Shown: piece after piece, positions 1-64,000 of the stretch | Numbering within the stretch: the stretch's first letter is position 1 | Layout of the letters: every line of letters starts with the position of its first letter | Origin: Parvibaculum sp. | Lineage (GTDB): Bacteria > Pseudomonadota > Alphaproteobacteria > Parvibaculales > Parvibaculaceae | DNA: 64,000 bases | Assembly: GCF_030694575.1 (NCBI RefSeq) | Contig: NZ_JAUYUS010000016.1 | Coordinates: forward strand, 40,510 to 104,509 | Direction of reading: 5' to 3' | Notes under the pieces: model-generated | The model's input: only the letters and a program-made list of their open reading frames with translations | Databases searched by the model: none | What the model was told of the DNA's origin: nothing | Position numbers and translations under genes: made by a program

Positions 1-246
1 GACCTCCAAAAGACGATGGAGTTCTGGTTCCGAAAGAAGTTCAACCTGGCTCCGACTGACCCTCGATTCCTCGACATGACGACTGAGCAGCTAGTCGTCG
101 AGTTCTGGGCTTGGTCATACGACGCAAACCCGAACATCTCCGAGGAATACGAAGACGAGGATTTCGACATTGAGGAGGTAAAGCGGAGGATGGAGGAGAA
201 TCCGGACGATTGGTCGGACGTTCCCGCTGCTGACCAAGAGTCGTGA
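1..246 (+). CDS. Small phage protein before the tape measure gene (5' end outside window)
   Basis: The frame is open to the left window edge, and the first ATG at 16 has no convincing ribosome binding site, so this is probably the C-terminal part of a longer protein. The visible part is very acidic near its end (EEYEDEDFDIEE) and has aromatic-rich stretches such as EFWFRKKF and EFWAWSYD. It ends 32 bases before the tape measure gene. That is where contractile and siphophage genomes place tail assembly chaperones, often made through a frameshift. The chaperone role is inferred from position only, since no family motif is recognised. Confidence 0.6.
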   Translation, partial: DLQKTMEFWFRKKFNLAPTDPRFLDMTTEQLVVEFWAWSYDANPNISEEYEDEDFDIEEVKRRMEENPDDWSDVPAADQES

Positions 247-278
247 CTTGAGAATTACGTCGATCACCCGGAGCGGGA

Positions 279-3011
279 ATGTCCCAGAAAATTGACATCG
301 GCGTAAACGCCAATACCGGCCAGGCGGAAGCCTCGGTAAAGGGTATTGAGCGCGCGGCTGACGGCGTTGCGGAAGCCCTTGCCAATGTCAATAAGCAGGC
401 TCGCGCGGCCGCCGACGGTATCAAGGACGTCGAGACGCAGTCTCAACGTCTCAAGAACACTCAGTCGATATTGCAGCGCGAACTTGGCCGAGACATTTCG
501 AGCCGCGATGCTGACCACTTCCTGAAGAGTTTTGACCGCCTTCGTTCCGGCCGTGGAATTGGAAGCCGAAACGTCCGCGGCTTCAATGATTTCGAGAGCT
601 GGTATCAGGGGCACAGCGGCATTTTCAAGAACCCCGGCGATGCCGCCGCGCATCGTCGGCGCGTGCTTGCTATGGGCATGCAGGGGACGAGCTACGCCGC
701 GAATTACGGGGCACCGACGGGATCGCATAACGACGACGACGGCAGGTCGCAGCCCGTTGGAATGGACTTCGGTAGGGGCGTGCAGCGCGCGCAATCGACG
801 GCTATGGCGTTCGGCAAGAGCATGCTCGCGCTTGCCGGACTGCACTCCATTGTCGGGATGGCTGGATCGGCCGCCGACATGGCAACCGAGGAGAACGTCG
901 GCCTCGACACACTGAAGCGGGCCGCAGGCGATCTCACGACTGACTTCCAGAAGCTTCGGGATGAGGTGCGCGGCTCGACCGACGGTCTTGGCGTCACCTA
1001 TGTCGAGGCGGCGCGTCTCAGTCAGCAATTCGCCAAGACGGCCGGCAACCTCGAACGCGTCAACATCGCTGGAAATGTGCGAACCGGTATCGGTTTCAGC
1101 CGCTCCTACGGTCTCGATCCGACCGAAGGCGTCCAGTTCTTCGGCACCATGAAGCGCCTCGGGGCGACCGGCGGGGATGAGCAAAGCGCGCGGAAGCTCG
1201 CGCTCATGATCGGCGATGCGGTAAACGAGGGCGGGTATCTCGGGAAGGCCGATGAAATCCTTGGGGCAGTGGCCGACTACGCCACGCAAATCACGAGGAT
1301 CACCCTCGCGACGCCAAACGTCGGTGACTATGCGGCGATGCTCACATCCCTGATCAAGACCGGCCTGCCCGGCTTGGATCCTCAGGGGGCTGCAGCGCTT
1401 CTGAATGCCGCCGACGCATCGGTGCGCCGTGGTGGCGGTATGGGCGAGGCCGGCCTGAATTTCAGCTACGCGGCCATTCGGCGCTCGTCTCCCGGAATCG
1501 ACCCTGTGTCTGCCCAGGCGATGATGAGTGGTGGCCTCTTTGGCACGACGGAGAATACGTTCGGCGCTGGCACTGCGCTTGGGGACTGGTACGGCGCGCG
1601 CGGCATCGCCACGCCACGCTCGTCCAATGTAACGAACTTCGAGAAGATGCGCGGTCTCATGCGGCGCCAGTATGGAAGCAGCCCGTATTATCTGGACGCG
1701 ATGAAGAATTTCTTCGGTCTGTCGTCGGTTCAACAGGCCGCGGCGCTCGACAACATGAACCCCTCGGATTTGACCGCCTCACAACGGTTGCTAGGCAATG
1801 CCGGCGTCGACATATCACGGCTGTCGGCGAGTGGAATACAGGGTGTCTCCTCGATCGCCGGCGCACGCGGTATGGGCGATTTGACCTCGATCTACGCGAG
1901 GACGATGGGCCGCTCTGATATTTCAGGCGCCGATCGCGGGAACCTGAGCGCCGCCTTCAAAACTGGCGACGTCGAAAAGTTGCGTCATGCTCTGGTTCGG
2001 GTCGTTGGCACGTATGACCAGGAAAAGACTGAGGGTAGCGAGACGCGCCAGTCAATCTCCGATCTCAAAAATGAACTCACGCGTATCGGTGGCTCTCTGC
2101 TGTTTCCTCTCAATGCCATTCGCGACGGCGTGACCATGATGTCAATGGCTCTGGCTCCTGAGGAGTACAAGCGCCGGATGCAGGACCAGAAGGACGCAAG
2201 CACCGACTACGCCGCGATCTACCGCGCCCGCGGCGGCCGCGCGCCGGGGTTCTTGGACAGCGCAATGGCCGGTGACAAGGCGCGGTACGAAAAAATGAAA
2301 GCCGCCGGCGATGGGCCGGTCAATCTTGACGATGTCATTGCCAAGCCGGAGCAAGCCCGCGCCACGCTCGATCCGGCGAACTACGCCTATGAGATGGCCC
2401 GTCGGCAGGCGGTGCAAAAGATGATTGAGAAGGATTTCGGGGTCTCCAGTGCGACTGTGCCTCAATCGTGGCTCGATGAGATGTCTGAAACCGATCGGCT
2501 GCTCGGGCTGCCGGCCGGCATGTCGGCGCGGCAGATTGGCAAGGAAAGCAGCTTCGATCCGAACGCGGTGAACGTGAAGAGCGGAGCGATTGGGCTGGCG
2601 CAGGTTATGCCGTCGACGCTCGCGGCCTTGAATAAGAGGTTCGGGCGCGTTCTCGATCCGACGGACCCAATGGATGCGCTTCTGATCCATCGCGAGGTGA
2701 TGCGCGAGAACAAGGCTCGCTTCGGTAGCGACGCCGATGCCCTCCGAGCTTACAACGCCGGCTGGGACAAGAGTAAATGGAACAATACGGAGACCAACGA
2801 CTATGTCGACACGATCATGGGGGCGACGCCGATGCCGGGTGCGGCTCCAGGTGGCGGCAATGGCGGCGGCGAGTACACAGTCAGCTTCGCCGGCGAGGTG
2901 AACCTGCCGGTGAAGGATAGCCGTGGCGCTGAAATCGGCTCCGCGACGATTCGTCCGTTCGTCTCCGGTCGCCCGGCCGGCTCGCTCAACCAATCGCAGT
3001 GGGTTCGCTGA
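279..3011 (+). CDS. Tail tape measure protein with C-terminal lytic transglycosylase (SLT) domain
   Basis: A 910-residue protein at the tape-measure position. The N-terminal part has alternating helical, Ala/Asp-rich sequence. Around residues 170-200 a Gly/Ala-rich hydrophobic stretch (MLALAGLHSIVGMAGSAA) fits the membrane-interacting segment of tape measures. Residues about 740-840 form a Slt/goose-lysozyme-like domain, with the catalytic-Glu context KESSFDPNAVN, then GAIGLAQVMPST and the AYNAGW motif. Such domains open the peptidoglycan locally during DNA injection. The ATG has GGAG 7 bases upstream. The stop overlaps the next start (TGATG). Length sets tail length in this family, at roughly 0.15 nm per residue. 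Confidence 0.88.
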   Translation: MSQKIDIGVNANTGQAEASVKGIERAADGVAEALANVNKQARAAADGIKDVETQSQRLKNTQSILQRELGRDISSRDADHFLKSFDRLRSGRGIGSRNVRGFNDFESWYQGHSGIFKNPGDAAAHRRRVLAMGMQGTSYAANYGAPTGSHNDDDGRSQPVGMDFGRGVQRAQSTAMAFGKSMLALAGLHSIVGMAGSAADMATEENVGLDTLKRAAGDLTTDFQKLRDEVRGSTDGLGVTYVEAARLSQQFAKTAGNLERVNIAGNVRTGIGFSRSYGLDPTEGVQFFGTMKRLGATGGDEQSARKLALMIGDAVNEGGYLGKADEILGAVADYATQITRITLATPNVGDYAAMLTSLIKTGLPGLDPQGAAALLNAADASVRRGGGMGEAGLNFSYAAIRRSSPGIDPVSAQAMMSGGLFGTTENTFGAGTALGDWYGARGIATPRSSNVTNFEKMRGLMRRQYGSSPYYLDAMKNFFGLSSVQQAAALDNMNPSDLTASQRLLGNAGVDISRLSASGIQGVSSIAGARGMGDLTSIYARTMGRSDISGADRGNLSAAFKTGDVEKLRHALVRVVGTYDQEKTEGSETRQSISDLKNELTRIGGSLLFPLNAIRDGVTMMSMALAPEEYKRRMQDQKDASTDYAAIYRARGGRAPGFLDSAMAGDKARYEKMKAAGDGPVNLDDVIAKPEQARATLDPANYAYEMARRQAVQKMIEKDFGVSSATVPQSWLDEMSETDRLLGLPAGMSARQIGKESSFDPNAVNVKSGAIGLAQVMPSTLAALNKRFGRVLDPTDPMDALLIHREVMRENKARFGSDADALRAYNAGWDKSKWNNTETNDYVDTIMGATPMPGAAPGGGNGGGEYTVSFAGEVNLPVKDSRGAEIGSATIRPFVSGRPAGSLNQSQWVR

Positions 3012-4531
3012 TGGCGATACCTACCTTCATGCCGCAAATCTCCGTTGTCCTGAAGAAGAATATCGGACGCGGGACGGTCGCCGGAACGATTGCTGCGTCC
3101 GAACGGTTCAAGGGGACTGCGCGAGAAATCGACCTGACGCCATATCTCTGGGAAAGTGGGCCTGTCGTTGTCGACAAGTCCGTGCGCCAGCCCGCCGGCA
3201 TGTTCTCGATCACGCTTGGCGACAAGATGGCGGCTGGAGAGTTTGAGTCGCTCTACGGTCTGATCGAGCCTATGGACGTCATTGAAATCCGGATGGCGCG
3301 CAACACTTCAAAGTATCTCGGGGCTGGCTTCAAAAAGAACATGCCGATCAAGATGCGGGGGTTTGTTACCCGCATTGGACGCGATGAGGTCATGGGGGAA
3401 AGCGGCCCGACACGCGCGATCATCGTCACCGGCCACGACTACGGCAAGATATTGCAGATTATGCAAATTGCCTATCTTCCGAACGAGGTCACGGGGCAGC
3501 GGTTGCTTACCTATTTCAAGTTCTTCGAAAATTACGGCATCGGTGCTGAGCCGGACAAGCCGTCGTCGGCGTTTGTCGAAGAGGTGGTGCGCGAGGTGCT
3601 GAATCCATTTCTGGCGGACATGCGCGCGGCCGCAACGAAAAGCGACGTGTCCTCTGGCGTGTCTCCGGTTCTCGACATTATCGCGGACGCCAGCGTCACA
3701 AAGGGCGTCATCAGTCCGTTCGGCACCAACCAATGGCCTGGCGGCACGATTTACGACATGCTCACCCACTACGGCGACGTTGGCCCCTGGAACGAAATGT
3801 TCGTTGAGGATCGCGAAGACGCGCCATATCTCGTCTACCGGCCGAATCCGTTCAAGGATCCGTCGGGTACGCTCATACAGGAAATGAGAAAGGCACCTGC
3901 CTCGGTAACGGTCTATGACGAGGAAGTGGCGGTGCTGAGTGTCGCCCGCGACGATGCGGCCGTGTCCAATTATTATTGGGTCAACGCGCAGTCATATTCT
4001 CTGATCGGCGATCCGATGCTTCGCGTCGCGGCCGCAAACTCACAGCCGGCCGCGTCCTTTTACCTCGCCGATTATCCGAACAGTTCGCCGTTCCTCTACG
4101 GCTTCAGGCGGATGGAGGTGCAGACACAGCAGGGCCCGCGGATTGACGGTCAGGCGGAGGCGGTCTTTGAGTCCGGGCAGGCGTCCGGACTGGAGTTCAT
4201 CTCCGATCGCCGCGCCATTCTGGTTGCGAACAACCGAGACAATGTCGTGTTTGAAAGTGGTTTCTCCCGAATTCGCGGCCGCGAGGACATGAATCCAGGC
4301 ATGACGATGAAGCTCGTTCGCGGGACGGATGCCGTCGGGGCGGCGCGCGGCGAAGGTGTGACCTCAGAGTTCTATGTCCCGGCCGTTCGGCAGGAGTTCG
4401 TTCCGTTTCACGGCTACACGACAACGCTGACGCTGGAGCGAGGGACGGGATTCATAGAGCGCGTTCAACGCGACGGCGGGGCAAATCCGCCATATCTCTC
4501 TGAGAAGCGTATGGGTGGTGTCTATGCGTGA
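3011..4531 (+). CDS. Baseplate hub protein (T4 gp27 / Mu gp44-like role)
   Basis: A 506-residue protein directly after the tape measure and overlapping it by one base (TGATG). The ORF track begins at an upstream GTG (2999), but the ATG at 3011 is the coupled start. The sequence is beta-rich with a basic early segment (SVVLKKNIGRGTVAG) and a repeated pattern of short strands, as in tail-hub domains that form the ring below the tube. It is followed at once by the spike gene, the usual hub-spike order. The role rests on position, size and general composition rather than a diagnostic motif. Confidence 0.7.
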   Translation: MAIPTFMPQISVVLKKNIGRGTVAGTIAASERFKGTAREIDLTPYLWESGPVVVDKSVRQPAGMFSITLGDKMAAGEFESLYGLIEPMDVIEIRMARNTSKYLGAGFKKNMPIKMRGFVTRIGRDEVMGESGPTRAIIVTGHDYGKILQIMQIAYLPNEVTGQRLLTYFKFFENYGIGAEPDKPSSAFVEEVVREVLNPFLADMRAAATKSDVSSGVSPVLDIIADASVTKGVISPFGTNQWPGGTIYDMLTHYGDVGPWNEMFVEDREDAPYLVYRPNPFKDPSGTLIQEMRKAPASVTVYDEEVAVLSVARDDAAVSNYYWVNAQSYSLIGDPMLRVAAANSQPAASFYLADYPNSSPFLYGFRRMEVQTQQGPRIDGQAEAVFESGQASGLEFISDRRAILVANNRDNVVFESGFSRIRGREDMNPGMTMKLVRGTDAVGAARGEGVTSEFYVPAVRQEFVPFHGYTTTLTLERGTGFIERVQRDGGANPPYLSEKRMGGVYA

Positions 4532-5438
4532 CGGTCTGCGTATCGCAAAAGTTGCGAAGATTCACCCGAGCGGCCATGCCGCTGACATTCTGTTTCTCGA
4601 CGACAACTCGCGCGTGCCTATGGTTCAGATTATGGCTGGCGCCGCGAGCACGGACAGCGGCATCAACGATCTCGCGTCACCGACGGTCGGGGCAGCCGGA
4701 GATCCATACGATCCAGCGCAGACGAAGAAAAGGGACATCTACGCCATTGTCGGCAGCATCGCCGGCGGCACGCCTATCGTGCTTGGCTTCCTGTACCCTC
4801 AAGTCTGCCAAATGCTCTTCTCCGATATGAACCGCCGTGTCGTTCGACACGCGAGCGATGTTTACGAGACGACGGATGCGGATGGGAACCATGAATTCTA
4901 CCATCCGAGCGGGACATATTTCCGGGTGGGCACCTCGCCGGCGCATGAGGATCTGACCGGCAAGGATTTCGACAAGAAGTGGAGTATCGAGAGGAACAAG
5001 GACAAGGCGGTCCACGTTCACCTTGAGCTGAAGAGCGCAGGCGAGACGAAAGTCCTGATCGATGCCGCGCCGAACGGCAATGTCACCGTCCAGCATGTCG
5101 GCGATTTGACCTGCGAGACGGGCGGGAACGCTACTGTCACCGTGGCCGGGACAACTGTTCTGAATTCGTCGGGTGCCGTCTCTGTCAACTGCCCGGTGAG
5201 CGTCACCGTCGACACGCCTCAGGCCACATTCAAGGGCAGGGTGAATGTCGAGGGGCTGTTCACCTATGAGGCCGGACTGATAGGGCATGGCGACAATGGC
5301 ACCGGCAACGCAGGGTCGATCACCGGCACCTTGCGCACGTCGTCTGGCGACATGATTGCCGATGGCGTGAGCCTGAAGACGCATCCGCACGCCAATGGCG
5401 GCGGCATCGGCCCATCCGGGCTCCCAATCCCCAGCTAG
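4515..5438 (+). CDS. Baseplate spike / assembly protein V (Mu gp45, P2 gpV-like)
   Basis: The protein of about 307 residues has an N-terminal OB-like region (VPMVQIMAGA), a middle region resembling gp5/gpV spikes, and a C-terminal repetitive beta section (VTVAGTTVLNSSGAVSVN) as in a triple-stranded beta-helix. It ends with THPHANGGGIGPSG. A His-x-His pair followed by a Gly/Pro-rich tip matches the metal-binding apex of P2 gpV and phi92 gp138 spikes. This protein would form the membrane-piercing tip. GTG 4515 has GAGAAG upstream, but ATG 4524 is also possible. The gene overlaps the hub gene. Confidence 0.8.
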   Translation: MVSMRDGLRIAKVAKIHPSGHAADILFLDDNSRVPMVQIMAGAASTDSGINDLASPTVGAAGDPYDPAQTKKRDIYAIVGSIAGGTPIVLGFLYPQVCQMLFSDMNRRVVRHASDVYETTDADGNHEFYHPSGTYFRVGTSPAHEDLTGKDFDKKWSIERNKDKAVHVHLELKSAGETKVLIDAAPNGNVTVQHVGDLTCETGGNATVTVAGTTVLNSSGAVSVNCPVSVTVDTPQATFKGRVNVEGLFTYEAGLIGHGDNGTGNAGSITGTLRTSSGDMIADGVSLKTHPHANGGGIGPSGLPIPS

Positions 5439-5812
5439 TTGTTCATGGGCTTCCCGGCCCTGAATAGCATGTCGTCTGTGCGGTAGTCGTAGAAGGTGGC
5501 AAGGCAGTATCCGAGGTCTGAGACGTAGACGGACGTCATGCGTCCCCCAACGGGGTCGCCAACGGCCGTGAACCGAACGACATCCACCCGACCGTCCACC
5601 ATGTCTTGTCGGTCGAAGACGACTTCGGCCTTGAATTTAGTCCTCATGTACGCCTCGGCTTCTGAAATCAGGTCTCTTGACCAGGGGCGGCATCCTTGTG
5701 ACGGCGACTGACGCGACCAGTCCATAAGCCAGAACGGCTCTGCGGCCGCCGGCGCTGCGGTGAGGATGAGGAGGGAGGCAACTATCGCTGAGAGACGCAT
5801 TTTCGGGCCCAT
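5435..5812 (-). CDS. Secreted small protein, reverse-strand moron within the baseplate operon
   Basis: The 125-residue protein has a clear Sec signal peptide (MRLSAIVASLLILTAAPAAA, cleavage after AAA-EP). The mature part is about 100 residues with two Cys (QGCRPW and GYCLATF) that could form a disulfide. ATG 5812 is preferred because GGAG lies about 10 bases upstream; ATG 5800 is the alternative. The longer ORF in the track is an upstream extension. The gene runs against every neighbour and its stop overlaps that of the spike gene by four bases. A lone exported protein of this kind is typical of a moron expressed from the prophage. No family is recognised. Confidence 0.75.
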   Translation of the reverse strand: MGPKMRLSAIVASLLILTAAPAAAEPFWLMDWSRQSPSQGCRPWSRDLISEAEAYMRTKFKAEVVFDRQDMVDGRVDVVRFTAVGDPVGGRMTSVYVSDLGYCLATFYDYRTDDMLFRAGKPMNN

Positions 5813-5907
5813 GAGGCGGTTTCTCCGATTAATGTTCCATATTCCGTTGTCCCTGCCAAGTGATTGCCGCTCGGTGGCGATTGGGGTCGTGATCGCATAC
5901 TGAGAAA

Positions 5908-7044
5908 ATGGCTCCAACGTCACAAAAAGCAGGGGATCGGCCGATCTCCTTCCTCCTTTCCGATGGTTACACCGGGAAGCTGACGAGCGTTGAGATGGTG
6001 ATACGGCCCGAGGATTTGACGAGGATCGAGCCCTCGCGGCTTTCCGTGACGCAGACTCTCGGCGGGGCGTGGGCGGATGGCTTCGGCCCCGGCATTTCAA
6101 CCATCAGCATTTCCGGTCACACCGGCTGGCGCGGCGGGCTCGGGGCGGATGGCGCGGCCTCCTTCGCGAAGCTGCGGGACATCGTTTTCGTCGAGTGGCA
6201 CCGCCTTCGGGAACAGGCCAAGGAAGTTGGGCAGGATCCCGACGTCGTGAAACTGATTTTTTCAGACGCTCTCGACAATATCGTTAACGTCGTCGCGCCG
6301 GGACAAATGGTTCTGAAGAGGAACCGAAATCGTCCCCTCCTGATGATGTATCAGATTCCGTTGACGGTTCTCGCCGACCGCCTCGACGATGAAACGCGTG
6401 ATGCTATCGGACTAGGCGCCGGCGCCGACGATCTCGGCCTTGACAGTCTCGCGGACAGCCTTGCTCGGCTTGAGGAGTATGCGGCGTCCGTGCGCGACTT
6501 CATTGATGCCAACCTGATCGGCCCTGTGACGGAGTTCATGAACCTCGCCAATACGGCGATCGCGCGCGCGATGGATGCAATCTCGACCTCGAAGGGCATC
6601 ATCAGCGCTCAGGCAAACCAGTTTATTGCCTTCGCCTCGGATATAGCGGCGGTTGGCCGCAATGCGTTCAATATGTACAACGCCGTCGTCAACATGCCTG
6701 ACTATCTCCGGTTTCAGGTGTCGCGGGTGTCGAGCGCGTTTTCGAACGTGTTCTGCGTCTTCCAGAACGTCTTTCGCAGGACGCGTCTCTACCCCGACTA
6801 TTCCGACGTCTACGGGGCCTCGAACTGCTCGTCCACGAGCGGTGGTTCGCCGCTGAGCCCGCTCCGCTTCGGCAATACGTTCGACCAAATCACAAGCGAC
6901 TTTTCGTCACCGGTATCGGTTTCCGCTGAAGCATCGGCGGACATCATCTGGCTGAAGAAATCTGACCCTGTCCTGTTTCCATCGACGGTGAGTGACATTG
7001 GATCGCGCCTTCGGTCGATCGGAAGCGGAGTGTCGTTCACATGA
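5908..7044 (+). CDS. Tail/baseplate structural protein of unassigned family
   Basis: A 378-residue protein between the moron and the wedge gene. The first 150 residues are beta-rich, with an ISGHTGWR segment and a following aromatic/basic region (EWHRLREQAKEVG). Residues 170-290 are mostly helical, and the C-terminus is Ser/Gly-rich. Position between spike and gp25-like genes suggests a baseplate adaptor or a Mu gpN-like protein. It overlaps the next gene through ATGA. I did not recognise a named family with confidence. Confidence 0.6.
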   Translation: MAPTSQKAGDRPISFLLSDGYTGKLTSVEMVIRPEDLTRIEPSRLSVTQTLGGAWADGFGPGISTISISGHTGWRGGLGADGAASFAKLRDIVFVEWHRLREQAKEVGQDPDVVKLIFSDALDNIVNVVAPGQMVLKRNRNRPLLMMYQIPLTVLADRLDDETRDAIGLGAGADDLGLDSLADSLARLEEYAASVRDFIDANLIGPVTEFMNLANTAIARAMDAISTSKGIISAQANQFIAFASDIAAVGRNAFNMYNAVVNMPDYLRFQVSRVSSAFSNVFCVFQNVFRRTRLYPDYSDVYGASNCSSTSGGSPLSPLRFGNTFDQITSDFSSPVSVSAEASADIIWLKKSDPVLFPSTVSDIGSRLRSIGSGVSFT

Positions 7045-7649
7045 CAGACAAAGCGCTCACCGGCTTCCGCCTGGTAGAGATTCAGCACAACGACACTTTG
7101 CAGGAAATCGCCGCCAGAGAATTGGGCGACGCGGAGCGCTGGCCGGAAATCATCGCAATAAATGGTCTGGCTCATCCATATCTGACTGGCGACGCCGGCG
7201 CGGCGAGTACCACGGTTCGTCTGTACGGATCGCTCCTGCTCGTTCCTTCGGCGACGATACAGGTCGCGGCCGATGTCGACGAAGACTCCGTATATGGCGT
7301 CGACGTTGCCCTCCCGGAGGGGCGCCTTGAGGCCGAAGACGGGGACATCGTGCTTATCAGGGGGCGCGCCAACCTGCGGCAGGCTCTGACGCACAAGATC
7401 GGTACGGCCCTGCGTGAACTTCTCTACCACCCAACATACGGATGCGGTGTGTGGCGGCTCAAGGGCGTCACAAATGGACCAACGTCCGGGCTGCTTTCGG
7501 CTCAATTTGTGAAGGACGCAGTGATCTCGGATGACCGCGTCGACACAGTGAAGTCGTCTATCGCCTCTGTGAAGGGGGATGCAATCGAGGTCTCAACGAT
7601 CGCCATGCCGATAGCCGGTACATCCATCGACCTCCACCTGCTCACCTGA
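7041..7649 (+). CDS. LysM domain fused to gp25-like (GPW/gp25) baseplate wedge protein
   Basis: The protein is 202 residues. Residues about 8-60 are LysM-like (VEIQHNDTLQEIAARELGD, then WPEIIAINGL), a fold that binds peptidoglycan or acts as a small structural module in tails. Residues about 95-200 carry the wedge signature with NLRQALTHKIGTALREL, a HPTYGCGVW segment and a closing beta region, as in T4 gp25 and Mu gp46. Wedge proteins link hub and sheath in contractile tails. ATGA overlap with the gene before and a 14-base gap to baseplate J indicate one operon. Confidence 0.75.
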   Translation: MTDKALTGFRLVEIQHNDTLQEIAARELGDAERWPEIIAINGLAHPYLTGDAGAASTTVRLYGSLLLVPSATIQVAADVDEDSVYGVDVALPEGRLEAEDGDIVLIRGRANLRQALTHKIGTALRELLYHPTYGCGVWRLKGVTNGPTSGLLSAQFVKDAVISDDRVDTVKSSIASVKGDAIEVSTIAMPIAGTSIDLHLLT

Positions 7650-7663
7650 TCGGAGAATTAGAA

Positions 7664-8791
7664 GTGGCCGGTTTTCAAATCAAGAACTTCACGTCGATCG
7701 TCGCGTCGATGATCAACCATATGAAGGGGACGCAGAACAAGGTCACCGACTTTCGCGTCGGTTCGGTCGTTCGGACGCTTGTCGAGGCGCCGGCTATAGA
7801 AATCGAAGAGCTGTACCAGCAAATGTTCAACGGCCTGACCCAGGCCATTCCCGTGGCGACGTACAGGTCGTTCAATTTCGATGCTCTTGAGGCGGTGGCG
7901 GCGACTGGTCTTATTCAGGTGGTCGTTACCTCCTCCGAGGATGACGTGATCATTCAGGCCGGCTCGTCATTCAAGGTCGATGGTGTGCCAGTGACCTATG
8001 TGTCGATCGGCGACACGACAATCGACGCCGGAGACACGACGGCGAATATTCTCGTGGCCGCCAGCACGGCGGGAACTGCAGGAAATGTAGAGGCTGGTCA
8101 GGGGTTCACCGTGAATCCGGTCCCACAAGGGTTTGTCAGCGCCACAAACGCGATCGGGTTCCTAAACGGGCGAGACGAGGAGACCGCAGACCAGCGGAAG
8201 CAAAGGTTCAATGACTACATCGCCACCCTTCAACGCGGGACAGTAGAGTCGATCAAATACGGTCTGAAAACGGCTTCTCTGTCGAACGCCGACGGTATCC
8301 AGACTGAACGGGTTGCGGCCGCGTCAATCGTGGAGCCATACGTCGACGACATCACCGAACCGACCGGTCTGGTAAACGCCTACATTCACAATGGTGTCGG
8401 CGGAACCTCGGCCGAACTCGTCACCAAAGCCCAGAAGATTGTCGACGGGTACAGGGACGTCAACGGGAATCCAGTTCCGGGATGGAAGGCGGCCGGCGTC
8501 GTCGTCAATGTTGCGGCGGCGACGGAAGTCGAGATTGACGTCACGGGGATACTCACCGGGAGGCCTGGGTATTCCATCTCGAACCTGATCGCACTTTCCG
8601 AGTCTGTTCTTAGCACCTACATCCGCAGCCTCGATAACGGGGAGACGTTCCTTCGTGCTCGTGCGATCGCGCTCGTAATGGCGATACCAGGCGTATCAAA
8701 TTTCGTTCCATCTCTGCCGGCAACCGATCTCACTTCAGACGTTCCGGAGAAATATGTCCCCGGCGCGTTCGATATTTCGGAGGCGGCATGA
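7664..8791 (+). CDS. Baseplate assembly protein J
   Basis: The 375-residue protein has the layout of the Baseplate_J family. It has an N-terminal helix region with FRVGSVVRTLVEAPA and EELYQQMFNGL, a central domain with SSFKVDGVPVTYVSIGDTTI and the AGTAGNVEAG segment, then NGRDEETADQRKQRF and C-terminal beta-alpha repeats (VDVTGILTGRPGYS). J forms the outer wedge ring of contractile-tail baseplates. The start is GTG with GGAG about nine bases upstream. It couples to the following gene by ATGA. Confidence 0.88.
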   Translation: MAGFQIKNFTSIVASMINHMKGTQNKVTDFRVGSVVRTLVEAPAIEIEELYQQMFNGLTQAIPVATYRSFNFDALEAVAATGLIQVVVTSSEDDVIIQAGSSFKVDGVPVTYVSIGDTTIDAGDTTANILVAASTAGTAGNVEAGQGFTVNPVPQGFVSATNAIGFLNGRDEETADQRKQRFNDYIATLQRGTVESIKYGLKTASLSNADGIQTERVAAASIVEPYVDDITEPTGLVNAYIHNGVGGTSAELVTKAQKIVDGYRDVNGNPVPGWKAAGVVVNVAAATEVEIDVTGILTGRPGYSISNLIALSESVLSTYIRSLDNGETFLRARAIALVMAIPGVSNFVPSLPATDLTSDVPEKYVPGAFDISEAA

Positions 8792-9930
8792 GACTGACGA
8801 AGAAGCTTCTCCGTTTTCTGAACAGGGTGTTCGATACGGAGCCCTCGCCCTTCCTTGCACTGCGTCTGGAATACGCAGGCGACGGCCTTTCATGGGTCAT
8901 ACAGGATGGGGTATTCACCGCGACGCCTGATGGTGAAGTCGTGGTTCCGCTTGAAATCGCGCTGGCAGACTACACGCTTCAAAGTCTCGCCGATTTCATC
9001 TCGGATCAAGATGGCTACACGGTTGCCTACATCGACGGCAGTCCGAAGAAAAACCTGTCCGCGCTCATGTTGCTCGACGGCTCTGGAGACCTTGCTGTCA
9101 CAAACGGCGGCCATCTCTACGGCTTCGAAAGCCTCCTGTATTCGTATTTTGAGGCGAACGCCGTCGAACTCGCGCTTGCCGAGCAACAGATAGCGGCGAT
9201 GCCGCAGCAAATGAACGTCAACGATGCGAGCGGATACTGGCTCGACGTTCTCGGCGATTATTACGGCGTGTTGCGGTCAAGCGTCGTCGTCAGTTCCGAG
9301 GTCGTTCCCGAGCCTGACTGGATATATGGTCCGCGGATCATTCAGGAGGTATTGCGGCCGCGCAGCAACAACATCGCGCTTGAGATGGCGATCAAGGCCG
9401 CGACTGGCGGGCAGGAGGCGCGCGTCGTCGACGCTCCGCTCTATGATGACGCCATTCCCAGGCATGATGCGTCGATCTCCTATGACGGAGAGAACTTCCA
9501 CAACAGCACGGCGAAGCTGAGCTACAACCTCTTCGATGTCGAGTACCAGTTCGACCTGGAGGGGACTGAGGATATTGGGCCGTTCGCGGCGCGGGTGACG
9601 GAGACGATCAACAAATTCCGCGCCGCCGGCACGCATTTGCGCAGTCTTGTGCTCAAGGGGAGCAACCTTTCAGACGCGGTTGGGGTGGCGGTGGACTCGT
9701 TCCACACAATGCAGGTGTCCCCGGAACTTTCCGACTCCGTTGACGAGGCGAGCGAACTTCTGTCGTCGCTGCCAGTGTCTATGCAGCCGCTGGTGGACAC
9801 TGTTGAGGAGGATACTGAGGAGGACGCATCGCTCGAATTGTCGTTCTCGACGACGTTCGACGGATTCCGGTCATACGATGGGTCGATATACTTTGCCTCA
9901 GGCGGAGATGCCGTGACCGAGGCGCTGTAG
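8788..9930 (+). CDS. Tail protein I-like baseplate/fibre-attachment protein
   Basis: 380 residues directly after baseplate J, as gpI is in P2-like and Mu gp48-like tails. The segment YWLDVLGDYYGVLRS resembles the conserved tip of phage tail protein I families, where a domain bridges the baseplate and tail fibres. The last 90 residues are acidic and repetitive (VDTVEEDTEEDASLE), an addition not seen in classical gpI. The family assignment is tentative and the position is strong. Confidence 0.65.
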   Translation: MRLTKKLLRFLNRVFDTEPSPFLALRLEYAGDGLSWVIQDGVFTATPDGEVVVPLEIALADYTLQSLADFISDQDGYTVAYIDGSPKKNLSALMLLDGSGDLAVTNGGHLYGFESLLYSYFEANAVELALAEQQIAAMPQQMNVNDASGYWLDVLGDYYGVLRSSVVVSSEVVPEPDWIYGPRIIQEVLRPRSNNIALEMAIKAATGGQEARVVDAPLYDDAIPRHDASISYDGENFHNSTAKLSYNLFDVEYQFDLEGTEDIGPFAARVTETINKFRAAGTHLRSLVLKGSNLSDAVGVAVDSFHTMQVSPELSDSVDEASELLSSLPVSMQPLVDTVEEDTEEDASLELSFSTTFDGFRSYDGSIYFASGGDAVTEAL

Positions 9931-9956
9931 CCTTCTGACCGTGTCGTGACGGGATA

Positions 9957-9979
9957 CTTCGGGTGGTACATATCCGAGG
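9957..9979 (+). promoter_or_regulatory. Hairpin masking the ribosome binding site of the next tail gene (copy 1)
   Basis: Positions 9957-9979 can fold as CTTCGGGT - GGTACAT - ATCCGAGG, an 8-bp stem with two G-U pairs and a 7-nt loop. The 3' arm contains the GAGG of the ribosome binding site, six bases before ATG 9986. It is preceded by a conserved stretch ending in GACGGGATA. A second copy with identical geometry and compensatory base changes lies at 13506-13528. Confidence 0.65.
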
Positions 9980-9985
9980 ATTCCG

Positions 9986-10441
9986 ATGCACAACCCATTT
10001 CGGTTTGAAGACTATTCGAGGGCACCGAACGGTCTGTTTTCACTCGACGTCTTCCGTCACGGAAAGCTCATTGAGCATTTCGAGGACAAGAACCTGATCG
10101 TTAACGGCAGCAAGGCCGTAAACGCGCGGTTGATCGGTGGTGACGTTACGAACCGCAGCATCACGCAGATTGGGTTCGGGACGAGCGGCACCGCACCGGC
10201 GGGCGGAAACACTGTGCTCACGAGCGCCTACACCAAGGCTGTCGACGCCGTGACGTATCCCGTCGAGGGAACCGTCCAGTTCGCGTTCTCTCTCGGCACT
10301 GGCGAGGCGAACGGCAAGGCAATTCTGGAATTCGGCCTCTTCACCGCCGCCGGCACGCTTTACGCGCGCAAGGTGCGCTCCGCTGCTCTCAATAAAGAGA
10401 GCGACATCAGCCTGCTTGGCACTTGGCAGATAACCTTCTGA
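9986..10441 (+). CDS. Small tail protein between gpI-like gene and tail fibre
   Basis: 151 residues, beta-rich, with ITQIGFGTSGTAPAGGNTVL and EFGLFTAAGTLYAR. Proteins with this sort of sequence often lie between the gpI gene and the first fibre gene of contractile-tail phages and are thought to be fibre connectors or part of the fibre base. The role is inferred. Translation should depend on the hairpin that covers its GAGG site. The end of this gene carries the ribosome binding site for the fibre gene (TGAGGATTGGTG). Confidence 0.6.
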   Translation: MHNPFRFEDYSRAPNGLFSLDVFRHGKLIEHFEDKNLIVNGSKAVNARLIGGDVTNRSITQIGFGTSGTAPAGGNTVLTSAYTKAVDAVTYPVEGTVQFAFSLGTGEANGKAILEFGLFTAAGTLYARKVRSAALNKESDISLLGTWQITF

Positions 10442-10450
10442 GGATTGGTG

Positions 10451-11899
10451 ATGGCTAACCAGCCTGAAGAAGCAGTATACGCCGCCGGCGTATTCCAGCT
10501 TGAGACGTCGACGTTGGCGCTCGGCGGAGTCGGTGGCCCGGCGAATACGCCGCTGCTCAACCTCGCCAACCGCACCGCTTACCTCAAGTCGCACATGGAT
10601 GCGCTTGAAGCGGGAACAGTTATTCCACCAACCGTAGCTCCCCTCAACTCTCCCGCCCTTACCGGTACGCCGACCGCCCCAACGGCAGCGATAGGCACCA
10701 ACACGGACCAGATCGCGACAATGGCCGCGTTGAAAGCTGCGGCCGACGCGCTGCTAGACGCCGCCCCAGGCACTCTGGACACGCTTAAAAAATTGGCGTC
10801 TGCCATTGCCGATGATCCGAACTTTGCCACGACGATGGCAACCGCGCTGGCTGGAAAGCTGGGAAAGAGCGGGGACACAATGACGGGGGCGCTCGTGATC
10901 GCCCTCTCAGCACTGCAGTTGACCTTGCGGAACAGCAACAACACGGCGGATTCAGTAGTCGAACATACGCGGTTTCTGCGCGGCAGCGGTGCCGGCGTCA
11001 GGGCGGCGCTTCGGTCTGTGCGGGGTGCGACAAACGCGGTTGGAGACGTTTATCTGACGTTCCTTTCGGCGGCCGATGCAGTGCTTCAGCAATACACATT
11101 TGGAGCGGACGGCAAGCTGCTTCTCCCGACCGATCCCACCGCAGCGCTCGGTGCGGCGACCAAGCAGTATGTCGACGCGACGGTCATAACGCAGATCGTC
11201 AGCGGCTACCGAAACCTCAAGATCGTGTCGGCGGATGGCGGCACGTCGAGCATCATCACCTGTGCCGCGATCACGCTTGAGGGGGCAGGGGGGGTCGGAA
11301 AGCGGTTCGATTCTGTGAATAAGACCCTCAACCTGGCGAATTCCGGCGACGGCGGTATCGACACTGGCTCTGTGGCTTCTGGCAATTGGTATTATGAGTG
11401 GATCATCGGTAAGGCTGACGGGACCGTCGACGTGCTGGGGTCACTGTCGTCGACCGCGCCGACCATGCCATCCGGCTACACTTACAAGGCCTATGTCGGG
11501 GCTGTTCTGACGAAGAGCGGATCGGCGGTTCTGGTCGGGTCGATCCACTACGGCAATATGGGATATCGCACCGCGACGCCGCTGCCAAAGATGATTTCGG
11601 GGTCGAGCGGGAATGTATCGACCGGACCAAGAATGGCGGTGGCTGTGGCGGATTATGTTCCGCCTACTGCAAGCCATATCCTCGGCATCGTTAACGGCGG
11701 CGGGGGTATCACGTTGGTGGCGCCCAACAACACATACGGCGCCTATAACTCCACGACCAATGCCGCTCCAGCAAAGGAAGAAACCGATACCAGCGGGCAG
11801 TTCTGCCTTGCCCTCGAAAGTTCCAACATCTACTACGCTTCGAGCGGGGATAGCAGGGCTGGTCTCTATGCAACGGGTTGGAGAGACAATAACCTCTGA
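10451..11899 (+). CDS. Tail fibre protein (fibre 1)
   Basis: 482 residues. The track starts at TTG 10445, but ATG 10451 has GAGG seven bases upstream and gives the same start (MANQPEEAVY) as fibre 2. Residues 1-65 are the baseplate-attachment part shared with fibre 2 (PLLNLANRTAYLK). Then come PTAPTAAIG-type repeats typical of fibre shafts and a Gly/Ser-rich C-terminal region (STTNAAPAKEETDTSGQFCL) likely to be the receptor-binding part. A terminator follows. No chaperone gene is evident next to it. Confidence 0.82.
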   Translation: MANQPEEAVYAAGVFQLETSTLALGGVGGPANTPLLNLANRTAYLKSHMDALEAGTVIPPTVAPLNSPALTGTPTAPTAAIGTNTDQIATMAALKAAADALLDAAPGTLDTLKKLASAIADDPNFATTMATALAGKLGKSGDTMTGALVIALSALQLTLRNSNNTADSVVEHTRFLRGSGAGVRAALRSVRGATNAVGDVYLTFLSAADAVLQQYTFGADGKLLLPTDPTAALGAATKQYVDATVITQIVSGYRNLKIVSADGGTSSIITCAAITLEGAGGVGKRFDSVNKTLNLANSGDGGIDTGSVASGNWYYEWIIGKADGTVDVLGSLSSTAPTMPSGYTYKAYVGAVLTKSGSAVLVGSIHYGNMGYRTATPLPKMISGSSGNVSTGPRMAVAVADYVPPTASHILGIVNGGGGITLVAPNNTYGAYNSTTNAAPAKEETDTSGQFCLALESSNIYYASSGDSRAGLYATGWRDNNL

Positions 11900-11926
11900 A
11901 CGGCGGCTTGACGGCGGCCATCCCTG

Positions 11927-11945
11927 ACGCCACTGTGGCGTTTTT
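11927..11945 (+). terminator. Rho-independent terminator after fibre 1
   Basis: ACGCCAC-T-GTGGCGT, a perfect 7-base palindrome, is followed by a run of five T. It separates the baseplate/fibre operon from the hydroxylase gene, which starts 15 bases later. Confidence 0.75.
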
Positions 11946-11959
11946 GCGGGGGTGCCGTC

Positions 11960-12694
11960 GTGCGGATCAACTATCAGCGCCTGTTCGACATGGGGAGTGA
12001 GCATGCGGGAGCCTTCAGGACCGCATCGCCCTTCCCGAGCGTCTGTCTCGACGGGCTTTTCGAGCCGTCCGAGTACGAAGTGATCGCCAGTTGCTTCCCG
12101 GACCCAACGAGCGATGTCTGGAAGAAGCCCGAGAACATCCATACCAAGGGAAAGTACGTCACTCGCCGCGGCGATGACGATTTGAAAGAGCTTCTGTTCG
12201 ACGATGCCGCGCGGCAGGTTCTCGCGGAACTGAACAGCGGGCCTTTCCTCCGCTTTCTGGAGCTGCTGACCGGCATCAAGGGCCTCATCGGAGACCCATA
12301 CCTGGCTGAGGGCGGCTTTCATTGTAGTGAGGATGGCGGCTATCTCGACATCCACGCGGATTTCAGCCATCACGACGCGCTCGGGCTGGAGCGGCGGCTT
12401 AACCTGATCATCTATCTGAACGAGGGCTGGTTGCCAGAGTATGGCGGCGCGCTCTCTCTCTACGACCTCGACCTGAATCCGGTCGCCAGTTTCTTGCCGG
12501 TGGCGAACCGGGCCGCGATCTTCGAGACCAGTGATACCAGCTATCACGGGCACCCGGAACCGATGAAGCTGCCCGCCGGGGTATACCGGCGGTCGATTGC
12601 GCTCTACTACTACTCGCTCCCAACCGGGCGTGAGAAGTCGAGGATCGTATTCCCGAAAGACCGCGCCTTCTCGCACCAAACGACGGAGGCCTAA
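11960..12694 (+). CDS. 2-oxoglutarate/Fe(II)-dependent dioxygenase (prolyl 4-hydroxylase-like)
   Basis: 244 residues with the elements of the 2OG-Fe(II) oxygenase superfamily. The iron ligands are in HADF (His-x-Asp, about residue 131) and the distal His in TSYHGHPEPM. The 2OG-binding Arg is probably in YRRSIALYYY. RRLNLIIYLNEGW and PEYGGALSLYD flank the metal site as in prolyl hydroxylases. Start is GTG after a GGGGG stretch. It lies between two tail-fibre genes and four bases before a methyltransferase gene, so the two probably act together, on fibre protein or on a surface glycan. The substrate is unknown. Confidence 0.82.
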   Translation: MRINYQRLFDMGSEHAGAFRTASPFPSVCLDGLFEPSEYEVIASCFPDPTSDVWKKPENIHTKGKYVTRRGDDDLKELLFDDAARQVLAELNSGPFLRFLELLTGIKGLIGDPYLAEGGFHCSEDGGYLDIHADFSHHDALGLERRLNLIIYLNEGWLPEYGGALSLYDLDLNPVASFLPVANRAAIFETSDTSYHGHPEPMKLPAGVYRRSIALYYYSLPTGREKSRIVFPKDRAFSHQTTEA

Positions 12695-12697
12695 GAG

Positions 12698-13462
12698 ATG
12701 AGCGATCGCGCGGCCTATTCCAACCAGAACGACGCCGAGGACGCGGCTCAGGGCCTTCTTGAAGCTATCGCCAGGTCGGACCTCCTGCCCGCCGGCGAGT
12801 TGCTGAGAAACATCGGACTATTCCTTCGGCAGAAGGATCTGGCTCATATCCTTTTCATGGCCGACCTCTACCGGCGTATCGTCGACGTGCCCGGATACAT
12901 CGCGGAGTTCGGGGTCATGTGGGGCCGCAACCTCTCGCTGCTGATGGCGATGCGCGAATGCTTCGAGCCCTACAATCACACCCGGAAGATCGTCGGTTTC
13001 GATACTTTCGCGGGGTTCGTTGGCACGACGACGGAAGATCACGGCGACAAGCCTAAAGAGGGGATGCACGGCGCGGGCGATTACGGCGTAGCGGCCGGTT
13101 ACGAGAAGACGCTGGCCGACATCCTGAGCGCCCACCAGAACACCGCTCACCTGGCACACGTCAAAAAGTTCGAGATTGTAAAGGGCGACGTGACCGAGAC
13201 CCTGCCGCGCTGGATGAAGAACAACCCGCATGCGGTGTTCGCCTTCTGCTACCTCGATCTCGACCTTTATGAGCCGACAAAGGCGGTGCTGCAGCAGGTC
13301 AAGGGGCGGCTCGTCAAGGGCTCGGTTCTCGCTTTCGACGAGGTTCTGAACCCGAGCTATCCAGGTGAAACGGTGGCGCTTGATGAAATGTTCGGCATTC
13401 CCAACATGCGCCTGCTGAGAACGCCGTTGAGCGGATGGAAGACGTTCTGGGTCGTTGAGTAA
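12698..13462 (+). CDS. SAM-dependent methyltransferase, TylF/MycF-like
   Basis: 254 residues. The segment YIAEFGVMWGRNLSLL is the SAM-binding first motif and VGFDTFAGF the second. FCYLDLDLYEPT carries the Asp pair that binds Mg2+ in TylF/MycF macrocin O-methyltransferases, and FDEVLNPSYPGE fits the later acidic motif. Members of this family usually methylate sugar hydroxyls. The gene follows the dioxygenase by four bases and precedes fibre 2, suggesting a modification cassette carried with the fibre locus. The actual acceptor cannot be told from sequence. Confidence 0.8.
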   Translation: MSDRAAYSNQNDAEDAAQGLLEAIARSDLLPAGELLRNIGLFLRQKDLAHILFMADLYRRIVDVPGYIAEFGVMWGRNLSLLMAMRECFEPYNHTRKIVGFDTFAGFVGTTTEDHGDKPKEGMHGAGDYGVAAGYEKTLADILSAHQNTAHLAHVKKFEIVKGDVTETLPRWMKNNPHAVFAFCYLDLDLYEPTKAVLQQVKGRLVKGSVLAFDEVLNPSYPGETVALDEMFGIPNMRLLRTPLSGWKTFWVVE

Positions 13463-13505
13463 CCATCAACTCTCAACCACCGCGCAGCATCGTCGTGACG
13501 GGATA

Positions 13506-13528
13506 CTTCGACTCTTAGCAAGTCGAGG
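13506..13528 (+). promoter_or_regulatory. Hairpin masking the ribosome binding site of fibre 2 (copy 2)
   Basis: Positions 13506-13528 fold as CTTCGACT - CTTAGCA - AGTCGAGG, 8 bp with a 7-nt loop. GAGG in the 3' arm is the ribosome binding site, six bases before GTG 13535. The preceding GTCGTGACGGGATA is identical to that before copy 1. Confidence 0.65.
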
Positions 13529-13534
13529 AATGCC

Positions 13535-14881
13535 GTGGCTAACCAGCCTGAAGAAGCAGTATATGACGAGGGCGTCTACCAGATCGAGATTACCGATCCG
13601 GTGCAGGGCGCGCTTGGCGGTCTTGACAACAAGCCGCTCCTGAATCTCGCCAACCGGACGGCATGGCTGAAGCAGCACGTCGATGCGCTGGAATCCGGCT
13701 CAAATATTCCCGTTACCTACGCGCCTATCAACTCCCCCTCGTTCACGGGCTCCCCCGCTGCCCCGACGCCGCCCGTCGGCGATGACACGACGAAAATCCC
13801 GACCACGGCGTTTGTGCAGACGGCCGTTGGGGGCATGGTGACGGTCGACGTTAGCGGCAATTCCAACGTGACGCTGACGGCCGCGAAATGGGGCGCCTCA
13901 ACGATCATCCTGATCGGCGCGCAAACGGGGAACTTGAATGTCGTATTCCCGACCCGCGGCGACCGTTGGCTGGTTGTCAACGCCACGACGGGAACCGGAA
14001 CGATAACCTGTAAAACTGCGGCTGGGTCCGGCGTCCAGGTCGTGCGTGGGATGTCGGCTCCGATATTCTGCGACGCCGTCAACGCCTATTTCGAGCGAAC
14101 GGATTTCACGAACGTCGCGCTGACGGGAGTCCCGACCGCGCCGACCGCGCCGGACGCTACCGACACCGATCAGATCGCGTCGACTAAATACGTCCAGAAC
14201 ACCTACCGGACGTTCGCGCCGATTGACTCTCCGACGTTTACCGGCGTGCCGGCTGGCCCGACGCCGGCGGCCGGCGACAAATCCACGAAGTTCGCGACCA
14301 CGGCGTTCGTGCAGGATACGGCGCCTCCGGTCGGCGGCATCATCATGTATTCAGGGCTGATCGCCGACATTCCGCTGCCGTGGCGGCTGTGCGATGGCAC
14401 CAATGGAACTCCGGACCTGCGCGATAAGTTCATCGTCGGCGCACGCTCCGACCATGACGGCACGGCAAAAACAAACATCACCGGGGCGCTCACCAAGTCC
14501 GGAGGATCTGTCTCCGGCGTGACGGCTGGGGGCGGCGAGCATAATCATGCTGGGTTCACCGGATCGCACGTCCTCACATTGAATGAGATGCCTAGCCACA
14601 GGCACCTTCAATATTCAAGCGTCACGGCAACCAGCTCAAATTCTCTCGGCCTTGCTGCGGGCAATGCTCCGGCCTTCGCGGCAACGCTCGGGTTCGACAA
14701 CAATGGCTATTTTACGGTATCGCGGTCTGATGCTGGAGAGCCAACCATTGGCCGAACTTCACCCAGCGGCGGGGCCGATGCACATAATCACTCAATCGCG
14801 GCCGCTGGTACTCACACCCACACCATCCCGAGCGTTCTGCCGCCATACGTCGCGCTCGCCTTCATCATGAGAACCGCATAG
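13535..14881 (+). CDS. Tail fibre / tail collar domain protein (fibre 2)
   Basis: 448 residues starting at GTG. The first 65 residues match fibre 1 closely (MANQPEEAVY, PLLNLANRTAWLK). Then there are at least three copies of a FTGxPxxPT...TTAFVQ module. A phage collar domain follows, with GGIIMYSGLIADIPLPWRLCDG and PDLRDKFIVGA, and a His-rich C-terminal section (HNHAGFTGSH, AHNHSIAAAGTHTHTIP), which in related fibres binds iron. The DNA at the start is nearly identical to that of fibre 1 over about 28 bases. Translation is probably affected by the hairpin upstream. Confidence 0.85.
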   Translation: MANQPEEAVYDEGVYQIEITDPVQGALGGLDNKPLLNLANRTAWLKQHVDALESGSNIPVTYAPINSPSFTGSPAAPTPPVGDDTTKIPTTAFVQTAVGGMVTVDVSGNSNVTLTAAKWGASTIILIGAQTGNLNVVFPTRGDRWLVVNATTGTGTITCKTAAGSGVQVVRGMSAPIFCDAVNAYFERTDFTNVALTGVPTAPTAPDATDTDQIASTKYVQNTYRTFAPIDSPTFTGVPAGPTPAAGDKSTKFATTAFVQDTAPPVGGIIMYSGLIADIPLPWRLCDGTNGTPDLRDKFIVGARSDHDGTAKTNITGALTKSGGSVSGVTAGGGEHNHAGFTGSHVLTLNEMPSHRHLQYSSVTATSSNSLGLAAGNAPAFAATLGFDNNGYFTVSRSDAGEPTIGRTSPSGGADAHNHSIAAAGTHTHTIPSVLPPYVALAFIMRTA

Positions 14882-14899
14882 AGCGGGCTGGGATAGAAC

Positions 14900-15238
14900 A
14901 TGACCATTTCACCGAAACCGATGATGCCGCGCGACTCATACAATGCACCAATCCCGGCTCTGCGTGCTCGGAACGGCGGCGCCAAGAAGGGCACGGCTGG
15001 ATCGTCCTCTACCCGCATCGGTCCCTTCGAGAGTGGGACGGCTGTGATCTCGATCTACGCACCGGCCGACATTCGGTACGAAGTCGGCGGGGACAGCATC
15101 GTTGCGGTCCTGGCGACCTCCCATCTCCTCGCCGCAGGCGAGCGGCTTGTAGTTGCGCTGCGGCCGACGGATACGCATATCGCGATCATCCGCGTCGGCG
15201 ATGCTGACGTCGCGGTCGACGTGTCGGAGCTGGAATGA
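14900..15238 (+). CDS. Small phage protein, function unknown
   Basis: 112 residues. The N-terminus is Pro- and Ala-rich (SPKPMMPRDSYNAPIPALRARNGG) and the C-terminal 60 residues look like a compact beta fold (SGTAVISIYAPADIRYEVGG, VDVSELE). It overlaps the next gene by ATGA, so the two are translationally coupled. This suggests a small accessory head or fibre protein used with the LamG-like protein. Confidence 0.6.
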   Translation: MTISPKPMMPRDSYNAPIPALRARNGGAKKGTAGSSSTRIGPFESGTAVISIYAPADIRYEVGGDSIVAVLATSHLLAAGERLVVALRPTDTHIAIIRVGDADVAVDVSELE

Positions 15239-16014
15239 GCCGCCTCGGACTTGGGCTGCCGCTCGCCGGCATGAGGGCGAGGATATCAGCGCCGGCGATC
15301 GTCACGGTGCCGGCGATGTTCTTGCCGACCGATTACGGCGCCAAGCTGCGCGGGTGGCCTGATGCGGGGCGGGCGGAGTATCTCACGATCAACGGCGGAC
15401 GCATTGCCGGGCTCGTCGATCCGATCGCCGAGGTCGAGTTCACGCAGGCCTTCTCCTCGCAGCGGCCTATCCAGCAGGGAAAGAACGCCGCCTTCGACAG
15501 CAACGACGATTTTCTCAACTACGAGGGTATGGCCTGGGGTAGTGACCCGTTCGAAATTCAGGCGCTCGTGCGGCAGGACGCGCTGGCGGCCTCGACGGGA
15601 CGCCGCCAGATAGTCGGCTACGGCGGCGCGGGTTCGGTCGGACAGTGCCGTCTCGGCCGTATCGTATCGGGCGGCGTAAATCGCGGCGAGATGGTCACCG
15701 CCACGACGGTCGGAGGGGCCGTCACCGTTGCCGGTAGCACCGTCGACCTGAGCGGCATTCATCATCTGAACGGGAGGTTTGCGGCCGACAGCAATACTCT
15801 GACGGTAGACGGCAATGTGAACGGGCCCTTCCCGTCGGTGCTGGAGGTCGGCACTGTGCGGACGCGGATCGGCGCCTCGTCTCTCAATACAGCAGGCAAC
15901 ATTTGGCACGGCCTCTGGCGTGCTTCCGTCATCACCGACCTTCTCGACCCAGAAGAATACGAGGCACTTGAGTCGTGGCGGCAGATGTGCCTCGCCGACA
16001 TCCCCGCCGCATGA
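15235..16014 (+). CDS. LamG/concanavalin-like phage protein
   Basis: 259 residues. From residue 90 onward the pattern (FEIQALVRQDAL, GRRQIVGYGG, HHLNGRFAADSNTLTVDGNVNGP, IGASSLNTAGNIWHGLWRASVI) is that of a laminin-G/concanavalin-like jelly roll, often found in phage decoration or receptor-binding proteins. The end (DLLDPEEYEALESWRQ) is typical of the closing helix in such domains. It probably binds a surface carbohydrate. The assignment rests on pattern alone. Confidence 0.6.
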   Translation: MSRLGLGLPLAGMRARISAPAIVTVPAMFLPTDYGAKLRGWPDAGRAEYLTINGGRIAGLVDPIAEVEFTQAFSSQRPIQQGKNAAFDSNDDFLNYEGMAWGSDPFEIQALVRQDALAASTGRRQIVGYGGAGSVGQCRLGRIVSGGVNRGEMVTATTVGGAVTVAGSTVDLSGIHHLNGRFAADSNTLTVDGNVNGPFPSVLEVGTVRTRIGASSLNTAGNIWHGLWRASVITDLLDPEEYEALESWRQMCLADIPAA

Positions 16015-16030
16015 GTAGAAAGGATTGAAA

Positions 16031-16318
16031 GTGTCTCAGGACAATAATTTTCTGGTCTGGCCCCTCGGCAAGCTCGCCGAGGCGACGGCTTACATGAACG
16101 AGCAGAACGCAAAATGGACGGCCCTCACGGGCGACCCGTGGGCGCCGTTGCTGATGGACGAATTCGGCCAGCCAGTCGTGTCGCATTGCGCCGCACCGGC
16201 GAAATACGATTGGGGCGATGGTCTCGTCGAGATCGAGGAGCCCGAAGGCCTCGAAGCCCTGCGCGCCGACGCCGTCATCGTGCCCACCTTCAATCCGTGG
16301 GTGGAAGAGGAAGATTAG
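16031..16318 (+). CDS. Small phage tail-region protein
   Basis: 95 residues. The track starts at TTG 16025, but GTG 16031 has AAGGA six bases upstream and is preferred. The protein is acidic with a Trp-rich middle (KWTALTGDPWAPLLMDEFG) and ends EEED. It lies between the LamG-like gene and the lysis cassette. No family is recognised. Confidence 0.5.
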   Translation: MSQDNNFLVWPLGKLAEATAYMNEQNAKWTALTGDPWAPLLMDEFGQPVVSHCAAPAKYDWGDGLVEIEEPEGLEALRADAVIVPTFNPWVEEED

Positions 16319-16333
16319 GCCCAGCCGCCAGCC

Positions 16334-16356
16334 CCTCGCCCTTGACGGGCGAGGGC
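16334..16356. repeat. GC-rich 9-bp inverted repeat
   Basis: CCCTCGCCC-TTGAC-GGGCGAGGG forms a strong hairpin just after the preceding gene. No T-run follows, so it may act as an mRNA-end stabiliser or a repeat element rather than a classical terminator. A second, weaker inverted repeat (TGATGCA-ACGC-TGCATCA) lies at 16394-16411, before the lysis cassette. Confidence 0.6.
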
Positions 16357-16454
16357 ACTGGCGCTGCTAACTGAATCACTTCCGATCTGGTCGTGATGCA
16401 ACGCTGCATCATGATCAGAATCTCGCTGGACCATATTCAGAAGGCACTGGCGTC

Positions 16455-17009
16455 ATGAGAGAGGTTACGTTCACTCTGAACCGCCTCGAACATGACGGCC
16501 TAGCCACACGTGGCGAGCTTCTGGCCGGCGGCACTTGGCTTTGCTATATAGCCGAAGATCGCTATCGCCAGGTCAAGGTGCCGGGGTCGACGCGCATACC
16601 GGATGGGCTCTACGAAATTGAACTAAAGCCGGTCGGCACTTCTCGCTTCGACAAGGTGGCGACGGAAATCATGGCGGCGGCCGGCCTTGCGCATCACGGC
16701 ATGATCCGCCTGATCGCCGTGCCGAATTTCTCTGAAGTGCTCTATCATTGGGGTAACGACCAGCACGACACTGAGGGCTGCCTGCTTGGTGGGATGACCA
16801 AGATGTCGTCGCCAAAGGATGGGTCGCTCGCCGTCGGGATGAGCCGGCCAGCGTATCAAAAGACGTATCCCGTTCTCTCCGCGCCGCTGATACGCGGAGA
16901 CCGAGCCTTTATCCACATTCGAAATCTCGATGGCACTCCGTCTGCCTCCGATCCCGTGCGCGCACCCGTGCCGCTGGAGCGGCCGGATCGCGCGAAGCAG
17001 GGGGCATAG
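16455..17009 (+). CDS. DUF5675 family protein, candidate lysis-cassette enzyme
   Basis: 184 residues. The sequence HWGNDQHDTEGCLLGG, with an early TRIPDGLYEIELKP region, matches the DUF5675 pattern, in which His and Cys residues are arranged somewhat like the L,D-transpeptidase/YkuD active site. It occupies the place where phages usually carry the endolysin, immediately followed by a holin-like gene and Rz/Rz1. No lysozyme, amidase or transglycosylase gene is found in this cassette. A cell-wall role is inferred from context only. Confidence 0.7.
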   Translation: MREVTFTLNRLEHDGLATRGELLAGGTWLCYIAEDRYRQVKVPGSTRIPDGLYEIELKPVGTSRFDKVATEIMAAAGLAHHGMIRLIAVPNFSEVLYHWGNDQHDTEGCLLGGMTKMSSPKDGSLAVGMSRPAYQKTYPVLSAPLIRGDRAFIHIRNLDGTPSASDPVRAPVPLERPDRAKQGA

Positions 17010-17363
17010 ATGCCGGAACCGACTATCCAGGAAGTGATCGGCGTGCGCTGGGCAACCTTGCTCGCGGGGTTCATGGGCGCCGTCGTCTCCCTCTCCTTCG
17101 TGAAAGAACTCACGCGGATGCAGATGGTGGGCGCCGTCGCGATCGGCACCGTTACCGCTGGCTATCTCACGCCGGCCGTGCTCGCCTATTTTCATCTCCC
17201 GTCTGAAGTCCAGAACGGCGCCGCATTCCTCACCGGCCTCACGGCGATGAACCTCATCCCAGGCATTCTCGCTCTGAGCGCCTATTTCCGAAAAAACCCC
17301 ACGTCTGCCGTGACAGGCATTCCTCCGTCGCCGCCGTCACAAGATGGCAGCAACGGAGGCTGA
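17010..17363 (+). CDS. Holin-like membrane protein
   Basis: 117 residues with probably three membrane segments (about ATLLAGFMGAVVSLSF, MVGAVAIGTVTAGYLT and AFLTGLTAMNLIPGILAL) and a short polar Pro/Ser tail. It starts directly after the stop of the DUF5675 gene. Size, topology and position fit a class I holin that opens the inner membrane for lysis. The family is not certain. Confidence 0.6.
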   Translation: MPEPTIQEVIGVRWATLLAGFMGAVVSLSFVKELTRMQMVGAVAIGTVTAGYLTPAVLAYFHLPSEVQNGAAFLTGLTAMNLIPGILALSAYFRKNPTSAVTGIPPSPPSQDGSNGG

Positions 17364-17365
17364 CA

Positions 17366-17662
17366 ATGATCCTTTACCTTCTCACTCTGGCCGCCTGCTT
17401 GGTGATCTTCGCCTTCTCGCTTTGCGAGCTGAATGGCATGAGCCGGCAGACAAGCCACGTTCTGCGGGCGGCGTTCGTTCTCATGGCTGTGGGAGCCTTC
17501 GGCGTCCTGACCGAACCTGCGGCGATTGGGGCGGATGATCGATGGGCGGGCGCGGCGCTCGCTCTTGGTGTCGCGCTGCATATGCTTGCCCACCGTCGCC
17601 ACGAGGCAATCCGTTTGCTCAATAGCTGGTGGCGCTCCCTCTCTGGCCCGGTGACGAAATGA
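17366..17662 (+). CDS. Small membrane protein of the lysis cassette
   Basis: 98 residues. It has an N-terminal membrane segment (YLLTLAACLVIFAFSLCEL) and two further hydrophobic stretches (AAFVLMAVGAFGVL, WAGAALALGVALHMLA), then a basic tail. It lies between the holin-like gene and Rz and overlaps Rz through ATGA. It could be a second holin, an antiholin or a pinholin-like partner. Confidence 0.6.
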   Translation: MILYLLTLAACLVIFAFSLCELNGMSRQTSHVLRAAFVLMAVGAFGVLTEPAAIGADDRWAGAALALGVALHMLAHRRHEAIRLLNSWWRSLSGPVTK

Positions 17663-18282
17663 ACATTTCCAGTCTCGTGAGGGGCGCTACCGGACTCGCG
17701 TCGAAGGCGGCCGGCGGATGGTATCTCTACGCGATCATCGCCGGCGTCGCGTTCGGCGTCGGCGGTGTCGCCGCGTGGAAGACGCAGGATGTGATCTACG
17801 GCAAGCAGGTCGCCGAACTGAATACCAAAGTTGCCCAGGCCGAGGCCGCTCACGGCGAGGATCTTCGTATCATCGCGATTGAGGCCTCCGCAGACCTTCT
17901 CGCGAAGATGGCAGAGATTGAGCGCCTGCAAGGTCTGATTTCCAACATCGAGGCCAAGAGCTTTAAGGAGATGCAAAATGCGCGTGCTGAAAATGATCGG
18001 CTTCGTGACGATGTGCGGGATGGCATTGTTCGGCTGCGCATCGCCGTCCGAGGAGCCTCGCCCTCAAATCCTGCCGATGGCGAACTCCTGCCCGGCGCCG
18101 GTTCCGATGCCGTCATGGGTGATGGAACCTCCGTCGAACTCAGTCCAGAAGCTGGACAAGCTGTTCTCGATCTCCGCGCCGGACTGATCGTTGACGATGC
18201 GAAGCTTCGCGCTTGCCAGGCTATTTCAGCGGCGCAAAGGACGGCTCCACCTTCGGTGTCGACGGCTCCTCGCGCCCGCTGA
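17659..18282 (+). CDS. Rz-like inner-membrane spanin
   Basis: 207 residues from ATG 17659 (the track starts upstream). There is one N-terminal membrane segment (YLYAIIAGVAFGVGGVAAW), then a charged periplasmic coiled coil (VAELNTKVAQAEAAHGEDL and the following helices to about residue 130). The C-terminus has low-complexity Ser/Ala/Pro. This is the topology of i-spanins, which fuse inner and outer membrane in the last step of lysis. The lipoprotein partner Rz1 is encoded entirely inside it in the +1 frame. Confidence 0.75.
   Translation: MNISSLVRGATGLASKAAGGWYLYAIIAGVAFGVGGVAAWKTQDVIYGKQVAELNTKVAQAEAAHGEDLRIIAIEASADLLAKMAEIERLQGLISNIEAKSFKEMQNARAENDRLRDDVRDGIVRLRIAVRGASPSNPADGELLPGAGSDAVMGDGTSVELSPEAGQAVLDLRAGLIVDDAKLRACQAISAAQRTAPPSVSTAPRAR
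17978..18187 (+). CDS. Rz1-like outer-membrane spanin lipoprotein, nested in Rz
   Basis: 69 residues in the +1 frame, wholly inside the Rz-like gene. It has a lipoprotein signal (MRVLKMIGFVTMCGMALFGC) with lipobox LFGC and then a Pro-rich short mature part (SPSEEPRPQILPMANSCPAP), the hallmark of Rz1. An AAGGAGATGCAA stretch precedes its ATG. The nested arrangement matches that of lambda-type spanin pairs. Confidence 0.72.
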   Translation: MRVLKMIGFVTMCGMALFGCASPSEEPRPQILPMANSCPAPVPMPSWVMEPPSNSVQKLDKLFSISAPD

Positions 18283-18401
18283 AATCTTCACTTCTGGGAT
18301 GTAGCGGGAACCTGAGTGATTGTCGGGGAAGTAGCGTTATGCTTCGACGAAACCGCCAGCATTACCGCTGGCAGCGAGCATTTTCCGTTTTCTGAAAATC
18401 A

Positions 18402-18418
18402 TATAACACATTGTTATA
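18402..18418. promoter_or_regulatory. AT-rich inverted repeat between lysis cassette and prophage edge
   Basis: TATAACA-CAT-TGTTATA is a perfect 7-3-7 inverted repeat in an AT-rich patch that stands out from the GC-rich flanks. It lies about 40 bases before the inferred integration junction. It may be a repressor or excisionase site. Another short hairpin (GCCAGC-ATTACC-GCTGGC) at 18355-18372 follows the Rz gene and may end its mRNA. Otherwise 18283-18440 holds no supported gene. Confidence 0.45.
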
Positions 18419-18443
18419 ATTGACGTTTTCGGAATTTACAGCA

Positions 18444-18464
18444 GGCCTATTGCAATCATAGGCC
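18444..18464. other. Candidate right prophage attachment site (attR)
   Basis: GGCCTAT-TGCAATC-ATAGGCC is a 7-bp inverted repeat with a 7-base spacer, the layout of a tyrosine-recombinase core. It sits exactly where the thioesterase reading frame on the minus strand stops resembling its family (after NMAYD). No attL is visible, since the left end of the prophage is outside the window, so the crossover bases cannot be fixed. Confidence 0.5.
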
Positions 18465-18556
18465 ATGTTGAGATGTCCGTTGAAATCCACCCATTGCTTC
18501 TCGACCTTGCGAAGCGGGCATTCGAGCGGCTGTCCGGCGGTGAAGAGGGCAGTCAT
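18455..18556 (-). pseudogene. 5' fragment of an acyl-CoA thioesterase gene cut by the prophage
   Basis: The minus-strand reading frame from ATG 18556 (GGAAA seven bases upstream) gives 34 residues ending VEKQWVDFNGHLNMAYD. This is the hot-dog fold thioesterase motif (W-[IV]-D-[YF]-N-G-H-[LM]-N) with its catalytic Asp. After Asp-34 the frame goes on for about 30 unrelated residues to a stop, inside phage DNA. The rest of the gene would be expected at the left end of the prophage, outside the window. The break may, however, regenerate a short fusion ORF only. Confidence 0.65.
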
Positions 18557-18576
18557 CGGCGTTTCCTTTTTATTTT

Positions 18577-18660
18577 CGTCATTGCGAGCGAAGCGAAGCA
18601 ATCCAGGAGCGGCATCGTAGGGCTGGATTGCTTCGTCGGCTACGCCTCCTCGCAATGACG
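18577..18660. repeat. Dispersed palindromic repeat, family A (copy 1)
   Basis: CGTCATTGCGAGCG...GAAGCAATCCAGG pairs with CTGGATTGCTTCG...CTCGCAATGACG. A second copy with the same arms is at 54134-54219. It lies between the thioesterase fragment and the flavoprotein gene, within their divergent leader region. Repeats of this kind are common between alphaproteobacterial genes. Confidence 0.8.
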
Positions 18661-18714
18661 TGAATGGAAAATTCCGTGTTAAAGTAACCAAAACGGCGAT
18701 CAAGGAGCGCGGCC

Positions 18715-20109
18715 ATGAGCAGGGCAGCGGCGAGGGACGAGGGAAGGGCGGCGGCGCTTGGCGAATTGCAGGCGCTTCTCGGCGACCGGCTGACGACAGC
18801 GGCGGCGATGCGCGAGGCCCATGGCTGCGACGAGAGCTGGCATGCCGTTGCGATGCCCGATGCGGTCGCCTTCGCGCGGACGACGGAGGAAGTCGCCGCC
18901 ATTGTCCGCATCTGTTCGGCTCACGACATGCCCATCATTCCCTTCGGTGCGGGCACCTCGCTTGAAGGCCATGTCTCGGCCGTGCATGGCGGCCTCTCGC
19001 TCGACCTCTCGCAGATGAACGCCATTCTCGAGGTGAACGCGGCCGATCTCGATGTGCGCGTCGAGGCCGGCGTCACGCGCAAGCAGCTCAACGACTATCT
19101 GCGCGACACGGGACTCTTCTTTCCCATCGACCCCGGCGCCAACGCCACCATCGGCGGCATGGTCGCGACGCGCGCGTCCGGCACCAACGCAGTCCGCTAC
19201 GGCACCATGCGCGAAAACGTGCTGAACCTCACCGCCGTCATGGCGGACGGTTCCGTGGTGCGGACCGCGCGGCGGGCGCGCAAGTCATCCGCAGGCTACG
19301 ATCTCACGCGGTTGCTGATAGGCTCGGAAGGCACGCTCGGCATCGTCACCGAAGTGACGCTCCGGCTTTACGGCATACCGGAAGCTATCCGTTCCGGTGT
19401 CGTCCCCTTCGCCAGTATCGAAGGCGCGGTCGATGCCGTCATCGAAACCATCCAGTCGGGCCTTCCGGTCGCGCGCATCGAAATCCTCGATCCCCTGTCG
19501 ATCCGCGCCTGCAACGCCTATTCCAAACTGACGCTCGCGGAGGTGCCGACGCTCTTCGTCGAGTTTCACGGCACGGATGCCTCCGTCGCCGAACAGGCGG
19601 AACGCTTCGGTGCCATCGCCTCCGAGCATGGCGGCGGTGTATCCGAATGGGCGACGAAAGCCGAAGACCGCACGAGGCTCTGGGAGGCGCGCCATAACGC
19701 CTATTACGCCGCGCTCGCCTATGCGCCCGGCAAGAAGGGCATGGTCACCGATGTCTGCGTGCCGATCTCGCGCCTTGCGGAAGCGATAAGGGGCACACTG
19801 GCCGATCTCGAAACCTCGTTCCTGAAAGCGCCGATCGTCGGCCATGTCGGCGACGGCAATTTCCACATGCTGCTGCTGATGGACCCCGCGAACCCGCAGG
19901 ACCTCGCGGAAGCCACTCGCCTTCACGACCGCATGGTCGCCCGCGCCCTCTCCCTCGACGGCACCTGCACCGGCGAACACGGCATCGGCGAGGGCAAGAT
20001 CAAGTTCCTCGAAGCGGAACACGGAACCGGCGTCGCCGTCATGCGCGCCATCAAGCAGGCGCTCGACCCGAAGGGGATTTTGAATCCGGGGAAGATATTT
20101 CCGGTCTGA
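18715..20109 (+). CDS. FAD-binding D-2-hydroxyacid oxidase, D-lactate dehydrogenase (cytochrome)-like
   Basis: 464 residues. The FAD-binding PCMH-type domain covers about residues 50-230, with AHDMPIIPFGAGTSLEGH, the GANATIGGMVATRASG segment and the GSEGTLGIVTEV motif. The C-terminal FAD-oxidase domain has GHVGDGNFHMLLL and the closing TCTGEHGIGEGKIK, then DPKGILNPGKIF. This pattern matches Dld1/LDHD-type enzymes, which pass electrons from D-lactate to cytochrome c or quinone; GlcD-like glycolate oxidase is the alternative. AAGGAG precedes the ATG. The gene is monocistronic and ends in a terminator. Confidence 0.85.
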   Translation: MSRAAARDEGRAAALGELQALLGDRLTTAAAMREAHGCDESWHAVAMPDAVAFARTTEEVAAIVRICSAHDMPIIPFGAGTSLEGHVSAVHGGLSLDLSQMNAILEVNAADLDVRVEAGVTRKQLNDYLRDTGLFFPIDPGANATIGGMVATRASGTNAVRYGTMRENVLNLTAVMADGSVVRTARRARKSSAGYDLTRLLIGSEGTLGIVTEVTLRLYGIPEAIRSGVVPFASIEGAVDAVIETIQSGLPVARIEILDPLSIRACNAYSKLTLAEVPTLFVEFHGTDASVAEQAERFGAIASEHGGGVSEWATKAEDRTRLWEARHNAYYAALAYAPGKKGMVTDVCVPISRLAEAIRGTLADLETSFLKAPIVGHVGDGNFHMLLLMDPANPQDLAEATRLHDRMVARALSLDGTCTGEHGIGEGKIKFLEAEHGTGVAVMRAIKQALDPKGILNPGKIFPV

Positions 20110-20141
20110 TGTGCCTTATTATTCAGTATACAAACAAAAAA

Positions 20142-20251
20142 TGTCATCCCGGCGAAAGCTGAGATCCATGGACGGCGCGCCAGCCGGTTAACTTGTACGC
20201 TCACGCTATATGACAAGAGGCTCATGGCCCCCGGCTTTCGCCGGGGTGACA
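20142..20251. repeat. Dispersed palindromic repeat, family B (copy 1)
   Basis: TGTCATCCCGGCGAAAGCTG...CCATGG at one end pairs with a CATGG...CCGGCTTTCGCCGGGGTGACA end. Related copies are at 51105-51207 (full) and 51717-51749 (half). It fills much of the space between the flavoprotein gene and the ABC permease gene. Confidence 0.8.
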
Positions 20252-20393
20252 CCTGCTTTTGATCGTCTCGTCGTCAAAACCGGGGATAACAAATTTTTCA
20301 GAAGCAAAAAATACGACCGTGTAACCGAAACGAAGCGGGGACAACATCACCCCGAAATCGTTTGTGACAAATCGTTGACAGTTCGATGACAGT

Positions 20394-20424
20394 CGCGGGA
20401 TAAGCCGGTTTTATCCCCGTTTTC
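20394..20424 (+). terminator. Terminator after the flavoprotein gene
   Basis: GGGATAA-GCCGGTT-TTATCCC followed by CGTTTT forms a hairpin with a T-run. It lies between two converging transcription units and may serve the plus-strand gene. The rest of 20252-20393 shows no gene. Confidence 0.55.
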
Positions 20425-20430
20425 ATACCC

Positions 20431-21564
20431 TCAATCCAGCGTCTGGCGATAGCGATTCAGGGCGACGATGGAGACCCCGACAAGGAAGGCGAGAAGCGCC
20501 GCCATGTCCGGCACGATCTCCGCAAACCCGTTTCCCTTCAGTAGAATTCCGCGCACCATGCGGAGAAAGTGCGTAAGCGGAAGAACCTCGCCGAGCCATT
20601 GCGCCCATACCGGCATGCCGCGAAACGGAAACATGAATCCGGAAAGCAGGATCGACGGCAGGAAGAAAAAGATCGTCATCTGTATCGCCTGCAACTGATT
20701 GCGTGCCAGCGTCGAGAAAGTGAAACCGACGGCGAGGTTCGCGGCAACGAAGAAGAACAGAACGAACGACAGCAGCCACAGGCTGCCGACGATCGGCACT
20801 TCGAAAAGCCAGTAGGCGGCGGCGAGCACGACGGCCGTCTGGATGTAGCCGATCATGATGTAGGGCAGTATCTTTCCCATCATCACTTCGAGCGGCCGCA
20901 CCGGCATCGTCAGCAGGTTCTCCATCGTGCCGCGTTCGATTTCGCGCGTCATCGCAAGCGCGGTGAAGATGATCATCGTCATGGTGAGAATGACGCCGAT
21001 CAATCCCGGCACGATGTTGAGTTCCGTACGGCCTTCCGCGTTGTAGCGCCGATGGATCACGACATCGACAAGGGAGGTTCCCGCGCGCTGCGCTGCAAGC
21101 GATCCCTGAAGATCGCGATTGAAAACCGTTGTTGCGAGAAGCTGCAGGCCGGCAACGGCATTCCCCGTCGCGGCGGGGTCCGTCGCATCGGCATCGAGCA
21201 GCAATTGCGGCCGCTGTCCGCGCTGCATGTCGCGGCTGAAGCCGGGCGGTATCTGCACCACGAACTGCACCTTCCCGGTGCGGATCATGTCCTCCGCTTC
21301 CGCCGCCGTTCGGGCCTCTCCCACGATGTCGAAATAGTCCGAGTTCTCGAGACCCTTCACCAGCGTCCGCGTGAAGACAGAATGATCCTGCGAGAAGAGG
21401 GCGGTCGGCAAATGCTTCGGGTCGGAGTTGATCGCATAGCCGAACAGCACGAGCTGCATCACCGGCACGCCGAGCATCATCGCGAAGGTGAGCCGGTCGC
21501 GCCGCATCTGGATGAATTCCTTGCGGATCAGCGCGCCGAGCCGGAAGAGCGAGAAGCGTCGCAT
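20431..21564 (-). CDS. ABC-2 type transporter permease (YbhR/YhhJ-like)
   Basis: 377 residues with the layout of drug-exporter ABC-2 permeases. A cytosolic N-terminal helix is followed by a first membrane segment (FAMMLGVPVMQLVLFGYAI), a large periplasmic domain of about 150 residues, and then five membrane segments from GLIGVILTMTMIIFTALAM onward. The EIERGTMENLLTMPVRPLE motif is the conserved cytosolic coupling helix of the family. It pairs with the ATPase gene four bases upstream and the adaptor lipoprotein, giving an efflux complex like YbhFGRS. The substrate is unknown. Confidence 0.87.
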   Translation of the reverse strand: MRRFSLFRLGALIRKEFIQMRRDRLTFAMMLGVPVMQLVLFGYAINSDPKHLPTALFSQDHSVFTRTLVKGLENSDYFDIVGEARTAAEAEDMIRTGKVQFVVQIPPGFSRDMQRGQRPQLLLDADATDPAATGNAVAGLQLLATTVFNRDLQGSLAAQRAGTSLVDVVIHRRYNAEGRTELNIVPGLIGVILTMTMIIFTALAMTREIERGTMENLLTMPVRPLEVMMGKILPYIMIGYIQTAVVLAAAYWLFEVPIVGSLWLLSFVLFFFVAANLAVGFTFSTLARNQLQAIQMTIFFFLPSILLSGFMFPFRGMPVWAQWLGEVLPLTHFLRMVRGILLKGNGFAEIVPDMAALLAFLVGVSIVALNRYRQTLD

Positions 21565-21568
21565 GGCA

Positions 21569-22534
21569 TCACCCGAAATTATCCGATGCGCCCTGCATCA
21601 TGTGAATAAAGACATCCTCGAGCGTCGGCTCGACCTTGCGCCAGTTCAATCCATCCTCGCCGCGCCAGGGCGCCACCGCCGCGTCGAGCGCATTGTCGTT
21701 GGCGCCGCTCACATGCAGCGTCGTGCCGAAGGGGGCCACCATGTCGACGCCGCCCCTGCCGGCGAGGTCGTGCGCGAGCCGGTTGATCCGGCGTTGCGAC
21801 GTGCCGCTGACATGCCAGGTTGCGAGGCCCGATTGTGCGATGACGTCATGCACCGTGCCGCGCGCGAGCAGCTTGCCGTAGGCGAGATAGCAGATCTTGT
21901 GGCAGCGTTCGGCCTCGTCCATGTAGTGGGTGCTGACGAGCACCGTGAGACCGCTGTCGGCGAGCCGGTGAATCTCGTCCCAGAATTCGCGCCGCGCCTT
22001 CGGGTCGACGCCCGCCGTCGGCTCGTCGAGCAGCAGCAGTTTTGGCCCGTGCATGATCGCGGCGGCGAGTGCGAGCCGTTGTTTCCAGCCGCCCGACAGC
22101 GTGCCCGCGAGCTGATGCGCGCGGTTCTCGAGGTTCAGTTTCTCCAGCGTTTCCTGCACTATCTTGCGCGGGCGCTTCAATCCGTAGATCGAGGCGACGA
22201 AGTGCAGGTTCTCGCGGATCGACAAATCCTCGTAGAGACTGAAGCGCTGCGTCATGTAACCGACTTCGCGTTTGATGCGCGCGCTCTCCGTCAGGATGTC
22301 GTGGCCGAGGCAGGTGCCGGTGCCCGCGTCCGGCGTGAGCAGTCCGCAGAGCAGGCGGATCGTCGTCGTCTTGCCGCTGCCGTTTGGTCCGAGGAAGCCG
22401 TAGATTTCGCCTTCCGCCACCTGCATGTCGACATCGTCGACGACTTTTGTGCCGCCGAAACTTTTCGTGAGGCCGCGCACATCGATGACGAGCGGCGCGT
22501 CGTCCGCCGGTTCGCTTGCATGCGGCTGGTTCAT
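21569..22534 (-). CDS. ABC transporter ATP-binding protein (YbhF-type)
   Basis: 321 residues from ATG 22534, chosen because AAGGAG lies eight bases upstream; the track's GTG 22543 is too close to that site. It has Walker A (GPNGSGKTT), a Q-loop near MTQRFSLYEDLSI, the signature LSGGWKQRLALA, Walker B (LLLLDEPTAGVD) and the H-switch (STHYMDEAERC). The last 90 residues form the C-terminal domain of antibiotic-type ATPases. It powers the adjacent permease. Confidence 0.9.
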   Translation of the reverse strand: MNQPHASEPADDAPLVIDVRGLTKSFGGTKVVDDVDMQVAEGEIYGFLGPNGSGKTTTIRLLCGLLTPDAGTGTCLGHDILTESARIKREVGYMTQRFSLYEDLSIRENLHFVASIYGLKRPRKIVQETLEKLNLENRAHQLAGTLSGGWKQRLALAAAIMHGPKLLLLDEPTAGVDPKARREFWDEIHRLADSGLTVLVSTHYMDEAERCHKICYLAYGKLLARGTVHDVIAQSGLATWHVSGTSQRRINRLAHDLAGRGGVDMVAPFGTTLHVSGANDNALDAAVAPWRGEDGLNWRKVEPTLEDVFIHMMQGASDNFG

Positions 22535-22539
22535 CGCGC

Positions 22540-23349
22540 TCACTCCTTGGGAAGGTCGCGCAGCGTCACGGTGACGGGCTGTCCCGGATGCAGGGCTTCC
22601 GGCGTTTCGTCCGGCGTCGCCTCAGCCATGTAGACGAGTTTTTCCTTCGACCTGTCGCTGTAGATGACGGGTGGGGTGAATTCGGCTTCCGTCGAGACGA
22701 AACGGATGGTGCCCGCGAAATTTTCCGGGCAACCGCTGCATGAGAACAGCACCGCGCCGCCTGCGCGGATGCGGCCAAGCTCCGCTTCGGGCACGAAGAA
22801 GCGCACCTTGATGTTCTGCGGCGGCAGCAGCGAGACGACAGGCTGGCTCGCCGCCGCGAACTCGCCCGGGCGGAACAATACGTCCTGCACGAGCGCGTCC
22901 GCGGGCGCATGGCCTTCGCGCCGCTTCAAGCGCCATTCCGCCTGGTCGAGCGCCGATGCCGTGGCGAGCGTTGCCGCCCCCGCGCGGTCGCGCCGTGCAC
23001 GCGCCGTGTCGAGTTCGGCCTGTGCAACGTTGCGCTGCTTGCGCAGTTCCATCTTGCGCTGAAGGTCCAGTTGCGCTTCCTGCAGCGTCGCCTTCGCCTC
23101 GGCGAGATTGGCGGCGGCGGCGTCGCGCGCGGCTTTCTCCGATGTTGCGTCCAGCCGGAAGAGGAGCGCACCGCCTTTCACGCGGTCGCCGCGCTTCACC
23201 TCGATGGCTTCGATCGTGCCGCCGTCGATCGGGGCGACGCGCACATACTCGCCTTCAGCATAGCCTTGCCACGTATCCTTCGGGTGCTCGTCGCAGGCGG
23301 TGAGAAGGAGCGCGGCCGCGCTCGCGAACAGGAGGGAATGGAGGCGCAT
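22540..23349 (-). CDS. HlyD-family membrane fusion lipoprotein
   Basis: 269 residues. A lipoprotein signal (MRLHSLLFASAAALLLTAC) is followed by a lipoyl/biotinyl half (VRVAPIDGGTIEAIEVKRGDRVKGG), a helical hairpin coiled coil (residues about 75-150, AEAKATLQEAQLDLQRKMEL) and then the second lipoyl half and beta-barrel (VSLLPPQNIKVRFFVPE). It would bridge the ABC exporter to an outer-membrane channel. It lies three bases downstream of the TetR gene and overlaps the ATPase region, so this is one operon. Confidence 0.87.
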   Translation of the reverse strand: MRLHSLLFASAAALLLTACDEHPKDTWQGYAEGEYVRVAPIDGGTIEAIEVKRGDRVKGGALLFRLDATSEKAARDAAAANLAEAKATLQEAQLDLQRKMELRKQRNVAQAELDTARARRDRAGAATLATASALDQAEWRLKRREGHAPADALVQDVLFRPGEFAAASQPVVSLLPPQNIKVRFFVPEAELGRIRAGGAVLFSCSGCPENFAGTIRFVSTEAEFTPPVIYSDRSKEKLVYMAEATPDETPEALHPGQPVTVTLRDLPKE

Positions 23350-23352
23350 CGT

Positions 23353-23988
23353 CTACGCCTCCCTGTTCGCGGCGAGGCCGCGCATAACGAACTCCGCATG
23401 GGCGGCGAAGAAGCCGTCGGGATCGAGTTGCGGAAGTTCGCCGAAGGTATTTCGCGCGAGCGCGTTCATGAGGATCGGGAAGATGATGCTCTGGACGGCT
23501 GCCTCGACATTGCAGGGGCGGAATTCGCCGTGCTCGATGCCGCGGTGAAGGATGCGCGAAAGATTGCCGAAGCCGCGCAGGATGATGTGGTCGCGGTAGA
23601 AGGCGCGGATCTCGGGAAAATTGTGCGACTCGGCGAGAATGATTTTTGCCAGCGCGGGGAGTTGAGTCGTCGTGGCGATGTCGCGCAGCCGGTCCATCAC
23701 GAATGAGAGAAGGTCGGCGCTCGGTCCGTCATAAGCGTCGAGCAGTTTTTCGATCTCGTCGAAGCGGGGCACCGCGATGTCGCGGACGATGGCGGCAAAG
23801 AGTTCCGCCTTGCTGGCGAAGTAGAGATAGATCGTCGCCTTGCTGACGCCCGCCGCTTCCGCCACGTCCTCGAGCCGCGTCGCGGCGAAGCCCCGGTCCG
23901 CGAAAATCCGGAGGCCCGCCGTCATGATTTCGGCAGGCCGGTCTTCCTTTCGCCGCTGCCATTTCTGCTCGCTGGAGGAAGTGTTCAT
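23353..23988 (-). CDS. TetR-family transcriptional regulator
   Basis: 211 residues. The N-terminal HTH has IMTAGLRIFADRGFAATRLEDVAEAAGVSK as the helices and ATIYLYFASKAELFAAIV as the recognition region. The C-terminal domain contains ASH-type TetR_C helices (AKIILAESHNFPEIRAFY). It is the first gene of the exporter operon and should repress it by binding the 30-bp palindrome 32 bases upstream, with release on binding the exporter's substrate. Confidence 0.9.
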   Translation of the reverse strand: MNTSSSEQKWQRRKEDRPAEIMTAGLRIFADRGFAATRLEDVAEAAGVSKATIYLYFASKAELFAAIVRDIAVPRFDEIEKLLDAYDGPSADLLSFVMDRLRDIATTTQLPALAKIILAESHNFPEIRAFYRDHIILRGFGNLSRILHRGIEHGEFRPCNVEAAVQSIIFPILMNALARNTFGELPQLDPDGFFAAHAEFVMRGLAANREA

Positions 23989-24019
23989 CGTCTCGATCGC
24001 GCCCTGCCAAATCGTATGA

Positions 24020-24049
24020 AATTAATAACTGACTAGTCAGTTATTAATT
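24020..24049. promoter_or_regulatory. TetR operator, 30-bp perfect palindrome
   Basis: A perfect 30-bp palindrome centred on TAACTGACTAGTCAGTTA, with AATTA arms. The core TGACTAGTCA is a common TetR/AcrR operator type. It sits just upstream of the TetR gene, in the divergent space toward AsmA and DUF4169, where the promoter for the exporter operon is expected. Confidence 0.8.
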
Positions 24050-24175
24050 CGGAAAGCGCTTGAGGTCAAGAGGGGTAGGCTAATTGATTGATTTAATTGA
24101 ATTTTCTTTGCGCAGGTCGAAGCGCCGGATGCGCGCGGCAGGGGACCCCGACGCTGGAAGAGAGCTGCCCCGTGG

Positions 24176-24436
24176 CTAGGACGACGTGCCGCCGTCCTCG
24201 TCTTCGCCATCGGCATTGCCTTCTCCGGTGCGGTCGCGCCGTTTGCCTTCATGGTCCTGAAGGATGCGCTCGCGATCGAGTTTCGCGATCTTCTTTTCCG
24301 CGCCGGTGCGGCCGAAGCGAACGCGGTTCGCCGCCGCTTGTTCGTCCTTCTGCTTTTTTGCCGCGCGCTTTTTCTCCTCGCGCGACATTTTCCTGAAAGA
24401 CGACAAATTAACTATATTTCCGCCATCCGAAGCCAT
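24176..24436 (-). CDS. DUF4169 family protein
   Basis: 86 residues starting at ATG 24436; the 213-residue track ORF extends upstream through AsmA in another frame. VNLSSFRKMSREEKKRAAKKQKDEQAAANRVRFGRTGAEK is the charged helical DUF4169 pattern, which is found next to RHH and fumC genes in alphaproteobacteria, as it is here through the AsmA gene. The C-terminus is acidic (GNADGEDEDGGTSS). The function is unknown. From 24050 to 24175 no gene is seen. Confidence 0.7.
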   Translation of the reverse strand: MASDGGNIVNLSSFRKMSREEKKRAAKKQKDEQAAANRVRFGRTGAEKKIAKLDRERILQDHEGKRRDRTGEGNADGEDEDGGTSS

Positions 24437-24565
24437 AATTTGCCTGCCATTGGCTGTACAGCGAAACAGTCGCCCTTGTACGCCCGCGAGCTTAGGCCAA
24501 AAGGCGGATCGCCGGAAACCCGTGCGAGGCCGTTCCGCCTCTGGCTTTGAGAGCTGGAGATACTT

Positions 24566-27500
24566 TTGAATTCGATACTGACCTACATCGCGGGCCTCCT
24601 CGTCATTTTGCTGTTCGCGGCACTGGTCGGTCCGGGGCTCGTGGACTGGAATCAATTCCGTGCGGGTATCGAGGCACAGGCTTCCGAGGTTGCCGGGCGG
24701 CCTGTCAGCATCGATGGCGATATCCGTTTTCGGATTCTTCCCGCGCCGCATCTGACGCTCGGAAAAATCAGAATTGGCAACGATCCGGACACGAGTTCGC
24801 TGCCTTCCGTCCCCCATTTCGCGAGCTTCGACGAGATCGACGCGGAGATGGCGCTTGCGCCGCTTCTGAGTGGCGATGTGCAGATCACGCGCGTCCGGAT
24901 CGTGCGACCGCAGATCAATCTCGAGGTTCTCCCCGACGGCACCGTCAATTGGCGTGGACTGGACTTTGCCGGCCGCGTGCCGGAAGAGGGCATGTTCTCG
25001 CTAGAATCCATAAGCCTGGAAAAAGCGAGTTTCGAAAACGGCACGATCAACTACCGGAACCGCGTGAACGGCCGTAGCTGGAAGGCGCAGCAGGTTCAGG
25101 GCGAAGTCATCGCGACATCGTTGCTCGGTCCGCTGCGTTCGGAACTCGAGGCGAATATCGGCGGGGTGCCCGTGGCGCTGCGTATCGGTCTGGGAAACTT
25201 TGCCGCGAACAAAGCTTTCCGGGTGACAGCGGAAGTGGAGACGCTCGACTATCCGCTCAAATTCCTCTTCTCCGGCGTCGCGACGAATTTTTCCATGGCA
25301 GCGCGGCTCGACGGCAATGGCCGGCTCGAAATCGGATCCGCGTCGGCGAAAACGGATGGCGGGAAAATCGCGCCTGTCAGGATGGATGCGGGGATGGTAC
25401 TCAACGCCCGCCGCGCGAGCTTGCGCAATCTTTCGGTTACGGCGGAAGGAACGTCTCTGCGCGGTTCGGCGGAAGCGCGCTGGGACCAGTCGTCTACTTT
25501 CTCGTTGCAGCTTGCCGCCGAGAACTTCACGCTCGATCCGCTGCTCGACAGGATCGGGGTTGGCGATGAGGAGGGCAGCGAGCAAAGCCTTGTCTCGATG
25601 CTGCTTTCGCTTCCCGTGCCCGCCTGGGTGGACGGCAGTGCCCAGGTCGAGGCCGGCACGCTTATGGTTCGCAACGCGCTCATTCGCGACGCGGCGCTCA
25701 ATCTTTCGTTGCGCGACGGCATCCTCGCCGTCGAGACGGCGCAAGGCGAACTCGGCGGCGCGACGCAATTCGCGCTTTCGGGCAGGCTTGCACAGTTTGA
25801 CGACGGTCCGCGCTTCGACGGTGTCGCCCAGGTGGAGAGCGGCAATATTGCGGCGTTTTCACATTGGCTCTCGTCGCTCGCGCAAAACGGAAACGGCGCC
25901 CAGGCTACCCCGCGCGGCAGTCCGTTTGCCGCCAGCGCGACGTTGCGCATCACGCCGCAGGAAGTTGCGGTGAGCAACCTCGTTGCCGATTATGCACGTA
26001 ACCTGCCGGCAACGCCTGCGCTCCGTGGCGCGATTGTCTATCGCTCATCGAAGGCGCGACCCGGTCTCGACGTCAGGCTCGATATAGAGGAGTTCGACGC
26101 AGATCCCCTTATCGCGTTATTGCCGAAGGAAAACGATCCTCTCGTCTTTCTCGCCGCGCATGACGTCGACCTCGCCCTCGACGCCGAACGCCTCACTGCT
26201 TTCGAAAAGACGATGCGGGGCGTTGGCGCCGATATGTCGCTCGATGCAGGGACGCTCACCGTCGCCAGGCTCGATGTTGTGGATATTGCGGGCGCGCGCC
26301 TTTCGTTTTCGGGCAAACTCGACGGCGTGGTGACGGGCAAGCGCGACGACGTGAAGGGGAACTTTACCGGTACCGTTCAGGCGGAACGCTTCGGAGGTCT
26401 CCTCGGGCTCGGCGGATTCGACGTGCCCGATGTCGAAGGTCCGGTCGATCTGCTTTTTACCGGCGCATCGGGCGAGGCCGACGACAGCCAGGCGCGGGTC
26501 GATACATTGACGTTGCAGGGAACGGTTCGCGGCAGCCGCGTGGACGGCGTTGTGAAGCGGCGGCATGAAACGTCGGGCGGTCTCGATGGTCTCGATATCA
26601 TCGCGAACGCAACGAATGACGATGGCCGTATCCTGCTCGAACAACTCGGCCTGTCGCCACGGCCCGATCTCACGGGGACAGGCGCGGTCGCTCTGCAGCT
26701 CACCGGCGGCAAGAACGGGACTTACGACACCAATTTTCGCGCCAACGTGAACGGCACGACACTGACCGCGCGGGGGGAGGTGGCCGATCCATTCGAAGCA
26801 TTGCGATTCACCGGTCGAGCCGAAATCGCGGCGTCGGGTGTGATGCATGCGCTTGGTGCTTTCGGTGCGCCGGCCGCGCTCGCGGCATGGGTGGGCCAGC
26901 AGGCATCCGGCCCCGGCTTTGTCTTTTCGTCGGATGTGGTTTGGGACAAGGAAAGCCTGGCGCTCAAAGGTTTCGAAAGCGTGGCGGGGAATTTCCGTCT
27001 CTCGGGCACCGCAGGCTGGCGCGCCGGCGCGGAAGGAAAGCTGCCTTCCGTTTCGGGCACGCTGGAAGCGAACAGGATCGACCTGACCTCGCTTGCGATG
27101 AACGAGGAAGACGGCGGCGATATCTGGCCCGTGTCCGCACTGGACTGGTCGCCGCTCGCCGCTTTCGACGGAGGTGTAGACGTAAAGGCCGAGCGGGTTT
27201 CGCTGGGCACGTTGTCCATCGTCGATGCCGCTGCTCATATTGCCGTTTCGCACGGCGTTCTTACGGCGTCGCCTTTTACCGGGGGCTTTGCCGGCGGTCG
27301 CGCTTCCATCGGCGCTCGCATCGAGGGTGGAACGGGTGAGCCCGGCATCGGACTTACAGTGACCGTCGAGAAAGCGGATATAGCCCGCGCGTTCGGCGCT
27401 GCATTCGGTGCCACGCCCGGGAGCGGCCGTTTCGATCTCACTGCCCAATTGCAGGGGCAGGGGCGAAGCTGGCTGGCGCTCGTCTCCTCGACCAGCGGTG

Positions 27501-28018
27501 TCGGTACGATCGGCGTTTCCGACGCTGCGTTCAGGCCGCTCGATGTTGCCGGGTTCGGCACCGCGCTGACGAAGCTTAAATCCATCGACGGGTTTTCGGA
27601 CGTCGTCGAAGAGAACCTGCGGACAGGTGCGACGGAGGCACGCGACATCGGCGGTGAGTTCATCGTGGAGGATGGGGTGCTGCGGTTCGCAGACGATCAA
27701 GTGTCGCTTGAAGGCGGTACGGCGAAGCTTACCGCGCTTTACGATCTGCCCCGGCTCGTGTCGAGCGCCGGTCTGACCGTGAAACCGGATGAGCCTTCCG
27801 GCGCGCCTGCGTTTTCCATCGCGGCGGCCGGGCGGCCCAGCTACATGAATGTGGAAACGAACACGCTGGAGCTGCAGAATTTCGTAGCCCGGCGCGTGCT
27901 CGCCGAGAGCGTCCGGGAATCGGGTGCCGACGTCCCGCAGGACTTGCGCGATCTGATGGATCTGCCTCAGGGCACCGCGGCGGCCGTGCCGTTGCCGCGC
28001 CCGTCGATTGCGAATTGA
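24566..28018 (+). CDS. AsmA family protein (large inner-membrane-anchored)
   Basis: 1150 residues. The start is TTG with GGAG seven bases upstream. An N-terminal membrane segment (YIAGLLVILLFAALVGPGL) precedes the AsmA N-domain with RPVSIDGDIRFRILPAPHLTLGKIRIG. The rest is a long beta-rich chain of repeating strands as in the bridge-like lipid-transfer proteins AsmA/TamB/YhdP. The C-terminal 150 residues resemble the AsmA_2 domain (FDLTAQLQGQGRSW, GVLRFADDQVSLEGGTAKL). These proteins move phospholipids between membranes. It converges end to end with the RHH gene. Confidence 0.88.
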   Translation: MNSILTYIAGLLVILLFAALVGPGLVDWNQFRAGIEAQASEVAGRPVSIDGDIRFRILPAPHLTLGKIRIGNDPDTSSLPSVPHFASFDEIDAEMALAPLLSGDVQITRVRIVRPQINLEVLPDGTVNWRGLDFAGRVPEEGMFSLESISLEKASFENGTINYRNRVNGRSWKAQQVQGEVIATSLLGPLRSELEANIGGVPVALRIGLGNFAANKAFRVTAEVETLDYPLKFLFSGVATNFSMAARLDGNGRLEIGSASAKTDGGKIAPVRMDAGMVLNARRASLRNLSVTAEGTSLRGSAEARWDQSSTFSLQLAAENFTLDPLLDRIGVGDEEGSEQSLVSMLLSLPVPAWVDGSAQVEAGTLMVRNALIRDAALNLSLRDGILAVETAQGELGGATQFALSGRLAQFDDGPRFDGVAQVESGNIAAFSHWLSSLAQNGNGAQATPRGSPFAASATLRITPQEVAVSNLVADYARNLPATPALRGAIVYRSSKARPGLDVRLDIEEFDADPLIALLPKENDPLVFLAAHDVDLALDAERLTAFEKTMRGVGADMSLDAGTLTVARLDVVDIAGARLSFSGKLDGVVTGKRDDVKGNFTGTVQAERFGGLLGLGGFDVPDVEGPVDLLFTGASGEADDSQARVDTLTLQGTVRGSRVDGVVKRRHETSGGLDGLDIIANATNDDGRILLEQLGLSPRPDLTGTGAVALQLTGGKNGTYDTNFRANVNGTTLTARGEVADPFEALRFTGRAEIAASGVMHALGAFGAPAALAAWVGQQASGPGFVFSSDVVWDKESLALKGFESVAGNFRLSGTAGWRAGAEGKLPSVSGTLEANRIDLTSLAMNEEDGGDIWPVSALDWSPLAAFDGGVDVKAERVSLGTLSIVDAAAHIAVSHGVLTASPFTGGFAGGRASIGARIEGGTGEPGIGLTVTVEKADIARAFGAAFGATPGSGRFDLTAQLQGQGRSWLALVSSTSGVGTIGVSDAAFRPLDVAGFGTALTKLKSIDGFSDVVEENLRTGATEARDIGGEFIVEDGVLRFADDQVSLEGGTAKLTALYDLPRLVSSAGLTVKPDEPSGAPAFSIAAAGRPSYMNVETNTLELQNFVARRVLAESVRESGADVPQDLRDLMDLPQGTAAAVPLPRPSIAN

Positions 28019-28019
28019 A

Positions 28020-28274
28020 TCAGTCGCGGGGGGCGCAGGCGGTATTCGCCCTGTTGCGCAGGGCATCCAGAACGTAGAGGCGGATCGCGGAGGAAAGGCT
28101 TCCCTGACCTCCGCGTTTTGTATCGATGCGCCGCACGAGTTCGTTCACGGATGTTTTCTCGGTGCAGGCGAGCTCCTTCAGCGCATCCCAGAACGGCCGT
28201 TCAAGCGAAATGCTGGTCCGATGACCGGCGATGGTCACGGACCGTTTGATTTCACCTGTTTCGCCGGCGCTCAT
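28020..28274 (-). CDS. Ribbon-helix-helix domain protein (RHH_4 type)
   Basis: 84 residues from ATG 28274; the longer track ORF is an upstream extension. The segment RTSISLERPFWDALKELA is the beta strand and first helix of the RHH fold, and SVNELVRRIDTKRGGQGSLSSAIRLYV holds the second helix. Such small RHH proteins are typical neighbours of fumC and sspB in alphaproteobacteria. It probably binds DNA. Its start overlaps the end of fumC, so the two are co-transcribed. Confidence 0.8.
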   Translation of the reverse strand: MSAGETGEIKRSVTIAGHRTSISLERPFWDALKELACTEKTSVNELVRRIDTKRGGQGSLSSAIRLYVLDALRNRANTACAPRD

Positions 28275-28276
28275 GA

Positions 28277-29677
28277 CTATTCCGGAGCGATCATCTTTTC
28301 GGGGCGGACTACCGCGTCGAATTCCTCGTCGGTGACGTAACCGCCGCCGACCGCTTCCTCTCGCAGCGTCGTTCCGTTCTTGTGTGCGGTCTTGGCGATC
28401 TTCGCGGCGTTGTCGTAGCCGATCTTCGGCGCGAGCGCTGTGACGAGCATGAGCGAGCGTTCGAGCGCCGCCTTGATGTTGTCTTCGCGCGGCTCGATGC
28501 CGGTGACGCAATTGTCGGTGAAGCTCACGGCCGCATCCGCCATCAGACGCACGGACTGGAGGAAGTTGTAGGCCATGACGGGGTTGTAGACGTTCAGCTC
28601 GAAATGGCCCTGGCTGCCCGCAAAGGTGAGGGCCGCATGATTGCCGAAGATCTGCACGCAAACCTGCGTCATCGCCTCGCACTGCGTCGGGTTCACCTTG
28701 CCCGGCATGATCGACGAGCCGGGCTCGTTTTCCGGCAGCGACAATTCGCCGAGGCCCGAGCGCGGGCCGGAGCCGAGCAGGCGGATGTCGTTCGCGATCT
28801 TGAAGAGCGAGGCGGCAACCGTATTGATCGCGCCATGGCTGAAAACCATGGCGTCATGCGCGGCCAGTGCTTCGAATTTGTTCGGGGCGGTCTTGAACGG
28901 GAGATGCGTGATCGCGGCGATCTTGTCGGCAACCTTTTCCGCGAAGCCGACGGGCGCGTTGAGGCCTGTGCCGACGGCGGTGCCGCCCTGCGCGAGTTCC
29001 ATCAGCTTCGGCAGCGTCTGTTCGATGCGCGCGATGCCGTTCTCGACCTGCGCGGTGTAGCCGGAGAATTCCTGCCCGAGCGTCAGCGGCGTCGCATCCT
29101 GCGTGTGGGTGCGGCCGATCTTGATGATGTGGTTCCAGGCCTGCGCCTTGTCGTTCAGCGCGTTGCGCAGCTTCTGAAGGGCGGGCAGGAGGCGGTGGTG
29201 GATTTCCTCCGCGCAGGCGACATGCATGGCCGTCGGATAGGTATCGTTCGACGACTGGCTCATGTTCACATGATCGTTCGGGTGAACCGGTTTCTTCGTA
29301 CCCATCTCACCGCCCATGATTTCGATGGCGCGGTTGGAGATCACCTCGTTCGCGTTCATGTTGGACTGGGTTCCGGAGCCCGTCTGCCAGACGACGAGGG
29401 GGAAGTGTTCGTCGAGCTTGCCCTCGATCACTTCCTGCGCGGCTTTCACGACGGCCTCACCGATCTTCGGATCGAGCCGGCCAAGCTCCATATTCGCTTC
29501 CGCGGCGGCGCGCTTCACGATGCCGAGCGCGCGGACCACGGGGAGCGGCTGCTTTTCCCAGCCGATCTTGAAATTGCCGCGCGAGCGTTCGGCTTGCGCG
29601 CCCCAGTATCTGTCGGCGGCGACCTCGATGGGGCCGAAGGTGTCGGTCTCGGTGCGGGTTTTGGGTGTGTTGGCCAT
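28277..29677 (-). CDS. fumC: Fumarate hydratase, class II
   Basis: 466 residues from ATG 29677 (GGAG nine bases upstream); the track's 542-residue form is an unlikely extension. The fumarase/aspartase superfamily regions are present: [27 protein letters not shown], and the signature [13 protein letters not shown], with the catalytic His in [17 protein letters not shown]. The class II (iron-free, homotetrameric) form converts fumarate to L-malate in the TCA cycle. sspB and ssrA are next to it on the same strand. Confidence 0.96.
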
Positions 29678-29795
29678 GAGGTCGCGCTCCAGCGGGGCTT
29701 GCCGCCGGCTCGACCGGCGAGAAATTCGGATGGGCGCTGATTTAGCACGGGGGGCCGGGGCCGCCAAGGCGCGGCCGCCGCGATCGATGCCGGGG

Positions 29796-30278
29796 CTACT
29801 TCTTCCGGAAGGCGTCGAGGCTGACGACGTCGCCCGCGGGCGGGGCAGGTTCTTCGGGCTTCGAGGCCTCCGTTGCCGCGACGCCTGCCTTGTCCTCGGC
29901 GACATTCGTCCCGCTGCTCACGCCCTGTACCTGGAACTGCAGTCCGAATTGCACGCTCGGATCGAAAAAACCCTGGACGGCCGAAAAGGGCACGACGAGG
30001 CGTTCGGGAATCTTGTTGAAGGTGAGATCGACCGAGAAGCGTTCGTCGTTCACCTCCAGATTCCAGAACTGGTGCTGGAGTACGATGGTGATTTCCTCGG
30101 GATATTGCTTGCGCAACTTTTCCGAGACCTCGACGCCCGGTGCGTCCGTGCGGAGCGAGATGTAGAAATGATGCTCGCCGGGCAGGCCCTCGTCGCGTGC
30201 GATCTTCAGCGCGCGGCGCACCACACCCCGGAGGGCATCCTGCGCCAGCATGTCGTATCGCATCAGGTCTTCGGCCAA
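29796..30278 (-). CDS. sspB: SspB, ClpXP protease adaptor (alphaproteobacterial type)
   Basis: About 160 residues. The ORF track begins at TTG 30284, but TTG 30278 is preferred, as it lies eight bases after GGAG and gives the usual MAEDLMRYD start. The body matches alpha-SspB ([45 protein letters not shown]). The C-terminal [10 protein letters not shown] is the ClpX-binding XB motif, joined by an acidic Pro/Ala linker. SspB carries ssrA-tagged proteins to ClpXP. Remarkably, the ssrA gene itself lies just upstream on the same strand. Confidence 0.92.
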
Positions 30279-30434
30279 AATCAATGCTCCGTGGAACGTC
30301 GAGGCGGGAATTGCCGCCCGGGGAGATTCAATCAGCGTTTAACGCTTAAATCCATGCCGCCGGCCGCTTTGCCCAAGAGATTTTCTGTTTGTGGCGCTCG
30401 CGACACCGGCTTGGCCACCCCTGCGGCGGTGCAG

Positions 30435-30470
30435 GCAAAAAAGTGGGGGCTTCTGTTGCCAGGTGCCCCC
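30435..30470 (-). terminator. Terminator of the tmRNA gene
   Basis: On the minus strand GGGGGC...GCCCCC closes a hairpin (30445-30470) followed by a T6 run (30435-30442). It ends the coding piece of the two-piece tmRNA. Confidence 0.8.
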
Positions 30471-30762
30471 GAACCCCGCCTTATCCGGCTAAAGATAAGG
30501 ACTTGATTTGAAGACATCGCACTGCATTAAGCAGCGAGACGTGCCTCAGCATAGTTGTCGTTGGCAACTATAAAACGGCCCGATGACGGCGGAACCATGC
30601 CGGGCAAAAAGACTGTCTTTACACCCTCGTCGATCCTGTTTCGCCCCCAAGGTCCCTGCCGCGACAGGGGAAATTTGGTGGAGGCGCCGGGTACCGCCCC
30701 CGGGTCCGAATGGTTTATTGCACAATCCGTTTATCGCCATAGTCGGCGAGATCGCCGACCTT
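30445..30762 (-). ncRNA. ssrA: tmRNA, circularly permuted two-piece type
   Basis: The minus strand reads the tag ANDNYAEARLAA followed by TAA (30527-30565), the alphaproteobacterial ssrA tag. In gene order the acceptor piece comes first and ends in CTCCACCA at 30676. Then comes a processed intervening stretch. The coding piece begins with GGGGGCGAAACAGGATCGAC at 30648. The two ends pair as GGGGGCG/CGCCTCC with G-U at the third position, the AlaRS identity pair. tmRNA rescues stalled ribosomes. The 5' end (about 30762) is estimated; a TATATT box lies at 30766-30771. Downstream, 30285-30434 holds no other supported gene. Confidence 0.93.
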
Positions 30763-30823
30763 TGTAATATAGTTGCAATCCTGCGGTTTTAAACCTCAAA
30801 ATCAGGGCCTTCAGGGGAATGGC

Positions 30824-31423
30824 ATGATATCGCGCCGCCAGATGCTCTTCGGGGTCGCCGTTCTGCCGCTCCTTCGGCCGGACCACCTCATTGCGCCCTC
30901 GCCACCGGCGGCGCGGCTTGTAGCCGCCGCCCACGCCCAGATCGGCGTCACGACCATTTATGACGGCACCTATCGCAAGATCGGCTATCCGGGCGGCGAT
31001 ATCGAACCGGAGCGCGGTGTCTGCACGGATGTCGTCATTCGAGCCTATCGCGCGGCGCTCGGTCTCGACTTTCAGAGCCTGGTCCATGAGGACATGCAGA
31101 AGAATTTTTCGGTCTATCCCGCCAAATGGGGGCTGACCGGGCCCGATACGAGCATCGACCACCGCCGCGTCTTGAACCTGATGACCTTCTTCGTGCGGAA
31201 GGGCGCGACGCTTGCCGCGCGTGAGACGTTGCAACCCGGCGATCTCGTCACGCAGATGATTGCGGGCGAGCTGCCGCATATCTCCATCGTATCGGACAGG
31301 CCCGTTCCGGGGACACCGCGCCCGCTCGTCATCCATAACTTCGGCAATGGCGTCGAATATGCCGACACATTGACGCGGTTCCCGGTGACCGGACGTTTCC
31401 GCTACCTGCCCGCCGCCGCCTGA
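30824..31423 (+). CDS. DUF1287 family exported protein (Tat-like signal)
   Basis: 199 residues from ATG 30824 (AGGGGA upstream); the track start 30773 is in the tmRNA leader. The N-terminus has the twin-arginine motif SRRQMLFGV and a hydrophobic stretch. The mature part has the DUF1287 pattern with an early AAAHAQIGVTTIYDGTYRKIGYPGGD, CTDVVIRAYRAALG (a Cys-containing segment like that of NlpC/P60-related folds) and DHRRVLNLMTFF. Members are periplasmic, possibly peptidoglycan-related. The function is inferred from family features. Confidence 0.8.
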   Translation: MISRRQMLFGVAVLPLLRPDHLIAPSPPAARLVAAAHAQIGVTTIYDGTYRKIGYPGGDIEPERGVCTDVVIRAYRAALGLDFQSLVHEDMQKNFSVYPAKWGLTGPDTSIDHRRVLNLMTFFVRKGATLAARETLQPGDLVTQMIAGELPHISIVSDRPVPGTPRPLVIHNFGNGVEYADTLTRFPVTGRFRYLPAAA

Positions 31424-31424
31424 C

Positions 31425-32591
31425 TCAGCCCTTGGGCAATTGCTCGCGCAAGAAGCGAAGAGCATTACCGCCCATGACTTTGGCGATTTCCTCGTCCCGA
31501 AAACCCGCTTTCTGCATTTCCGCCGTCAGAACGGCCAGTTCCGATGTATCGAAGGCGACGGGCACCGCGCCGTCGTAATCGGAACCGAGCGCCACGTGGT
31601 CGACGCCCAGGAAGTCGATCGCATAGCGGATCGCCTTCACCACCTCGGCGGGAGCGGGGTCGCAAACGGCGCCTTTCCAGTAGCCGATGCCGATGAGCCC
31701 GCCCGCGTCCGTCACGCGCTTCATCAGCGCATCCTCGATATTGCGGGGGCTGTCGCAGGCGCCCTTGATGCCGGTATGGGAGATCACGACCGGCCGCGTT
31801 GCGATTTCAAGCGTATCCTCGACCACGGCCGGAGAGGCATGGGCGAGGTCGACGACGATATTGAGCCGCTCCATCTCGCGGACGGCATCGCGCCCGAAAT
31901 CCGTCAATCCTTCGCCGGAGAGCCCGTGCAGCGAGCCGCCGAGTTCGTTGTCGAAGAAATGGGTGAGGCCCATCATCCGGTAGCCCGCATCGTAGAGACG
32001 CTGGATGTTTTCGAGCCTGCCTTCGAGCGGGTGCGAGCCTTCCGTCGCCAGCAGCCCGCCGACGGGCCGTTTGCCGTCACCGCGCAGGGTGAGAAGGGCG
32101 TCGATATCGGCGGCCGTCCGCACGATCTTCAGCTCGTCCGGCGCCGCCGCTTCGGCGCGGTGCAGCTTCCCGGCCTGATAGAGCGCGCGTTCCAGGAGGC
32201 TGTCCCATGTTCGCGCGGGCCAGCGCTGCACCATGGCGAGGAGCGTGATGACGTCGCTGTCGCCACTGGTGCCAACATAACGCTGGTCGCGCGGCACCTT
32301 CGTCACGACAGAGAAAACCTGGAGGGTCACATTGCCGTCGACGAGGCGGGGCAGGTCGACATGGCCGCGGCTCGCCCGTTCCAGCGGATCACGCGCCCAG
32401 AGCAGCGTGTCGGCGTGAAGGTCCACCACGGCCAGTTCGCCATGCCGCGCCGTCGCCTCGGGGGCAACCGCATAGGGTTCGTGCTCGACGATACGGTTGA
32501 TCTGCCCCTCGAGCACCCCCGGCAGAAGCGCGAGAGCCGCCACCAGCAGGATGACCAGAACGCCGCCGGCGCCGATCAGGATGCGTTTCAT
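31425..32591 (-). CDS. Membrane dipeptidase (peptidase M19)
   Basis: 388 residues from ATG 32591 (GGGGA five bases upstream). An N-terminal membrane anchor ([20 protein letters not shown]) precedes the renal dipeptidase fold. Metal ligands are in [11 protein letters not shown] (His-x-Asp) and [10 protein letters not shown] (bridging Glu). Further His positions are in LAHASP and ISHTGIKG, and [10 protein letters not shown] closes the site. These zinc enzymes cleave dipeptides. It lies convergent with the DUF1287 gene, two bases apart. Confidence 0.9.
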
Positions 32592-32782
32592 TGTTTCCCC
32601 CATCTTATTTCTTGCCGCGCATTCTGGCGGAGCAGGCGGCGAACCGCCATATTTTCCGGTGGTTCTCACGCTTTTGTCATTCTCGCATCCATATTGTGGA
32701 TATCGTCACGGCCCGCCGGGCGGGCGGTGGCGGGACGCGGCCCCTCCGGCTAGACTGGGGGACCGAATCTCAGGACCAGCCG

Positions 32783-33577
32783 ATGCAGCAATATCTCGAC
32801 CTCATGCGCAAGGCGCGCGACACGGGCGTCACCAAGACCGACCGCACGGGCACGGGTACGCGCAGCATTTTCGGCCACCAGATGCGCTTCGATCTGGCGG
32901 ACGGGTTTCCGCTCGTCACGACGAAAAAGCTGCACCTGAAGTCGATCGTCCACGAGTTGCTCTGGTTCATCGCGGGCGACACGAATATCCGCTACCTGAA
33001 GGCGAACGGCGTCAGCATATGGGACGACTGGGCGGATGAGAACGGCGAGCTTGGCCCCGTCTACGGGCATCAGTGGCGCTCATGGCCAACGCCGGACGGC
33101 GGCAAGATCGATCAGATCAGAAATCTCGTCGAACAGATAAGGACCAACCCGGATTCGCGCCGGCTCATCGTTTCGGCGTGGAACGTGGCGGATGTGGACA
33201 GCATGGCGCTGCCGCCCTGCCATTGCCTGTTCCAGTTCTATGTCGCGGAGGGCAAGCTCTCCTGCCAGCTCTATCAGCGTTCGGCGGACATCTTTCTCGG
33301 CGTGCCGTTCAACATCGCGTCCTATGCGCTCCTCACCATGATGGTGGCGCAGGTGACGGGGCTGAAGCCGGGCGAATTCATCCACACCTTCGGCGACGCC
33401 CATCTTTATCTCAATCATCTGGAGCAGGCGGACAAGCAGCTCGCGCGCGAGCCGAAAAAGCTGCCGGTCATGCACATCAATCCGGATGTGAAGAGCCTCT
33501 TCGACTTCACCTATGACGATTTCCGGCTCGAAGGCTACGAGGCGCATCCGCATATCGCCGCGCCAGTCGCCGTCTGA
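32783..33577 (+). CDS. thyA: Thymidylate synthase
   Basis: 264 residues, E. coli size. The start ATG 32783 (AGGA seven bases upstream) follows from [15 protein letters not shown]. The folate/dUMP pattern is present: [29 protein letters not shown], and the catalytic Cys in [12 protein letters not shown], with [10 protein letters not shown] and HLYLNHLEQ. It makes dTMP from dUMP with methylene-THF. The track's longer ORF is upstream read-through. It overlaps the next small gene by TGATG. Confidence 0.96.
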
Positions 33578-33741
33578 TGCGCACGCGGCAGCGGATGCTG
33601 CTCTTCGGGCTGACGATCGCGGTGCTGCTGCTCGCCGCCTTTGCGATGTTCGCGATTCTTGTCAGCATCCGGCCGCTCGACCCGGAAGCGATGCGCACGC
33701 CGGGTTTCTCGTCCCTGCGTGACGTCGAGGTGGCCGCGTGA
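33577..33741 (+). CDS. Small single-pass membrane protein between thyA and folA
   Basis: 54 residues, too short for the ORF track. The ATG overlaps the thyA stop (TGATG) and its own stop overlaps the folA start (GTGA), so translation is coupled on both sides. A basic start (MRTRQR) precedes one membrane helix (LLFGLTIAVLLLAAFAMFAILV), then a short polar tail. The charge pattern suggests N-in topology. No family is recognised. The two overlaps argue that it is a real gene. Confidence 0.6.
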   Translation: MRTRQRMLLFGLTIAVLLLAAFAMFAILVSIRPLDPEAMRTPGFSSLRDVEVAA

Positions 33742-34253
33742 CCATGCATGTTTCCTATGTCGTCGCCATCGCGGATAACGGCGTCATCGGCCGCGACAAC
33801 GCGCTGCCGTGGCGGCTTTCAGGCGACATGGCGTTTTTCAAGCGCATCACCATGGGCAAGCCGGTCATCATGGGCCGCAAGACATGGGAGTCGCTGCCAC
33901 GAAAGCCCTTGCCGGGCCGTCCCAACATCGTCGTGACGCGCGATGCGGGGTATCGGGCGGAAGGGGCGGAAGTCGTGCATTCGGCGGAGGCCGCGCTCGC
34001 GCGAGGGCGCGAGCTGGCCGCCGCGAGCGGCGCGGACGAAATCATGGTGATCGGCGGCGCGCAGCTTTACGCAGAAATGTTCGATGACGCGACGCGGCTC
34101 TACATCACCGAAGTCCATGCGGCTCCGGAAGGCGATGTCAGTTTCCCTGCCTTTGACGCGGCGCATTGGCGCGAAGTTTCGCGCGAGCGTCACAAGGCAG
34201 GCGAGAAGGACAGCGCGGATTATTCCCTTGTCCTCCTTGAGCGGCGCGGCTGA
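33738..34253 (+). CDS. folA: Dihydrofolate reductase
   Basis: 171 residues. The start GTG 33738 has GAGG seven bases upstream and overlaps the previous stop (GTGA). The DHFR pattern is complete: VVAIADNGVIGRDNALPWRLSGDMAFF (with the Met20-loop Trp and catalytic Asp), MGRKTWESLP, RPNIVVTR, and the NADPH-binding IMVIGGAQLYAE. It regenerates THF after thyA, and the shared operon with thyA is common. Confidence 0.95.
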   Translation: MTMHVSYVVAIADNGVIGRDNALPWRLSGDMAFFKRITMGKPVIMGRKTWESLPRKPLPGRPNIVVTRDAGYRAEGAEVVHSAEAALARGRELAAASGADEIMVIGGAQLYAEMFDDATRLYITEVHAAPEGDVSFPAFDAAHWREVSRERHKAGEKDSADYSLVLLERRG

Positions 34254-34354
34254 CGCCAGGCGCTTCTGACGATCAGTCAGTTGGTTGCCCGTGCAATTGA
34301 GTTGCGCGAGCCTGCGCCCCATACTTCGCGCGACGTTCGCCGCCCGGGGCTTCC

Positions 34355-35023
34355 ATGAAAAAAATTGCAGTTCTTCTTTTTTCGCTCGTGCTCGCCGGTT
34401 GTTGGGAGGGCGAAACAGGAAAGGAAAATTCCGCCGTGAACGATGCAAGCGCCGAAATCGCCGATCTCGTCAACAACTGGGCATTTTATCGCGACCAGGA
34501 AGCGTGGAGCGAACTTGGCGCAACCTTTCACGACGAGGGCACCATTTCGTTGAGCTGGTTCGACGGGCCGCACAAGGGCTTCGTCGCGGCATCGCAAAAC
34601 CTCGCGAAGAGCAATCGCGCGCTGCTCAAGCATTATATCGGTGTGCCGCGGATCAGGATCGACGGGGACCGCGCGTTGAGCGAAGTCAATATCACCATCA
34701 TGGTCCGCGCGAAGACGCCGTTCGGTGAAGTCGATACGACCTCTTATGCGCGGTTCATCGATCGCATCGAAAAGCGGGATGGCGTGTGGAGGATACTGAA
34801 ACGGACCGCCGTTTATGAAAAGGATCGTACCGATCCCGTGGACCGCCCCGCGCTGCCGGAGGCATTCTTCGAGGGGCTCGACCGCTATCCGGCGGAATTG
34901 AGATTCCTTGCGTCCAGTCTCGACAAGGGCGGTGTCGAACTTTCGAAGACCACCGTGCTGGACAAAAGCCCCCAACTTGCAACGCTGCACATGGAAGGCG
35001 ATGCCTGGCTCGCCGGGAACTGA
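34355..35023 (+). CDS. Lipoprotein with SnoaL/NTF2-like domain
   Basis: 222 residues. The lipoprotein signal is MKKIAVLLFSLVLAGC (lipobox LAGC). Residues about 35-150 look like the SnoaL_4/NTF2-like fold: IADLVNNWAFYRDQEAWSEL, the SWFDGPHKG loop and RFIDRIEKRDGVWRILKRTAVYE. Such folds carry small enzyme or binding functions. The Cys in the lipobox is the only obvious anchor. The gene has its own leader after folA, so its regulation is likely separate. Confidence 0.7.
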   Translation: MKKIAVLLFSLVLAGCWEGETGKENSAVNDASAEIADLVNNWAFYRDQEAWSELGATFHDEGTISLSWFDGPHKGFVAASQNLAKSNRALLKHYIGVPRIRIDGDRALSEVNITIMVRAKTPFGEVDTTSYARFIDRIEKRDGVWRILKRTAVYEKDRTDPVDRPALPEAFFEGLDRYPAELRFLASSLDKGGVELSKTTVLDKSPQLATLHMEGDAWLAGN

Positions 35024-35142
35024 TACTTCCCGTTTGGGAAATCGCTCTCCGTTTTGAAAGCCGCCGCGATTGAGTTTCGCGTCCGGGCGTCCCACAATGC
35101 GCGCCTTGGCATTTTTGCGGCTTTCCCAGACGGAGACGACAT

Positions 35143-36251
<1,109 letters not shown>

Positions 36252-36252
<1 letters not shown>

Positions 36253-37091
36253 TGACAGTGGAAACGCTGGAAACCCATCGCTGCTTCGGCGGCACGGTAA
36301 GCATTTGCCGTCACCAGTCGGCGGCGACGGGCACGCCCATGCGTTTTTCCATCTTCGTGCCGGAAGGGAAGGGCCCGTTCCCGGCGGTCACCTTTCTCGC
36401 GGGGCTCACCTGCACGGAAGAAAACTTCACCTTCAAGGCCGGCGCTTACGGCAAGGCGGCCCAACTCGGTCTTGCCCTCATCGCGCCGGATACGAGCCCG
36501 CGCGGAAACGGCGTTGCCGACGATCCGGCCTACGATCTGGGGCAAGGCGCCGGCTTCTATATCGATGCGACCGAGAAGCCATGGGCGCCGCATTTCTGCA
36601 TGGAGACCTATATCGCGCGCGATCTTCCCGCCGCCCTGCGCGACAATTTTCCGGTCGACGGCGAACGTCAAAGCATTACAGGCCATTCCATGGGTGGCCA
36701 CGGCGCGCTGACGCTGGCGCTCAAATATCCCGATCGCTACCGGTCGGTGTCCGCCTTCGCGCCCATCGTCTCGCCCACCCGCTGCCCGTGGGGCGAAAAG
36801 GCTTTCACCGCCTATCTCGGCGCGGACCGATCCGCATGGGCCGCGCATGATGCGTCGGCGCTGATGACGAGCGGCAGCGCGGTCGGTCATTTCGAGGACA
36901 TTCTGATCGACCAGGGGTTGGCCGACAATTTTCTCGAAGAGCAACTGAAACCGGAACTCTTCGAGGATGCCTGCGCGACGCATGGCCAGAAACTCACGTT
37001 GCGCCGTCACGCCGGCTACGATCATTCCTACTATTTCATCCAGACCTTTATCGGCGACCATCTGGAGTTTCACGCCCGGCATCTCTCATGA
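36252..37091 (+). CDS. fghA: S-formylglutathione hydrolase
   Basis: 279 residues from ATG 36252, which overlaps the stop of adhC; the track start at TTG 36249 is less likely. It is an esterase D family alpha/beta hydrolase with the Ser nucleophile in SITGHSMGGHGALTLAL, the oxyanion region FLAGLTCTEENF, and His near HAGYDHSYYFI. It releases formate and glutathione in formaldehyde detoxification. The next gene starts in its ATGA stop. Confidence 0.95.
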
Positions 37092-38365
37092 GGACCGTGG
37101 ACGTCGCGATTGTCGGCGCAGGCGCGGCCGGCCTTGCCGCCGCACGGCGCGCCGACGAACTGGGCCTGTCCGTTTTTGTGTTCGAGGCGAAGTCGCGCAT
37201 CGGCGGCCGTGTCTTCACCGACAGGGAAAGTCTCGGCGCGGTATGGGATCGAGGCGCCCATTGGCTTCATTCGGCGGACGTCAATCCGCTGACGCGTATC
37301 GCGGAGGAACTGGGCCATCCTTATCTGGCGCGCCCGCGGCCCTTCGACGGGCGCTTCCATCTCGGCCATGGCTGGGGCGGTCCGGCCGAATGGCGCGGTT
37401 ATCGCGAAGAGTTCGAAACGGCGATGGACCGCGCGGCGGCGGCGGGCGCGGAGGGCAGGGACGTCGCCGTCTCCGACGCGATCGACACGTCGTCGCGCTG
37501 GCGGCGCATGGTGCATCACATCTTCACCGCCATATCCGGCCTGCCGCCGAGCGAAATATCGACAGCGGATATTGCAGCCTATCGCGACACCGAGGCGAAC
37601 TGGCCGCTGGAGCGGGGCTATGGCGCGCTTCTCGAGGCGCGTTATGCGGGACTTCCCGTGGAGCTTTCGACACCCGTGACGGCCATCGATACGAGCGGCG
37701 GCGACATCGCGCTCGACACGCCGCGCGGAACGGTGCGGGCGCGCAGCCTCATCGTCACGGTTTCGACCAATGTGCTTGCATCCGGCTCGATCCGTTTCAC
37801 GCCCGCGTTGCCGGACGCGGTGCAGGCCGCGCTTGCGGGCGTGCCGACCGGCAATGCCAACAAGGTGGCGTTCCATTTCCGCCGCGACATATTCGGTCTT
37901 CCGGACACGAGCTATGTGAGCTTCATGGATGAGCGCGACGCGGCGCGGCCCGCCTGCTCGTTCCAGATCAGGCCCTTCGGTTCGGAGCTCGCCATCGCCT
38001 ATCTCGGCGGCGATCTTGCCGCCAATCTCGAGCGGGCGGGGGAGGCGGAGATGGTCGATTTTTCGCGCACGGCGCTCGGCGACATTTTCGGCACCGGCAT
38101 CTTCAAGGAGCTGACCGGCATCGCCGCGACCGCGTGGACGACCGATCCGCACACGCTCGGCGCCTATTCATGCGCGCTGCCCGGCGAGGCGCACCGGCGC
38201 GCGGTGCTGGCCAAGCCGGTGAACGAACGGTTCTTCCTCGCGGGCGAGGCCGTCTCGGCCGACTGGTTTTCCACCGTGCAGGGCGCCCATGTCACCGGCA
38301 TCGAGGCGGCGGACAAGGCGGCCGCTTTTCTTCGCCGCGCCATTGCGAAGGCGCGCGGGCGTTGA
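37088..38365 (+). CDS. FAD-dependent amine oxidase (flavin monoamine oxidase family)
   Basis: 425 residues. The N-terminal Rossmann FAD motif is VDVAIVGAGAAGLAAARRA, followed by VFEAKSRIGGR. The C-terminal FAD-binding part is LAGEAVSADWFSTVQGAHVTGIEAADKAA. The middle (DRGAHWLHSADVNPL) fits amine oxidases acting on monoamines. It is joined to fghA by ATGA. Oxidative N-demethylation by such an enzyme would release formaldehyde, which the two enzymes before it would remove. That link is inferred. Confidence 0.82.
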   Translation: MRTVDVAIVGAGAAGLAAARRADELGLSVFVFEAKSRIGGRVFTDRESLGAVWDRGAHWLHSADVNPLTRIAEELGHPYLARPRPFDGRFHLGHGWGGPAEWRGYREEFETAMDRAAAAGAEGRDVAVSDAIDTSSRWRRMVHHIFTAISGLPPSEISTADIAAYRDTEANWPLERGYGALLEARYAGLPVELSTPVTAIDTSGGDIALDTPRGTVRARSLIVTVSTNVLASGSIRFTPALPDAVQAALAGVPTGNANKVAFHFRRDIFGLPDTSYVSFMDERDAARPACSFQIRPFGSELAIAYLGGDLAANLERAGEAEMVDFSRTALGDIFGTGIFKELTGIAATAWTTDPHTLGAYSCALPGEAHRRAVLAKPVNERFFLAGEAVSADWFSTVQGAHVTGIEAADKAAAFLRRAIAKARGR

Positions 38366-38412
38366 CAGAATGCGGCCCAACAAGAACAGACAATAAAAAC
38401 AGGGAGGATAAA

Positions 38413-39330
38413 ATGGCGGAGATGAAACTCATTGCCGACGGCCTGAAGTTTCCGGAAGGCCCGATCGCGATGCCGGATGGAAGCATCGTGCTCGTCGAGA
38501 TCGCGCGCGGCACGCTGACGCGCGTCACGGCGGCGGGAAAAGCCGAGGTGATCGCGGAGCTTGGCGGCGGACCGAACGGCGCGGCCATCGGGCCGGACGG
38601 CGCCTGCTACGTCTGCAACGACGGCGGTTTCGAATTCCACGAGGTCAACGGCGCGCTTGTGCCGGGCGACGCACCTGCCGACTATTCCGGCGGCCGCATC
38701 GAGCGTGTCGATCTCAAGACCGGCGAGTTCAAGGTACTCTACAAGGAGTGCAACGGCATTCCGCTGAACGGGCCCAACGACATCGTCTTCGACAAGTCGG
38801 GCGGCTTCTGGTTCACCGATCTCGGCAAGGGGCGCGGCCGCACGCAGGATCGCGGCGGTCTCTACTACGCAAAAATCGACGGCTCGTTCATCAAGGAAGT
38901 CGTCTTTCCGATCACCTCGCCGAACGGCGTCGGCCTGTCGCCCGACGAGAAGACGGTTTATGTCGCCGACACCATTCCGGGCCGTCTCTGGGCCTTCGAC
39001 ATCAAGGGTCCGGGTGAAGTGGCGCCCAATCCCGGCCCGCTGCCCGGCCGCTTTGTCGGTTCCGGTCCGCAGCTCTGCTTCTTCGACAGTCTCGCGGTCG
39101 ATGCCGAAGGCAATATCTGCGTCGCGACGATTTTCAACGCGGGCATCACGACCTTTTCGCCCGACGGTTCGAAGATCACCCATACGCCGACGGACGATTT
39201 CATCACCACGAATATCTGTTTCGGCGGAAAGGATCTCAAGACGGCCTACATCACGCTCTCATCCAGCGGGCGGCTCGTCTCCACGGACTGGCCGGTAGCC
39301 GGCTTGCCGCTGAACTTCCTCAATAAATGA
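38413..39330 (+). CDS. SMP-30/gluconolactonase/LRE family protein
   Basis: 305 residues from ATG 38413 (AGGAG upstream). The six-bladed beta-propeller pattern is visible: FPEGPIAMPDGSIVLVEI (with a metal Glu), GPNGAAIGPDGACYV, the GPNDIVFDKSGGFWFTDLG motif with Asn-Asp metal ligands, and SPNGVGLSPDEKTVYVAD. These proteins hydrolyse lactones or phosphotriesters with Ca/Zn. It follows the amine oxidase gene by 47 bases and may belong to the same pathway. Confidence 0.88.
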   Translation: MAEMKLIADGLKFPEGPIAMPDGSIVLVEIARGTLTRVTAAGKAEVIAELGGGPNGAAIGPDGACYVCNDGGFEFHEVNGALVPGDAPADYSGGRIERVDLKTGEFKVLYKECNGIPLNGPNDIVFDKSGGFWFTDLGKGRGRTQDRGGLYYAKIDGSFIKEVVFPITSPNGVGLSPDEKTVYVADTIPGRLWAFDIKGPGEVAPNPGPLPGRFVGSGPQLCFFDSLAVDAEGNICVATIFNAGITTFSPDGSKITHTPTDDFITTNICFGGKDLKTAYITLSSSGRLVSTDWPVAGLPLNFLNK

Positions 39331-39375
39331 CAGTTCCGATATGTTCCGGCAGCGGAACGTATCTTTAACCATCAC

Positions 39376-39403
39376 AAAGGCCGTGCAACCATGCGCGGCC
39401 TTT
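39376..39403. terminator. Hairpin after the SMP-30 gene
   Basis: AAAGGCCG...CGGCCTTT gives an 8-bp stem with a 12-base loop. The T-run is short, so termination is possible but uncertain. It lies between the SMP-30 gene and a small secreted-protein gene. Confidence 0.4.
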
Positions 39404-39443
39404 GGGGTACACGGCGATCGTTTAAAATCAGGGAGAATAAGAA

Positions 39444-39779
39444 ATGCGCCTTTTGTTCAGTGTACTCGTTGCGTTGGTTGCGTTTTCCGGAGCGGCTCTC
39501 GCCGATCCGTTTGCGAATTTCTATGGCAATACCGTGAAAGTGTCGGGTGCGGCCGGTGAACGCTCGGTGTTCATCGACGTGGGCGGCAGCTATTCGCAGA
39601 AGCTGCCGGACGGCAGCACGGCGGAAGGCAAGTACACGGTCGAGGGCGATACGGCCTGCTTCCTCGGCGGCGAGCAGCCCTATTGCGTTCCCGCCGAAGC
39701 CCGCAATGTGGGCGACAGCTGGGAACTGACGGCGCCCGACGGCTCGAAGGAAACGGCGACGCTTGTTGCCGGCCGCTGA
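39444..39779 (+). CDS. Small secreted protein of unknown family
   Basis: 111 residues. The signal peptide is MRLLFSVLVALVAFSGAALA. The mature 90 residues are beta-rich with two Cys (TACFLGG and QPYCVP) that may form a disulfide. The GAATAAG stretch before the ATG is close to the SD consensus. The gene ends just before a bidirectional terminator. The function is unknown. Confidence 0.7.
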   Translation: MRLLFSVLVALVAFSGAALADPFANFYGNTVKVSGAAGERSVFIDVGGSYSQKLPDGSTAEGKYTVEGDTACFLGGEQPYCVPAEARNVGDSWELTAPDGSKETATLVAGR

Positions 39780-39799
39780 ACCTTCAGCCTGACGATCGG

Positions 39800-39836
39800 A
39801 ACGGTCGGTCCGGCAACGGGCCGGCCGTTTCCTTTT
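39800..39836. terminator. Bidirectional terminator between secreted-protein gene and mrp
   Basis: AACGGTCGGTCC pairs with GGGCCGGCCGTT (with G-U pairs), followed by TTTCCTTTT on the plus strand. It separates two convergent genes and probably ends both. Confidence 0.6.
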
Positions 39837-40984
39837 CACTCTTCGATGGAAATGGCCGGCGCCTTGCGCGCGCCGGCACCGAGCGCCTTGTCGAGATGCG
39901 CGGCGACGCGCTTCGCGATTTCGATGAAGGGCTTCGCCTCCTCGCTGTCCGGCGCGGTCGCGACGACAGGCTCGCCGCTGTCCGACGTCTCGCGGATCGT
40001 CATATGCAGCGGCACTTCGCCGAGGAAATCGCAGCCGAGCGTCTCCGCCATCCGCCGTGCGCCACCCTGGCCGAAGATGTAGGACTTCTCGCCCGAGCCG
40101 GGGCTGACGAAATAGGCCATGTTCTCGACGATGCCGAAGACCGGCACATGCGTCTTCTCGAACATGGCAAAACCCTTGCGCGCGTCGAGAAGCGCGATTT
40201 CCTGCGGCGTCGAGACGACGACGGCGCCCGTCAACGGCACGCGCTGCGTCAGGGTGAGCTGTGCGTCGCCCGTGCCCGGCGGCATGTCGACGATCAGCAC
40301 GTCGAGCTCGCCCCATTCGACGCCCATCATCATCTGGGTCAGCGCCGACTGCACCATCGGACCGCGCCAGATCGTCGGCGTGTCCTCGGCGACGAGAAAG
40401 CCGATCGACATGGTCTCGATGCCGTAATTCCTTATCGGGATGAGTTTCTTGCCGTCGCGGCTTTCGGGCTTGCCCTTGATACCCATCATCCGGGGGATCG
40501 AGGGGCCGTAAATATCCGCATCGAGAAGGCCGACGCGGCGGCCGAGTTTCGCCAGCGCGAGGGCGAGGTTGACCGCGACGGTCGATTTGCCTACGCCGCC
40601 CTTGCCGCTTGCCACCGCGACGATGCTCTTCACGCCGGGAATGGCGAGGGCGCCTTGCGGCGCGCGGTGTTGTTGTCCGGCCTCATGCGTGTGCGGATGC
40701 GAATGTCCCTTCGCGGCGGCGGGCGATTGCGCGTTGCGATGCGCGGTCAGCACCGCCGTCACGCTCAACACGCCCGGCAGCCGCTTCACTGCGTCCTCGC
40801 AGGCCTTGCGCAGCGGCTCCTTCGCCGCGCCCTTCGCCGGGTCGACCTCCAGCGAGAAGCCGACATGGCCCTCGCGGACGACCAGTCCCTGCACGACACC
40901 CGCGCTCATCACATCCTTGCCGGTCTCCTCGTCCGTCACGGTTGCGAGGGCGGCGGCTACGTCTTCGCGGGTTACGCGATTCAT
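39836..40984 (-). CDS. mrp: Mrp/ApbC-type Fe-S cluster carrier P-loop ATPase
   Basis: 382 residues from ATG 40984; the track ORF is longer. The N-terminal DUF59/MIP18-like part is VTREDVAAALATVTDEETGKD. Then a His-rich linker (KGHSHPHTHEAGQQH) precedes the ATPase core with the deviant Walker A VAVASGKGGVGKSTVAVNLA, DADIYGPSIP and the switch region IVDMPPGTGDAQLTLTQ. Such proteins pass Fe-S clusters to apo-enzymes. A two-Cys cluster site normally lies near the C-terminus, and this protein has no clear CxxC there. The gene is convergent with its left neighbour. Confidence 0.9.
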   Translation of the reverse strand: MNRVTREDVAAALATVTDEETGKDVMSAGVVQGLVVREGHVGFSLEVDPAKGAAKEPLRKACEDAVKRLPGVLSVTAVLTAHRNAQSPAAAKGHSHPHTHEAGQQHRAPQGALAIPGVKSIVAVASGKGGVGKSTVAVNLALALAKLGRRVGLLDADIYGPSIPRMMGIKGKPESRDGKKLIPIRNYGIETMSIGFLVAEDTPTIWRGPMVQSALTQMMMGVEWGELDVLIVDMPPGTGDAQLTLTQRVPLTGAVVVSTPQEIALLDARKGFAMFEKTHVPVFGIVENMAYFVSPGSGEKSYIFGQGGARRMAETLGCDFLGEVPLHMTIRETSDSGEPVVATAPDSEEAKPFIEIAKRVAAHLDKALGAGARKAPAISIEE

Positions 40985-41150
40985 GGGCTTTTTCTTTCGA
41001 ATTCTCGCCGCGCCGGTCACGAAATCGTGTGGTGGTGCGGTATACCGCCCCCTCTGTCCGGTTCGCGTTGCGCGGGGTGGGGCTCTGTCATATAAACCCG
41101 GGTATGAGGCTTTCCAACCGATCTATCACTTCGCAATCAAAGGAATTTTG

Positions 41151-42344
41151 ATGCCCTGGAGCAATAACAACGGCGGCGGCGGCTGGCAGGGTGGCGGAGG
41201 CGGCAACAATCGGGGCCCATGGGGCCAGGGTCCATCGGGCGGCGGCAACCAGCCGCCGGATCTCGACGAGTTGATCCGCCGCGCGCAGGAAAAATTCCGG
41301 CAGATATTTCCGGGTGGCGGCGGCACGGGGTCGGGCAGCGGCATCGGCACGGGCGGCAGCCGCGGACCTTTCTTTCTCGTCGGCCTCGTGATCCTCGGCC
41401 TCATCGCCTACACGTCGTTTTTCCGTGTCAATACGAACCAGGAAGGCATCGTGCTGCGCTTCGGCGAACATGTTCGCTCCGCCGCGCCGGGCCTTCACCT
41501 GAAATTCCCTTATCCGATCGAGACGGTGATGACGCCCGCCGTCACGAACATCACCAGCATCGATATCGGCATGCGCCAATCCGGCGGCGCGCCGATCACG
41601 GTGCCGGAGGAAAGCCTGATGCTGACGGGCGACGAGAATATCGTCGATATCAGCTTCTCCGTGCAGTGGCGCATCAAGGCGGGTCACGCGCCGGATTTCC
41701 TGTTCAACGTGGAAAATACCGATCTCGCCATCAAGGCGGTCGCCGAAAGCATGATGCGCGAGGCGGTCGGCCAGTCGAAGATCGAAGTGCTGCAGACCGT
41801 CGGCCGTAACGAAGTGCAGAATCAGGTCCGCGAAGGATTGCAGGCGACGCTGGACAGCTACGGCGCCGGCATCGAGATCACGGAAGTAAAGCTGCAGAAG
41901 GTCGATCCGCCCGCACAGGTGCTCGATGCATTCCGTGACGTGCAGGCCGCGCGCGCCGACCAGGAACGCCTGCGCAACCAGGCGCAGACCTACGCGAACA
42001 CGGTCATCCCGCGCGCCCGAGGCGATGCGGCGCAGATCACGCAGGCCGCCGAAGCGTACCGCGAGCAGATCGTCGCGGAAGCGGAAGGTAATGCGAAGCG
42101 CTTCACCTCCATCTACAACGAATACAGGAAGGCCGAAGCCGTGACGCGCCGGCGCATCTATCTCGAAACCATGCAGGATGTGTTCGGCGGCATGAACAAG
42201 GTGCTGATGGATAAGTCCGGCGCCGGGCAGGGCGTGTTGCCCTATCTGCCGCTCAATGAACTGAAGCCCGCAGGGCGGTCTTCGTCGTCCGCCGCGCCGG
42301 CCTCATCCGGCAATAGTAACCAGACAATGACGGGAGGCCGCTGA
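41151..42344 (+). CDS. hflK: HflK, membrane protease modulator
   Basis: 397 residues. The start follows AAGGAATTTTG. The Gly/Asn-rich N-terminus (SNNNGGGGWQGGGGG) precedes a single membrane segment (GPFFLVGLVILGLIAYTSFF), then the SPFH/prohibitin domain (TNQEGIVLRFGEHVRSAAPGLHLKFPYPIE). The C-terminal helix runs YREQIVAEAEGNAKRFTSIYNEYRKAE. HflK-HflC form large vault-like assemblies around FtsH. It overlaps hflC (TGATG). Confidence 0.95.
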   Translation: MPWSNNNGGGGWQGGGGGNNRGPWGQGPSGGGNQPPDLDELIRRAQEKFRQIFPGGGGTGSGSGIGTGGSRGPFFLVGLVILGLIAYTSFFRVNTNQEGIVLRFGEHVRSAAPGLHLKFPYPIETVMTPAVTNITSIDIGMRQSGGAPITVPEESLMLTGDENIVDISFSVQWRIKAGHAPDFLFNVENTDLAIKAVAESMMREAVGQSKIEVLQTVGRNEVQNQVREGLQATLDSYGAGIEITEVKLQKVDPPAQVLDAFRDVQAARADQERLRNQAQTYANTVIPRARGDAAQITQAAEAYREQIVAEAEGNAKRFTSIYNEYRKAEAVTRRRIYLETMQDVFGGMNKVLMDKSGAGQGVLPYLPLNELKPAGRSSSSAAPASSGNSNQTMTGGR

Positions 42345-43216
42345 TGAACAGATCTGTTGCCATAGGCGCAGGCGTCGTCGTCCTTCTCGCCGCGCTCATC
42401 GCCTATCTTTCCGCTTACACCGTCGGCATGACGCAGCAGGCGATCGTGCTGCAGTTCGGCGATCCGCGTGCCGTCGTCACGGCGCCGGGACTTCACTGGA
42501 AGCTGCCGATCATCCAGAACGTTGTCTATATCGACAAGCGCATCCTCAGCCTGAACGTTCCGCCGGAGGAAATCATCGCGAAGGACCGCAAGCGGCTCGT
42601 CGTCGATGCCTTCGCGCGCTACCGGATCGTGGATTCGCTGCGTTTTTACCAGTCCGTCGGCGATCCGCGTAATTCCAGCAACAGGTTGCAGCCCAACTTC
42701 GTGTCGTCGCTCCGCAACGTGCTCGGCGATCACACGCTGGAAGAACTCGTCCGCGACAATCGTGCCGGCCTGATGAAGCGCATCCAGACGGCGTTCAACG
42801 GTGCGGCCCAGCAGTTCGGCATCGAGGTGGTCGATGTCCGCATCCGCCGTGCCGACCTGCCGGAGCAGAACAGCCAGGCGATTTTCCAGCGGATGCAGAC
42901 GGAGCGTGAACGCGAAGCCGCCGAAATCCGCGCGCAAGGTAACGAGGAAGCGCAGCGCATCCGCAGCCGCGCCGACCGCGAGGTCACGGTCATCGTCGCC
43001 GAGGCCGAGCGCGACGCACAGATTGCCCGAGGCGAGGGCGACGCGACGCGCAACAGCATCTATGCCGAAGCCTATTCGGCGGACCCGGAGTTCTTCGCCT
43101 TCTATCGCTCGATGGAAGCCTACAGGGAAGGGCTGAAAGGCGACAACACGACCATGGTCGTGACGCCCGACAGCGAATTCTTCCGCTATTTCGGTAACGA
43201 AAGCGGCCGTCGCTGA
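42344..43216 (+). CDS. hflC: HflC, membrane protease modulator
   Basis: 290 residues. There is one N-terminal membrane segment (VAIGAGVVVLLAALIAYLSAYTVG), then the SPFH domain (QAIVLQFGDPRAVVTAPGLHWKLP, DKRILSLNVPPEEI). The C-terminal helix (AEIRAQGNEEAQRIRSRADREV) is rich in coiled coil, as in the family. It pairs with HflK and modulates FtsH. The hflK stop overlaps its ATG. A DUF2065 gene and degP follow, the usual order. Confidence 0.95.
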   Translation: MNRSVAIGAGVVVLLAALIAYLSAYTVGMTQQAIVLQFGDPRAVVTAPGLHWKLPIIQNVVYIDKRILSLNVPPEEIIAKDRKRLVVDAFARYRIVDSLRFYQSVGDPRNSSNRLQPNFVSSLRNVLGDHTLEELVRDNRAGLMKRIQTAFNGAAQQFGIEVVDVRIRRADLPEQNSQAIFQRMQTEREREAAEIRAQGNEEAQRIRSRADREVTVIVAEAERDAQIARGEGDATRNSIYAEAYSADPEFFAFYRSMEAYREGLKGDNTTMVVTPDSEFFRYFGNESGRR

Positions 43217-43236
43217 CGTTGTGAAGGGCGGCCGGA

Positions 43237-43422
43237 TTGATTGAGCTTCTGTCCGCGCTCGGCCTCGCCATTGCCCTGGAAGGCGCGCTTTACGCCGCCT
43301 TTCCGGGGGCGATGCGGCGGGCGCTCGCTTCCGTATCGGCCCAGCCGGATCAGGCGCTGCGAATGGGCGGCCTCGTTGCCCTTGCGCTTGGCGTTCTCAT
43401 CGTCTGGCTGGTGCGCGGTTAA
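43237..43422 (+). CDS. DUF2065 (YjeT-like) small membrane protein
   Basis: 61 residues with two membrane segments (LLSALGLAIALEGALYAAF and MGGLVALALGVLIVWLV). The hydrophobic pattern with the EGALYAAFP loop is the DUF2065 signature. The start is TTG, about 20 bases after hflC, and AAGGG lies roughly nine bases before it. It is a regular neighbour of hflKC in proteobacteria. The function is unknown. Confidence 0.75.
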   Translation: MIELLSALGLAIALEGALYAAFPGAMRRALASVSAQPDQALRMGGLVALALGVLIVWLVRG

Positions 43423-43512
43423 TATCTGCGCCTCATTTCGTCCATAATCGAACTCACAATAGAAGCTGACCCCGCTTGTCCGGCGGGTAGCGGCCCAGGG
43501 GAGCGTGTATAG

Positions 43513-44988
43513 ATGGCATCGGCGAACGGCGAGAGACAGGCGCGGCACTTTATTTTCGGCTTTCGCGGCACCTTCTTTGCGGCGCTCCTCATTTCCGTCC
43601 TCGCCCCGTTTTCCGCCGTTCCGGCCTTCGCGCGCGCCGCGCCCGAAAGTTTTGCCGATCTTGCCGAGCGTCTGTCCCCCGCCGTCGTCAATATTTCCAC
43701 CTCGCAGCTTCTCCAGCCCGGCGACATGACCATTCCGGGCGTCCCGCCCGGCTCGCCTCTCAACGACTTCTTCGAGGAGTTTCTGGAGCAGCAGCAGGGC
43801 GCGCGCCCGCAGCGCGTGCAGTCTCTCGGCTCGGGCTTCGTCATCGACGCCGACGGCGTGGTCATCACCAACAATCATGTGATCGAGGGCGCGGACAAGA
43901 TCGAGGTCACGTTCACGGACGGCACGACGCTCCCGGCAACGGTTGCCGGCACCGATCCGAAAACCGACATTGCCGTGCTCAAGGTCAAGAGCGACAGGAA
44001 GCTTCCCTTCGTGGAACTCGGCGACAGCAACACGGCGCGTGTCGGCGACTGGGTGATTGCGATCGGGAATCCTTTCGGCCTTGGCGGCTCCGTTACCGCC
44101 GGCATCGTCTCGGCGCTCAATCGCGATATCCATGCCGGCAATTACGACGATTTCATCCAGACCGATGCCGCCATCAATCGCGGCAATTCCGGCGGACCGC
44201 TGTTCGACATGAGCGGGCGCGTTGTCGGCGTCAACTCGGCCATCATCTCGCCCTCCGGCGCATCCGTCGGCATCGGCTTCGCGGTTCCGACCAGCACGGT
44301 GAAGCCTGTCGTCGCGCAGATTTTGAAGTACGGCGAAACGCGCCGCGGCTGGCTCGGTGTGCGCATTCAATCGGTGACGCCGGAAATCGCGGAGAGCCTC
44401 GGACTCGGGCGGGGGCGCGGCGCGCTCGTCGCCGGCGTGAACCCCGGCGGCCCCGCGGACGAGGCTGGCATCGAGCCGGGCGACATCATCCTCGCCTTCG
44501 ACGGCAAGAACATTTCCACCATGCGGGACCTGCCGCGCGTCGTTGCCGAAGCGGAAATCGGAGCCACGGTGGACGTGCAGCTCTTTCGGAACGGCGATAC
44601 GCTGACGCGGAAGGTCGAGGTCGCGCGGCTGGAGGATGAAGAAGTGGCGCCTACGGAGATACCCGGTCCTGCGGGGTCCTCGCCGCAAACGACCGTCGTC
44701 CTCGGCCTCGCTCTCGCCGATCTCAACGACGATCTGCGACAGCGTTTCGGCGTGCCGAAGGAAACGGCGGGCGCCCTCATCACCGATGTCGATCCCTTGA
44801 GCGCCGCCGCCGAAAAAGGCATTCGTCCGGGAGAGATCATCGTCGAGGTGGCGCAGCGCCCCGTATCGTCGGCCGCGGATGTCGAGAAGATCGTGCAATC
44901 GGAAGAAAAAGCGGGGCGCAACTCGGTGCTGTTCCGCCTGTCGCTTGCCGGCGAAATCCGCTTCGTCGCGTTGCGCCTCGGCGGCTAG
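43513..44988 (+). CDS. degP: DegP/HtrA-type serine protease (Do family)
   Basis: 491 residues. A signal peptide ends near AFARAAPE. The trypsin-like part carries the triad in NNHVIEGADK (His), KTDIAVLKVKS (Asp) and NRGNSGGPLFD (Ser). Two PDZ domains follow (about residues 280-380 and 395-480, with LGVRIQSVTPEIAE and GALITDVDPLSAA). It degrades misfolded periplasmic proteins. Its placement after hflKC is conserved in many alphaproteobacteria, where the homologue is often called mucD. Confidence 0.94.
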   Translation: MASANGERQARHFIFGFRGTFFAALLISVLAPFSAVPAFARAAPESFADLAERLSPAVVNISTSQLLQPGDMTIPGVPPGSPLNDFFEEFLEQQQGARPQRVQSLGSGFVIDADGVVITNNHVIEGADKIEVTFTDGTTLPATVAGTDPKTDIAVLKVKSDRKLPFVELGDSNTARVGDWVIAIGNPFGLGGSVTAGIVSALNRDIHAGNYDDFIQTDAAINRGNSGGPLFDMSGRVVGVNSAIISPSGASVGIGFAVPTSTVKPVVAQILKYGETRRGWLGVRIQSVTPEIAESLGLGRGRGALVAGVNPGGPADEAGIEPGDIILAFDGKNISTMRDLPRVVAEAEIGATVDVQLFRNGDTLTRKVEVARLEDEEVAPTEIPGPAGSSPQTTVVLGLALADLNDDLRQRFGVPKETAGALITDVDPLSAAAEKGIRPGEIIVEVAQRPVSSAADVEKIVQSEEKAGRNSVLFRLSLAGEIRFVALRLGG

Positions 44989-44995
44989 AAGCGCC

Positions 44996-45883
44996 TCAGT
45001 GGCCCGTCACGATTTCTTCGCGTCTGTAGCCCTGCATATATAGCAGCGCCGTCAGGTCGCCATGGTCGATGCGGGCGTCCGCCGCTTCCGCGACCACGGG
45101 CTTGGCGTGATAGGCGACGCCCAGTCCCGCTTCGCCGATCATGCCCAGATCGTTGGCGCCGTCGCCGACCGCCAGCGTCTCTTCGCGGTGCAGGCCCAGT
45201 TCGCCGCGCAGCCTCACCAGCGCTTCGGTCTTCGCCTCGCGGCCGAGGATCGGCTCGGCGATGCCGCCGGTCAGCTTGCCGTCGACGAAGATGAGCCTGT
45301 TCGCCTGATTGACGTTGAACCCGACCGCATGGGCGACGCGCTCGGTGAAAAAGGTGAAGCCGCCGGAGACGAGGGCGCAGGCATGGCCATGCGCGCGCAT
45401 GGTTGCGGTGAGCGCGCGGGCGCCCGGCGTCTCGGTGATGCGTTCGTGATAGACCTTTTGCAGGGCTTCGAGCGGCAGGCCTTTCAGCAGGCCGACACGC
45501 TCGCGAAGCGCGGGTTCGAATTCGATCTCGCCGCGCATGGCGCGTTCGGTGATGGCGGCGATCTGCGGCTTGATGCCGAGCTCGGCGGCCAGCTCGTCGA
45601 TACATTCCTGGCCGATGATGGTCGAATCCATGTCCGCGACGAGGAGTCTCTTCCGGCGTCCGCCGGCGGCTTGCGCCGACAGGTCGATTTTCGCGCCGGC
45701 CAGCGCCTTGCGCGCCGCCGCTTCTGCTTTTGCCGGATCGCCGTCGAAGGGAATGTCGCAGGCGAGGTCCGCCGCCAGCCAGTCCGGCGCGCCGGGCGAG
45801 GGCAGGGCAGCGAGCGCCGCGTCCACATGCGCGCTTGCCAGCGGCGTTGCTTTGTTGCCTATCAGCGTCAGTACATGTTTCAT
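44996..45883 (-). CDS. serB: Phosphoserine phosphatase
   Basis: 295 residues from ATG 45883. The N-terminal ACT-like part (MKHVLTLIGNKATPLASAHVDAAL) is followed by the HAD core. The nucleophile Asp is in LLVADMDSTIIGQECIDELA. ALVSGGFTFFTE is motif II, and the Lys of motif III and VGDGANDLGMI (motif IV Asp) complete the HAD phosphatase. It forms serine in the last step of the pathway. It is divergent from miaA, with about 25 bases between start codons. Confidence 0.93.
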   Translation of the reverse strand: MKHVLTLIGNKATPLASAHVDAALAALPSPGAPDWLAADLACDIPFDGDPAKAEAAARKALAGAKIDLSAQAAGGRRKRLLVADMDSTIIGQECIDELAAELGIKPQIAAITERAMRGEIEFEPALRERVGLLKGLPLEALQKVYHERITETPGARALTATMRAHGHACALVSGGFTFFTERVAHAVGFNVNQANRLIFVDGKLTGGIAEPILGREAKTEALVRLRGELGLHREETLAVGDGANDLGMIGEAGLGVAYHAKPVVAEAADARIDHGDLTALLYMQGYRREEIVTGH

Positions 45884-45908
45884 CGCGAAAACCGTATCGG
45901 AGCCATCA

Positions 45909-46853
45909 GTGAGTGAGCCTGTCGGCAGAGCCGTCCTTATTGCAGGGCCGACCGCCAGCGGCAAGTCGGGGCTGGCGCTTGCGCTTGCCGAAAGGCTCGG
46001 CGGTGAGATCGTCAACGCCGATTCCATGCAGGTTTATCGGGAAATGCGGGTGCTGACGGCGCGGCCTTCTGCGGCCGACGAAGCGCGGGTCCCGCATCAT
46101 CTTTACGGCGTGACGGCGGCGGCAGCGCCGCTCTCGGCCGGGCGCTGGGCGGTTCTGGCGGCGGCGAAGATGCGCGAGATCGCGGCGCGCGGGCGGGTTC
46201 CCGTCGTGGTCGGCGGCACGGGGCTTTATTTCCGGGCGCTGGTCGAGGGTCTTGCGCCCATTCCGCCCATTCCCGACGATATTCGCGCCGCTGTCCGCGC
46301 CGAGGTGGCTGATGCCGGGCCTCATGCCCATGCGCTCCTCGCCGAGGCCGATCCGGCGCTCGCCGCCGGCATCCGTCCCTCGGACAGGCAGCGCATCGCG
46401 CGGGGCATCGAGGTGGCGCGCGCCACCGGCCGCCCCCTGAGTGCCTGGCAGCAGATACCGCCGGAGCCGCTGGTCAGCGGTACTTTCGCGAAAATCATGC
46501 TGATGCCGGACCGGGCCTGGCTTCAGGCGCGCTGCGACTTTCGCTTCGATCTGATGCTGGAGGAGGGGGCGCTGGAAGAAGCGGCGGCGATGGCCGCGCT
46601 CGGCCTCGATCCCCTGCTTCCCGCCATGAAGGCGCTGGGCCTGCGGCCCCTCATCGGGCATCTCGCGGGCGAAATCGGGCTGGAAGAGGCGGCGACGGCC
46701 GGAAAGGCCGAGACGCGGGCCTATGCGAAACGGCAGGAAACATGGCTTAGAACGCAGATGATTGCGTGGAATGCCTTTTCCGCGCAAGATTCGGAAAGTC
46801 TAATGGCAAAAATCTTGCCGTTTATTGACGATTTGGGGTTGACCCGGTCCTGA
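45909..46853 (+). CDS. miaA: tRNA dimethylallyltransferase
   Basis: 314 residues starting at GTG (MSEPVGRAV). The Walker-type motif is LIAGPTASGKSGLALALAERL. EIVNADSMQVYREMRVLTARP is the DSxQ tRNA-binding segment, and VVVGGTGLYFRALVEGLAPIP the usual third motif. LMPDRAWLQARCDFRFD and the ETRAYAKRQETWLRTQ tail are typical. It prenylates A37 of tRNAs reading UNN codons. The longer track ORF is an upstream extension through serB's complement. Confidence 0.93.
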   Translation: MSEPVGRAVLIAGPTASGKSGLALALAERLGGEIVNADSMQVYREMRVLTARPSAADEARVPHHLYGVTAAAAPLSAGRWAVLAAAKMREIAARGRVPVVVGGTGLYFRALVEGLAPIPPIPDDIRAAVRAEVADAGPHAHALLAEADPALAAGIRPSDRQRIARGIEVARATGRPLSAWQQIPPEPLVSGTFAKIMLMPDRAWLQARCDFRFDLMLEEGALEEAAAMAALGLDPLLPAMKALGLRPLIGHLAGEIGLEEAATAGKAETRAYAKRQETWLRTQMIAWNAFSAQDSESLMAKILPFIDDLGLTRS

Positions 46854-46893
46854 CGCGCGGCTAGGTTGCGCGCGCTTTTAGAAGCCTTTTCAC

Positions 46894-46924
46894 CGTCATG
46901 GCCCGCGGAAAGCCGGCCATGACG
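46894..46924. promoter_or_regulatory. 10-bp inverted repeat in the ilvB leader
   Basis: CGTCATGGCC...GGCCATGACG with an 11-base loop lies 25 bases before the ilvB start. It may be a regulatory hairpin (attenuation-like) or an intergenic repeat. There is no room for a long leader peptide, since miaA ends 95 bases before ilvB. Confidence 0.4.
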
Positions 46925-46948
46925 TTCGAGTTTTGAAGGACCGGACCC

Positions 46949-48706
46949 ATGGCGGCTCATGAAATGACAGGCGCGGAAATCGTCATCAAGGCGCTGGTCG
47001 ATCAGGGCGTGGACACGATTTTCGGCTATCCCGGCGGTGCCGTGCTGCCGATCTACGATGCGCTGTTCCAGCAGAACAATATCCGCCACATCCTCGTCCG
47101 CCACGAGCAGGGCGCGGTTCATGCCGCCGAGGGCTATGCGCGTTCGACGGGCAAGCCCGGCGTCGTTCTCGTCACCTCCGGCCCCGGTGCCACCAACGCC
47201 GTCACCGGCCTCACCGACGCGCTGATGGATTCGATTCCGATCGTCTGCCTGACAGGGCAGGTCGCGACCCATCTCATCGGTTCCGACGCCTTCCAGGAAT
47301 GCGACACGGTCGGCATCACGCGCCATTGCACCAAGCATAACTGGCTCGTGAAGTCCGCGCCGGAACTCGCGCGCGTCATGCACGAGGCGTTCTATGTCGC
47401 GACGCATGGCCGTCCCGGCCCCGTTGTCATTGACATCCCGAAGGACGTCCAGTTCCAGAAGGGCGAGTATGCAGGCCCCCAGAACGTCGTTCACCGCACC
47501 TATCGTCCCAAGGTCAAGGGCGACATCGACAAGATCAAGGAAGCGGTCGACCTCATCGCCAATGCGAAGAAGCCCGTCTTCTACACCGGCGGCGGCGTCA
47601 TCAATTCGGGCAATCTGGCGAGCCAGTTGCTGCGCGAATTCGTGCGTCTCACCGGATATCCGATCACCTCGACGCTGATGGGTCTCGGCGCCTATCCGGC
47701 CTCCGACAAGCAGTGGCTCGGCATGCTCGGCATGCACGGCACCTTCGAGGCCAACAACGCCATGCATGATTGCGACGTGCTCATCAATATCGGTGCGCGC
47801 TTCGATGACCGCGTGACGGGGCGTCTCGACGCCTTCGCGCCGAACTCGAAGAAGATCCATGTCGATATCGACGCCTCGTCGATCAACAAGAATGTCCGCA
47901 TCGATGTCGGCATCGTCGGCGATTGCGCCCATGTGCTCGAGGACATGCTGCGCATCTGGAAGTCGAAGGCGCGCCGTCCGGACAAGGACGCGCTGGCGGA
48001 CTGGTGGAAGCAGATCGAGACGTGGCGCGGCCGCAAGTCGCTCTCCTTCAAGACCAGCGAAGACGTCATCAAACCGCAGCAGGCGATCCAGCGGCTCTAT
48101 GAACTGTCGAAGCACCGCGAGACCTACATCACGACGGAAGTCGGCCAGCACCAGATGTGGGCGGCGCAGCACTTCCCCTTCGAGGAGCCGAAGCACTGGA
48201 TGACGTCCGGCGGCCTCGGCACCATGGGCTACGGTCTGCCCGCCGCCGTCGGCGTCCAGATCGCGCATCCGGATGCCCTCGTCATCGACATTGCGGGCGA
48301 GGCTTCGATCCAGATGTGCATGCAGGAAATCTCGACCGCCGTTCAATTCATGCTGCCGGTCAAGATTTTCATCCTGAACAACGAATATATGGGCATGGTC
48401 CGCCAGTGGCAGGAACTGCTCCATGAGGGCCGCTATTCCCATTCCTATTCGGATTCGCTGCCCGATTTCGTGAAGCTCGCCGAGGCCTATGGCGCGACGG
48501 GCATCCGGGCCGAAAAGCCCTCCGAACTCGACGCGGCGATCAGGAAGATGATCGAAACGCCGGGCCCGGTCATTTTCGACTGCATGGTCGACAAGTTCGA
48601 GAACTGCTATCCGATGATCCCATCGGGAGCGGCCCATAACGAGATGATCCTGGGCGACGATGCCGAGGGGGCGACCGTCTCGGAAGAGGGCAAAATGCTG
48701 GTCTGA
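46949..48706 (+). CDS. ilvB: Acetolactate synthase, large subunit
   Basis: 585 residues. The ThDP-enzyme layout is complete: the catalytic Glu in RHEQGAVHAAEGYARSTG, GPGATNAVTGLTDALMDSIPIV, the FAD-binding middle, and the ThDP motif IDIAGEASIQMCMQE (GEAS replaces the usual GDGS) with ILNNEYMGMVRQWQE. AAGGA precedes the ATG. It makes acetolactate and acetohydroxybutyrate for branched-chain amino acids. The small-subunit gene and ilvC follow in an operon. Confidence 0.95.
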   Translation: MAAHEMTGAEIVIKALVDQGVDTIFGYPGGAVLPIYDALFQQNNIRHILVRHEQGAVHAAEGYARSTGKPGVVLVTSGPGATNAVTGLTDALMDSIPIVCLTGQVATHLIGSDAFQECDTVGITRHCTKHNWLVKSAPELARVMHEAFYVATHGRPGPVVIDIPKDVQFQKGEYAGPQNVVHRTYRPKVKGDIDKIKEAVDLIANAKKPVFYTGGGVINSGNLASQLLREFVRLTGYPITSTLMGLGAYPASDKQWLGMLGMHGTFEANNAMHDCDVLINIGARFDDRVTGRLDAFAPNSKKIHVDIDASSINKNVRIDVGIVGDCAHVLEDMLRIWKSKARRPDKDALADWWKQIETWRGRKSLSFKTSEDVIKPQQAIQRLYELSKHRETYITTEVGQHQMWAAQHFPFEEPKHWMTSGGLGTMGYGLPAAVGVQIAHPDALVIDIAGEASIQMCMQEISTAVQFMLPVKIFILNNEYMGMVRQWQELLHEGRYSHSYSDSLPDFVKLAEAYGATGIRAEKPSELDAAIRKMIETPGPVIFDCMVDKFENCYPMIPSGAAHNEMILGDDAEGATVSEEGKMLV

Positions 48707-48764
48707 CGGGGAAAACGCCAGAATAAGCTTCCCCAAAAGCCTCATTCACAATACAGAGACGCGC

Positions 48765-49277
48765 ATGAGCACGGACGAAAAAGTCGAGCGGCACACCATC
48801 GCCATCCTCGTGGACAACGAGGCGGGCGTGCTTGCGCGCGTGGTCGGGCTGTTTTCCGGCCGGGGCTACAATATCGAGAGCCTGACCGTGGGCGAGGTCG
48901 ACCAGGCGGAGCACACGTCGCGGATCACCGTCGTCACCGCCGGCACGCCGATGGTGATCGAGCAGATCAAGGCGCAGCTCGACAGGCTCGTCCCCGTCCA
49001 CAAGGTCATGGACCTGACGGTCGAGACGAATTCCGTCGAGCGCGAAATGGCGCTCGTCAAGGTCGCCGGCACCGGCGAGCGCCGCGTCGAGGCGCTCAGG
49101 CTGTCGGATGCCTTCCGCGCCCGCGTCATCGATACGACGCATACGTCGTTTGTCTTCGAGGTGACGGGTACGTCGTCGAAGATCGACGCCTTTATCGGAT
49201 TGATGAGGCCGCTCGGCCTCGTGGATGTGTCGCGGACAGGCGTGGTGGCGATCGCCCGCGGTCCGGAAGCGATGTGA
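48765..49277 (+). CDS. ilvN: Acetolactate synthase, small (regulatory) subunit
   Basis: 170 residues; the track ORF is longer at its start. The ACT domain is RHTIAILVDNEAGVLARVVGLFSGRGYNIESLTVG, with the valine-binding residues in this motif, followed by the C-terminal half (VKVAGTGERRVEALRLSDAFRARV). It activates the large subunit and gives feedback inhibition by valine. It lies 58 bases after ilvB. Confidence 0.94.
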   Translation: MSTDEKVERHTIAILVDNEAGVLARVVGLFSGRGYNIESLTVGEVDQAEHTSRITVVTAGTPMVIEQIKAQLDRLVPVHKVMDLTVETNSVEREMALVKVAGTGERRVEALRLSDAFRARVIDTTHTSFVFEVTGTSSKIDAFIGLMRPLGLVDVSRTGVVAIARGPEAM

Positions 49278-49282
49278 TTTAG

Positions 49283-50326
<1,044 letters not shown>

Positions 50327-50356
50327 CGCGATCTCGCATCAGCCCGACTTACATGG

Positions 50357-50392
50357 GGCCCTCCGCGAAGATCGCGGAGGGCCTTTTTCTTT
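50357..50392 (+). terminator. Terminator after ilvC
   Basis: GCCCTCCGCGA-AGA-TCGCGGAGGGC followed by CTTTTTCTTT is a classic strong intrinsic terminator, with an 11-bp stem and a T-rich tail. Confidence 0.92.
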
Positions 50393-50404
50393 GAGGAGAG
50401 GCCC

Positions 50405-51097
50405 ATGCCTCCATCGCTTCAATATCACGGCGCGGCGATTGCCTTCCTGCACACCGCCGCGATCCATATCGAAACCTTCAACGCGCTGCGCGACGAGTTC
50501 GCGCCCGGCCTCGCGATCGCGCATGCCGTGCGCGAAGACCTGCTGATCGCGGCGGAGAAAGCGGGCGGCCTCACGCCCGCGACGTCGCTCAGGACGCAGG
50601 AGGCTTTGCTCGCGCTGGCGCAGGGCGGCGCGCGCGTCGTCGTCTGCACCTGTTCGACATTGGGCGAAGCGGCGGAGCAGGCAGCGCGCGAGGCGGATGT
50701 GCCCGTCATGCGCATCGACCGGCCGATGGCCGACCGCGCGGTCCGCGACGCCGGCCGCATCGGCATCTGCGCGACGCTGGCGCCGACGCTCGCGCCGACG
50801 CGCGACCTGATCGCGAGTTCCGCCGCGCGGGCAGGGCGCGACTGCGACATCCGCGAATTCCTGTTCGACGACGTCTGGCCCGCCTTTCGCGAAGGCCGCC
50901 TCGACGACTATTACGAAGGCGTCGCCGCGCGCCTGTCGGATGCATCGAAGCACGTCGACCTTCTCGTCCTCGCGCAGGCTTCGATGGCTCCCGCCGCCGC
51001 GCTCGCCGGCGCGCTCCGCGCGCCCCTTCTCTCAAGCCCCCGCATCGGCTTCGAAGCTGCGGCGAGGATCGCGGGGGTGCGAGTACAGGAAGGATAA
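50405..51097 (+). CDS. Aspartate/glutamate racemase superfamily protein
   Basis: 230 residues. The two catalytic Cys of racemase-type enzymes would be CTCSTLG (about residue 78) and a second site in VLAQASM, which lacks a Cys. This points to a member with altered chemistry, as in many Asp/Glu/hydantoin racemase relatives. The alpha/beta core includes GRIGICATLAPTLAPT. GAGGAGAG before the ATG is a strong site. The substrate cannot be told. Confidence 0.65.
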   Translation: MPPSLQYHGAAIAFLHTAAIHIETFNALRDEFAPGLAIAHAVREDLLIAAEKAGGLTPATSLRTQEALLALAQGGARVVVCTCSTLGEAAEQAAREADVPVMRIDRPMADRAVRDAGRIGICATLAPTLAPTRDLIASSAARAGRDCDIREFLFDDVWPAFREGRLDDYYEGVAARLSDASKHVDLLVLAQASMAPAAALAGALRAPLLSSPRIGFEAAARIAGVRVQEG

Positions 51098-51104
51098 GAA
51101 ACAA

Positions 51105-51207
51105 ATGTCACCCCGGCGAAAGCCGGGGTCCATGGGCCTGTCGTCCTGCGCAGGCGAGGCTTTTATTCGACGTGCCGCTCATGGATCCCGGCTTTCGCCG
51201 GGATGAC
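51105..51207. repeat. Dispersed palindromic repeat, family B (copy 2)
   Basis: TGTCACCCCGGCGAAAGCCGGG at the left pairs with CCCGGCTTTCGCCGGGATGACA at the right. It is related to 20142-20251 and the half copy at 51717-51749. It lies between the racemase and globin genes. Confidence 0.85.
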
Positions 51208-51239
51208 AATTTTATTTTGGACGAGGTGGAAAAAGATCG

Positions 51240-51677
51240 TCACACCACCGCCGTTCCGCTCTTCGCCGCATGTTCCGCAATCGTCGCGTCGAACTCGCCG
51301 AGAAGCGTGGCCCAGGCCGCATCCGTCTCCGACGTCCCCTCGTCGCCGAGCAAGTCGCGAAACGTCTCCATCACCACGTTGAAGAATGTCGCGAAGACGC
51401 GCGGCGGGATGCCGAAGCCGTCATGGTTGGTCATTTCGCTCTGGATCAGCACGGGCGCGTAGGCGCGCGGTCCCAGATAATCGAACACGCAGTCGAGCGC
51501 TTCCGACAGCATGTGCCCCCGTGCCTTCCCGTCCGTATCGAGCACGAACAGCGCCTCCATCTCCGGCTGCTGCTCGAACAGCCGCGCATAGACATGCGAG
51601 GCCGGATCGCCGGCGACATCCGCCACGCGCTCGATGGATTTTTCGATGAGTTGCTTTTCTTGTTCTGTCAGGCTCAT
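51240..51677 (-). CDS. Globin-like heme protein
   Basis: 145 residues with the globin helical pattern: KSIERVADVAGDPASHVYARLFEQQPEMEALF for the A-C helices, MLSEALDCVFDYLG for E, and SEMTNHDGFGIPPRVFATFFNVVMETF with a candidate proximal His. It is likely a bacterial single-domain globin binding O2 or NO. There is no sign of a fused reductase or sensor domain. The function is not determined by sequence. Confidence 0.65.
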   Translation of the reverse strand: MSLTEQEKQLIEKSIERVADVAGDPASHVYARLFEQQPEMEALFVLDTDGKARGHMLSEALDCVFDYLGPRAYAPVLIQSEMTNHDGFGIPPRVFATFFNVVMETFRDLLGDEGTSETDAAWATLLGEFDATIAEHAAKSGTAVV

Positions 51678-51716
51678 GGCGCGTTTCCCGTTCTTTTGGA
51701 AAACACTACACCATCA

Positions 51717-51749
51717 ATGTCGTCCCGGCGAAAGCCGGGATCCATGGGC
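51717..51749. repeat. Dispersed palindromic repeat, family B (half copy)
   Basis: AATGTCGTCCCGGCGAAAGC...GGGATCCATGGG is one arm of the family B element, lying between globin and the hydrolase gene. The second arm is missing. Confidence 0.7.
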
Positions 51750-51767
51750 GTTTTGGCGCAGGCCCAA

Positions 51768-52505
51768 CTACCCGTAAAACACCCCGTGAAACCCCGTCCG
51801 GTCGAACGGCGCCCAGTCGTCTTCCGGTTGCGCGAGGCGGTCGGCGATGGCCCAGAGCACCAGCGGGTTGAAGCCCATGCCGATATGGGTGGCGGGCACT
51901 TCGATATTCTCCGTCTGCGGCGTTTCCCGTTCGCGGCAGGCTTCCCACGAAACGATGCCGTCGCTCTTCGAATAGATGGAGGTGCAGGGCACCGGCGGCG
52001 GCACGCGGCGGCGCGCGGCGGAGTCGGGCTTGCGGCTGCCGTCGATGCTGTAGTCCGAGCCGAAGGGGCTCCCCAGCGTCACGACCTGGCGCACGATGGA
52101 TGGAAATTCCCGCGCCAGTTCGCGCGCGAAAATCCCGCCAAGGCTCCAGCCGACAATGCTGATGCGCCGTCCGTAGCGCGCGGCCAGTTCCTGCAGCCGC
52201 GCGCGCAGGCGCTCATGCAGCTCCCGGCTCGGGCCCCAGTTGTGACCTTGCTTCCAGGGATGCGTCACATAGCCGAGTTCGTCGAGATAGCGGCGGATGA
52301 TGAAAGTCGATTCGTCGCCCGTCAGCACGCCCGGCAGCACGAGCACCGCATGGCCGTCGCCGCGCGGCGCCGCCAGCAGCGTGGGGAGCGCCGGCATCAG
52401 CGTGCCGAGTTCCGCGAAGATGCGCAGTTCGCCGAGATGCGACAGCCATCCCGGTTCGCGCGGTTCCTCGTCGTCATCGTCCAGATAATCGATGGAATAT
52501 GTCAT
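51768..52505 (-). CDS. Alpha/beta hydrolase
   Basis: 245 residues from ATG 52505. The nucleophile elbow is IVGWSLGGIFARELA (Ser in G-W-S-L-G), with the Asp region near SIYSKSDGIVSWEACRE and His probably in VPATHIGMGF. An Asp/Glu-rich N-terminal stretch (DYLDDDDEEPREPG) is unusual. It is likely an esterase or lipase. The natural substrate is unknown. A G-rich stretch immediately precedes the start. Confidence 0.8.
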   Translation of the reverse strand: MTYSIDYLDDDDEEPREPGWLSHLGELRIFAELGTLMPALPTLLAAPRGDGHAVLVLPGVLTGDESTFIIRRYLDELGYVTHPWKQGHNWGPSRELHERLRARLQELAARYGRRISIVGWSLGGIFARELAREFPSIVRQVVTLGSPFGSDYSIDGSRKPDSAARRRVPPPVPCTSIYSKSDGIVSWEACRERETPQTENIEVPATHIGMGFNPLVLWAIADRLAQPEDDWAPFDRTGFHGVFYG

Positions 52506-52605
52506 CCCCGGCCCCTTTACGCACCTTGGCCGAGCATACCGCATCGCAACATGGAAGGCGCAATGAATTTAAATTATTCCACACAGGGGATGGTGGAAAA
52601 GCCGA

Positions 52606-53535
52606 TCAATCCCTGCGACCGCCGTCATTGTGATCCGGGCACTCCTCCGGCTCGATCTGCACCGTCGCATGGCCGATGCCGAATTTTTCCGCCAGCCGCG
52701 TCTTGATGGCGTCGAGCGCGGTGCCTGCGTTTGCTTCCGGCTTCAACTGTGCATGCAGCGTCGCCACCGCGCGGTTGGAGCCGAGCGACCAGGCATGGAC
52801 GTGATGCACGTCGGCGAGGCCCTCGACATTTTCCATCAGGTCGTCGGCAATCGTCCGCCCGTCGGTGCCCGCCGGCGTTCCTTCCATCAGGATATGCGCG
52901 CTCTCCTTCGTGATGGCGATGGCGCTGCGGAGGATGAGAAGCGCCACCAGCACCGAGAGGATCGGATCGGCAATCGTGTAGCCGGTGAAAAGGATCACGA
53001 TGGCGGCGACAATGGCGGCGACGGAGCCGAGCATGTCGCCGAGCACATGGAGCGCCGCGCCGCGCATGTTGAGATTGTTTTCTCCGCCGTGAAGCAGCGT
53101 GAACGCAACGATGTTGACGGCGAGTCCCGCCGCCGCGATGACAAGCATCGGCCCGCCGAGAACGGGCGCGGGCTCCATGATGCGGCCCACGGCCTCGAAG
53201 AAAATCCAGAGGACCACGCCGATCATCACGATGCCGTTCGCGAAGGCGGCGAGGATTTCCGCGCGCGCATAGCCATAGGAATGGGCGACGTCGGCCGGGC
53301 GGCGGGCAAACCGCGTCGCCATCCAGGCAAGCATCAGCGCGCCCGTGTCGGTCAGCATGTGTCCCGCATCGGCGATCAGCGCCAGCGAGCCGGAGAAGAT
53401 GCCACCCAGCGCCTCCACCACCATGAAGCCGCCCGTCAGCCACATGGCCAGCATCACCCGGCGCTCGTTGCCGAGCCCGTGGGCGTGGCCGTGTGTGCCG
53501 TGATCGTGCGAATGGTTATGTTGATGTGCAGTCAT
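52606..53535 (-). CDS. CDF-family zinc (cation) efflux transporter
   Basis: 309 residues from ATG 53535 (AAGGAAAG upstream). The His-rich N-terminus (HQHNHSHDHGTHGHAHG) is typical of zinc CDF proteins. Membrane metal site residues are in ALIADAGHMLTDTG and HVLGDMLGSVAA (the HxxxD patterns). Six membrane segments are followed by a C-terminal ferredoxin-like domain (HVHAWSLGSNRAVATLHAQL). It exports zinc with the proton gradient. An SmtB-like sensor gene lies upstream on the same strand. Confidence 0.9.
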   Translation of the reverse strand: MTAHQHNHSHDHGTHGHAHGLGNERRVMLAMWLTGGFMVVEALGGIFSGSLALIADAGHMLTDTGALMLAWMATRFARRPADVAHSYGYARAEILAAFANGIVMIGVVLWIFFEAVGRIMEPAPVLGGPMLVIAAAGLAVNIVAFTLLHGGENNLNMRGAALHVLGDMLGSVAAIVAAIVILFTGYTIADPILSVLVALLILRSAIAITKESAHILMEGTPAGTDGRTIADDLMENVEGLADVHHVHAWSLGSNRAVATLHAQLKPEANAGTALDAIKTRLAEKFGIGHATVQIEPEECPDHNDGGRRD

Positions 53536-53548
53536 CCCGCTTTCCTTC

Positions 53549-53704
53549 CACCCTCCCCCCGTGGGAGGGTCAAACGGCTGCAAGCCGTTTGGGGAGGGGG
53601 GCTCCGCTCTCCTCCAACGACGCGCTTTCGATTCAGCTGCCGCTGCAACCCCTCCCCGAAATTCGCTTCGCAAATTTCGACCCTCCCACAGGGGGAGGGT
53701 GGGA
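53549..53704. repeat. Large palindromic repeat, family C
   Basis: The outer arms are CACCCTCCCCCC...GGGAGGGTGGG. Inside are a 9-bp hairpin (CAAACGGCT-GCA-AGCCGTTTG) and CGAAATTCGCTTCGCAAATTTCG. It fills the space between the transporter and sensor genes and would make a long stem in the mRNA. It is the only family C element seen here. Confidence 0.75.
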
Positions 53705-53719
53705 AGAGATATGCCATGC

Positions 53720-54061
53720 TCATTCCGCGTCCTCGTTCACATGCGCGATCATGTCGGCGATGACATGCGCTACATGCTGATCGTGGATCATGTAGAAAAT
53801 CTGCTTGCCGCGCCGGTCCGCCGTCACCAGCCGCGCCGCGCGCAGCAGCCGCAGATGGTGGCTTACCAGCGAAAGCGAGAGGCCGAGCGCCTCCGCGATC
53901 TCGCCCACCGAGCGCGGTCCCTCCAGCGTCGCGATCACGATGCGCAGCCGGCTCGGGTCGCCCAGCATCTTGAACATGTCGGCCAGCTCGATCGTCTTGT
54001 CGTCGCGCAGCGACGGGATGGGTGAGGGGGCATGTTTTTTCAGACCTGCGGCGGAAGCCAT
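53720..54061 (-). CDS. ArsR/SmtB-family zinc-sensing repressor
   Basis: 113 residues from ATG 54061. The winged helix is DPSRLRIVIATLEGPRSVGEIAEALGLSLSLVSHHLRLL. In the last helix the spacing D-x-H, then H at +13 and E at +16 (DQHVAHVIADMIAHVNE) matches the SmtB alpha-5 zinc site. It should repress the CDF exporter, and probably itself, in the absence of zinc by binding the operator 15 bases upstream. Confidence 0.87.
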   Translation of the reverse strand: MASAAGLKKHAPSPIPSLRDDKTIELADMFKMLGDPSRLRIVIATLEGPRSVGEIAEALGLSLSLVSHHLRLLRAARLVTADRRGKQIFYMIHDQHVAHVIADMIAHVNEDAE

Positions 54062-54076
54062 ACGGTAAGCTTTCAA

Positions 54077-54092
54077 TTGAACAACTGTTCAA
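54077..54092. promoter_or_regulatory. Operator of the ArsR/SmtB-like regulator
   Basis: TTGAAC-AACT-GTTCAA is a 6-4-6 inverted repeat just before the sensor gene start. The TGAAC...GTTCA type is close to SmtB/CzrA/ZiaR operator half-sites. Confidence 0.7.
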
Positions 54093-54133
54093 GTGTTATC
54101 AGAAGACGGCAGGCTTGGCAATCCTCTTCAAAT

Positions 54134-54219
54134 CGTCATTGCGAGCGCAGCGAAGCAATCCAGGGGCGACAGAGCAAGCGGTCCTGGATTGCTTCGTCGC
54201 TTCGCTCCTCGCAATGACG
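54134..54219. repeat. Dispersed palindromic repeat, family A (copy 2)
   Basis: It has the same arms as 18577-18660 (CGTCATTGCGAGCG and CTCGCAATGACG, with GAAGCAATCCAGG/CCTGGATTGCTTC inside). It lies between the zinc sensor and purT. Confidence 0.85.
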
Positions 54220-54287
54220 AAACAGGGGGTGTGTCACATCCAATACCCAATGTGCTAAACCCCCTCCGTCCAACCTCCGGAGGCTCC

Positions 54288-55493
54288 ATGCGCATCGGCA
54301 CACCGCTTTCCCCTTCCGCATTCCGCGTCATGCTTCTCGGCTCGGGCGAGCTCGGCAAGGAAGTCGCGATCGAGCTGCAGCGGCTCGGCGTCGAGGTGAT
54401 CGCTGTCGACCGCTACGAGAATGCGCCGGCGCATCAGGTCGCGCATCGCAGCCACGTCATCGCCATGACGGATGGACACGCGCTTCGCGCGCTGGTCGAG
54501 AAGGAGCGTCCGCATCTCATTGTGCCGGAGATCGAGGCCATCGCGACGGACGAACTGGCGCGCATCGAGGCGGACGGGCTCGCCGAAGTGATCCCGACCG
54601 CGCGCGCCGCGCAGCTCACCATGAACCGCGAGGGCATCCGCCGCCTCGCGGCGGAAGAACTCGGGCTTCCCGTCTCGCCCTATGCCTTCGCCTCCACGGC
54701 GCAGGAACTGAAGGATGCAATAGCGGCAGGCATCGGATTTCCCTGCTTCGTGAAGCCGGTCATGTCGTCCTCCGGCAAGGGGCAGAGCCTGCTGCATTCC
54801 GAAGAGGACATCCGCAAAGCCTGGGACTATGCGATGGCGGGCGGCCGCGTCGAAACTCCGCGCGTCATCGTCGAAGGGCTGATCGACTTCGACTACGAGA
54901 TCACGCAGCTCACCGTTCGAGCGCGAGGCGAGGGCGGCGAGATCGAAACGCAGTTCTGCGCGCCGGTTGGCCATCGACAGGTCAAGGGCGATTATGTCGA
55001 AAGCTGGCAGCCGCAGAAAATGAGCGGCAAGGCGCTCGCCGCCTCGCGCGACATCGCGGCGAAGGTTACGGCGGCGCTGGGCGGACGCGGTATTTTCGGC
55101 GTCGAGCTTTTCGTGAAGGGCGACATGGTCTGGTTTTCGGAAGTGAGCCCGCGACCGCACGACACCGGCCTCGTCACGCTCATCACGCAATATCAGAGCG
55201 AGTTTGCGCTCCATGCCCGCGCGATCCTCGGTCTCCCCGTCACCGTCGACACGATCTCGCCCGGCGCCAGTGCCGTCATCTATGGCGGGCTCGAAGAGAA
55301 GGGCATCGCCTTCGAGGGCGTCGAGGCGGCGCTCGCGCTGCCCGGCACCGACATCCGCCTGTTCGGCAAGCCGGAATCCTTCGAGCGCCGCCGCATGGGT
55401 GTCGCACTCGCCCGCGCCGCCGATACGGACGAGGCGCGCAAGGTGGCGAAGCAGGCGGCGGATGCCGTCAGACCTGTCTCCGGTACAAAATAA
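54288..55493 (+). CDS. purT: Formate-dependent phosphoribosylglycinamide formyltransferase
   Basis: 401 residues from ATG 54288 (GGAGG five bases upstream); the track begins earlier. An ATP-grasp enzyme with the N-terminal Rossmann [21 protein letters not shown]. The P-loop region is [14 protein letters not shown], and the ATP-grasp core ends with the Mg-binding [23 protein letters not shown]. It adds formate to GAR in purine synthesis. Its last codons (PVSGTK) form part of the direct repeat flanking the next two genes. Confidence 0.95.
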
Positions 55494-55501
55494 ATCTCGT
55501 T
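55465..55501 (+). repeat. Direct repeat DR1 at the purT 3' end
   Basis: A 37-bp block (CCGTCAGACCTGTCTCCGG, then CAAAATAAAT) that covers the last codons and stop of purT. It recurs at 56737-56773 with 34 of 37 matches. The two bracket the WYL regulator and DUF1330 genes. Confidence 0.8.
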
Positions 55502-55599
55502 CGTCTGAAGTATGGCATGCTCGCAAAGCGGACATTCGCTCATGTCCGATGCGACCCCGGTTGGCCTGACCCAAAGCGTTTGTCGAGGAGGTTCCGTAC

Positions 55600-56364
55600 A
55601 TGTCGAGAACAAGTCGACTATTCGAGCTGCTCGGCGTGTTACGCGCACGCAGGATGCCCGTTACAGCCCCCGATCTCGCGCGCGAACTTGGTGTCTCGCC
55701 GCGGAGTATATACCGCGACATCGACACGTTGCGTTCGATAGGGGCGCCTATCGAAGGGCAAGCGGGTATCGGCTATTGTTTGAAAGAAGGCTTTTTTCTT
55801 CCGGAGCTCGCATTTTCGCCCGATGAACTCGACGCGTTGGCTCTCGGTCTGGGCTGGGTGCGGCAGCGGGCTGATCCTGCCTTGGCACGATGCAGCGAAA
55901 GCGCCTTGGCAAAAATACTTTCCGCGAAAAACAACGGCTCAACGAGCGCCCAATCACCCGCTGTCGTAACGGCGGCCTCGACGTCTGAGCCCGCGGACCC
56001 TCCGCAGGCCGCTCTGTTGCGGGATGCTATCCGCCGGCAACGGAAAGTTGCGATCGGCTATGAAGACGCGCAAGGTGCGTTATCGGATCGTATCGTCTGG
56101 CCGATCACCATCGTCTATTTCGACGATGTCCGTATATTGGCGGCCTGGTGCGAACGCAGATATGCCTTCCGTCATTTCCGCATCGATCGTTTGCGTGTGA
56201 AAACGATTTTGGAGGAACGCTACCCCGGGAGACGTCAATCGATCGTGACGCAGTGGCGGCAGCAGGATCGCGACTGGCGTTCGATGCTGACAATTTCTGA
56301 CACACCGGCACGCTACCAATCGGCGGGTGCCCTTACCGTCGGTGCCATGTCAGAGGAAAGATAA
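55600..56364 (+). CDS. YafY-type HTH/WYL-domain transcriptional regulator
   Basis: 254 residues with a strong GAGGAGG site. The N-terminal HTH is RLFELLGVLRARRMPVTAPDLARELGVSPRSIYRDID, in which RSIYRDID is the YafY-type pattern. The WYL-domain part is QRKVAIGYEDAQGALSDRIVWPITIVYFDDVRILAAWCERR, with FRHFRIDRL typical. WYL domains sense ligands, often nucleic-acid or small metabolites. It stands directly before the DUF1330 gene and probably regulates it. The pair lies between direct repeats. Confidence 0.88.
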   Translation: MSRTSRLFELLGVLRARRMPVTAPDLARELGVSPRSIYRDIDTLRSIGAPIEGQAGIGYCLKEGFFLPELAFSPDELDALALGLGWVRQRADPALARCSESALAKILSAKNNGSTSAQSPAVVTAASTSEPADPPQAALLRDAIRRQRKVAIGYEDAQGALSDRIVWPITIVYFDDVRILAAWCERRYAFRHFRIDRLRVKTILEERYPGRRQSIVTQWRQQDRDWRSMLTISDTPARYQSAGALTVGAMSEER

Positions 56365-56736
56365 ATGGTTTCATTTTCACCTGCCGCCTTCGAGGCCTTT
56401 CTGGCCGAAGACGACGATTCAGCCGTCGTAATGTTGAACCTCCTGCGGTTCGCGCCGGATGGCGGGCGGGAGAGATATTTGGAATACCTGCAAATGGCCA
56501 AGCCGATTCTCGCTCGATTTGGTGCGAAAATCCTTTTCGGCGGCGATGGTCTGCCGGTGCTCACGACGGGGCAGGCGCAGGAATGGGATGCCGCCGTGCT
56601 GGTTCAATATCCACGTCGATCTGCATTCAAGAGTATGGTTGACGATCCGGAATACCGGATTGCATTCAACGTCGGACAAGCAGCAATTGCCGATGTCGTG
56701 CTTCAACCTTTGAGGCATATCGATGGTTTGATGTAA
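56365..56736 (+). CDS. DUF1330 family protein
   Basis: 123 residues. The ferredoxin-like DUF1330 pattern is VVMLNLLRFAPDGGRERYLEYLQMAKPIL, then the GAKILFGGDGLPVL segment and the VQYPRRSAFKSMVDDPEYRI signature. It starts directly after the stop of the WYL gene, so the two are one operon. The function is unknown, though the fold is that of a small alpha/beta barrel-like dimer. Confidence 0.8.
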   Translation: MVSFSPAAFEAFLAEDDDSAVVMLNLLRFAPDGGRERYLEYLQMAKPILARFGAKILFGGDGLPVLTTGQAQEWDAAVLVQYPRRSAFKSMVDDPEYRIAFNVGQAAIADVVLQPLRHIDGLM

Positions 56737-56773
56737 CCGTCAGACCTGTCTCCGGCGCAAAATAAATTTCGTT
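56737..56773 (+). repeat. Direct repeat DR2, second copy of the purT 3' end
   Basis: It begins one base after the stop of the DUF1330 gene and has 34 of 37 bases in common with DR1, including the last purT codons and stop. Removal of one repeat with the two genes would restore purT followed by the antiporter region. Confidence 0.8.
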
Positions 56774-56858
56774 TTCCGGCTTCCATTCCCTCGCAGTTCT
56801 GTTGCGCGAGGGCTATCTCTTCCGCCATGTTGACGGGGCCCGTTCCGGGCATCGGTTC

Positions 56859-57821
56859 ATGGAGCACGGATTGACCTATCTCTTTCTCGTCGTCGGCCTT
56901 CTGCTGCTTCTCGGTGGGGCGGAGTTTCTGGTCAAGGGCGCGGCGGGGCTGGCCACGCGCCTCGGCGTCTCGCCCTTCCTCATCGGCCTCACGCTGGTCG
57001 GCTTCGGCACCTCCTCGCCGGAGCTTGTCGCCAGTCTCGAAGGCGCCTTCCAGGGCTATCCGGGCATCGCCGTCGGCAATGTCGTCGGCTCCAACATTGC
57101 CAACATCCTGCTCATCCTCGGCATTGCCGGTCTCGTCTTTCCGATGACGGTGGATCGCGGGGCGCTGAAGCGCGATGGCGCAATGCTTCTGATCGCAGCC
57201 GTCGCGATGGTCGCCGCCTGCGTCTACGGCGCCCTGTCGCGGGAAGTCGGGTTCGGCTTTCTCGCGCTCCTCGCGGTCTATCTCGTCTACACCTGCCGCG
57301 CCGACCGCAAGGGGCAGGACGGCACCGCGAAGCTCCATGCCGCCGAAGCCGAGTTCCTGAAGCCGGGGCGGAAGATGGCGCTCTTCGTCGAGATCGTCAT
57401 GGCGCTGGGCGGTCTTGTCGCGCTGGTCGCCGGCGCCTCGCTGCTCGTCGACAGCGCCGTCGAGATCGCGACGGCGTTCGGCCTCTCCGATTCCGTGATC
57501 GGCCTCACCCTGGTCGCCATCGGCACCTCGCTGCCGGAAGTCGCGACCTCCGTCCTCGCCGCCTTCCGGCGCAAATCGGACATCGCCATCGGCAACGTCA
57601 TCGGCTCCAACATCTTCAACGTCTTCGGCATTGCCGGTACCGTTGCGGCCGTGCAGCCGATTCCGGTTCCGGCCGACATTGCCTCCTTCGACATCTGGGT
57701 CATGGCTGCTGCCTCGGTCCTCTTTCTCGTCTTCGCGTGGACGGGCGCGCGGATCGGACGGGGGGAGGCGCTTCTGTTGCTGGCCGGCTACGGGGCTTAT
57801 GTGACGTTTTTATTGCAGTAG
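56859..57821 (+). CDS. yrbG: Calcium/sodium antiporter (CaCA family, YrbG-like)
   Basis: 320 residues from ATG 56859. The two alpha-repeats of the CaCA family are GVSPFLIGLTLVGFGTSSPELV with NVVGSNIANILLILG, and DSVIGLTLVAIGTSLPEVATSV with NVIGSNIFNVFGIAG. The acidic residues within GTSxPE form the cation site. About ten membrane segments are predicted by the hydrophobic pattern. It exchanges Ca2+ with Na+ or H+. Confidence 0.92.
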   Translation: MEHGLTYLFLVVGLLLLLGGAEFLVKGAAGLATRLGVSPFLIGLTLVGFGTSSPELVASLEGAFQGYPGIAVGNVVGSNIANILLILGIAGLVFPMTVDRGALKRDGAMLLIAAVAMVAACVYGALSREVGFGFLALLAVYLVYTCRADRKGQDGTAKLHAAEAEFLKPGRKMALFVEIVMALGGLVALVAGASLLVDSAVEIATAFGLSDSVIGLTLVAIGTSLPEVATSVLAAFRRKSDIAIGNVIGSNIFNVFGIAGTVAAVQPIPVPADIASFDIWVMAAASVLFLVFAWTGARIGRGEALLLLAGYGAYVTFLLQ

Positions 57822-57907
57822 TGTGACAGTCGACCCCTTCATTTCCGCAAACTGCCTTTTGCATTTCCGCATTTCATCTCGTTTGACGAGGCGCTATCCT
57901 CTCTTCC

Positions 57908-58867
57908 ATGAACTGGGATGACCTGAGATTCTTCCTTGCCGTAGCGGCAGCGGGCAGTCTTTCCGGCGCGGGGCAACAGCTTGGCGTCAACACGACCACC
58001 GTTTTGCGTCGCGTGGCCTCCCTCGAGGACGATCTCGGCGCCCGCCTGTTCGAGCGCGAGCGTACTGGCTACCGCCTGACAGCCGCCGGCGAGAAGCTCG
58101 TCGAGGCTCTGGAGCCCGTGGATCGGCGGCTTTCCGCCCTTCCGCGCGATTTTGAGGCGGCGGGCGAGGGGGCCGAGGGCTCGGTTCGCCTCGCGGCCGG
58201 CGAGGTCGTCGCCACCCGCCTCCTGGCCGTCGAACTTCCGTCCTTCCGGCGCGCGCATCCGGGTCTCGAACTCGAAATCCTGACCGATCCGCGCTTCGGC
58301 TCGCTGGGGCCGGCGCCGAGAATAGGTAATCCGCTCAAGGATGTAGACGTCGCGGTCCGTCTCGCGCGTCCTACCCAGGGCGACATGCTGATGCGCAAGA
58401 TCGGCGACATGGCATACGGGCTTTATGCTTCCACCGCCTATCTCGAAACGCGCGGCCGGCCCCATCACATGCAGGACATCGCCGGCCACGATCTCATCGG
58501 CTTCCCGCGCTCGGAAACGCCGCTCGGTCCGGTGTGGTGGTTCTCCCGCGCGGAGAAGTCGGGCCGCGTCGCGCTTCGCTCGTCGAGCGTCGAGGCGCGC
58601 GCGGAGGCGGCGCGCGGCGGCCTCGGACTTGCCGCCTTGCCCTGCATCGTCGGCGATGTCGATCCGGGGCTCGAACGTGTGTTCGGTCCCGACGTATTGG
58701 GCTCGCTCGAAATGTGGCTCATGGCGCGTAACGATCTTGCCCAGCTTGCGCATGTTCGCGCCGTTATGGAATTCATCGTGGATGCAGTGAAGAGGCACCG
58801 GGCGCGGATCGAGGGGCGCGAACACGAGGTCCGGGAGCTGCCACAGCGATCTCGTCCAAACCCTTGA
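57908..58867 (+). CDS. LysR-family transcriptional regulator
   Basis: 319 residues. The N-terminal HTH is MNWDDLRFFLAVAAAGSLSGAGQQLGVNTTTVLRRVASLEDDLGARLFERERTGYRLT. The effector domain follows, with LPSFRRAHPGLELEILTDP and ARAEAARGGLGLAALPCIVG. It is close to the MNWDDLR-type regulators that bind palindromic sites near an unlinked or divergent gene. Its target is not obvious in the window. Confidence 0.9.
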   Translation: MNWDDLRFFLAVAAAGSLSGAGQQLGVNTTTVLRRVASLEDDLGARLFERERTGYRLTAAGEKLVEALEPVDRRLSALPRDFEAAGEGAEGSVRLAAGEVVATRLLAVELPSFRRAHPGLELEILTDPRFGSLGPAPRIGNPLKDVDVAVRLARPTQGDMLMRKIGDMAYGLYASTAYLETRGRPHHMQDIAGHDLIGFPRSETPLGPVWWFSRAEKSGRVALRSSSVEARAEAARGGLGLAALPCIVGDVDPGLERVFGPDVLGSLEMWLMARNDLAQLAHVRAVMEFIVDAVKRHRARIEGREHEVRELPQRSRPNP

Positions 58868-59088
58868 AAACCCGTCGAAATTCGGCGGGGCCCATTGCTT
58901 TTGCGCGAGGTTTCAGCGTAAAAACCTTGTGCTGATGCGGGACCGGTTAGCCTTAACGCGCTCTTAGTTTTCTGGCCGCTATGGTTAGCGCCGCGTTGGC
59001 TGCGGGCGCGTGCCCGCATTGAAATCGAAGACGGCGATTCGCGAAATTCCGGTTCGGAAATCCGCGGGCGAGGCGGACGGAGACAATG

Positions 59089-59232
59089 ATGGCCCGGTTG
59101 ACCGCAAGCGAGGCGATGGAGGCGAGGAACTTTGCGCCGCGCCTGCCGCTCGCCGCCGGTTTTGCCTCAGTTTCGTCGCAGATCGTTCGTATGCTGAGAA
59201 TCGGTGAGGTCCTTCTCCTTAGCCGCCCCTGA
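59089..59232 (+). CDS. Candidate leucine leader peptide of leuA
   Basis: 47 residues beginning ATG 59089 (GGAG six bases upstream) and ending VLLLSRP, with three consecutive Leu codons (CTT CTC CTT) near the end. The stop lies inside the 5' arm of an inverted repeat, CCCCTGAG...CTCAGGGG, ahead of leuA. This layout fits attenuation by ribosome pausing at Leu codons. The window between 58868 and 59088 shows no supported gene. There is no T-run after the hairpin, so the mechanism, if real, is not classical. Confidence 0.4.
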   Translation: MARLTASEAMEARNFAPRLPLAAGFASVSSQIVRMLRIGEVLLLSRP

Positions 59233-59269
59233 GCGCCGTTACCGGAAAGTGGAAGCGGGCTCTCAGGGG
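59227..59269 (+). promoter_or_regulatory. Inverted repeat in the leuA leader
   Basis: CCCCTGAG and CTCAGGGG (8 bp) with a 27-base loop lie between the candidate leader peptide and leuA, ending at an in-frame ATG (59270). It may hide or expose the leuA start region depending on ribosome position. Confidence 0.45.
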
Positions 59270-59365
59270 ATGCAAGACAAGATCAACCGAGACAGAACCG
59301 CAGACCGCCGGACGGGCGCGGGAGACGAGAAAGACCGGACTGTGACCGCAAACGCTGACGAGACC

Positions 59366-60913
59366 ATGCCCCACGACAATGTTCTGATTTTCGACACCAC
59401 GCTTCGCGACGGCGAGCAGTCGCCCGGCGCATCGATGACGCTTGACGAAAAACTGCTGGTGGCGGAGCTGCTCGACGCGATGGGCGTCGATGTGATCGAA
59501 GCCGGCTTTCCCATTGCGTCGAATGGCGATTTCGAGTCCGTGCGCGAAGTTTCGAAAGTCGTGAAGAACGCCGTCGTCTGCGGCCTCGCCCGGGCCGGCG
59601 CAAAGGACATCGAGCGCGCCGCGGAAGCCTTGCAGCCCGCGCAGCGCGGCCGCATCCATACTTTCATTTCGACCAGCCCCGTGCACATGAAGCACAAGCT
59701 TCAGATGGAGCCGGAAGCCGTGCTGGATGCGGTGATCGCCAGCGTCTCGCTTGCACGCAATCTCGTCGACAACGTCGAATGGTCGCCGGAAGACGCGACA
59801 CGCACGGACCATGACTTTCTCTGCCGGTGCGTGGAAGCCGCGATCAAGGCCGGTGCGACTACAATCAACATTCCCGACACCGTCGGATATACGATACCGA
59901 GCGAATATGGTGCGCTGATCGCGATGCTGCGCGAGCGGGTGCCCAATATCGACCGTGCGGTGATCTCGACGCATTGCCACAACGATCTGGGCCTTGCGGT
60001 CGCGAATTCACTCGCCGGCGTTGCCGCCGGCGCGCGGCAGGTCGAATGCACGATCAATGGCATCGGTGAGCGGGCAGGGAATGCCGCGCTTGAGGAAATC
60101 GTGATGGCGCTCAAGGTCCGGCGGGATCTGATGCCCTACGACACCGGTATCGACACGACGATGCTTGCGCGAGCCTCGAAGCTCGTTTCCTCGGTCACGG
60201 CCTTTCCCGTCCAGTATAACAAGGCCATCGTCGGTCAGAACGCCTTCGCGCACGAGTCCGGCATCCATCAGGACGGTATGCTGAAGAACAACCAGACCTA
60301 CGAGATCATGACGCCGGAAAGCGTCGGCATCACCAAGTCTTCTCTCGTGATGGGCAAGCATTCGGGCCGTCATGCGTTCCGCGAAAAGCTGCGCGAGCTC
60401 GGATACGATCTCGGGCAGAACGCCATGCAGGATGCCTTCAACCGCTTCAAGGACCTCGCGGACAAGAAGAAGCATGTGTTCGACGACGATATCGTCGCGC
60501 TGGTGGACGATGAAGTCGCCCGCGGCAACGACCGCATTCGCGTCGCGTCGCTTCGCGTCATCGCCGGTTCGGAGGGGCCGCAGGAGGCGACGCTGGACCT
60601 CGTGGTCGATGGGGTTTCGGAGAAGGTCACCTGCACCGGCGACGGTCCGGTCGACGCCACTTTCAATGCCATCAAGGCGATCTTCCCGCACGATGCGCGG
60701 CTGCAGCTCTATCAGGTGCATGCCGTGACGGCGGGAACGGACGCGCAGGCGGAAGTGAGCGTGCGGCTGGAGGAGGCGGGCAAGACCGTCACGGGCCGGG
60801 CTGCCGATACCGACACACTAGTCGCGTCCGCACGGGCTTATGTCAGTGCGCTCAACAAATTGCTCGTCAAACGCGAGAAGGCGGCGCCTTCCGCGTGGGT
60901 GGCGTCGAGCTAA
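59366..60913 (+). CDS. leuA: 2-isopropylmalate synthase
   Basis: 515 residues from ATG 59366; in-frame starts at GTG 59342, ATG 59270 and GTG 59204 are possible, and the family start matches MPHDNVLIFDTTLRDGEQ. The catalytic TIM-barrel has IFDTTLRDGEQSPGASM, HCHNDLGLAVANSLAG and the metal/His set of the family. The C-terminal regulatory LeuA domain covers about residues 370-510 (VTAGTDAQAEVSVRLEEAG). It starts leucine synthesis. An unusual leader precedes it. Confidence 0.93.
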   Translation: MPHDNVLIFDTTLRDGEQSPGASMTLDEKLLVAELLDAMGVDVIEAGFPIASNGDFESVREVSKVVKNAVVCGLARAGAKDIERAAEALQPAQRGRIHTFISTSPVHMKHKLQMEPEAVLDAVIASVSLARNLVDNVEWSPEDATRTDHDFLCRCVEAAIKAGATTINIPDTVGYTIPSEYGALIAMLRERVPNIDRAVISTHCHNDLGLAVANSLAGVAAGARQVECTINGIGERAGNAALEEIVMALKVRRDLMPYDTGIDTTMLARASKLVSSVTAFPVQYNKAIVGQNAFAHESGIHQDGMLKNNQTYEIMTPESVGITKSSLVMGKHSGRHAFREKLRELGYDLGQNAMQDAFNRFKDLADKKKHVFDDDIVALVDDEVARGNDRIRVASLRVIAGSEGPQEATLDLVVDGVSEKVTCTGDGPVDATFNAIKAIFPHDARLQLYQVHAVTAGTDAQAEVSVRLEEAGKTVTGRAADTDTLVASARAYVSALNKLLVKREKAAPSAWVASS

Positions 60914-60920
60914 CCGGGGA

Positions 60921-60949
60921 ATGGCGGAAGGGGTCCGCCGTTCTTTTCC
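60921..60949 (+). terminator. Terminator after leuA
   Basis: GGCGGA-AGGGG-TCCGCC followed by GTTCTTTTCCT is a small hairpin with a T-rich tail after leuA. The leader of mreB follows. Confidence 0.65.
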
Positions 60950-61013
60950 TGATTTGCGGCCGGTTTCCGGACGCGTCTTAACAAAAAAGCCACTTTGAGT
61001 GGCGCATTATTAA

Positions 61014-62111
<1,098 letters not shown>

Positions 62112-62192
62112 AATACCGGGACCGGGGTTCCCGGCGGGTAGCGTCTGACAGGAGCGGGCGGGCCGGCCTTGGCGAGAGAGCAGTAAGTCGTA

Positions 62193-63173
62193 ATGGACTC
62201 GAATCGTACAGCTCTGCCGTTCCGCGAGTTCTCGCACCGGATATCGCTTGTCTTCATGCTGACGCTTGCGGCGGCGTTGCTGTTGCTCGGTCGCGCGGAA
62301 ACCTATGTCTTCGACCGGGCGCGACAGGTCGTGACCGATCTCGCGGCGCCGCTTCTCGAAGTCGCGTCCCGTCCCGTCGCCGCGACGCGGCGCGTCATCG
62401 AGCGCACCGACGAATACGCCTATGTCTTTGACGAGAACGAACGGCTACGCGCGGAGAACGCCCGGCTTCTGGCGTGGAAGGAAGAAGCGCTGAAACTGCA
62501 GGCCAAGGTGGCGCGCTACGAAGCGCTGCTCAACGTGCAGGTGGACCCGGCGATCAATTATGTGAGCGGGCGGGTTGTCAGCGATTCCGGGGGGCCCTTT
62601 GTCGATACGGTGCTGGTGAATGTCGGTTCCGACAAGGGCGCCGAGAGCGGGCAGGCCGTCATCGACACGGATGGGCTCATCGGCCGGATCGTCTCGACCG
62701 GACCCAAGGCGAGCCGTGTATTGCTGCTCACCGATCTCAACAGCCGCGTGCCGGTCATCATTGAACCCGCGCATTACAATGCCGTCCTGGCCGGCGATAA
62801 TACAGCCTGGCCGAGGCTTGAATATCTTGCGGCGCAAAGTGCGGTGTCGCCGGGCGACCGCGTGGTCACGTCGGGTGACGGCGGGTTGATTCCCGCCGGG
62901 CTGCCGGTTGGCCTCGTTATCCAGACAAGCGACGGCGGATTGCGCGTACAGACGTTCAGCGACAGGGGCAGGCTCGATTTCGTGCGGGTGCTGCAATATG
63001 AATTTCCGTCACAGGTAAAACGGCAGGACCCGCCCCAAGTGCTGAAGGGACCGCCGGTAACCTCCGCGCCGCCACCCGGCCCTGTGACATTGCCGGGCCC
63101 GGGCACAGCCGGCACCAACACTGGCAGCAATGCAGGTGGTGCCTCACCGGCGCCGACGGCGGGAGCGCAGTAA
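62193..63173 (+). CDS. mreC: MreC, rod-shape determining protein
   Basis: 326 residues. One N-terminal membrane segment (LVFMLTLAAALLLLGRAE) precedes a coiled coil (AYVFDENERLRAENARLLAWKEEALKLQ). Two beta-barrel domains follow, with VSGRVVSDSGGPFVDTVLVNVGSDKGAESGQ and the SRVLLLTDLNSRVPVIIE segment. The C-terminus is Pro/Gly/Ala-rich. It links MreB with PBP2 and MreD in the elongasome. Confidence 0.94.
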   Translation: MDSNRTALPFREFSHRISLVFMLTLAAALLLLGRAETYVFDRARQVVTDLAAPLLEVASRPVAATRRVIERTDEYAYVFDENERLRAENARLLAWKEEALKLQAKVARYEALLNVQVDPAINYVSGRVVSDSGGPFVDTVLVNVGSDKGAESGQAVIDTDGLIGRIVSTGPKASRVLLLTDLNSRVPVIIEPAHYNAVLAGDNTAWPRLEYLAAQSAVSPGDRVVTSGDGGLIPAGLPVGLVIQTSDGGLRVQTFSDRGRLDFVRVLQYEFPSQVKRQDPPQVLKGPPVTSAPPPGPVTLPGPGTAGTNTGSNAGGASPAPTAGAQ

Positions 63174-63177
63174 ATCC

Positions 63178-63711
63178 ATGCCCCGCCTCGAACCCTATTC
63201 ACCGACACCCGCTGCCCGCGCCGGACGTATCGTCATGACGGTGATGCCGTTTGCGATGGGGCTGGCCTGCGTCCTGCTTTCGTTCGTGCCGCTGGGGCGC
63301 ATCGTCGGTTCGCCGCTCACACCGGCCTTTCCGCTCATGGCCATCTACTACTGGGCCATCGTGCGGCCGGAGATGTTTCCGCCGCTGGCCGTATTTGCCG
63401 TCGGGCTCATCTTCGACTTGTTGTCCGGCGGTGCGATCGGTCTCTGGGCCTTCGTCTATGTCGTCACATATGCAGTGGTGATTTCGCAGCGCATGCTCGT
63501 GGTCAATGCGCCATTCTCGGTATTCTGGGTCGGCTTCCTGTTCGCGGCGGCTTTCGCTGGCGCGTTTGCATGGGCAATCATTTCCATTATTCACGGCATG
63601 TTCGTTCCGCCAGGTTCCGTGGCCCGGCACATGGCGGTCACGGTGGCGGTATTCCCGATCTTTGTTATGCTTTTCGGGCGTATTCAGACGCGCGTCCTGC
63701 AGGGTAATTAG
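63178..63711 (+). CDS. mreD: MreD, rod-shape determining protein
   Basis: 177 residues from ATG 63178, four bases after the mreC stop. Five hydrophobic membrane segments are seen (such as VMPFAMGLACVLLSFVPLG, AVFAVGLIFDLLSGGAIG and GFLFAAAFAGAFAWAIISII). The LIFDLLSGG segment is well conserved in MreD. It completes the MreBCD unit. Confidence 0.9.
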   Translation: MPRLEPYSPTPAARAGRIVMTVMPFAMGLACVLLSFVPLGRIVGSPLTPAFPLMAIYYWAIVRPEMFPPLAVFAVGLIFDLLSGGAIGLWAFVYVVTYAVVISQRMLVVNAPFSVFWVGFLFAAAFAGAFAWAIISIIHGMFVPPGSVARHMAVTVAVFPIFVMLFGRIQTRVLQGN

Positions 63712-63734
63712 GGCGGGACGATGGGAAGCTGGTC

Positions 63735-64000
63735 ATGCAGATAAGCGGGCGGGACAGCGGGCGCTATCAGACGTTCACCCGGCGGGCAGCGCTCCTCGCC
63801 GGCGTGCAAGGCATTGCCTTTGTCGCGCTGGCGGGCCGCATGTACTACCTCCAGGTAAGGAAGACGGATCAATACCGGATGCTTGCCGAGGAAAACCGCG
63901 TCAGCATGCGCCTTCTCGCACCGCTGCGCGGCGATATAGTGGATCGTTTCGGCCGGGTGCTGGCCTCCAACCGGCAGAACTACCGTGCGATGTTGATTTC
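63735..64000 (+). CDS. mrdA: Penicillin-binding protein 2 (N-terminal part; runs off window)
   Basis: Absent from the ORF track because it has no stop in the window. From ATG 63735 the frame is open to the edge (88 codons). A basic N-terminus (FTRRAAL) precedes a membrane segment (LLAGVQGIAFVALAGRMYYLQV). Then comes the PBP2 dimerisation-region signature AEENRVSMRLLAPLRGDIVDRFGRVLASN. It is the transpeptidase for elongation and belongs to the mreBCD operon. Confidence 0.9.
   Translation, partial: MQISGRDSGRYQTFTRRAALLAGVQGIAFVALAGRMYYLQVRKTDQYRMLAEENRVSMRLLAPLRGDIVDRFGRVLASNRQNYRAMLI

Follow-up and report, generated by a model that had tools for sequence, protein, structure and literature searches.

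A probable late promoter within Shine-Dalgarno-masking hairpins of a Parvibaculum prophage and related phages

We analysed a 64,000-nt stretch of Parvibaculum sp. DNA (contig NZ_JAUYUS010000016.1, positions 40,510 to 104,509; hereafter the window). The sites preceding its genes at 9986 and 13535 are probably phage late promoters located inside hairpins that mask the Shine-Dalgarno (SD) sequence, forming a read-through lock as in phage T4. The putative promoter comprises GTCGTGAY at -22 to -15, A at -11 and T at -7, and its -10/spacer region would double as the 5′ arm of the hairpin. RNA arriving from upstream genes would hold both arms, with the SD masked; RNA from the gene's own promoter would start at the first loop base, lack the 5′ arm and leave the SD free. 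The fibre genes would be silent on read-through RNA and active on RNA of the proximal promoter.

Leaders of genes 9986 and 13535

A 19-base block, GTCGTGACGGGATACTTCG, had been described in both leaders by the sequence-only reading. We found it at 9943-9961 and 13492-13510 and, with up to three mismatches, nowhere else in the window (0.01 expected). The features of the two leaders and their genes are as follows.

9943..9958, + strand: promoter copy 1, with the GTCGTGAC box at 9943-9950 (inferred -22..-15), N3 and the -10 element ATACT at 9954-9958 (A = -11, T = -7)
9957..9979, + strand: hairpin 1, CTTCGGGT-GGTACAT-ATCCGAGG; 5′ arm 9957-9964 (-8..-1), loop 9965-9971, 3′ arm 9972-9979
9976..9979, + strand: SD GAGG of gene 9986, inside the 3′ arm of hairpin 1
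9986..10441, + strand: phrog_5417 protein of 151 aa, function unknown; ATG start, directly before tail fibre 10451
10451..11899, + strand: tail fibre 1, N-terminal paralogue of fibre 13535, downstream of 9986 in the same unit
13492..13507, + strand: promoter copy 2, with GTCGTGAC at 13492-13499, N3 and ATACT at 13503-13507
13506..13528, + strand: hairpin 2, CTTCGACT-CTTAGCA-AGTCGAGG; 5′ arm 13506-13513 (-8..-1), loop 13514-13520, 3′ arm 13521-13528
13525..13528, + strand: SD GAGG of fibre gene 13535, inside the 3′ arm of hairpin 2
13535..14881, + strand: tail fibre 2, 448 aa, GTG start

Both hairpins are 23 nt long, with 8 pairs, a 7-nt loop and GAGG within the 3′ arm, and the start codon follows 6 nt on, in agreement with the geometry reported earlier. 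The two stem differences between the copies (G-C in place of A-U, G-U in place of C-G) are indeed compensatory. Below stem 1 we observed additional pairing of CGGGAT with ATTCCG, and below stem 2 of CGGGATA with AATGCCG, mismatches included; neither had been noticed before. The fold and the promoter are a single device, in which the -10 element, with its last bases, and the spacer to +1 supply the 5′ arm of the hairpin. Comparison of the stem with shuffled sequences gave p = 0.075 for copy 1 and p = 0.005 for copy 2. A single copy is thus weak evidence for the stem, and the clade-wide data described below make it strong.

Of the two genes labelled earlier as tail genes, 13535 encodes a tail fibre, and 9986 is the phrog_5417 gene that adjoins the paralogous fibre 10451. 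Between both fibre genes (window 11960-13462) lie genes for a 2OG-Fe(II) oxygenase and a TylF-like methyltransferase, resembling inserted cargo.

The promoter motif across the phage clade and the predicted start site

The pattern GTCGTGAY-N3-A-NNN-T occurs about 7-15 times per genome and nearly always lies on the late strand. It is found in ~95-kb myoviruses of one clade, whose hosts are alpha-, beta- and gammaproteobacteria and which includes Dolphis, Jeremy, PHB04, fHe-Yen8-01, ST4, Touem01 and phiT5282EW. The prophage contig of the Parvibaculum genome holds 10 copies and each near-complete IMG/VR relative 11-15; the seven named phages have 7-13, and a Rhodovastum plasmid-prophage has 14. 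Clade records gave 8-14 hits each, with lower numbers in partial contigs and fHe-Yen8-01. The reversed control pattern gave 0 matches in every phage and plasmid record counted. In Dolphis, full-pattern copies precede late genes, among them those for the portal, capsid protease and baseplate, and the early region has none. The second option of the sequence-only reading, that the common block is a promoter element, is therefore borne out by its recurrence along related phages, mostly on the late strand.

As the exact 16-mer matched in viral contigs only without hairpin or leader context, relatives were sought by protein-led searches. IMG/VR relatives of protein 9986 carry GTCGTGAC in the same place, ~40 nt before the start codon, and the remaining leader differs. 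A bacterial -10 element is contacted chiefly through its A(-11) and T(-7). When late-strand GTCGTGAY boxes were collected unconditioned, A(-11) was present in 85% and T(-7) in 83%; both occurred together at 167 of 209 late-strand sites vs. 6 of 36 on the opposite strand. A DNA similarity search against phage records gave no match. A literature search that covered a minority of subscription journals turned up no paper in which the GTCGTGAC motif occurs alongside phage and promoter, and promoters are not mentioned in the Mecenats66 and Touem01 papers. Morganella phage Mecenats66 (L125-L129) is without the exact motif and carries a diverged form, ATCGTGATgggATAATgcagATG, before its homologue of Dolphis ORF 14320.

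Further promoter copies in the window are the following.

240..255, + strand: SD-led promoter before ORF 279; hairpin absent
5886..5901, + strand: leaderless-type promoter of a tail-tube-initiator-like gene, ATG at 5908, 6 nt after the -10 T
16390..16405, + strand: promoter before the 15-codon ORF 16411 and the DUF5675 gene 16455; hairpin absent

The 15-codon ORF 16411, MIRISLDHIQKALAS, overlaps the start of the DUF5675 gene and is a possible leader peptide.

The start site was deduced from genes that appear to lack a leader. An ATG lies close behind the -10 T at 81 of 186 distinct sites, and over all sites the gap is 6 nt at 58 and 7 nt at 17 (75 together). Apparent leaderless late mRNAs were noted at window site 5886-5908 and, in 16 genomes, at 78 sites; the start codon follows the -10 T by 6-7 nt at nearly all of them. 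The N-termini encoded there are orthologous across phages of alpha-, beta- and gammaproteobacterial hosts (e.g., SQKA..RPISF). In the simplest reading, the mRNA would be leaderless with the A of this ATG as +1, which is just as far from the -10 element as a start site should be. With +1 at SD-led sites set by the ATG position of these sister genes, transcription in the window would begin at 9965 and 13514, so that both 5′ arms end at -1 and both loops begin at +1. The predicted +1 of copy 2 is C, and the real start may therefore be a few bases off.

Predicted masking on read-through RNA and pairing across leaders

Since the 5′ arm ends at -1, the hairpin would form only on RNA begun further upstream. 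The predicted SD accessibility was 0.00 on read-through RNA for both copies, and on proximal RNA it rose to 0.59 (copy 1) and 0.65 (copy 2). Across 54 leaders, read-through RNA had a value of 0.27; shuffling only the arm raised it to 0.34 (p=0.003), and the proximal form reached 0.41 (p=0.0004). With the SD masked on the one transcript and free on the other, the gene would be translated mainly from its own promoter. Read-through is to be expected, as 12 and 29 nt separate the ends of the upstream genes from the motifs, and a + strand terminator scan from these gene ends to the hairpins listed no terminator-like site. After fibre 1, at window 11926-11945, stands an inverted repeat resembling a terminator (ACGCCA-CTG-TGGCGT, with T's behind it) that is not in the scan list.

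Alternatively, the inverted repeats could themselves end upstream transcription, as terminators with the promoter in their first arm. Stems followed by 5-7 T in Dolphis (28081), fHe-Yen8-01 (30137), phiT5282EW, ST4 and PHB04 speak for this, and such U-run stems may simply stop upstream RNA. In the window, ATTCCG and AATGCC come after the stems and a U-run is missing, and we consider termination unlikely as the general explanation; it probably applies to a subset of sites. In Dolphis (28081), fHe-Yen8-01 (30137), ST4 and phiT5282EW the promoter-bearing, terminator-like hairpin with its U-run stands directly before the start codon.

It could also be argued that the hairpins are fortuitous and that the common block serves only as a late promoter, given that conservation of the motif is strong whether a hairpin is present or not and that some SD-led sites have none. 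Results of the pairing analyses already disfavour this explanation, which we regard as improbable. In shuffles of 70 SD-led leaders that kept the promoter fixed, the stem reached p<=0.05 in 27 (3.5 expected) and p<=0.01 in 18. As a stricter control, we performed a swap test in which the 5′ segment of one leader was paired with the 3′ segment of another. Among 105 non-leaderless sites, the stretch from -10 to +1 was complementary to downstream sequence, typically the SD, with an own-vs.-swapped z of 12.7. The 30 leaders of the 9986 gene family gave z = 6.7 and the remaining 75 gave z = 10.3, which extends the proposed selection for the fold far past the two copies on which it was first based. 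The leaderless control class showed a small pairing excess too (z = 3.9), and some of its sites may be misclassified. Sliding the 5′ arm window placed the arms precisely at -10..+2, with z = 10.7 at -10..-1 and 11.1 at -7..+2, falling to -0.1 at -1..+8. Besides the compensatory changes in the window pair, orthologous leaders keep the same topology with other letters (CTCCATT/AATGGAG, CTCCAGT/ACTGGAG, CTCCGGT/ACCGGAG, GCCTCC/GGAGGC and CCTCCGT/ACGGAGG).

The slide test bears also on whether the hairpin works as an RNA switch or a protein operator within the mRNA of the gene itself. The position of the SD, within the 3′ arm in both copies, speaks for this. The 5′ arm, however, lies upstream of the predicted start, and at +3..+11, where both arms would be within the proximal transcript, pairing is depleted (z = -2.6). 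No arm or loop sequence is common across sites; a conserved loop or stem sequence, as of an RNA operator, was not found between them, since the loops and most arm letters differ. Action in the gene's own mRNA is accordingly as improbable as incidental pairing, and the RNA-binding protein suggested by the sequence-only reading is unlikely at hairpins whose arms and loops vary from site to site. Palindromic DNA operators bound by a dimeric repressor over the start site would suit dyads that overlap -10 and +1, but arm sequences unlike at every site leave no one protein able to read all of them, and G-U pairs exceed the swapped baseline (9 vs. 3.5) while A-C pairs do not (5 vs. 4.7; few cases), which makes this explanation very hard to credit. 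The G-U excess modestly favours pairing at the RNA level, on the transcribed strand.

Comparison of the leaders in relatives, as had been proposed, showed that covarying stems recur, and also that the stem is absent at the 9986 orthologue in some of them. The hairpin is missing there in three genomes (G040, G042, G043), and in four relatives (L186, L205, L208, L221) the orthologue is leaderless instead. As the stem is not universal, we regard the read-through lock as a recurrent, re-evolved device and not as one conserved element. It is not obligatory either, since several SD-led sites, window 240 and 16390 included, are without a hairpin. Its variability at the 9986 orthologue, together with the four leaderless relatives, suggests that the two devices are interchangeable. 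Leaderless sites may reach the same end, as ribosomes should seldom start at an internal AUG of a long RNA when no SD precedes it.

Relation to known systems and candidate regulators

In T4 genes e, soc, 49, I-TevI and segB and in mobE of Aeromonas phage Aeh1, transcripts from upstream fold so that the SD is hidden, and transcripts from a late promoter placed within the 5′ side of the fold lack the structure and are translated (PMC3014915, PMC2988022). The window sites resemble these cases in that the SD is predicted to be sequestered on upstream-initiated RNA (accessibility 0.00 in both copies) and the promoter occupies the 5′ strand, the 5′ arm being made up of the spacer (-6..-1) and the two final bases of the -10 element. 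For proximal transcripts, the 75 sites with an ATG gap of 6-7 nt suggest a start within the hairpin, downstream of the 5′ arm. Unlike in T4, the phage clade is an unrelated one, the promoter is GTCGTGAY-N3-ANNNT and not TATAAATA, and the device occurs at dozens of sites mixed with leaderless promoters. The consensus thus departs from the T4 late promoter, defined by the TATAAATA -10 element and a gp55-type sigma factor, and no Sigma70_r2 or Sigma70_r4 profile match was obtained in ten clade records. With a different promoter and clade and no sigma-70 domain family found, the sites would work like the T4 cases and are not one of them.

Within the clade, the predicted leaderless late mRNAs use the same promoter, and there too the gene would be usable mainly on its own promoter's transcript, with the start codon at +1 in place of the SD and hairpin. 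Stems with a U-run, as in intrinsic terminators, stand at the same place in some members, while the window copies lack the U-run. No curated Rfam family scored above its gathering threshold, and the two sub-threshold chance matches lay away from the hairpins. The best explanation of these sequence patterns is that a lock evolved in a clade unrelated to T4, with its own late promoter. The principle of the read-through lock is known; the promoter, the clade and the scale appear to be new.

Two adjacent Cys-rich, zinc-finger-like proteins are present in all compared phages (Dolphis 66689-67213 and 67210-67578; 174 and 122 aa), without a Pfam or PHROG match. The homologue of the 174-aa protein in the prophage is encoded on another contig (G000 C135:7399-7917), ~1.2 kb from a further promoter copy. 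These proteins are candidate late regulators. The AlphaFold model of the conserved 174-aa protein was too poor for use (pLDDT 43), and phylogenetic profiling did not discriminate, as Mecenats66 has both Cys-rich proteins but only the diverged motif. A PF00940 search for a phage-specific RNA polymerase gave no match, and neither did its control, hence it was uninformative.

More tentatively, and with chances we would put somewhat short of even, late genes of the whole clade may follow one rule, being translated only from their own promoter's transcript. Leaderless starts, SD-locking hairpins and promoter-containing terminators would be its forms, all built on one promoter type served by host RNA polymerase and a phage activator, perhaps the Cys-rich proteins.

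With this analysis, a large group of tailed phages that has received little study gains a concrete late promoter, and cultured members such as Pseudomonas putida phage Dolphis are open to direct testing. Leaderless late mRNAs are predicted at ~40% of the distinct promoter sites, and the hairpins lend independent support to the predicted start sites. The covariation suggests that a device known from a few T4-like genes has evolved repeatedly elsewhere.
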